Of a DNA stretch of 32,820 bases, positions 1-32,820 are shown piece by piece (within the stretch, counting starts at the first letter, position 1; each line of letters opens with the position of its first letter). Made by a program: the position numbers and the translations under genes. The DNA comes from a virus: IMG/VR virus record IMGVR_UViG_3300018424_000103, positions 1 through 32,820 of that record; one strand, 5' to 3'. Under the pieces are notes generated by a model that was given only the letters and a program-made list of their open reading frames with translations, searched no databases and was not told the DNA's origin.

Positions 1-2936
1 ATAGCCATTGATGCCAGTGTCTTTTCTGCTCCAGATCCCATAGACAACGGTCGAGGATCATATTTTGGATGTTTAATATATATCTCTAGCTTATCTCCGA
101 TATTATCAAAGAACACTTCGAATTCTACAATACTGTTCAGAATGCTTGATATCTCCGAGTTAATAATCGACAACATAGACTTGATAACTTGATAGGAAAC
201 ACCATTTGGATGCATTGCTTGGATAAACAAATCATATGCAATGTAGTCTCTCTCGTATTTCTGTATCTCATCTAGTTTTGATTGTGCCTCCTTTATCAGT
301 TGTTGGGTTGCTCCTTCCTCTGTTTTAAGGCCCATCACTTTCTTATCACAGCGTTTGATATCTTCTTGCTTTTCACTTAGCATTTTTTGCATTGCCCTAA
401 GATCTCTTTGCAAAGAATCGCGATTATCATAAGCTTCTTGGTTTTGATAGTAATGATCTTTCTTGCCTTGTAGGGCGGCTATCTGATTGATAAGCAACAT
501 TCTTTGTGACTTTAGACTTTCGACCTTTGACTCATGAGCCATGATTTGCGTTTTGGCTTTTTCAACATTACGCTCATTGGATTCATAAGAAGATATTGCC
601 AACTTGATCACACCTTCATCAAGACGATTTAGGGCCGATCTTTTAGAATCAACAATCGTTTGTTGTTTTTCTAATTTACTTTGTAGCGATGGCAGTTCTC
701 TTCTTGCTTCGAGAGCATCTTTCACAAAACTATTATCAGTACAATACTTACAATCAGGGTCATACTCATGATCGTGCAAAAGATTTATTTTCTTTTCTAA
801 AGAAGAAATTTTTGTCTTTGTGGTCTTAAGATCAAACGATGCTTGCTTAAGCTCATCAGATAGTGTGTTGATTTGCTCTAGTTGTTCTCGCAACTGTTCT
901 ATACCAACACCTTCATTCATATCTTCAAGAGATTGTATTTGAGCTAATTTAGTATTGATCTCGTCACCAACAGAAGCCAAAGAGCCACGAACTTGTGACA
1001 TTTCTTCTTGCTTGTTCCTAAGTTCCTGTAGAACCTCTGAAATATCAATCCATTCTTCTCCAGCTGCTGAAATTTGATCTTCGACAATGGAGATTTCTTG
1101 CCTTAACTCATCACACCGTTCGCTGAGAGTATTACATCTATCTTGTTGACCATCTATCTCTTCTAGTATCTCCTGTAGAGCTTCTTTGTTGTGTACAAGC
1201 TTCTTGTTCCAATCAATGGCCTCTAGGTGCTTAATGATACCTTTCAGTTCAGCAGAATCCTTCTTAGCTAATTTATGTTTAGCCTCAAACATCTGTAGAT
1301 CCAAAAACTTAGCCAGAATTTCTTTTCGTCTGGTGGAACCTTCATTAATAAAGCCAAATGAGTCCATCTGTGATGACATAGAGGTAATCATGAAGTCATC
1401 AAAGGTACCAAATGTTTTACGAATGTTGGCATCAGTCTCATTACGAGTGGTACCATTCTTACTCTCTGCCATTGTACCCAAAGAGTATTTGGTAAAGTCA
1501 AGATCAGTTTTAGCTTCTTTTGTTACAGAGCCTTTGCTTTTCTTTTCATATGACTCAAGGGTTCTCGTAATCTTATAAGAGTCATTACCGACTCCAATTT
1601 CGAGCTGAATTCTTGCTTTATCCTTGTTTTGGTTGATAAGATGGACGTTTTTACGCTCTGCCTTAGAGGTAGTATTAAACATTCCGAACAAAGCTGCATC
1701 GATAATACTAGACTTTCCAGAGTAGTTTTTCCCAAATATTCCAACCAATCCATTAAGATTAGCAAAATTAATTTCATTATCCTCTCCGTAATTAAAAAGA
1801 TTGCTCCACTTCATCTTTCTAGGCTTCCAGATAATGTTTCGAGAAATCTCTTCAGATTCTTCGAGTTGTTTGTTGTAGTTGTTATTAAGCTCTACAACTC
1901 GATCCATAACATCATCGGTAGCCTCTTTGTCAGATAAGAACAGTCGGATATATTCTTCTTGAGTATTTGGGTCTCTCATATTAATAATTCTGTTCTCAGA
2001 ACCATCAACAGTCAAGCCACCATCAGAATAGCCTGCCTTGTTTACGAAATTGACCGTGTAGGCGTTCCATTTAGTTCGGGCATAGTCACACGCCCTACGC
2101 AGTTTTGCGAGCGGCAGATTGTAATTTGAGACCAATCTGAGCCTTGCATTATTTGGAACATCAACATTGGGCAAAGTACCATCTTGATTGATATCGACTG
2201 TAAAGAATGGTCGAGGACTCATAAAGAATCTTTTCTCTACCGAATGATTATCTTTGTCTCGGATATCCCACAACAAGTAACCCTTGAGCAATGACTCTCC
2301 AAAGTTTTGTTGTACAGTAGAGCCACAATAAGCAACACGACAGTCATTATCCAAAAACTGCATACGGTGAATATCACCAAGCATTGCATAGTCAAACCCT
2401 GAGAAGATAGAAACATCATCCTCACCTGTCTCAAGCGACCAATCAGACCCAACCTTAGATCCCCTAATGGCCCCATGATAAAGAGCAATGTTTACCTTTG
2501 ATGAATCAGTTGGCTTACTCCAATTATCTCGATCAAACACGGAAAGCACATTTAGACAAAGATCGTCATTAACATGAGTCTCCCCAGAGTTTAAAAGGAA
2601 ATGTATATCAGGATGCTTCAGGGCATCAACTATTGGAGTGATTGCATCAAGTCTGTTTCCATTTTTTAGGTTACCATCGTGATTACCAGCAATAATGTAC
2701 AGTGGTGCAATATCAGCCAGTTTACTCAGAAACTCAGCTGCAATAGCAAAATACTCTGGTGATAGTTGTGTTTTTGTGTGGGCCAAGTCTCCACAGTGAA
2801 CAATAATATCTGGTAGGTCTCTTTCCAGTTGTTCATATATGTTTTGGAATACAAATTTGTATTCATCGTGATACTTTAAATTACGAATATGTGTATCAGA
2901 TATGTGGCAGATTCGCATTGATTTTCTTTTAGTCAT
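1..2936 (-). CDS. SbcD-SbcC (Mre11-Rad50, T4 gp47-gp46) fusion protein, 3' end outside window
   Basis: This is one open frame with no stop from ATG 2936 to the window edge (978 residues visible). Residues 1-320 are an SbcD/Mre11 metallophosphoesterase: D14-x-H16, G49-D50, G84-N85-H86-D87, H154 and G187-D188-x-H190. From about residue 370 an SbcC/Rad50 ATPase follows: Walker A G402-KNYSG-KS409, a long charged coiled-coil region, a zinc hook C729-KY-C732 near the coil centre, and the ABC signature G967-SGAEK-T973 just before the edge. The family processes DNA ends for recombination-dependent replication; in T4 and most bacteria nuclease and ATPase are separate subunits. The start has a strong GGAGGA site inside the end of the preceding endonuclease gene, which it overlaps by 8 nt. 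I found no good ribosome site before internal Met320 (1979), so two separate proteins look unlikely. The Walker B and D-loop part lies beyond the window. Confidence 0.93.
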   Translation of the reverse strand, partial: MTKRKSMRICHISDTHIRNLKYHDEYKFVFQNIYEQLERDLPDIIVHCGDLAHTKTQLSPEYFAIAAEFLSKLADIAPLYIIAGNHDGNLKNGNRLDAITPIVDALKHPDIHFLLNSGETHVNDDLCLNVLSVFDRDNWSKPTDSSKVNIALYHGAIRGSKVGSDWSLETGEDDVSIFSGFDYAMLGDIHRMQFLDNDCRVAYCGSTVQQNFGESLLKGYLLWDIRDKDNHSVEKRFFMSPRPFFTVDINQDGTLPNVDVPNNARLRLVSNYNLPLAKLRRACDYARTKWNAYTVNFVNKAGYSDGGLTVDGSENRIINMRDPNTQEEYIRLFLSDKEATDDVMDRVVELNNNYNKQLEESEEISRNIIWKPRKMKWSNLFNYGEDNEINFANLNGLVGIFGKNYSGKSSIIDAALFGMFNTTSKAERKNVHLINQNKDKARIQLEIGVGNDSYKITRTLESYEKKSKGSVTKEAKTDLDFTKYSLGTMAESKNGTTRNETDANIRKTFGTFDDFMITSMSSQMDSFGFINEGSTRRKEILAKFLDLQMFEAKHKLAKKDSAELKGIIKHLEAIDWNKKLVHNKEALQEILEEIDGQQDRCNTLSERCDELRQEISIVEDQISAAGEEWIDISEVLQELRNKQEEMSQVRGSLASVGDEINTKLAQIQSLEDMNEGVGIEQLREQLEQINTLSDELKQASFDLKTTKTKISSLEKKINLLHDHEYDPDCKYCTDNSFVKDALEARRELPSLQSKLEKQQTIVDSKRSALNRLDEGVIKLAISSYESNERNVEKAKTQIMAHESKVESLKSQRMLLINQIAALQGKKDHYYQNQEAYDNRDSLQRDLRAMQKMLSEKQEDIKRCDKKVMGLKTEEGATQQLIKEAQSKLDEIQKYERDYIAYDLFIQAMHPNGVSYQVIKSMLSIINSEISSILNSIVEFEVFFDNIGDKLEIYIKHPKYDPRPLSMGSGAEKTLASMA

Positions 2937-3612
2937 TTGTCCTCCATCTTTTATTATTGACCACTGACCAGACCATGTAATCCGTCAGGTTATATTTTTT
3001 CGCTAATGCTTTTTGGGTTATACCGCCACCTCTATACTCTTCTCTGATTTTGTGGACAATCTCCCAATTTAGTTTAGCATTACCATTATTCTCACCGGAG
3101 TTTGCTTTGCTTATTTTTTTCTTCACTTCATCACTTCTAGGTCCAGTAAAGTATTCTCCGCTCAAACCTTTATTCCAAGGCACTTGTCCTTTATGAGATT
3201 CAGAGAGGTTCTCCCTGTGTTCTTTGGACAATTTCTTTCCTCTATTCCAAGATTGCTTACCAAACATTCCATTGTTCTTACCGGAGTTAGCAATGGAAAT
3301 CTTTCCTTTTGTTTCCTCGGAATGTCTACCTCCTTCACCACCAGTGCGAAGATTGTAGCCTTTTTCTCTATCTAAGCAGGAAAATTTATCAATCCAAATA
3401 ACTTCTCTTTCAGATAATGTATCTTTGTCTGAACATTCTTCCAACACAACCCAATCCAGATTATCCCAACCATACTTTCTCATAGCATTGTATAATCTGG
3501 TTGTTTCATACGATGAGTGGTGCTTATGTTCTCTTTTTCTCTTATCTAAGGAGCATTCGGTTTTCCCAACATAGCGTTTTCCGTTTGGAAACAAGATACA
3601 GTAAATAAGCAT
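2929..3612 (-). CDS. GIY-YIG homing endonuclease with NUMOD3 repeats and C-terminal HTH
   Basis: The protein has 227 aa. The N-terminal GIY-YIG nuclease shows I3-Y4, then Y14-V15-G16, an Arg/His-rich helix with R25, R27 and H29, and a Glu in SEREVIWID as the likely metal ligand. The middle part has repeated NUMOD3-type DNA-binding elements (HSEETKGKIS, then LSKEHRENLSESHKG followed by WNKG). The last 45 residues resemble a helix-turn-helix that ends in the VNNKRWR pattern common in phage homing enzymes. Such enzymes cut a genome lacking their gene so that repair copies the gene in (established for I-TevI and the Seg enzymes). It is free-standing here, with no intron sign, and its last 8 nt overlap the start of the SbcD-SbcC gene. 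The start has AAAGGAG 6 nt upstream and a possible hairpin before that. It looks intact. Confidence 0.93.
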   Translation of the reverse strand: MLIYCILFPNGKRYVGKTECSLDKRKREHKHHSSYETTRLYNAMRKYGWDNLDWVVLEECSDKDTLSEREVIWIDKFSCLDREKGYNLRTGGEGGRHSEETKGKISIANSGKNNGMFGKQSWNRGKKLSKEHRENLSESHKGQVPWNKGLSGEYFTGPRSDEVKKKISKANSGENNGNAKLNWEIVHKIREEYRGGGITQKALAKKYNLTDYMVWSVVNNKRWRTND

Positions 3613-3622
3613 AATTTTCTCC

Positions 3623-3652
3623 TTTTACCGTAAATAGTGTCTATCCGTAAAA
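3623..3652 (-). promoter_or_regulatory. Possible hairpin next to the ribosome site of the homing endonuclease
   Basis: On the minus strand TTTTAC (3652-3647) can pair with GTAAAA (3628-3623), enclosing a second short stem ATAG-ACA-CTAT. The 3' arm touches the AGGAG ribosome site at 3619-3623. Hairpins that mask the start of homing endonuclease genes are known from T4-type phages, where they limit early translation. The stems here are short and A/T-rich with an uneven internal loop, so the structure is only suggestive. Confidence 0.3.
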
Positions 3653-3682
3653 TGGGCCATCCCTAATGTGAGCTATTCTCAT
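3641..3682 (-). pseudogene. 13-codon frame resembling a stranded SbcD N-terminus
   Basis: ATG 3682 follows a perfect GGAGGA site with good spacing and reads MRIAHIRDGPFYG before a TAG stop. The first eight residues match the SbcD motif I region of the downstream gene (MRICHISD, residues 7-14) at six positions. The TAA of the Smr gene lies 10 nt upstream, so this frame sits where the next gene of the operon would start. My reading is that it is the old 5' end of sbcD, cut off when the endonuclease gene was inserted. It could instead be a leader peptide or a chance match, because eight residues are few. Confidence 0.5.
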
Positions 3683-3692
3683 ATGTCCTCCA

Positions 3693-3908
3693 TTAATCTG
3701 CATATATTCTCACAGAACCACAATAAAGACTGTTGTCTGTATGAAAGTCTAAGCCATACTGTCTTATAACAGATATAACTATTTGTTTCATTTCGTCAGA
3801 ATTTCCAGTTATTATCTTTAGTTCTTGTCCCCAATATGTATTTATGAATCCATGACATATTCTGGGGACTTCTTCATATTTAACGCCATGTAAATCAAGC
3901 GTCTTCAT
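3693..3908 (-). CDS. Mini Smr-domain protein
   Basis: The protein has 71 aa from ATG 3908. A TTG 18 nt further upstream is possible but lacks support. It starts with the Smr signature T-LDLHG and continues with a helix, a hydrophobic strand with the IITG motif (ELKIITGNSDE), and a second helix (MKQIVISVIRQYGL), which is the order of the small MutS-related fold. Smr domains bind or nick branched DNA or cut RNA in known proteins. At 71 residues this copy is shorter than a usual Smr domain of about 80, and the Gly-rich loop after ITG reads NSDE instead of GxG, so nuclease activity is uncertain. It overlaps the end of the 72-aa gene by 14 nt and lies in the same operon as the recombination nuclease. 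Confidence 0.72.
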   Translation of the reverse strand: MKTLDLHGVKYEEVPRICHGFINTYWGQELKIITGNSDEMKQIVISVIRQYGLDFHTDNSLYCGSVRIYAD

Positions 3909-4113
3909 TTTCTTGTTCTTCTGCAAATACGCTTAGACCACATTCCTCAAGAGCCAATACACATGCAGAAAAATCATCTTCGCCATTTCGGATCTCTGTA
4001 TAATAGTAATCCTCAAATGCTCCGTCTAAATTTAATTGTTCTGTATAGCGGATACCCGCTTCATACCATGTCTCGTCTTCTTCTCTATAAAGACCAACTA
4101 TTTCTTCTGACAT
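3895..4113 (-). CDS. Small acidic protein of unknown function
   Basis: This 72-aa protein is rich in Glu and Asp (ends EEQENEDA) with several aromatic residues and no motif I recognise. The start at 4113 is preceded by a very strong GAGGAGGA site. It is the first gene after a predicted promoter (4152-4180) and overlaps the Smr gene by 14 nt, which suggests coupled translation. The size and charge would fit a DNA mimic or an early host-directed factor, but nothing in the sequence proves this. Confidence 0.75.
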   Translation of the reverse strand: MSEEIVGLYREEDETWYEAGIRYTEQLNLDGAFEDYYYTEIRNGEDDFSACVLALEECGLSVFAEEQENEDA

Positions 4114-4123
4114 TTTTTCCTCC

Positions 4124-4468
4124 TCATTTCATCAGAAATTGTATTGATATCAACGTAACACATAAAAACATAGATGTCAAGTTTTTTAATGTAAAAGGTG
4201 ATTCTCCCAAATGCCACCAAGCCAATGGAATAAAAACTAAATAACCACAGGCAAATGCTATAAAACGAACAGACCATAATTGATCTAACTCTTCATACAT
4301 CATTTTTGTACCATAGGCAAAAAATATACCAGTAAATGGTGCTATTAAAATGCTGCATAAAAGAATGTTGTCATTCATCCATTTTGATATAACTGGGCCA
4401 TTTGATTGATACCACCCAACTAATTGACCAAAAACAAAAAACAAAGTTGCAACAAATAATTTACTCAT
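4124..4468 (-). CDS. Small four-helix membrane protein, unknown function
   Basis: The 114-aa protein has four hydrophobic stretches (about residues 2-20, 34-55, 67-88 and 97-113) joined by short polar loops, one with the acidic EELDQLW. The first stretch could also act as a signal anchor. The pattern GQLVGWYQSN at the N-terminus and WWHLGESPFTLK before the last helix looks like a small conserved phage membrane protein, but I know no function for it. The start has AGGAAA 6 nt upstream and lies 18 nt after tRNA-Glu, so it is probably co-transcribed with the tRNA. A promoter for the next gene lies within its last 60 nt. Confidence 0.8.
   Translation of the reverse strand: MSKLFVATLFFVFGQLVGWYQSNGPVISKWMNDNILLCSILIAPFTGIFFAYGTKMMYEELDQLWSVRFIAFACGYLVFIPLAWWHLGESPFTLKNLTSMFLCVTLISIQFLMK
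4152..4180 (-). promoter_or_regulatory. Promoter P4, sigma70-like with extended -10
   Basis: On the minus strand it has TTGACA (4180-4175), a 17-nt spacer and TACGTT (4157-4152) preceded by TGT. It lies within the 3' end of the membrane protein gene and would start transcription about 32 nt before the 72-aa gene, serving the Smr, endonuclease and SbcD-SbcC genes. It has the same layout as the other three promoters in this block. Confidence 0.75.
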
Positions 4469-4486
4469 AATGTTTCCTGAATTGAG

Positions 4487-4560
<74 letters not shown>

Positions 4561-4594
4561 ACCGTTCAGTACTATATAGATTAATTATTTGATT

Positions 4595-4909
4595 TCACTT
4601 TTTATGATTGTTTATGAAATCATTAATTACGTCTGCTGGTCTTGATCCAACCATTTCCCCAACATCATAACCGTTGGAAAACATGAGTAATTTTGGAACC
4701 GACCTTACATTGTATTCCATAAGAACACTTCTATCAAAATTGTCAATATCAACTTTATAAAAATAAACACCCGGATGTTCTGGTGTTACATTCTCCATAG
4801 TTCTGGTAAGTACCTTACAGGGTTGACACCAAGTTGCAGAGAACTGAATTACAACATTTCCTGAAGAGGTCAGTTCTTTAAATTGTTCTACATTATCTAT
4901 AACTTTCAT
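4595..4909 (-). CDS. Thioredoxin
   Basis: The 104-aa protein has the thioredoxin fold signature: active site W27-C28-Q29-P30-C31 at the end of a hydrophobic strand (VVIQFSAT), the KVDIDN segment, and the cis-proline in SVP72. It reduces disulfides and in many phages supplies electrons to ribonucleotide reductase; no reductase gene is in this window. QP between the cysteines differs from the GP of E. coli thioredoxin and would shift the redox potential. Translation is probably coupled: the stop of the 130-aa gene is 2 nt before the ATG, and its ribosome site (AAGGAGAA) lies inside that gene. It is followed by tRNA-Glu. Confidence 0.95.
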   Translation of the reverse strand: MKVIDNVEQFKELTSSGNVVIQFSATWCQPCKVLTRTMENVTPEHPGVYFYKVDIDNFDRSVLMEYNVRSVPKLLMFSNGYDVGEMVGSRPADVINDFINNHKK

Positions 4910-4911
4910 TT

Positions 4912-5304
4912 TTATTCTCCTTCTCCTTTAAAATTCTTAATCCATTCCGTAACCATGGATAAACTCTGGTTATCATTGTCTTCTTCTTCATCAAAATTAG
5001 AAATAGTTATCTCTTCGTAAGGATTGGGTATAAACTCTGATGCCCAGAATGTTTCAGCGTTATCCTCAAAGAAATAATGAATTGCTTCCAATTCTTCCTG
5101 TGTTGGTTCTCCATCAGGTAATAGTTCTGATAAATCCGCTTTCCATTGTTCTTCTCTTTCGCAAACATTATCAAATAGATCAAACCATCTTCGCACCGAA
5201 ACGGCAAGGGCTTCTTTCCAGTCCGGACCAGTGTAAAGTACCTCCGAGTCAGTGAACGGTCTTTTATAACAATCATTACTAGAAGTGTGTGTTACAGTAT
5301 ACAT
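4912..5304 (-). CDS. Acidic protein of unknown function
   Basis: The 130-aa protein is rich in Glu, Asp and Trp. Its middle reads as a helix-rich region (residues about 28-85), followed by an acidic low-complexity stretch (NFDEEEDNDN) and a final amphipathic helix. I recognise no domain. The start is well supported by GGAGGA 5 nt upstream of ATG 5304. The gene follows tRNA-Leu by 37 nt and is coupled to thioredoxin, so all three probably share promoter P3. Confidence 0.8.
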   Translation of the reverse strand: MYTVTHTSSNDCYKRPFTDSEVLYTGPDWKEALAVSVRRWFDLFDNVCEREEQWKADLSELLPDGEPTQEELEAIHYFFEDNAETFWASEFIPNPYEEITISNFDEEEDNDNQSLSMVTEWIKNFKGEGE

Positions 5305-5341
5305 TTTTCCTCCATTAGAATACTGATTTTATAGTAAAGCA

Positions 5342-5423
5342 TGGGACCGGCGGGAATCGAACCCGCACAGCCTAGGCCACAAGATCCTTAGTCTTGCGCG
5401 TCTACCAATTCCGCCACGGTCCC
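5342..5423 (-). tRNA. tRNA-Leu (anticodon AAG)
   Basis: It is a class II tRNA of 82 nt including discriminator A73, the leucine identity base. Acceptor GGGACCG/CGGTCCC, D arm with TTGGTAGA, anticodon stem CAAGA/TCTTG perfectly paired around the 7-nt loop CTAAGGA, a variable arm TGGCCTAGGCT, and T arm GCGGG-TTCGATT-CCCGC. U33 and G37 fix the anticodon as AAG, which reads CUU. This anticodon is rare in bacteria, where UAG and GAG are normal. No CCA is encoded. Confidence 0.93.
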
Positions 5424-5431
5424 ATACTTAT

Positions 5432-5459
5432 AATGTATCACGATAATTAATTCTGTCAA
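5432..5459 (-). promoter_or_regulatory. Promoter P3, sigma70-like with extended -10
   Basis: On the minus strand it has TTGACA (5459-5454, overlapping the TGA stop of the primase gene), a 16-nt spacer and TACATT (5437-5432) preceded by TGA. A-rich tracts lie upstream. The predicted start is a few bases before tRNA-Leu, so it should drive the tRNA, the 130-aa gene, thioredoxin and probably tRNA-Glu. Confidence 0.72.
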
Positions 5460-6394
5460 ATACTTTTTAGCATTTTTTCTAAAAAATACATTTCTCCATC
5501 AATTTCCTCCGCACAGTCGAGCTTTTGCCTAAAGGTTTCGGGACTCATTGAGCCAATATCTTCATAGTCATCAATTGGTACTTTATGTATCTCTACATCG
5601 TATTGCAGCATTGACTTGATAATCCACTTGGCTTTCTTTTCAGCATCAGGGTCAAGCGCCAAGTATACTGGTGTATCGTGTGCTGCAATAGCCTGAAACA
5701 GTCGTGACTCTTTCCTCAAGGTAGAGCCGAGGATAGGTACAGCGTTGTCACCTGCGACAATCGCATCGAAAACACCCTCCACAAGAACTGTCGGTTCATC
5801 CCAATCAACGCTAAGTTCATTAAAGATTATGTCACGCCCACAAGGCGGATTAAGATACCGACGATTATGCCCCACGTAAGAGCGAGCGATAAAGTAGTTG
5901 ACATCGCCGTCTGAGTTAAAGGACGGGATAATAATTCTTCCGCCGTATTTACCTTTCTCACAATATCCGATTTTCCATCTAAGGATCTCATTTCTTCCAA
6001 TACCTCGACTACGTAAATAGTCCAGTGGTCGCTTAGACTCCAAAGGTAGGTGCTTGTTGCACAAAGAAACGAACTCACTTGGGAGATCGATCACTTGTCG
6101 TTCCTCAACTTCGTTTATTTCGTTGACAATTTTATCAAATTCTGACAAGTCCAAACGACCAATCAGTTCTAGATACTGTTGTCGTTGCTTGTAATTACCA
6201 AATTTGCGAACAAGACGATAAATGTTCTTGCCGCGCTGATCACATACCCAGCATTTGAAGGCATTCACAGAGAAATTGACGGACATCTTTTTCTTGTGAT
6301 GATTACAGTAAGGGCAGTGAAAAAGAAACTCATCATTGGATCTTCTGTAAGACCCTAGAACTTCTGTAAGAATTTTAAGTTTGTTGTGTTGCAT
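5456..6394 (-). CDS. DNA primase (T4 gp61-like, zinc finger plus TOPRIM)
   Basis: The 312-aa protein starts with a zinc ribbon, C27-PY-C30 and C48-WV-C51. A linker of about 70 residues leads to the RNA polymerase core with the SRGI...WKIGYC and GGRIIIP segments and a TOPRIM fold: catalytic Glu in LVEGVFDA near residue 204 and the metal-binding ALDPDA near 245. It makes RNA primers for the lagging strand, working with a replicative helicase that is outside this window. T4 gp61 has 342 residues, so this is a slightly shorter relative. Start ATG 6394 has GAGAGG upstream and lies only about 11 nt after the predicted start of promoter P2. The C-terminus ends inside promoter P3. Confidence 0.93.
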   Translation of the reverse strand: MQHNKLKILTEVLGSYRRSNDEFLFHCPYCNHHKKKMSVNFSVNAFKCWVCDQRGKNIYRLVRKFGNYKQRQQYLELIGRLDLSEFDKIVNEINEVEERQVIDLPSEFVSLCNKHLPLESKRPLDYLRSRGIGRNEILRWKIGYCEKGKYGGRIIIPSFNSDGDVNYFIARSYVGHNRRYLNPPCGRDIIFNELSVDWDEPTVLVEGVFDAIVAGDNAVPILGSTLRKESRLFQAIAAHDTPVYLALDPDAEKKAKWIIKSMLQYDVEIHKVPIDDYEDIGSMSPETFRQKLDCAEEIDGEMYFLEKMLKSI

Positions 6395-6411
6395 TTTTGC
6401 CTCTCATGAAA

Positions 6412-6440
6412 AACGTATCATGGTCCAGCAAACTTGTCAA
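6412..6440 (-). promoter_or_regulatory. Promoter P2, sigma70-like with extended -10
   Basis: On the minus strand it has TTGACA (6440-6435), a 17-nt spacer and TACGTT (6417-6412) preceded by TGA. It lies in the gap between the ruvC-like and primase genes and gives a short leader that contains the primase ribosome site. Confidence 0.75.
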
Positions 6441-6450
6441 GTATTTTTGG

Positions 6451-6954
6451 TTAAATTCCTGAGAGGGCAACAATAACAGAGTCAGCCATGTCGTCTGTAC
6501 CGGGCTTTGGATTACCATGCCTTGTTAACTCAACAATGAAATCATTTGGGTATTCATTAGCAACCCATTCGATGATCATCTTCTTGGTATCGTCTCCGCG
6601 TTTAATTTTGAGGCCAACTTTCTTTCTTGCTGATGTAGCATTTACCAATTCAGCTTCTACCTCAAATACAATTGGTATGAGAATAGAAATCATTCCATTA
6701 AAACGCTGAAGTTTACTCATTGTCATAGCGGTTGTTTTACCACCAGAGAAAGCCATGAAAGGAGCCTCAATCAATACTTTATTAATATTATATTTATTAT
6801 TTATATTATTTAATATATCATAAAACTCTAATGCTCTTGTCTCTAAGGAAACAGAAGAATTAAATTTCTTAAACTCACATACAATAAGTTTCTTATTTTG
6901 ATCAATTATTGAGTAGCCGATCTTACTAGAGCTAACATCTAATCCTAATATCAT
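6451..6954 (-). CDS. RuvC-like Holliday junction resolvase
   Basis: The 167-aa protein has the RNase H-like resolvase fold: D6 in the first strand (ILGLDVSSS, which fixes the start at ATG 6954), E63 in KVLIEAPF, and the C-terminal pair D155 and D158 in TDDMADS. These are the four acidic metal ligands of RuvC-type enzymes. It would cut branched DNA made during recombination and before packaging, the job done in T4 by the unrelated endonuclease VII. The region around residues 45-60 is very A/T-rich (ILNNINNKYNI). There is no ribosome site upstream: a consensus promoter ends 5 nt before the ATG, so the transcript should be leaderless. Confidence 0.9.
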   Translation of the reverse strand: MILGLDVSSSKIGYSIIDQNKKLIVCEFKKFNSSVSLETRALEFYDILNNINNKYNINKVLIEAPFMAFSGGKTTAMTMSKLQRFNGMISILIPIVFEVEAELVNATSARKKVGLKIKRGDDTKKMIIEWVANEYPNDFIVELTRHGNPKPGTDDMADSVIVALSGI

Positions 6955-6959
6955 ATTAA

Positions 6960-6988
6960 ATTATAACACATTTGAGTTTAAATGTCAA
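6960..6988 (-). promoter_or_regulatory. Promoter P1, full sigma70 consensus with extended -10
   Basis: On the minus strand it has TTGACA (6988-6983), exactly 17 nt of spacer and TATAAT (6965-6960) preceded by TGT, so both hexamers match the consensus fully. The -35 overlaps the last codons of the 388-aa structural gene. Transcription is predicted to start at 6953-6954, at the first base or two of the ruvC start codon. It marks the border between the structural and the replication blocks. Confidence 0.88.
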
Positions 6989-8144
6989 GTTTTAACTTAA
7001 ATAAAAACTCTCTTTCTTCAGTTTTTCTGATTGGTGTTGCTAACTTAGCAAATCCAATAAGGTTTTTATTTTTATCATAAATTGCAATCTTAGAGATATA
7101 AGTCTCTTTATCAAAGTCTGGTACAACATCAGTGAAGCTAGAAGACACAACATTCTTTACTTGTCTTGGGGTCTCAACATACTCATAAGAACTGCTTGCT
7201 ACAAGCCCAATATTGCTCCCAGAGTGCTTTAAATACGTTGGGTTATTGGAATGATTAAGTTGGTATTTTGGAGCCTTAGCGAGCATTGTCAGCGTTTGTA
7301 TGTGATTTGTTCCTTGGAACTGCATATCGAATGATGCACTCAGGGTTGACGAAGCAACAGAAAGACCATCATTTGCACCACGACCAAAGTAAGTCCACCT
7401 TGGGTTATCAGCAGTTGAGTTATCAACAAGATTATCTATGGAAGTAGAATCAAGTGTAGCAGACGAAGTAAGCAGTAATATTCCTTCGTTATACAATACA
7501 GTTCCAACAACAGATCCAGTAGAAGAACCTGATACCTGCACTAGTTCACCGTTATATCTGTAATCAGTTGCTTGAGCAGCGAGAGTACCAGAAACATACC
7601 ATTTAAGACTAACTGATCCTTTTTTGATTGATGAGCCATAGAAAATTGATGGTACAGAGATCATATTCACTGGACTTGTACCAGGAGAAGAATAATATGT
7701 ATCATAATCATAACTTGGAGACAAATACGAATAATGATCGATAGTGTTTCTTAACGCTCTCAATCTTCTGAAGTCGTCTCCGGTTGTACCGGTTACATAA
7801 TATCTTGTGATCGAAGATGAAAGGTTATAGCTAGAGCTGACTACATTACCATCGTAGTTAAACTGAGTGTTCCAATCTACTTGACTGATAGTCTTAAAGC
7901 TGTTCTTGTTAGAATCTTTCGTGACAAACGGATAGATCCTTTGATCTTCTGGTCTGTTTACGTTATACTCGTACAAAGAAATATAACCTCGCGGAACACC
8001 CAGTATATTGTCTGAGTAGGTTCCGGAGATTGGGGTTGTATTATTGACGTATATCGATCCACTATAAATGAAGAAACTTAAATCTGGATATGCCTCAATA
8101 GTGTTGGTGAACAGATCGTCGTCTGTAAATCGATAATACGTCAT
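6978..8144 (-). CDS. Virion appendage protein with shared C-terminal module
   Basis: The 388-aa protein is rich in Ser, Thr and Tyr, typical of beta-rich tail fibre or appendage proteins. Its last 110 residues carry a module also present in the 361-aa neighbour: NHSNNPTYL, then a spacer, then YISKIAIYDKNKNLIGFAKL followed by TPI and a Lys/Glu-rich end with KLDI. The spacer here is longer than in the neighbour. I cannot name the protein; host contact or baseplate decoration is inferred from composition and position at the end of the structural block. The ribosome site is weak (GAGCA). The stop overlaps promoter P1. Confidence 0.85.
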   Translation of the reverse strand: MTYYRFTDDDLFTNTIEAYPDLSFFIYSGSIYVNNTTPISGTYSDNILGVPRGYISLYEYNVNRPEDQRIYPFVTKDSNKNSFKTISQVDWNTQFNYDGNVVSSSYNLSSSITRYYVTGTTGDDFRRLRALRNTIDHYSYLSPSYDYDTYYSSPGTSPVNMISVPSIFYGSSIKKGSVSLKWYVSGTLAAQATDYRYNGELVQVSGSSTGSVVGTVLYNEGILLLTSSATLDSTSIDNLVDNSTADNPRWTYFGRGANDGLSVASSTLSASFDMQFQGTNHIQTLTMLAKAPKYQLNHSNNPTYLKHSGSNIGLVASSSYEYVETPRQVKNVVSSSFTDVVPDFDKETYISKIAIYDKNKNLIGFAKLATPIRKTEEREFLFKLKLDI

Positions 8145-8161
8145 GTTTGTTGCTCATTGGA

Positions 8162-9247
8162 TTAGTAATCAAGTCTAGCACGGAGGGTGTATTCATTATC
8201 AGAAGACTTCTTAAGAGGCTCAGATAATTTAGCCGTTGCTAACAATTCGTTATTGTCATTATAAAGACCAACAGTGGTAATATATGCAATTGGATTATCG
8301 GTTGACTTGGTTTTCACTCTTACCTTTGAGCCGCTCAAGTAAGTTGGGTTCGAAGAGTAGTTAAACTCATTGTGATTAACACGGCAGAAATAAACTGTTG
8401 AGTTAAGCTCTGTAGTGTTGTTAAACTGGAGATTGTACAATCTTGCACGGAAGGCATCTGCAACAGCATCAATGCTAGAGTCGCTAAGTACATCATCAAT
8501 ATAATCACCGGTAGCATTCATCTCAATTGTAGATGGATCAATCAAGTCTCCAAAAACAGAGCCAGTCAACACCGCCACACCAGCTTGATAATAAATCAAA
8601 CCAGCATACCAGTAAGTATCACCATTAATAGAAGCTGTATGGGTACTGCTAAGGTTCATAGAGGCACCAGTAGAGGCAGTTGCATAAAGAATACCATACT
8701 CTCCAGCTGGTGAGTTAACTCGATATTCATTTGCTGCTCCAACATCCTCAATTAAAATTCTCTCAGCAAAAACACCACCAGATTGATCAAATGATGCTGA
8801 TACACCGAGAGTCATACTGAATGTTTCTTTTTTGATTTCGTCCTTCACAAGAAGACGTGAGAATGGAAGAACAATAACTTCATTCATCTTATCGGTAGTG
8901 GTACCAATAAGGTCTCCGTCTTCATCAAAACGACGAACAGAGCCAGTGGCATCGTAACCAACAAGAACCTGAGACATTTGATTGTAGATGTTTCTTTTCT
9001 TAGCTAGTTGATTAGATACAGTAAGGCCTGAATCGCTGCTAACACCAACAGTAATATCAAAAATATGGTTTGCTGATGAGCTTAGGTAAGGATAATCATA
9101 AACAGACTCAAACATTCCGTGAGTATAAGTCTTAATGTTTTCATCTGAATATGTTCCAGATACGATAGTTCCTGTAAGCGGGATTGCTTCGTGAAGTAGT
9201 GTTCTGGTTGCTACAACATCATTTTCATTTAATGGTTTGAAAGTCAT
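8162..9247 (-). CDS. Virion appendage protein, paralogous to the 388-aa neighbour
   Basis: The 361-aa protein starts with NENDVVATRTLLHEAIP and a GTIVSGTYSD segment, has a Ser/Gly/Thr-rich middle, and ends with the module FNYSSNPTYL ... YITTVGLYNDNNELLATAKL followed by a short basic end and RLDY. The C-terminal module is known to me from structural proteins of large myoviruses, where no biochemical role is assigned. It matches the end of the 388-aa protein. AAGAGGAA lies upstream of ATG 9247. The gene lies 10 nt after the 313-aa gene and 17 nt before the 388-aa gene, so the three are co-transcribed. Confidence 0.87.
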   Translation of the reverse strand: MTFKPLNENDVVATRTLLHEAIPLTGTIVSGTYSDENIKTYTHGMFESVYDYPYLSSSANHIFDITVGVSSDSGLTVSNQLAKKRNIYNQMSQVLVGYDATGSVRRFDEDGDLIGTTTDKMNEVIVLPFSRLLVKDEIKKETFSMTLGVSASFDQSGGVFAERILIEDVGAANEYRVNSPAGEYGILYATASTGASMNLSSTHTASINGDTYWYAGLIYYQAGVAVLTGSVFGDLIDPSTIEMNATGDYIDDVLSDSSIDAVADAFRARLYNLQFNNTTELNSTVYFCRVNHNEFNYSSNPTYLSGSKVRVKTKSTDNPIAYITTVGLYNDNNELLATAKLSEPLKKSSDNEYTLRARLDY

Positions 9248-9257
9248 TTTATTCCTC

Positions 9258-10199
9258 TTATTCTGCTAATTTGATATATCTTACAGGAATGTCGATGGTA
9301 GAACCAGTCTTCATTCCGGTCATTCTTACATTTGTATCAATGAAGTAAACACTGGAAGATCCAGATGCCGTTCTGTTAGGCAGTGTGGTAGTGCTTCCAA
9401 GTTGCTCAAAGAGAAATGTACTGGTGTTCAGATCCAAAGATGACTTGATTCTGAACTCAACTCTGGTACCTCTTGGGCCACGAATAACTTCACTACCACC
9501 ATTTGTATCATTGGTGTTTTGAGTTACAAACGTATCCCCAAGATCAACAGTGTAGTAAGCAATATTATCATCATCGATATAGTCAGGAGCAGCTTCTGTG
9601 CCCTGTGTATCAACGAGTTTCCCAAGTCTATTATCAATCTGGACAGTATAACTGGTCTCGATAAGATCAGCGTCCAAACGTCTCTTCGGAGAGATCTCAG
9701 TGGTATCAAGCCCTTGATCAACTTTAATGATTGTACCGTTGAGTGTTTCTCCAAGGATGAAACCTTGTCTTACTTCGCCATCAGAATTACGGCCAACACC
9801 AGTAAATGTTGTTGTAGAGCCATCATTATCTTCAGTTTGAGCATCAACAGCAACCAAGAACGTACCATCAGTACTTCTAATGTTACCTCTCTCTTGTTCG
9901 TTTAATCGAAGGACTGGCAAGAAAAGAAGCTCAAGATTATCATAAGTCAGGAGTCTAGTCTTCATAGATGATGCATTATTGGTAAATGCCTCAAGAACTG
10001 GTGTCTGGAGGATTTCCAAATCATAGTATGAGCTACCACTTGCATTAGTGGAATCATACAAAGAGTAGTCAATCTCTTCGTCTCCAAGGGCAAACTTTGT
10101 GATTTGGAATGAACCATCACCCTTTGCTAACAATTTTCTTCCATGGTCGGTGAGGACTACATCAAGAATGATGTCACCGCTATTATCTAAAAAGCCCAT
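9258..10199 (-). CDS. Structural protein with LTxxGRxLL N-terminal module
   Basis: The 313-aa protein begins with DVVLTDHGRKLLAKGDG, then FQITKFALGDEEIDYSLYD, an N-terminal module seen in virion proteins of many large phages and, in a diverged form, in the 317-aa protein at 15119-16072. The rest is rich in Thr, Asp and Gly with beta-strand character (FNLGDTFV-like strands, RGPRGTRVEFRIK) and ends in DIPVRYIKLAE. A role as tail or baseplate appendage is inferred from this module and the neighbours. The start has GGGAG 8 nt upstream. A small inverted repeat lies before it. Confidence 0.85.
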   Translation of the reverse strand: MGFLDNSGDIILDVVLTDHGRKLLAKGDGSFQITKFALGDEEIDYSLYDSTNASGSSYYDLEILQTPVLEAFTNNASSMKTRLLTYDNLELLFLPVLRLNEQERGNIRSTDGTFLVAVDAQTEDNDGSTTTFTGVGRNSDGEVRQGFILGETLNGTIIKVDQGLDTTEISPKRRLDADLIETSYTVQIDNRLGKLVDTQGTEAAPDYIDDDNIAYYTVDLGDTFVTQNTNDTNGGSEVIRGPRGTRVEFRIKSSLDLNTSTFLFEQLGSTTTLPNRTASGSSSVYFIDTNVRMTGMKTGSTIDIPVRYIKLAE

Positions 10200-10210
10200 A
10201 TAAATCTCCC

Positions 10211-10234
10211 AAAATCTTACATTAAATAGATTTT
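10211..10234. repeat. A/T-rich inverted repeat between two structural genes
   Basis: AAAATCT and AGATTTT form a perfect 7-bp inverted repeat around a 10-nt loop in the only intergenic gap of note in the left part of the structural block. It could be a weak hairpin that protects or processes the mRNA. There is no GC-rich stem with a T run, so it does not qualify as an intrinsic terminator. Confidence 0.35.
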
Positions 10235-10236
10235 AT

Positions 10237-12240
10237 TTAAAAATCTTCTTCCGTTTTGTTTTTTGTTAAGGTAAAGTCAATATTGTAGTCAATAATTTTA
10301 CCAGTTACATTAGATTTGATTCTAAATTTCAGTTTCTTTCCCCATACAGATTGTTCTGCTACTCCAAGTTTAAGTCTATCTATTGTTCCTTTAAGGCTAG
10401 TTTTTCCTAATACTTCATTTTGGTTTTGATTAAAAATCGTTTGCTCTACAGCAGGAGTGATTTGGAAAAGTCTAGCAAATGATCTGGAGTCATTAGATAG
10501 AACTGGTTCGGGAATCTTATATCTCTCAACATTTAGTTTTGAGTCATCAGCATCGATGATCAATTCCACCTCATAAATAGTAGTTGGATTAGAGACTAGT
10601 CCTTTTGAGTTTAGTTTTCTAAAACAGTAATAATACTTTTTAAACGGCACTACATCATCAACAAACAGCGCATCTGTTGATGCAATCTGAATGTTGACTT
10701 CTCCAATTTTCGCTTCAGCGAAATCATCATATGACTCCGGTGCCGTGTCTGTGCGGAATATCTCATATCTTCCATCTTCTTGGAATGTCTGAAACATTAT
10801 TTTATCTGTATCTTTATAGTACAGGGAGAGGTCAATTTCTAATTGATTATCAGTCTCTAAGATAGGAATAAATTTTTCTATCCTCTCACCTTTTGTTGGT
10901 GACAAATAAACCTGTATTTGTTTTTCCGAGTTTCTTTCAGTGAAGAACTTGACTTGCGGAAATACTGGTGGTGGTTGGATAACCTTAACAGTCTTTTGGA
11001 AGTAAGACAAGGGCACAAGAACCACATTTGGATAGTTCTTAACAGTTAGACTTGCATATTCCTCATCTGTGTTTTCGTTGTGAAACTTAAGGTTTTCGTA
11101 TCGATATACATTCCCAACTATGACATAATGTCCATTACAAACATAAACATAGGTCTGACCGTACTTAATCTGTGTATCGTTAACTACTGATCTATCTTCT
11201 ACGGCTGGCATTAGCAGCCTTTGTACCTTTGGATCAATTGCAAAATCTTTATATTTATCAAAAGTATATGCAACCTCTTCGTTATAACACAACTCTCTAT
11301 TCATTAATGACTTAAAATTTCTAAAGTTTTGAGCCAATGTATTGTAGTACCCAATAAACAGAAGTTTTTTAAAATTATTTTTCATTCTAGAGTTAGCAGT
11401 AGATGTATCTTCTGAGATAAAGACATTATCGCGGATCTCGAACGAAACACCATTAGCCCAGTTCTTTAAAGAAAAAACAGGAACTTCTTTTGGCATAACA
11501 AGACCACTGCTTTGCACATCAAATGAAATTGATGGTGATGTTGTGTTCACATAATCATTTAACAAAAAGTAAAAAAGGTCTGTTTTATTTAAGAAATCTG
11601 TGAAACTAGTCTTGGTGTTTGATGAAATTGATAACTGATTATAGTATGGGAATTCTGTTGGCTGTCTTTTGTAGATTGAGTTTGGGTTAGGTTTCGTTGG
11701 AAAAATAACATTCTCAAATTTCCTCGCCTTAGATGGATTAAGCTCAATAGGGGCTGGTTTATTTTGTCTCTTAAACCCTAAGAAGTCTTGCTTTCTTCTA
11801 TCCTGAAATATGATAGGCAAGTTTATCTCATCAAGTACACTCTGAAAATTGTCATAATCCTCTGAAATATAATCAAATCTGACATCGATATCATAAGTTG
11901 ATATGCCCTGAGTTGCTGGCATTTGTTTGACTTCTTCATTATCGGTCGGTGTGATAAATTCACAAAAATGATCTGTAAAGTCAACGTCTTCGGATACAAC
12001 TGAGCGTAAATTTCTTTTAAAATTTCCAGTGTTACCGTTTGGTTTAATTCTTAGTTCTACTTCTTCTCCATTAATCCCATCACGGAATGATGGTCGAGTA
12101 TTGTTAATTTCTACATTAAAAGTAATATCCTCTGAGAACTCAAGCTTGCTGGTGCTAAAAGACTCATTAACTACTGGTGCAGAGCCAATAGCTTGTCTGA
12201 AAAGGTCTTTTCTAGTCTCTGAGATTTTTACTTTTGACAT
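10237..12240 (-). CDS. Structural protein with FN3-like segment
   Basis: The 667-aa protein is of a type I do not recognise as a whole. Residues about 425-560 look like a fibronectin-III-type beta sandwich: YEIFRTDTAPESYDDF, a later DVVPFKKYYYCFRKLNSKG strand, and SNPTTIYEVELI. The N-terminal half contains acidic and aromatic strands (FDYISEDYDNFQSVLDEINLP) and no enzyme motif. Its ATG shares one base with the TAA of the 959-aa gene, which suggests coupled translation. A minor tail or baseplate part is inferred from context. Confidence 0.85.
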   Translation of the reverse strand: MSKVKISETRKDLFRQAIGSAPVVNESFSTSKLEFSEDITFNVEINNTRPSFRDGINGEEVELRIKPNGNTGNFKRNLRSVVSEDVDFTDHFCEFITPTDNEEVKQMPATQGISTYDIDVRFDYISEDYDNFQSVLDEINLPIIFQDRRKQDFLGFKRQNKPAPIELNPSKARKFENVIFPTKPNPNSIYKRQPTEFPYYNQLSISSNTKTSFTDFLNKTDLFYFLLNDYVNTTSPSISFDVQSSGLVMPKEVPVFSLKNWANGVSFEIRDNVFISEDTSTANSRMKNNFKKLLFIGYYNTLAQNFRNFKSLMNRELCYNEEVAYTFDKYKDFAIDPKVQRLLMPAVEDRSVVNDTQIKYGQTYVYVCNGHYVIVGNVYRYENLKFHNENTDEEYASLTVKNYPNVVLVPLSYFQKTVKVIQPPPVFPQVKFFTERNSEKQIQVYLSPTKGERIEKFIPILETDNQLEIDLSLYYKDTDKIMFQTFQEDGRYEIFRTDTAPESYDDFAEAKIGEVNIQIASTDALFVDDVVPFKKYYYCFRKLNSKGLVSNPTTIYEVELIIDADDSKLNVERYKIPEPVLSNDSRSFARLFQITPAVEQTIFNQNQNEVLGKTSLKGTIDRLKLGVAEQSVWGKKLKFRIKSNVTGKIIDYNIDFTLTKNKTEEDF

Positions 12241-15119
12241 TAGTACACTCTTCCTCTATTTGGTGTAGTATTCTGCGCTACGGCATTTCTTTGGGTATCC
12301 CGATCAGGTCTTACAAGACTTGTATCTTTAAGTGGGTTTTTAGACTGGCTTTGAGTAACTATGTTTGAGGTTGCAAATTTAATGTTTCTCGATATCTCAT
12401 TTCCTGTCTGAATATTAAATTGTGAGATCGCTGGTCCATTTTGTTGCTGTAGGTTGCTTAAGTCAGCACCTGATATAAAGAAATATCTGTTAAGAACAGG
12501 TAGTTTATAGTCATTTTTAACTTTGATCCCAAACTCATTAGAATTGTGATAAGACATTCTACAAAAATAACTTGTGTTCTCGTCAATATCAACCTTATCA
12601 ATCATTGTATATATCGGAGATGTCAGTATATCTATTCCGTTTGTGTCCTTTTCATAACCAGAAAATACTTCTATCTTTTGGAAAGAACTGAAGATTATTT
12701 CACTTGCCACTTTTGTATTAACATCCCGCAATGCATCTGAATTGGAGTTTAGAATGTTATTCTTCACATTTGTTGATCTTGATCCTATTAGGGCTTTAAA
12801 TTGCATCGGTGCTGCTCTAAGGTTTTCTAAACTAGAGCGAACTCCATTCATGAAGTTAGTAAATGAATTGTTTGGAACCGTAACATCAAATTGATTACTG
12901 GATGTATCTGTGGGTAGCAAAAAGAAGTTGTTAAGCTGTTGCTGTATCTGTAAGTCACCCTCTTCTTTAGCAACTTGTGTATAGTTCTCTTCGACATTTA
13001 CGAATTCTGAATTCTCGCCAAGAAAAAGCTCAGACTCTACCAAAGAAAGAGTACTATCATCTCTATCCGGAGCATCTGGAGTTAGAGGGCCTGCGTTTTT
13101 AAAGAACTTAAATCTATTTCTTACATTAAGTTTTTTTCCTGGTTTTCTTGTGTTGGTCTGTCTTTTACGGAATGAATTGATCGGACTAACACTGGCAACG
13201 ATAATGCTTTTAGCTTCCATGAATTTTGTTGTAACTTTATCATGGTCAATCTCGTCTAGCTTCTCCATCATAATCTCTTCATCATTAACAATAAGAGTTA
13301 AAGGGCTAAAAAACGACATCTTTGGAGTATTAAGATCGCCAAGTGCATTTTGAGTATCTGAGTCTAGATTTTCGAAGTCTTCGTTTGCCAAAACAAATTC
13401 ACCTTTAAAAAATCTAGAAGTCTCTCTACGACTTCTCTCGGTCATCTGATCTAGGGTCACAACAGGGAAGCCCACATTATTTCTTATACCAAGATAATCA
13501 TAAGAACGATAGAATTCTCGGAAGTTTACAATATCAGCAAATACTCTTGATATCTCTATGACACTAGGGACAAATGATTTCCTGTCAGTAATTGCGCCAG
13601 AGCTATTTTCTTTATCAGTGGTCTTGTATCTCTTGCTAAAGAGATCCATTAGTTTTTCATACTCGACAATAAACTTATCGTGAACAGAAAGGGTATAGTT
13701 ATTAAAAGTGAAATTCTTAAGTTTGTTATCTACTAACCTAGATTTCTCAACATCATCGAATGATTGGAAGTATTGTTGATAATCATAATATCTTCGAACA
13801 ATGCCCACAATGGAATCTGTAAGAAGATCAACATCTTTAATTTTGTTCGCTTCGAAATCATAATTTGAGTTTCTGCCGATGATTCCTCTCAAGTCTTTTA
13901 AGGAGTTTAGAGAATCTCTTAGATCACTCATTTTTGATTCCATGAAATCATAAGAGGTGTCCAATATTCTTATCTCTGCCTTGTATTGATATTCACCTTT
14001 TGACCTAAATGATTTTTCATCATCAATAAACTGAAAGGCACGCAATGTTCTGGTTGAGAACAAAAGCACTTCTTTAATTTTGTCGCTCTGCTCCAGCTTA
14101 TATGGCTCTGTATCTCTGACAGAACCAATCATTGCTGAAGATATGATCTTTGATGCGCCAATTTTAGGAGACGAAGCATTGTTTCTATAAACAGCTGATT
14201 TAATCTGTTGTCTCTTAATTGTCATAAAGTTTATCTTTACCGTTGACAGATATTCATCGAATAACCTCTGGCTTAGATCAAATAGCACTCTACCATGCTT
14301 TGTCTTGGTTAATGCAAATTGTTGTATGTTCATGACGAACATGCCAGACAAATCTGTTTTATTATTTACTGAAAACATAAGATCGCTAAGGACAGGAGTT
14401 GTCTTTTTGTCAAGTTGTCCTCGGCCATCATAGCTTAGTTTTCTGTTATCTGTGATTTTATAATTCTGTACTGTAATTCTTCTCAAGACATTATGCTGTT
14501 GGTCTGTATGAAAAGACCCTTCCATGTAGCGTCCATCTTGCAAGTGTACAGGCCCTGCCCAGACGCTATTGTCAGGTTTTAAGAAAAGGGTTGTGTTTCT
14601 CTTAGTACTTCCGTCCACCAAAACATTCTCAGAAGTTACAGCGCCAAAATATCTGGAGTAGATGTTTTCTAAACGAATGCCAAGTTGAGAGTTTACCTCG
14701 CTTGTATCGAGATAACAAACAGCATAAAGGTCTAGATTTTGTACATCATTGCTTAATTCGTAAGTGAATGTCTTACGAAACATTGACACCTCTTCACCAG
14801 AGATTTTCTTAAACTCAGAGATTCCAAAAACATTGGTGCTAACAAAAGGGCTATTTAGTCTCGAAATTTCTCTTGGAAGAGGAACTATTGATCCATCCTT
14901 CATGAGATTTGATAATTCCATGCTACGTACACCGACTAAATTTACTTTAAGGAATTGTGACAATAAGAAATCATCAGACCAATTCATACCACCATTTTGT
15001 CTGCGGTCTTGCAACTCAAGTTCTACATTTAGCAGGAACCCTTCTGTTGTATTGTCCTCTAAAGTTATTTTAGAGATGTATACATTTGGCAGGTTCTCTA
15101 GTCCAACTATCTCACTCAT
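12240..15119 (-). CDS. Large structural protein, unknown
   Basis: The 959-aa protein starts MSEIVGLENLPNVYISKITLED and contains a conserved-looking patch near residues 187-205 (WAGPVHLQDG, then GSFHTDQQHN). The middle (about 330-560) is helix-rich with charged stretches; the C-terminus is rich in Asn and Gln (SQSKNP ... QNTTPNRG). I see no enzyme motif, signal peptide or membrane segment. GGAGG lies 10 nt before the start inside the preceding gene, with which it shares a TAATG junction. Position between other virion genes makes a tail or baseplate protein likely. Confidence 0.83.
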   Translation of the reverse strand: MSEIVGLENLPNVYISKITLEDNTTEGFLLNVELELQDRRQNGGMNWSDDFLLSQFLKVNLVGVRSMELSNLMKDGSIVPLPREISRLNSPFVSTNVFGISEFKKISGEEVSMFRKTFTYELSNDVQNLDLYAVCYLDTSEVNSQLGIRLENIYSRYFGAVTSENVLVDGSTKRNTTLFLKPDNSVWAGPVHLQDGRYMEGSFHTDQQHNVLRRITVQNYKITDNRKLSYDGRGQLDKKTTPVLSDLMFSVNNKTDLSGMFVMNIQQFALTKTKHGRVLFDLSQRLFDEYLSTVKINFMTIKRQQIKSAVYRNNASSPKIGASKIISSAMIGSVRDTEPYKLEQSDKIKEVLLFSTRTLRAFQFIDDEKSFRSKGEYQYKAEIRILDTSYDFMESKMSDLRDSLNSLKDLRGIIGRNSNYDFEANKIKDVDLLTDSIVGIVRRYYDYQQYFQSFDDVEKSRLVDNKLKNFTFNNYTLSVHDKFIVEYEKLMDLFSKRYKTTDKENSSGAITDRKSFVPSVIEISRVFADIVNFREFYRSYDYLGIRNNVGFPVVTLDQMTERSRRETSRFFKGEFVLANEDFENLDSDTQNALGDLNTPKMSFFSPLTLIVNDEEIMMEKLDEIDHDKVTTKFMEAKSIIVASVSPINSFRKRQTNTRKPGKKLNVRNRFKFFKNAGPLTPDAPDRDDSTLSLVESELFLGENSEFVNVEENYTQVAKEEGDLQIQQQLNNFFLLPTDTSSNQFDVTVPNNSFTNFMNGVRSSLENLRAAPMQFKALIGSRSTNVKNNILNSNSDALRDVNTKVASEIIFSSFQKIEVFSGYEKDTNGIDILTSPIYTMIDKVDIDENTSYFCRMSYHNSNEFGIKVKNDYKLPVLNRYFFISGADLSNLQQQNGPAISQFNIQTGNEISRNIKFATSNIVTQSQSKNPLKDTSLVRPDRDTQRNAVAQNTTPNRGRVY

Positions 15120-16072
15120 TATTCACAGACCTCCACATCAGTTACCCTGGTTCCATAAATATCAAACTCTGTAGTTTCTATATCTTCACACTCAACCTGG
15201 ATGTCAACGTGTATGTCTTCTGCCTTAAGTTTTGCTATTCCTTTGCAAATCTCTCTATCTGGTATATCCGAATCTGTTGCAAAGTTAACATAGTACTCGA
15301 CGTATTCTGGTGTGATGTCCGCTTCAGATTCTTCAGGATCAACCAGTATACCATTTATAATTGACTTAAAGGCAGGTGTAAACTTGAGAGGAATCAAATT
15401 CTCTTCGGAAGTATCGTCAAACAGATATACTTCTACCTCAAACCCTTCTTTTGCCTCGAAGCCATCGACTTCTTTGAGGAATGTTATTATTTGCTCTTCT
15501 TCGACATCAACATATGTTCCGTCAGAATAAGTTGCTGATGCTGGAAATCTTGGAGATACTCTTCGACCTCTTACTAAAGGATCGTCTTTCTCGTTCCTAA
15601 TTTGCATTTTATATTCGATAGTTGCATTAATTTGAGGGATTTGCTTCTCATAATAAGAACCAGTCAGTGTTGATTGTACAGAGTCAATCTCACCTTGGAT
15701 AAAAACTGAACGAAAACCAGGAGCCGTCTCTTTAACGTTATCAGAGGACCCAAGAGGCTCAGTTAAGAAATTAACCTTCTCTCTTGTCTTTGGTCTGCTA
15801 TTAAGCTCCCCTGTTGTCATATCGCTTTCGAAAATACTGACATCAGGAGACTCAAGACATACCTGTGGTCTGATTCTAGGTGTTTCTTCTAAAATTCTCG
15901 GAACTATCTCATTTTGCTCCTCTACACTACCGGCAGCTGCGATATCATAGAGGATGTCATCATCAAAAAATGAATAGTAAGCAGGCTTGAGCTTTCCCTG
16001 TGAAAGAAGATGTCTGCCGTAAGGGGTAAGTTCTATTTTAATTACATCTTCTTTCTTGTTAAAAAACGTCAT
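15119..16072 (-). CDS. Structural protein with diverged LTxxGRxLL N-terminal module
   Basis: The 317-aa protein begins FNKKEDVIKIELTPYGRHLL, then SQGKLKPAYYSFFDDDILYD. This lines up with the N-terminus of the 313-aa protein at 9258-10199 (LTDHGRKLL, then FALGDEEIDYSLYD). The rest is different: acidic, with an INATIEYKMQI strand and a C-terminus that repeats short VEVCE/VECED-like strands. Several cysteines occur near the C-terminus. The shared N-terminus probably docks both proteins to the same type of site, which is my inference. Its ATG overlaps the stop of the 1402-aa gene by 4 nt (ATGA). Confidence 0.84.
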   Translation of the reverse strand: MTFFNKKEDVIKIELTPYGRHLLSQGKLKPAYYSFFDDDILYDIAAAGSVEEQNEIVPRILEETPRIRPQVCLESPDVSIFESDMTTGELNSRPKTREKVNFLTEPLGSSDNVKETAPGFRSVFIQGEIDSVQSTLTGSYYEKQIPQINATIEYKMQIRNEKDDPLVRGRRVSPRFPASATYSDGTYVDVEEEQIITFLKEVDGFEAKEGFEVEVYLFDDTSEENLIPLKFTPAFKSIINGILVDPEESEADITPEYVEYYVNFATDSDIPDREICKGIAKLKAEDIHVDIQVECEDIETTEFDIYGTRVTDVEVCE

Positions 16073-19000
16073 CTGCCTCTTCCGCCACCGGGTGAACCAC
16101 CACTATTTCCGCCTGAGTCGTTTTCAGTCTTTATGCCTCCAAGGGCATTTCTTGCCTTAACTCCTCTTGGGTTTCCTTCTCTTATAGCTCTTTCTTGATC
16201 TCTGAACTTTGACACGATTCTTGGCTTGTTCTGTTCGTCCGGCTGAACGTTCGAGAAACCTACCTCAGCATCTAGTTTAACTAGTTCTACAAGTGAAAAG
16301 AAATCGTATGGCCAGTTATAGGTAATGTCTCCAGTTTCACCAATTTGGCTATTAGAAGTATTTTGCAAAGAGTCTACAGAAGTATCAGCAGTTGTTCCCT
16401 TCTTTCCTACAACTTTGTCATAGTAATTTGTTTTAGCTCTCTTCTTTGCCTTAAAGATCATCCACTGGATATTGGTTGGGACATCATCTCCTTTAGCATT
16501 CTTATCAAGACCCTCTTCGTTAATGACAGCACCGCCCCCAAGAAGCTCCTGTGCCAGCAGAGGATGTCCAATAGCAACCTCAGCCTCATCGAAAGATTGC
16601 CCGATGGTTGGAGGCAGATTTTGCCACATATCAGCCAAGTCTTGTTTTGTCAAGTTATGCTTAAATTCGAATATGTACATGGCAAATGGGTCAATCTCTT
16701 TGTGAGTAACGAAATCCATCGATGGAGGGAAAACATACTTTTGCATATTCCTTACCATGTTAAGAACCGACTTTCCAACTTTTGGTTCACCACCAGCAAC
16801 AAATACACCAGGCTCAACTTCTCTTCTGATTCCATCCAGAGATTCCTCAATGTCTCTCCGAGGGATTGAGAAAAACTTACGAGTACCACCTTGTTCGATG
16901 AAAGGAACGGCAACGACAGCTTCTGATATCTCTTTAACCTCTGCTACTTGGCCAAGTCTTACAGGCTCTTTTGAGAATCCGCAGAGATCCGCAAGAGACT
17001 TAACTTTTTCACTCTGAATTGTTTGGCCGACACCGAGTGCTCCTGCCATCCAAGAATTTGGAACATCGGTAACCTGTAGGAAAACACCCTTGTTCGCATC
17101 TTCTTCGAGAATACCATATTGGTGCCACATGCCACGAGGAGTGGACTCAGCAGCAAATTGTGGCTCAGTAAGACCATCAACTGAGAGATCTGTATAGGAA
17201 TTAAAGTTCAGCATTGGAGTTTCGAATTTTGGCTGAATAATCCATCGAGCTTTTCTCTCACTTGTTACTTCGGTGGCAATATCAACAGCTTGATCAATTC
17301 CATCATCTTGCAAATTGATTGTTTTGATTTCGCCTTTCGCAAATAGATTGACCGATGAGTCTAATTGCATTGCATTAAAGTTCAGATAATATGGGTGCTG
17401 AATAGCAGGATCTGTTGGCGCTGTCTTTACAGATATATTGCTCCCTACTAAATTAGCCTGTGACCATTCGTTATCAGCTCTTGCACCAGTAACAATTAAG
17501 TGTCCAGTTTCGTCAATGATGAGTTCTTTCCATGGACTAGCAGAATATTTTTCATACGATCCAGTATATGATCCAAATCCGCCAATCAAATCACGAAGTG
17601 CATCTGGCTCATAAGCGTATCTTGTAAAGTACGGATATTCTTTTACTTCTCGCAAGATTTCATCCAATGAATATTTTCTGCTCTCAGATGGCTTAAAAAT
17701 GACATCACACCAAGCTTCACCATGATAATATGGTGGAGTAAACGGGAAGTTATATCCATGAAGAGAATCAGAGCCAGAAATAGTTACTGTATTAATAGAT
17801 CCAGACCCAGTTGTTCCAAATGTTGGAGCACCGAAAGCACTTGGTCTAGAATACATTGTGAAACTTTCTTTTACTCCATTTACCTCGTATAGATCTTGAG
17901 GAGGCTGATAGTCTGTGTTATTCATGCCAGGTATTCTTGCATTACCTTTGTTTCTGGAGTGATACATTTTCACTCGCATGACGTAATAATTTCCAGAAAC
18001 AGCGTTTCCGAACTCTGGGTTTTCACTCTCAAGAGAAGTTATTGTTGTAAAATTTTGGTCCTTGATGAAAAACTCTGGAACTTCAGCCAAAAAGTTGTTC
18101 ATCATTTTCTTATATAGATTGTCTCCTGTTCCGTCCCATACAGACGAAAGCTCAGGAAGCACATCTCCAAGCCCAAAAGCATGAGGTTCTTGGATCACCA
18201 ATTCTTCGTTTGCAAGATATTTCTCTGGCTCTATAAGAGCGTCAAAATCAATTCTTTTATTAAAAGCAGAATTGTGGAGAGTAGAACTCATAAGATCCGA
18301 CTTTTCCCACAAAGTGTTCACCAATTCAGTAGTACCAGAACCAGTAACATCGACATTCACTTTATCCCCATATCCCTTAAAAAACATCGGATAATCACAG
18401 GCAACACCTGCTTTAATGCTGTTAAACAAGACACCTGGTGCAAATAAAGGCTCAATGGCTGTCTGGAATGCAAAGGGTGCATCAGAAGAAATTTCGGGGT
18501 CCTGATATAGCTGTACAAAGTCAGAATAAGAGCTATAAAATTGCTGTGCGATTTCAGTTGTGCGATCTGCCGGATAAAATCCTTTATAAGGAAGAAATTT
18601 CTTTACAGCCTTACATCTCAAAGTTAAGCTAATTGGGTCTGCAAAATCTTTATGATCTTTCTTGATGAGATCAAAATGCTTGAGAAAATCACTGTTAGAT
18701 AGTACTGTATAGAATGAATCGTTATTGGCAGTTGTATCATTCTCCTTAGTAGCACCAGATATCTCAAAGATAGATGTAAGCTCTTCTGTTACACCCTTGG
18801 ATTGATAAGTCTCAACATGATTACTGATTCTAAACTCTGGGACAATAGAGTACCCTTTTCCTTTTAATCTTACATTCTCGCCATACTGTTCATATGAATC
18901 ATAGAAAGGATTTTTCCCTGCCTGTGTTGGTGCATCCCAAGCTGCTAGACCCTCAAACAAAGACCCAGTTGCAATACCAGTTAAAGATCCGGTTTCTGTT

Positions 19001-20277
19001 ATTTCCATACCGGCTAACGGTACCACCGATTGCACAGAATTAAGAGTATGTCTTTTTGAGTAATAAGCTGAGGCACTCAAGGAAAGTTGAGGTTGGAAAC
19101 CGGGAATACTTCCCACTGTATAAACAGGGACTTGTGTCGATGCATTAAAGAAACCTCTAGCTAAGTGACTGTAAGAGTTCATCAAAACACCAGCGCCACC
19201 AAGAGAACTAGCGTTACTAACACCAGCTACTGTTTCTGTATCTTGACCAGTATTATATCCACCAAGATTAGCTGTTGATCCACTAACTCCGCCTATATAA
19301 TACAGATAAGTATCCTGTTCTCCAAAAACAAAACCGACATAAGCAGGTGCGGCTCGTGTTGCCCAATCCTCAGCGACATCTAGCGGCCACATTGACTGTC
19401 TTGGAACAAATGTTCCGAAGCCATTGTTTGCATTTATTCCTGTTAGTTTTCGATCTGTTCGGTTATCTCTCCAGAACTTATTGACAAAAAAGGTTCTTGA
19501 TCTTGTCTTATTAAGGAATGCGTATTCTGGTCTCGGCCAAACAGATTGTCTGTATCTCAATAACTTAAAGCTATCAAGAGGAGAACCATCATCATCTAAT
19601 CCACCATCAAGATACAGAGCCTTAAGATCCTCATAGTTTGCATCTGTCATCAACTCAGTTTCGTAATTTCTGTTAATTTGATCATTAGCAAAGAAGGCAA
19701 TCTCATTTCCAAAAGATGTCTTTAATAATACCTTTCTCTCGACACTTTTGTTTAGTGCCTGAGAATATGTCTCAACTCCAGCGAACAACTCAAGCGGCAT
19801 ATGGTTGCCCTGAATTACAGGCTCTTTAAAAACTATGATATCACCGTATCGGTCAAGTCTATCGTAAAACTTTCCATTGATCTGTGTTTGGAACTTTCTA
19901 CCAGGCTCTTCTACAAATGTGAAGACGTTTTCTTTTCTCTGCCTTCTGGACAGAGGGTTATCAGAGGCTCTGATTTGTTTCCAAATTGGATAACCATAAG
20001 GGCCATTCCTCTTGACAATCATAGCATTAAAGTATGATGCAGTATTGGCCAAAGAATAAGGAAACAAGGAGTTTTTAATGTTTATTAGGTCATCTACGCC
20101 TGTGCTAAGGTTTGGGGCAACCGTGGTAAGAATATGATTCTGCTGTAACACAAAGACGTTATTTGCAGATCTTTCTTCTTCAGCATTGAAGCCATCAAAT
20201 TGTTCATCGATCTTCCAGCCAGAAGCCTCATAGACAAAAGTGTTTAGTCCAATGAAATCCTGATAATACTTGGCCAT
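16069..20277 (-). CDS. Very large structural protein with Gly-rich C-terminus, unknown
   Basis: The 1402-aa protein starts MAKYYQDFIGLNTFVYEASGW. It is a mix of helical and beta regions without enzyme motifs that I can see. Residues about 330-430 are rich in Gly, Ser, Thr and Asn like a surface-exposed loop. The last residues form a disordered basic tail (GGNSGGSPGGGRGR). ATG 20277 directly follows the TAA of the preceding gene and has GGAGAAG upstream. Size and context point to a tail or baseplate component, perhaps a tail-fibre network protein. Confidence 0.82.
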   Translation of the reverse strand: MAKYYQDFIGLNTFVYEASGWKIDEQFDGFNAEEERSANNVFVLQQNHILTTVAPNLSTGVDDLINIKNSLFPYSLANTASYFNAMIVKRNGPYGYPIWKQIRASDNPLSRRQRKENVFTFVEEPGRKFQTQINGKFYDRLDRYGDIIVFKEPVIQGNHMPLELFAGVETYSQALNKSVERKVLLKTSFGNEIAFFANDQINRNYETELMTDANYEDLKALYLDGGLDDDGSPLDSFKLLRYRQSVWPRPEYAFLNKTRSRTFFVNKFWRDNRTDRKLTGINANNGFGTFVPRQSMWPLDVAEDWATRAAPAYVGFVFGEQDTYLYYIGGVSGSTANLGGYNTGQDTETVAGVSNASSLGGAGVLMNSYSHLARGFFNASTQVPVYTVGSIPGFQPQLSLSASAYYSKRHTLNSVQSVVPLAGMEITETGSLTGIATGSLFEGLAAWDAPTQAGKNPFYDSYEQYGENVRLKGKGYSIVPEFRISNHVETYQSKGVTEELTSIFEISGATKENDTTANNDSFYTVLSNSDFLKHFDLIKKDHKDFADPISLTLRCKAVKKFLPYKGFYPADRTTEIAQQFYSSYSDFVQLYQDPEISSDAPFAFQTAIEPLFAPGVLFNSIKAGVACDYPMFFKGYGDKVNVDVTGSGTTELVNTLWEKSDLMSSTLHNSAFNKRIDFDALIEPEKYLANEELVIQEPHAFGLGDVLPELSSVWDGTGDNLYKKMMNNFLAEVPEFFIKDQNFTTITSLESENPEFGNAVSGNYYVMRVKMYHSRNKGNARIPGMNNTDYQPPQDLYEVNGVKESFTMYSRPSAFGAPTFGTTGSGSINTVTISGSDSLHGYNFPFTPPYYHGEAWCDVIFKPSESRKYSLDEILREVKEYPYFTRYAYEPDALRDLIGGFGSYTGSYEKYSASPWKELIIDETGHLIVTGARADNEWSQANLVGSNISVKTAPTDPAIQHPYYLNFNAMQLDSSVNLFAKGEIKTINLQDDGIDQAVDIATEVTSERKARWIIQPKFETPMLNFNSYTDLSVDGLTEPQFAAESTPRGMWHQYGILEEDANKGVFLQVTDVPNSWMAGALGVGQTIQSEKVKSLADLCGFSKEPVRLGQVAEVKEISEAVVAVPFIEQGGTRKFFSIPRRDIEESLDGIRREVEPGVFVAGGEPKVGKSVLNMVRNMQKYVFPPSMDFVTHKEIDPFAMYIFEFKHNLTKQDLADMWQNLPPTIGQSFDEAEVAIGHPLLAQELLGGGAVINEEGLDKNAKGDDVPTNIQWMIFKAKKRAKTNYYDKVVGKKGTTADTSVDSLQNTSNSQIGETGDITYNWPYDFFSLVELVKLDAEVGFSNVQPDEQNKPRIVSKFRDQERAIREGNPRGVKARNALGGIKTENDSGGNSGGSPGGGRGR

Positions 20278-23200
20278 TTAATCTTCTCCGAATAATAACG
20301 ATGCTGAAGGAAAGATGATTGCTTCTGTGTAGCCTACGGAAGAACTTAGAATTCCATCTCGTGGTGCGTATCCATAAACCAATTGATCATCCCGCCAGTT
20401 TGAGCCACTAATTGCAGCATTTACCCAACTATACTGAAAATCAGAAGCGGGTAGTAGTGAAGTAAATAGGGCATTATTATGGAATTCTTTTGATTTTACT
20501 GTGTCTAGTTGTCTTCCTTGTTGTATCGTAACATCCTCTGGGTTGTTTTGTGCAGTGGCTGTAAGTGGCCCATTCAGCCCGTATGATGATTCGAAAGTTA
20601 CAACTGATGCTAGATTTTCTCCGAACTCTAAATCTGCCAATTCTGGTTCTTCTCCGAGTTTAAAGAATATTGATAAAGCAGAGGATCCCCACACTTGATT
20701 AATGTATTCTCCACCAACATCATTATCGTATATTGACTGTACATTGACTGACGAGAGAAGGGTTGAGAAGACTGCAAAGTCTGATATTATGGAATGGCTG
20801 TTAAAGTTTCCATTTGCAAAACCGGCACCAATAAGAATATTGTTATCAATCAATGCAGAGTTAACAGTACCGTCAGTGGTTGTAGACGTTGCAGTCAATT
20901 CTGTTCCGTTAACATATGCCTTGATATCAGTCAAGGCTTTATCTACCGTGACTACCAAGTTAATAAGTTCATCATAATAATTCGCAAATGATGCAAATTC
21001 ATTGGTTATTCGGCTAGTATTATCAGCTTCTTGATAAAATCTAACCGTCAAAACATTAGATGCATCAAGTGACAAGTAAAAATTATCTGTCCCGTCATCA
21101 GTTGCTATAATTCTCGCTCCAGTGCCTTGTGTCTTTATCCACATTGATATTGAGATACCAGTGGTTGCACCAACTGTGTCTACAGTTCCAGTCCTAACAA
21201 CTCCATCACCAAGGCTATCAAACTTAAGAGCATTTCTGTAGCCAGATATTTCCTTTCTAACAAGAGTGTTTCTGTGTTGTTTATGGAACGATGGTTGTGT
21301 TACATAGGTTGCACTTGAGACAGATCCAAATGTTGGATCATAGCCAAATTTACCTGAGTGTAAAGACAATAGTGTTCTTAGTCCTCGACCTTGACCAAGT
21401 TGATCGACAACTCTCATTTCTTCTGGTGCAGCTGAACCAGATCCTCTAACTGCTAAGTTTCTGAAGTTTAGCGAGTTATATACAGATCTTTCTCCTGTTG
21501 CAATGTCAAGAAACCCTCTTGTTCCAACATCTCTAGAACCAGGTGCCGAGAATCTTGTTTTGATGATTGCTTCGGAGATATCAGCACTTGCTGTGCTTGG
21601 CACTTCCCAAGTAGTGCTTCTGTCAATACGAGTTAATACCTGTGTGGTCTGAGGAAGGTCTGCCAAATCAGGTGGTAGAGTAAACCCTTCAGCTTTTACA
21701 AATGCTCTTTTGTTATCTCCAAAAGATGAGATTACTTGATAAAGCTTGCTATAGTTTCCAAGAATATTATCTGCTGCTACATCTCTGATATTCTGAATGT
21801 TTACTGCTCTCTTGACCCTTCCGTCACGATAGTAAATTGCCCACTCACGAGAAGTATCGATGTAGTCACCAGTAATATGGTCAGAGCCATATGAAGGACT
21901 AACAAATCCCATAGCACCGTCTCGATCATCTTCTGTCGGGTGTTCACCAAACTTTAATCGCCATCTCTCTGGACGTGAATATTGGTCGTCAACGTTGTTT
22001 AGTGTTGCACCACCACCTTCGGTTTGCAAAGATGTGTCGAACTTGTTGATAGCAACGTGTCTTGATTGATGACCACCAACATGAGTTTGAGTGAATGGCC
22101 CTTGCATTGGTATTTCATTGGTAAAATCAGTGATGTCTGAGTGTAAGTTTACAATCTCTGCATCCTTCTTAAAGAGGCGGCTAACCTGCTGGTTATAACC
22201 ATTTTCTACTGTTGCCTTTTTGAGATTAAAAGGAAAATACTTCTTACCTTCTAATCGATAAACAAAGCCATCAAGCTCAGACAATGGCTCCCCATTAGAA
22301 TCATCTGAGTATTTACCCACCTGTGCTGTGAAATCATAATACTCTTTCGCTGTTGGTGGTTTTGGATCATCACACTTTTGTTGTTCATTGATACCAGTAC
22401 CAGGACCTGTACCGACAACAAATACGTTTCTTGGAGTACCTGATGGGAATAGTCCACCTTGTGGGTTCACCGCTGTTGATATAAACTCTCGATCTTTCTT
22501 TGGAATATAGTTGACACCACCATGAATGGTGTTTTTAAGATCAATCCCAACACGATATGGTTTGCTCAATCTTCTGGTTGCATATGTCGAGCCTTGGTAG
22601 ATTGTCTTATCGGGTTGTGCCAAGTTCACAGCAGATGCCGAAACATCAGTTGTCAAAACTTGCCTAATTGTTTCGCGATCTGTAATATCTGTTCTTTCTC
22701 TTCTTTCTTTCTGCCACAAGCAATGACTATTTTCTTCGGTAGTGTTACCGATAATAGTACCTTGATCAAATACATCCTCTACAAATTCAGCTGTTGCTAA
22801 TGGAACTGGTGTTAATGGCGTAAGATTATTATCGTTTCTTACATCGAAAATTTCTGATGTTGTATCACCATCAGCATCACCCATTCTGTAACTGGCAATA
22901 AGATCAAGTCTTCTTGAGAATTCCTCTGCTACATTAAAGTAAACTCCATTATTATAAAGCTCCGAAAAATCAGCAGCATCGAGAGATCCGGTTATAACAT
23001 TAAACTCATCCAAAAATACAGCAGATTCAGTGTTCTGTCTCAAATCAATTCTATCGACAATAGCCAACACATCATCAATTCCAGTACCTGAAGATACGGT
23101 GGTTGACTCTAAGGTACCGTTGATGTAAATATAAACATTGGCAGAAGCTAAACTAATCCCCTCAAAGTAAACACCAACCTGTGTCCAGTTAGTGAAATCA

Positions 23201-26200
23201 AAAGTATTGACTGTTATGTGCTTTTTAAAATCATCCGTGGTAGTAGATCTAGTCTGGATCTTTGTTCCTCCAGCAGTCTGCAATATCTCAATAGCAAATT
23301 GATTAGAATTTGAGCTTTGATCAAACCTAATAACCTTAAAGTTTGCTGCAAGAGTTGGTGTTGTCTCAAGTTTCATCCAGAAAGTTGTGCAGAATCTGTT
23401 AAAAGTTGGAGATGGAGAGGCCCTAAACCTAGAAGCATCAGTTCCTGTTTGACCAATTTTTAAACTGAATAAGTTTTGGTTCTCGAAGTTCCTATAATCT
23501 GGTGCATGTCCAAATTCCCAATTATAATTGAGTTCGTTAATTCCCCTGATTGACCCTTCTGTTGATGAATATCTGGTGAGGAGTCCTGGTCTGCTTTGAT
23601 ACTTGTTTCGCTCTAGGATATGAGACTCAACAACATCAATGACACCTTCACTATGTCTTACAGATGCTGGATACAATTGCTCGACCATTGTTGATATTGA
23701 CGAGTCAATCCACTTATAGTAATTTGTGAATGTCTCGAAGTCAATGTCTTGCTCGACTCTCTCAAAGAAAATTGCCCTTGCATGGTCAAGAGACTTATAG
23801 TTTAATCTATATCTATCAACTGCATGACCAAATAGGTTTGCGAATTCTTGTATTGTAGAGAATGTCTTTAGCATCTCTTCAGAAACAATAGCATAGAGAC
23901 TCTTCTCTAGGATAAAGAAGTTATCGCTTACATCCTCGTCCTTAATGAAGTTGATTTGTTCTTCGCCTTTAATTGTGACTGTATCGGAGGAGAAAGATAT
24001 CTCAGGAAGTTCTTTCTTTAAAGAGAAAACATACTCATATTCTGCAAATGTTGTTTTGTTTGCTCCAAAACCAGCACCCTTTGCCCTATGTTCGCGTCGG
24101 ATAATATTATCTATCCATCCATAGATTGTATCGGTAGAGCCGCTGCTGAAGTCTTCTACAATAAAGTTACCAGATCCATCAGAGCCAGTTACAGTATCGA
24201 ATTCCCAATGAAGTATTGAGAGTTCACTGGACGGTATCTGCTTATTGTTAATGGTGAATATGTTATCAGATTGTTCAGACTTGGATAAACCATAATTCAT
24301 CGGATCCTTGTTGTGTTCTCCGATAACAGCGTCATCAGCATATGCTAACCATGCTCTTACAGCTCCGATTTCCACATCTGTTTTTTCGATGACAGAGCCA
24401 GTGAAGTTAAGCAAATGCGATCCAGCGTAAACACGCTTTGGATTAGAAAGATACGCAGACCCTGATGTATATGAGATAGAGGCGGATAAAGAAACTTCGT
24501 TCTGTATTGATCCGTAGTTGTAATTTACAGCGTAAAACTCGACATCATAGCTAGGATTTGTATTTGTAGCGACATCAGCATAAGGATAAGTCTCTGGCTT
24601 GATTCTTAGTGCCAAGTTCCAGTGTTGATTATCGTATATACCTTTGATATAATCTGATTCTAGAAGAATTGATCCATCTTGGTTTTCGATAACAAAGCGA
24701 GCATCTGGTGAATTATATTCATTTCTTACAAGATAAACTTGCAAGTTTGCAAACTCATTTGTCTCCCAAGTATAATCTGATGGATCAGATGGAATGGCCT
24801 CATGAAAACCAAACACAGAAGACGATAAGAATGGAGTGTAGTAAAAGCCTGTCTCGCCTCGCGGAACCTTAAAGGGCACTAGTATGTCTGCCTCAAGAGT
24901 AAACGCGCTGTATTGCTCTTCTAGGCCCGTTAAAGAGCCACTAATAAAGGTGTTCGAATTGTTTGCTGATGAGGTTTGGTAAATTGTAGCAGAAGAGTAC
25001 TGAGATTCATTAAAATTAATGTATTTTATTCTCGATGAAGTCTCTTTTGACTTATCTGATAGATAGTGCATACCTTCATCAGTATAGACATTAAGCTTAA
25101 CAATCTCATCATCAACACCAAAGCAGCGAATAAAGTTTCGTATTGACCTCTCAGTACCTTTTGACTTAAGAATACCCTCAAGGTTATTATAGATATTGAT
25201 GTAAATTCTGTTCTTTATCTCATCGATGTTCTCTTCGAAGATATTCGAGTTGATATCTTTGTTTACAAAAAGCTCAAGGATATCATTCTCAACAAGAATA
25301 TCGGATGTTGCGAAACCTTTTTCTTCCAACAAGCGTCTTGCAAAAGGAGGTGCCTTGTACTCTTCTTCATAATACGTCTTATCCTTCAGAGAAGTTACTG
25401 CTTTGATTTGAGTGTTTAGTTGGTCAAAATAAGCACCTATGATTTGATAAAGCTTCTCAAGGTTTTTATCGCCAGATTGATCTTGCTCAACAACCCAGTT
25501 AGGTAAAGTATAATATAATTGATTTCCATACTCTGCATCGTAAAGAGAGCCTGAAACCTGCATTTCGGTTATAAGAGAAGAAACTGATGGGTGTGTAGAA
25601 TATATAATTGGATCACCGATCTCTGTCCCATTGCTGGATAGATTGATTGCAGATCCAGTATTACGAGATGTGCTTTGATAGCCTGTCCAAGTTCCGTTGG
25701 CAATCCTTCCAGAATAATCCAAGACATTAGAGTCGGTAGCAGCAACTGTTGTTATACCTTCGTTAAACTTATAGTAAAGGCCAAGATCAACAGTGTTGTC
25801 GTCTGTATTTGCTCCTCCACCGATTTGTCGGTTCCAGCCAATGTTAATCTGACGAGATGTTCTTCTGGTCTTCCAAAATCTAAGTTCATCCAGATCAGCA
25901 ATAAGTTTACCATCACCTGGTGATTGTGATTCTCCAGCGTGCGCTGTTTGTAGGGCACCAACATAACCATTCACAAGTCCGGTAAATGCAGCAACATTGG
26001 TACCCAGATTTTGCTCAAGGTTAAGTGCTCCATTCACATAGAATCTTACTTTTATGCTGCTCCCATCATTGATGAAAGAAACTGCATAATGGTTCCAATC
26101 AGCAATAAATGCTGTATCAATCGCACTTGTGCAAATTGCTGTTCTGAAAAATCCATCTGGGGTAGAACCTTGCTGTACAGTTGCAGTAAAGGCAGCACCA

Positions 26201-26865
26201 GCACCCAGAACCAATTCGATAGTTAAGCGTCCATAATTTAAGGATGTTGGCCCTTCACCGTTCCACAGATCCAAAATTACTTCTCTTACACCATTTGATG
26301 GAATAGTATCCTTTTTTAGCCAAAACTCAACTGTATTACCGACATCTAAATCAACGGGAAATACTTTTCCTCTTTTATTATCTGGGTCATATTTTGCGTT
26401 TTGCCCAAAAGCTGTGGATATTCTTGCGGTCTCTGAGAAATCATTTCCTGTTCTCAAGCCACCTGCAACAAAGATATATTCGCTTGATGTATAGCCATTA
26501 CCATAACCAGGACCATCTTGACCAGTTGCCTGACCGGATTCACCAAGCGATGCATAACCTGTTGTCTTTGGATACTTATTGTCAAATAACCATCTGTCAA
26601 GATAAGAAGATGAAAGGTGAAACTCTGTCTTTTCTTTTAGTGATCCATCATAAGGATATTCGCCATAAATTCTCTCAATAGAGTTTTTGTAATATAGCTC
26701 TGCTGAACCGTATGTAACAAAGTTAGAAGCTGTTGCAAAGTCAATAGGTGGAATATAAGTCTGTCTTTCCTCGATTTCTTTATCGATGAATTCCGGAGAC
26801 TCTACATCTTGACTTAAATCGTCATAACTTTTTACTTTTCGTCCAAATAAATCCTTAATACTCAT
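20278..26865 (-). CDS. Giant tail protein with concanavalin/LamG-like modules
   Basis: The protein has about 2195 aa from ATG 26865; an in-frame TTG at 26874 is possible but less likely. Three LamG/concanavalin-like modules are visible, each with a WNHYAVSF- or WTQVGVYF-type strand, a YVNG or YINGT turn and a D-E/F-closing strand: about residues 150-375, 1140-1335 and 1880-2075. A fourth, weaker one lies near 620-870 (QHWNLALRIKP, then VEIGAVRAWLAY). Between modules 1 and 4 is the patch SKGTERSIRNFIRCFG. Such modules bind sugars in known proteins, so a role in host surface contact is likely. No chaperone or peptidase domain is seen at the C-terminus (ends SASLLFGED). It overlaps the preceding gene by 11 nt. 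Confidence 0.88.
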   Translation of the reverse strand: MSIKDLFGRKVKSYDDLSQDVESPEFIDKEIEERQTYIPPIDFATASNFVTYGSAELYYKNSIERIYGEYPYDGSLKEKTEFHLSSSYLDRWLFDNKYPKTTGYASLGESGQATGQDGPGYGNGYTSSEYIFVAGGLRTGNDFSETARISTAFGQNAKYDPDNKRGKVFPVDLDVGNTVEFWLKKDTIPSNGVREVILDLWNGEGPTSLNYGRLTIELVLGAGAAFTATVQQGSTPDGFFRTAICTSAIDTAFIADWNHYAVSFINDGSSIKVRFYVNGALNLEQNLGTNVAAFTGLVNGYVGALQTAHAGESQSPGDGKLIADLDELRFWKTRRTSRQINIGWNRQIGGGANTDDNTVDLGLYYKFNEGITTVAATDSNVLDYSGRIANGTWTGYQSTSRNTGSAINLSSNGTEIGDPIIYSTHPSVSSLITEMQVSGSLYDAEYGNQLYYTLPNWVVEQDQSGDKNLEKLYQIIGAYFDQLNTQIKAVTSLKDKTYYEEEYKAPPFARRLLEEKGFATSDILVENDILELFVNKDINSNIFEENIDEIKNRIYINIYNNLEGILKSKGTERSIRNFIRCFGVDDEIVKLNVYTDEGMHYLSDKSKETSSRIKYINFNESQYSSATIYQTSSANNSNTFISGSLTGLEEQYSAFTLEADILVPFKVPRGETGFYYTPFLSSSVFGFHEAIPSDPSDYTWETNEFANLQVYLVRNEYNSPDARFVIENQDGSILLESDYIKGIYDNQHWNLALRIKPETYPYADVATNTNPSYDVEFYAVNYNYGSIQNEVSLSASISYTSGSAYLSNPKRVYAGSHLLNFTGSVIEKTDVEIGAVRAWLAYADDAVIGEHNKDPMNYGLSKSEQSDNIFTINNKQIPSSELSILHWEFDTVTGSDGSGNFIVEDFSSGSTDTIYGWIDNIIRREHRAKGAGFGANKTTFAEYEYVFSLKKELPEISFSSDTVTIKGEEQINFIKDEDVSDNFFILEKSLYAIVSEEMLKTFSTIQEFANLFGHAVDRYRLNYKSLDHARAIFFERVEQDIDFETFTNYYKWIDSSISTMVEQLYPASVRHSEGVIDVVESHILERNKYQSRPGLLTRYSSTEGSIRGINELNYNWEFGHAPDYRNFENQNLFSLKIGQTGTDASRFRASPSPTFNRFCTTFWMKLETTPTLAANFKVIRFDQSSNSNQFAIEILQTAGGTKIQTRSTTTDDFKKHITVNTFDFTNWTQVGVYFEGISLASANVYIYINGTLESTTVSSGTGIDDVLAIVDRIDLRQNTESAVFLDEFNVITGSLDAADFSELYNNGVYFNVAEEFSRRLDLIASYRMGDADGDTTSEIFDVRNDNNLTPLTPVPLATAEFVEDVFDQGTIIGNTTEENSHCLWQKERRERTDITDRETIRQVLTTDVSASAVNLAQPDKTIYQGSTYATRRLSKPYRVGIDLKNTIHGGVNYIPKKDREFISTAVNPQGGLFPSGTPRNVFVVGTGPGTGINEQQKCDDPKPPTAKEYYDFTAQVGKYSDDSNGEPLSELDGFVYRLEGKKYFPFNLKKATVENGYNQQVSRLFKKDAEIVNLHSDITDFTNEIPMQGPFTQTHVGGHQSRHVAINKFDTSLQTEGGGATLNNVDDQYSRPERWRLKFGEHPTEDDRDGAMGFVSPSYGSDHITGDYIDTSREWAIYYRDGRVKRAVNIQNIRDVAADNILGNYSKLYQVISSFGDNKRAFVKAEGFTLPPDLADLPQTTQVLTRIDRSTTWEVPSTASADISEAIIKTRFSAPGSRDVGTRGFLDIATGERSVYNSLNFRNLAVRGSGSAAPEEMRVVDQLGQGRGLRTLLSLHSGKFGYDPTFGSVSSATYVTQPSFHKQHRNTLVRKEISGYRNALKFDSLGDGVVRTGTVDTVGATTGISISMWIKTQGTGARIIATDDGTDNFYLSLDASNVLTVRFYQEADNTSRITNEFASFANYYDELINLVVTVDKALTDIKAYVNGTELTATSTTTDGTVNSALIDNNILIGAGFANGNFNSHSIISDFAVFSTLLSSVNVQSIYDNDVGGEYINQVWGSSALSIFFKLGEEPELADLEFGENLASVVTFESSYGLNGPLTATAQNNPEDVTIQQGRQLDTVKSKEFHNNALFTSLLPASDFQYSWVNAAISGSNWRDDQLVYGYAPRDGILSSSVGYTEAIIFPSASLLFGED

Positions 26866-28282
26866 TTTTAACAACTCTTATCTTGAAAGTATACGGCTGC
26901 TCTTCATAGCTATCCGAGTCTAAATTATAAATAGAATATCGTATTCCGTATGTGTAATTAGGCTCCAATATAGAAGTGTCAAGATAAAAATAGTTGCCCG
27001 ATACATCATATGAAAGCCTAGTGTGTTGAGAAGAACCTGTTCCATACGGAACAACGGTTTCTCCATCAATCGATCTAAAGATTTCATATGAGGCACTCTC
27101 AAAAATTAAGCTCGAAGGGATTGTGTTTGCGACTGTAAAAATACTCGGCGACCAATCTTTTTGTCTCGCATAAAGCCTCAGTTTATGAGTTTGTTGGTAC
27201 TGATAGTCTCTCTTGAGACCAGGCATGCTCAAAACATATCTAGCATCTTCAGTATATGCTTGGCTATTGTTCCGCTTAACCGAGATTGATCCTGTATAGT
27301 ACTCTGTCGCACCTGAGAACCATACGTCTCTAAGGGTAGTTGCTGTTGTTTGTACACCGATTGAGCAGGAGTATATACCAGTAGATACATACCCTCCAGT
27401 AGCTGGAGTATCAACTGCAAGAGTCAAAGCACTTCCACCAAGAGTTTCATAGAGGTTAACATATATTTCACCAGTACCAACGCCTGGAATATTAGCCAAC
27501 CTACCTCTGGAATAGTTATACAGATAGATTGTGTTTAAGTTGTCTTCTGCTGGTGCATTTGATGAGGAGGCATAAAAGTCTCCACGATCATCTCGTAAGG
27601 ATGAATCCCAACGTGCCTCAAGAACAGGTCTCTTAAAGAAGAACTCAGAACTCCTTGCAAAAAACTTTTTGGTATAATATGACTTTGCTCTGTTCTCGAA
27701 AGATGTTGGTAACTTAACCATGAAGCCATAGTTTTCTTTTGTTCCATCAATCCATTCGTTGACCAATGATGTAACATTGATCTCCAAGTCTTCAGTGCCA
27801 ACGTCAAAACTACCGCTAAATGTTGGAGATACATGAGTATCAGCACCCTCAGAAACCCAAGATGTAGACCCAGATCTTTTAATCCAGTTTGAGCCAACAA
27901 CATCATATGTGAGATCTGTGTAGTTCTCCATATCTAGACCAACACCTTCTTGCCAAGAAGCAGAAACTGCCAGTACCTCAAGATCAAATTGTCTAGGAAG
28001 AGTTCCCAAATGCTCTGCATTAAACATCTTGAGATAGTATGACGCACCAGAAGGGACACGGCCTGCATCGATATCATTTGACAAGGTATCTATTGGAAAC
28101 TGAACAATGATTCTGGAAAGCTCCGACGATAATCCATCAGAGCCGGAAACTTGAGCGTAAATAGAAAAAACCTCAAGGATATCTGCCTCGCCCATATTGG
28201 AACCAGTCCCTCTAGTGACCAGTGTCTCATCAAAGGCGTTTGTGATTGTATTGTCCGCTGTTGCAAAATATCTTTTAATCAT
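26855..28282 (-). CDS. DNRLRE-domain-like structural protein
   Basis: The 475-aa protein has an N-terminal half that follows the DNRLRE (CBM96-like) pattern: FATADNTITNAFD at the start, LSRIIVQFPID near residue 65, a YYLKMFNAEHL strand, and LEINVTSLVNEWIDG with NYGFMVKLP near 170-195. The second half has beta-rich parts with Ser/Thr/Tyr (YEIFRSIDGE, YTYGIRYSIYNLDSD) that could be a sandwich domain. DNRLRE domains occur mostly in surface and extracellular proteins; here the gene lies directly after gp6, so it probably joins the baseplate to fibres. GGAAGGA lies upstream; the ATG shares a base with the stop of gp6. Confidence 0.8.
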   Translation of the reverse strand: MIKRYFATADNTITNAFDETLVTRGTGSNMGEADILEVFSIYAQVSGSDGLSSELSRIIVQFPIDTLSNDIDAGRVPSGASYYLKMFNAEHLGTLPRQFDLEVLAVSASWQEGVGLDMENYTDLTYDVVGSNWIKRSGSTSWVSEGADTHVSPTFSGSFDVGTEDLEINVTSLVNEWIDGTKENYGFMVKLPTSFENRAKSYYTKKFFARSSEFFFKRPVLEARWDSSLRDDRGDFYASSSNAPAEDNLNTIYLYNYSRGRLANIPGVGTGEIYVNLYETLGGSALTLAVDTPATGGYVSTGIYSCSIGVQTTATTLRDVWFSGATEYYTGSISVKRNNSQAYTEDARYVLSMPGLKRDYQYQQTHKLRLYARQKDWSPSIFTVANTIPSSLIFESASYEIFRSIDGETVVPYGTGSSQHTRLSYDVSGNYFYLDTSILEPNYTYGIRYSIYNLDSDSYEEQPYTFKIRVVKNEY

Positions 28283-30081
28283 TATGCAATCCTTCCTCTA
28301 ATGTCTGCATTTGGATATTTAAGTTCCATAATTACATTTTTTGGTGCCTTTATGAAGGTTCCATCATCACTTCTCATTTCGTCAAAATTAAATCTTGTTG
28401 ATGAATAGTTGGTCCCTGTTTTAGGAATAATATTAACGCTTTTTACGTCTGCCACTCCTTCCACTTTACCAAGCACAGAGTATAGATTTGTAATAGAAAC
28501 TTGTTCCCCAATATATAGTTGATTAGAGAATTGCTCTTTAATAGCCTCTACACATCTACCTACGATATCATATTGACTATACCTCTGATCGACTGTAATC
28601 TTAAAATCAACACCGAAATTTACAATCTTAGCATCAAAGATATCAATCGTATCATTGAGAGCCTTGTAATTAGAGATCCAATTCTTAACGTTTAGCTTTA
28701 TGTTACTGTTTGCAGTTGTTAGTTTTCCATCTCTATCAACAGAAATCAGGTACATTGCCAATCGACGATTGGTCGATGAAGGATCATTTACGACGTTTAC
28801 TCGCCTAACTTTTCCAAACTTAGCTGGCATGCTGTAAACCAGTGATTCATAATCCTGTTTTGTAACTGCTCTGCTCTGAGAGGCATAATAGGTTTTAGCG
28901 TTTTGCTTTATTTCTTCATTAGTCATATCGGAGTCTCCTCCGATAATTGGCTCTTCGTTAGATACTTCCAATGAATTTATAACCTCAGTTACTCTAGTGG
29001 CAGATAGCGATTGCAGATCATCGAAATCAACATCTCTAAACTTAATTGTCCTAATGGAATCAACAGCCGAGTTGATATTTGTCGAGTCATTTGTCTTGGT
29101 AATTATCGTAAGGATAGTGGCTTGTGGCGCAATACCCAGTTTTGATGTTCCAAGCAATTTTGACGGATCAAACGATAATGCAGTAATCTCTCTCTTGCCA
29201 TGCATCTTGATCGCTAATTTGGATGGTTCTGCGAGACCTTCTGGTTCATCAGTTTCATCTCCAAAACCAAATTGTATATATGTTCCGGTATCATCTTGTT
29301 CTACAACAAATCGTCTAGAAGCCACAAATGGCTTGATGATTGATCTTACGCCGTCGGAAGCGGCATCTTTATTAGTTACTTCTTTAAACACAACTTCTTG
29401 TGCCAAGTTCTCTACTTCGAAATATTCATTTCCATCTGAATCTTTTACTGATATTACCTCTGAGGTATCAACGCCACCAACTTTAATTTTTCTGAACTTC
29501 TTAAATGTTGCATTTGTAAGATCAGAAGTAGAACGTTGGAATACTCCAGATACTACCTGTCCATAATTCTTTGCTGCAAAATAAGTCGTTGCGCCGGTGG
29601 TGGTATTAAACCTAGCTGCCACAATTTCTGTTGTATCGGCATCAAAACGAACATCTTCAGTCAATGTATATGTGGCTCCATTTGCATTAGTAAAAGCAGT
29701 TCCGCGCTTTACAATTGGATAATAGCTACTATCCGGTGCAGTTCCGTCACCGTTTGCAGGGATAAGACAATACAAGGCCACCTGGCCATAAGCACTTGGT
29801 TTACCTGCAAATTTATATCCCAATGATCTTGCTAGTTTTCTTGTGTTACCTTTTTCGATTGAGGTATCCAAAAATGATTCATTTACCTGATAATCGAGAT
29901 AGTAGGACAGGATATCACCAACATAAGCTACTGAGTCGAGAATCAAAGAGTTAACTGATAATTGACTAAAGTCTTTATATGTATCTGGGTAGTGTCTCTT
30001 TGCGTATTCTTCCAAGTCTCTCTTGATAGAATCAAAATCTCTACTGGTGTAATTTATGTTGATATTTTTACCTTTAGGCAT
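28282..30081 (-). CDS. Baseplate wedge protein, T4 gp6/baseplate J-like
   Basis: The 599-aa protein starts with the typical wedge region: NINYTSRDFDSIKRDLEEY, then YKDFSQLSVNSLILDSVAY and VNESFLDTS followed by RKLARSLGYK. The middle has the IQFGFGD strand and the C-terminal third has AVTKQDYESLVYSMPAKFGKV and repeated strands (FKITVDQRYSQYD), as in the baseplate J/gp6 family. T4 gp6 has 660 residues. In T4, gp6 dimers form the ring around the baseplate hub with gp25 and gp53. It lies 42 nt after gp25, the order known in contractile-tailed phages. GAGGG lies upstream of ATG 30081. Confidence 0.92.
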   Translation of the reverse strand: MPKGKNININYTSRDFDSIKRDLEEYAKRHYPDTYKDFSQLSVNSLILDSVAYVGDILSYYLDYQVNESFLDTSIEKGNTRKLARSLGYKFAGKPSAYGQVALYCLIPANGDGTAPDSSYYPIVKRGTAFTNANGATYTLTEDVRFDADTTEIVAARFNTTTGATTYFAAKNYGQVVSGVFQRSTSDLTNATFKKFRKIKVGGVDTSEVISVKDSDGNEYFEVENLAQEVVFKEVTNKDAASDGVRSIIKPFVASRRFVVEQDDTGTYIQFGFGDETDEPEGLAEPSKLAIKMHGKREITALSFDPSKLLGTSKLGIAPQATILTIITKTNDSTNINSAVDSIRTIKFRDVDFDDLQSLSATRVTEVINSLEVSNEEPIIGGDSDMTNEEIKQNAKTYYASQSRAVTKQDYESLVYSMPAKFGKVRRVNVVNDPSSTNRRLAMYLISVDRDGKLTTANSNIKLNVKNWISNYKALNDTIDIFDAKIVNFGVDFKITVDQRYSQYDIVGRCVEAIKEQFSNQLYIGEQVSITNLYSVLGKVEGVADVKSVNIIPKTGTNYSSTRFNFDEMRSDDGTFIKAPKNVIMELKYPNADIRGRIA

Positions 30082-30123
30082 CCATAGTCCCTCATAAGTC
30101 TAAATAGTTCTTCTTTTTGTTTA

Positions 30124-30498
30124 TTAAATCGAGACTTCAATATCAAAAGTTTCTTGAGCAATAAGTCTATCGACGCTAAACACGAAACTAACGCGCATGC
30201 TATTAGAATCAGGCTGCAATGTTACTTCCATGTTTGTTATGATAACATACGGTAAGTAAGTTTGGAATTGATCTAGTATTCTTGTCTTTACTCTATTGAC
30301 TAAATTTTCATCACCTAGCTCAAATAAAAAGTTTTCTAGGCCAACACCAAGGTTGGCATCAAACAGCCGTTCACCTTGTCTGGTGAGCAGCAACATTCTG
30401 ATGTTTTGTTTGATTGCATCGACAACTTCTGAGTTAGAGAAGCTGGTATAGCCGTCTGCCTGACTGACTGCTAGTGGTAATTTTAGTGATAAAGGCAT
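30124..30498 (-). CDS. Baseplate wedge protein, T4 gp25-like
   Basis: The 124-aa protein (T4 gp25 has 132) carries the family pattern: VVDAIKQNIRMLLLTRQGERLFDANLG region at about residues 25-55, where RQGER and the following hydrophobic helix (LENFLFE) are characteristic, and a C-terminal sandwich strand pair (MEVTLQPDSNSMRVSFVFSV). gp25 and gp6 together start sheath polymerisation. I chose ATG 30498: it lies 1 nt after the stop of the preceding gene and has GAGGA upstream. Starting at 30558 would add 20 residues that overlap that gene and do not look like the family. Confidence 0.93.
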   Translation of the reverse strand: MPLSLKLPLAVSQADGYTSFSNSEVVDAIKQNIRMLLLTRQGERLFDANLGVGLENFLFELGDENLVNRVKTRILDQFQTYLPYVIITNMEVTLQPDSNSMRVSFVFSVDRLIAQETFDIEVSI

Positions 30499-30499
30499 A

Positions 30500-32820
30500 T
30501 TAACCGTCCTCAAAAAGCTTTTGGAATGCACTCTTACACGGCTTACCATCAGAATCAAACGGCTTTTCAGCTATAATTCTTCTTCTCATAAACCAATTTA
30601 CATCCGAATCTAAATTTAAATACACTCTGGGTAGGATATTTTTAAGGAATCTTCTGTCATTATCTCTAGAATTGCTTCCTTCCTCTTCATCATCATAAGC
30701 ATCATCGTCTGATTTGTATGCACTAGCAAACATTTTTCTCAGTCTTTTACGTGTGTCATTAAATACTTTATCTTGCCAGGCATCAGGGTTAAGAAGAACG
30801 TTTGTTCTATCTCTCTCATCATCTGCTTCTCCGATAGATGCGAAGAATCCAAAGAACGAGTATATTCCTAGAACAGATACAAAGCTCTTACTTGGGAAGA
30901 TATAATCAAATAACATTTTGTAATCTTCTTCTTCGGTCATTTTATCGACATAACATTTGATGTCCTGTCCCAAATCTTGATCTTGCAAGTCAATTTCTTC
31001 GATTTTGTAATCAGGAAGATCTCTCTCGTAAGAAATTACTGGTACAATATCCCTGAATGCTCCCTCAAACTCAAACACCGTATAAGGCTCGACAACTTCT
31101 TTGATAGGACTTGGCAGAAGATTCACAACCGAATCAGGGATTTTAACAGCAGCGGTTGCAGCTTTAAATCTATAGCTTCTTTCTTGCTTTGCAAAATTCA
31201 TGTTGGCTGTGTATGTTGCGTCTTTTGGCATAACATAACATAACCTAACGCCATACTTAACACCAATTGACCCTATCATCTCATCATTAACAATTTGGGC
31301 ATCACCAAAATGATCACTAATGTAAGACTCTGGGTCAAAACCTGAGTTTCTGATCAGGTCTTGGAATTGACCAACAGTATGAACCTGTTGTGTTCCGTCT
31401 TTCTCAATCGTTCTAACATATTTTTCCATATAGAAGAATCCATTTTGTAATGGAGAGAATATAGAAATTAACTTATTCTGTATATCCTCGACGCTTGGCA
31501 ATTCTGTTAGGCTCAAATCTGCTGTTAAGAATTCCACAATATCACCGCCTGGTAAAGCAAGATTATATGGTGCCAATTCTAACTCGATCCCATCCAGAGG
31601 ATTTTGAGTTTGTATGTCCTCAACAACATTCTGCACTGTTCCATAATCAGGGACAGAAGCATTCTCAACAGTCGGAGATTCGATAACTTGCTCACCAGCT
31701 CGAATGTTTGAGTTAAATACAAATCCATTTTTACTTAACAAATATTTGTTAATATCAAACACATGTGGTCGAGGTCTCATATTAAAATTGACTTTTTCGA
31801 CCAAAGTTTGGAATTCTTTCTTTACTAAGCTTCGAAGAATAACTTTTGCTGCATCTTGTGATTCATACAGATTGTATAGCTTAGAAGCATATCTTGTAAG
31901 ATTTGATGCAAGACCAACAGAGTTTCCGGCCTCAAGAACACCAAGAAGAATATCGAACCTAGCCTTAACCAATGGTTTTTGTAATTCTATTTGGAATTCT
32001 TCACCATAAGCGGCCAATGCAGCTCCATTAAGGACCGCATTAGGCTCTTCGGCCCAGTATCTAGCCTCTACCTTACCTATCTCATTAAAAGCTTCCTGAA
32101 GTGCTTCACTGTCCTCTAAGAGGCCATCTTTAAACTGTCTTTGACCAGCCATAACTGCTTGCTCAAGAAAGAAGAGCCAATATGTGAAGCCCTGAATCTT
32201 TGCAAACCAAGCTGTCTCATTTTTGATTCCTTTCTCTACTTCATCAACCATTATGTCAAACAAAGTATCATCAACATTATTAATGTTGTACTCAACACTG
32301 GAGAATATAGGCATTGTCCTCAAGATAAATTCAGTAGCATACACTCGGACAGTGGCTATAACAATGCCCTCCATTAGAGCATGTGTTGTCGGTGCAGCCA
32401 GTTTGTCATATGGTCTTTCATCTCGACACTCTGGTGCAACAGATAGCCTTTCATCCATGGGAATATTATCTTCTAAAAATTTAACCCTATCTCTAATGGA
32501 TGCGATTTCCAAAAAGTTAGTATCTCTATCTCCGCAAGGTTCGACTTCAGGTACGAAAGTCTGAATCAATGACATCCAACCATTATATACAGCAGGTTCG
32601 ACATAAATCTGTGGTCTTCTGTAAGAACCTCCATATACCGAAGGCGATAGGAAATGAACTCTAGGGTTTTCAGTTGCGCTCTTTCCCATAACAGCCTCTT
32701 CTTCTTCGTATGTATATTCCCAAGTGTCTGGATCGTTGGGATCAGCCTCTGGGTTTACATACTTCAGATCAATTGAGCTAATTGTTTGATTCGCATCATA
32801 ACCAAAGCTATATCCCGGTG
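30500..32820 (-). CDS. Large structural protein, 5' end outside window
   Basis: The frame is open to the right edge. Upstream of ATG 32689 it continues for 43 more codons with protein-like sequence (SIDLKYVNPEADPNDPDTW), so that ATG is probably internal and the true start is outside. About 772 residues are visible. I do not recognise the family. Visible parts: helix-rich region with FAKIQGFTYWLFFLEQAVMA, a possible hydrophobic segment (SVLGIYSFFGFFASIG) near the C-terminal third, and an acidic linker (DDDAYDDEEEGSN) before a basic end with RVYLNLDSDVNWFMRRR. Its stop is 1 nt before the gp25 start. Context makes a tail or baseplate protein likely. Confidence 0.8.
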   Translation of the reverse strand, partial: PGYSFGYDANQTISSIDLKYVNPEADPNDPDTWEYTYEEEEAVMGKSATENPRVHFLSPSVYGGSYRRPQIYVEPAVYNGWMSLIQTFVPEVEPCGDRDTNFLEIASIRDRVKFLEDNIPMDERLSVAPECRDERPYDKLAAPTTHALMEGIVIATVRVYATEFILRTMPIFSSVEYNINNVDDTLFDIMVDEVEKGIKNETAWFAKIQGFTYWLFFLEQAVMAGQRQFKDGLLEDSEALQEAFNEIGKVEARYWAEEPNAVLNGAALAAYGEEFQIELQKPLVKARFDILLGVLEAGNSVGLASNLTRYASKLYNLYESQDAAKVILRSLVKKEFQTLVEKVNFNMRPRPHVFDINKYLLSKNGFVFNSNIRAGEQVIESPTVENASVPDYGTVQNVVEDIQTQNPLDGIELELAPYNLALPGGDIVEFLTADLSLTELPSVEDIQNKLISIFSPLQNGFFYMEKYVRTIEKDGTQQVHTVGQFQDLIRNSGFDPESYISDHFGDAQIVNDEMIGSIGVKYGVRLCYVMPKDATYTANMNFAKQERSYRFKAATAAVKIPDSVVNLLPSPIKEVVEPYTVFEFEGAFRDIVPVISYERDLPDYKIEEIDLQDQDLGQDIKCYVDKMTEEEDYKMLFDYIFPSKSFVSVLGIYSFFGFFASIGEADDERDRTNVLLNPDAWQDKVFNDTRKRLRKMFASAYKSDDDAYDDEEEGSNSRDNDRRFLKNILPRVYLNLDSDVNWFMRRRIIAEKPFDSDGKPCKSAFQKLFEDG

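Follow-up and report, generated by a model that had tools for sequence, protein, structure and literature searches.

The questions raised by this locus were whether the terminal minus-strand frame of a viral contig encodes the Mre11/SbcD nuclease and the Rad50/SbcC ATPase as a single protein, and what such a protein might do. The window, i.e. the whole stretch of DNA that was analysed, was the 32,820-base IMG/VR record IMGVR_UViG_3300018424_000103 (positions 1 to 32,820). The first-pass annotation had described one stop-free frame running to the window edge and carrying the motifs of both proteins. That frame was recovered at 3-2936 on the minus strand; it starts with ATG, comprises 978 residues with zero stops, and is open at the window edge. 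The positions that had been assigned to Walker A (G402-S409, GKNYSGKS), the zinc hook (C729-K-Y-C732), and the ABC signature (GSGAEKT, from G967) were all exact. From the N-terminus, the frame encodes a Mre11/SbcD phosphoesterase with its capping domain, a helix-loop-helix (HLH), a short linker, and the Rad50/SbcC ATPase N-lobe, followed by a coiled coil that bears a CxxC zinc hook and then by the beginning of the C-lobe, which contains the ABC signature. The features are given below; the HLH and the linker were placed with the aid of a structural model of the nearest relative, termed L002.

3..2936, minus strand: fused SbcD-SbcC (Mre11-Rad50) gene, truncated at its 3' end by the contig edge, which leaves 978 aa
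2037..2918, minus strand: Mre11/SbcD-like phosphoesterase and capping domain, about residues 7-300 (PF00149, PF12850; invariant across relatives; SbcD/Mre11 fold matches)
1854..1970, minus strand: predicted helix-loop-helix, about residues 323-361 (L002 model helices, +6 in window numbering; alignment)
1833..1853, minus strand: short linker from the last HLH helix to the first ATPase strand of the model, with conserved R366 and N367
1257..1832, minus strand: Rad50/SbcC ATPase N-lobe (PF13476, phrog_77), with Walker A at 1710-1733 (GKNYSGKS)
741..752, minus strand: zinc-hook motif C729-K-Y-C732 at the coiled-coil apex (sequence, alignment of relatives, model)
21..38, minus strand: ABC signature GSGAEK, residues 967-972, in the truncated C-lobe (sequence, alignment of relatives)

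Profile searches identified both parts in the same chain. In Pfam, Metallophos was matched at residues 7-190 (E 9.8e-12) and AAA_23 (the SbcC/Rad50 N-lobe) at 376-607 (E 2e-12). Among the PHROGs, the SbcC-like phrog_77 spanned residues 335-976, and a metallo-phosphoesterase family was found at the N-terminus. A PDB-sequence profile search with the fused protein returned SbcC, Rad50, SbcD, and Mre11 entries. The gene at 3..2936 on the minus strand is a genuine Mre11-Rad50 fusion in one protein.

Because the window ends within the C-lobe, its Walker B, D-loop, and stop were deduced from relatives. A scan of IMG/VR yielded 58 relatives of the fused gene, and an alignment-based scan yielded at least 585 confirmed matches, the best 80 of which were kept. 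The nuclease, the ATPase N-lobe, and the ATPase C-lobe were found in a single frame in 126 fetched loci from many metagenomes; some of these are near-copies of one another, and nearly all other loci were cut by contig ends. Complete genes in relatives were single open frames of 1,038-1,072 aa, most of them within 1,040-1,070 aa, and their C-termini contained Walker B (FILDEP), the D-loop (ALD), the switch His, and a stop. L002, an IMG/VR contig that is 83% identical, supplies precisely these elements, in frame, as the end that is missing from the window. Both halves of the Rad50 ATPase are accordingly accounted for, with Walker A in the window and Walker B and the D-loop in relatives having the same ORF. 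When bacterial and archaeal genomes were searched, 11 loci were returned, each from a metagenome-assembled genome and most of them on a short contig; one (L065, from WOR-3) had a run of N within the gene, and two (L071 and L072) contained the SbcD part only. No fused relative was found in the plasmid collection that was searched. Trees of the nuclease part and of the ATPase part, which were built for counting fusion events, had long branches. The Mre11-Rad50 fusion is widespread in aquatic phages.

The first-pass annotation had also named what would overturn the fusion: a stop or frameshift hidden by an assembly error near 1980-2040, or a start in the region of Met320 that would give a separate SbcC. 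Many phages do have the two genes separate but close (e.g. phiAGATE, S-SZBM1, and PSTCR5). At the junction, no stop or frameshift was present in the 41 distinct aligned sequences. No ribosome site was found at the Met320 codon, and a GGAGG site was present at most true starts of the fused genes. Met320 itself is unconserved: several of the aligned relatives carry V, L, or I there. In the comparison of the window with L002, dN/dS was ~0.05 for the junction (residues 300-400) and ~0.04 for the entire gene, both values being approximate owing to the near saturation of synonymous sites; the junction is thus under strong purifying selection. With one frame in the 126 loci and in isolates such as Mel-JY01, no ribosome site at Met320, and this dN/dS, an assembly error, a frameshift, and an internal start were all rejected, and the production of two separate proteins, to which we assign a negligible probability, is refuted at the level of the sequence. 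Two separate genes of the unfused gp46/gp47 type were not found here.

The single-chain model of L002 (mean pLDDT 78.8) agreed with an Mre11 part followed by a Rad50 part, although its pTM of 0.46 makes the relative placement of the domains unreliable. The modeled order was phosphoesterase, capping domain, two-helix HLH, and ATPase with a long coiled coil; the latter extended to a CxxC apex (C723, C726) and then returned. In Foldseek, the same chain matched both Mre11/SbcD structures (7dog, 6s6v_A, and 3av0_A) and Rad50/SbcC structures (7zr1, 7yzp, 3qku, and 5dny). The helix-loop-helix of Mre11 contacts the root of the Rad50 coiled coil. In the model, the helices at residues 317-328 and 335-355 were joined by a short linker to an ATPase strand at 363; judged from this prediction, the HLH that links Mre11 to Rad50 in other organisms is retained and is here tethered in cis. 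About 7 residues separate the last HLH helix from the first ATPase strand of the model, and the linker length needed had been estimated at 9-12 residues (PMC3175470).

The metal site departs in part from the canonical pattern. The motif residues of the fused protein are D14xH16, G49D50, G84NHD87, H154, and G187DIH190, and D14, H16, D50, N85, H86, H154, and H190 show little or no variation among the aligned relatives. The statement that all SbcD metal-binding motifs are present was therefore slightly overstated: most ligands are kept, but GDxxD reads GDLAH, and the canonical GHxH is replaced by GDIH (D188-H190), with D188 present in 41/41 aligned sequences. With Asp in place of this His, metal binding by the fused protein may differ. 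A stronger proposition is that the nuclease is inactive and that the fusion works solely as a tethering ATPase; the uniform presence of Asp at a canonical ligand position speaks for it, but the near or full invariance of D14, H16, D50, N85, H154, and H190 and the ability of Asp to ligate metal render it very improbable. Moreover, the unfused SbcD of phage PSTCR5 has the same substitution (GDLH), as do some other fused phage proteins, and thus the substitution is no mark of fusion. GDxxH, together with Asp in place of the leading His of GHxH, is likewise reported for Mimivirus R555 (PMC3175470).

In addition, 17 related large phage records, for which there is no completeness estimate, were searched with phrog_77, phrog_100, and PF00149. 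These profiles matched the fused frame in the 17 records, and in 16 of them the fused gene was the only SbcC/SbcD that was clearly detected; the additional matches were one 257-aa phosphoesterase (G012) and, in two records, SbcC-profile matches that were weak and partial. RecA was present in all nine records longer than 145 kb, as well as in a 120-kb record. In the window, a primase gene lies near the fused gene:

5456..6394, minus strand: DnaG-like primase gene (phrog_47; the Pfam match is below the curated cut-off)

The primase is a conserved neighbour: among the fetched loci, 103 likewise gave a primase profile match close to the fused gene. Considered together, the 126 loci, the purifying selection at the junction, the lack of an internal start, the model, and the lack of a separate pair in relatives support a single-chain Mre11-Rad50 of a large marine tailed phage, which is likely to act as a dimeric end-processing machine for RecA-dependent recombination and replication. 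The fusion of the genes fixes the stoichiometry at 1:1. Two chains would dimerise through their ATPase heads upon ATP binding, with the nuclease domains and the zinc hook as possible further contacts, and would then correspond to the known Mre11(2)-Rad50(2) machine; each HLH would pack on the coiled-coil root of its own chain. The access of the nuclease to DNA ends would be gated by the heads as ATP drives them open and closed. Phage DNA ends would be resected or cleared such that the phage RecA could load, leading to recombination-dependent replication and break repair, as gp46/47 does for T4. We infer the dimeric state, the packing in cis, the nuclease activity, and the replication role of the fused protein. 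The role in recombination-dependent replication, which is drawn by analogy with T4 gp46/47, is supported by the fused gene's usually being the sole detected SbcCD in the related records, by the presence of RecA, and by the adjoining primase.

The main job of the protein could instead lie elsewhere, e.g. in the degradation of host DNA or in counter-defence, and we regard this as improbable, although less so than an inactive nuclease. T4 gp46/47 also contributes to host DNA degradation, which counts in its favor, and some of the fold matches were to the defence SMC complexes Jet and Lamassu, as any SMC-like protein would be expected to give. In both sequence and fold, however, the best matches were to genuine Rad50/SbcC and Mre11/SbcD, a primase adjoins the gene with a RuvC-like gene nearby, and the fusion is usually the sole SbcCD of RecA-carrying phages.

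The novelty that the first-pass annotation implied for the fusion did not hold. A 2011 study by Yoshida, Claverie and Ogata had already reported Mre11/Rad50 fusions from plasmids, bacteria, and eukaryotes as well as from Mimivirus (R555) and Bacillus phage 0305phi8-36; it found marine viral metagenomes to be rich in R555 homologues that had phage primases in their vicinity, and it argued that some of the homologues may be phage-borne (PMC3175470). The window gene fits that description closely. As in R555 by its published description, Mre11-like N-terminal and Rad50-like C-terminal parts are found in one ORF in the same domain order, with the capping domain, the HLH, and the short linker kept; the marine viral setting and the neighbouring phage primase are shared with the GOS scaffolds of the same study. 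R555 differs in its length (1,351 aa) and in belonging to a eukaryotic virus, and Mimivirus lacks RecA (PMC3175470), whereas the window's family includes complete genes and long phage contigs with RecA. A literature search for later reports on phage Mre11/Rad50 fusions found only PMC3175470 to treat them.

Fusions also occur in isolated phages in GenBank, where SbcD-like and then SbcC-like parts are found in a single CDS, as in the window: Microcystis phage Mel-JY01 (WWT39521; 30% identity to the window protein), Tenacibaculum pT24/PTm1, Chryseobacterium MA9V-1, Sphingomonas PAU (gp288), and Thermus phiLo (gp161). The Tenacibaculum, Chryseobacterium, and PAU proteins are ~1,300 aa long (pT24, PAU, and MA9V-1 being loci L147, L148, and L149, respectively), and that of phiLo has 866 aa. 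Their annotations read 'AAA domain containing protein', 'DNA repair', 'endonuclease subunit', or 'metallo-phosphoesterase'. pT24 and PAU match a PHROG of their own, phrog_35725, which is named only 'metallo-phosphoesterase', a name that hides the ATPase half. With T4 gp47/gp46, SbcD/SbcC, and archaeal/eukaryotic Mre11/Rad50, the window protein shares the domains, the motifs, the coiled coil with its CxxC hook, and the predicted fold; those systems consist of two polypeptides from two genes, and the window encodes one polypeptide.

The present survey extends the fragments of 2011 to complete genes and wide conservation, and it provides evidence that the fusion is usually the sole SbcCD detected in large related phage records. 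Tentatively, and with somewhat less than even confidence, we suggest that a broad uncultured lineage of marine tailed phages has one end-processing machine only, a fixed single-chain Mre11-Rad50 that is coupled to a phage RecA, and that the 1:1 stoichiometry and the HLH contact in cis may alter assembly or regulation relative to T4 gp46/47. The picture of how the Mre11-Rad50 complex works is unchanged by the survey. A natural single-chain form would be a convenient subject for structural and mechanistic work, its stoichiometry being fixed.

Some minor observations concern mobile elements and the remaining genes of the window. Immediately upstream of the fusion, and outside it, lies the following gene:

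2929..3612, minus strand: GIY-YIG/NUMOD3 homing endonuclease gene

A gene of this kind was found just upstream in a few relatives only (L021:4325-5008 and L144:1743-2429). It overlaps the start of the fusion by 8 nt (ATGACTAA) in the window; the corresponding sequence in L144 is GTGACTAA. The GGAGG ribosome site of the fused gene falls in the last codons of the endonuclease (K-R-W-R in the window). Since the end of the endonuclease gene both carries this site and overlaps the start codon, its insertion supplies a new translation start for the fused gene, and from this start the window protein has a few extra N-terminal residues compared to L002. A 305-aa ORF with matches to an HNH-endonuclease family and to TnsA-like proteins splits the fused gene of a 484-kb phage (LR756508.1; L061:2944-7169) within its nuclease domain, so that the gene is there in two pieces. 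A thioredoxin gene (4595-4909, minus strand) and the RuvC-like gene (6451-6954, minus strand) belong to the gene cluster that also contains the primase and fused genes. The remainder, 6978-32689 on the minus strand, contains long genes (up to 2,198 aa) that mostly have no family matches; as a baseplate wedge protein (28282-30081) and laminin-G-like domains (20278-26874) occur among them, this region is probably a tail and baseplate module.
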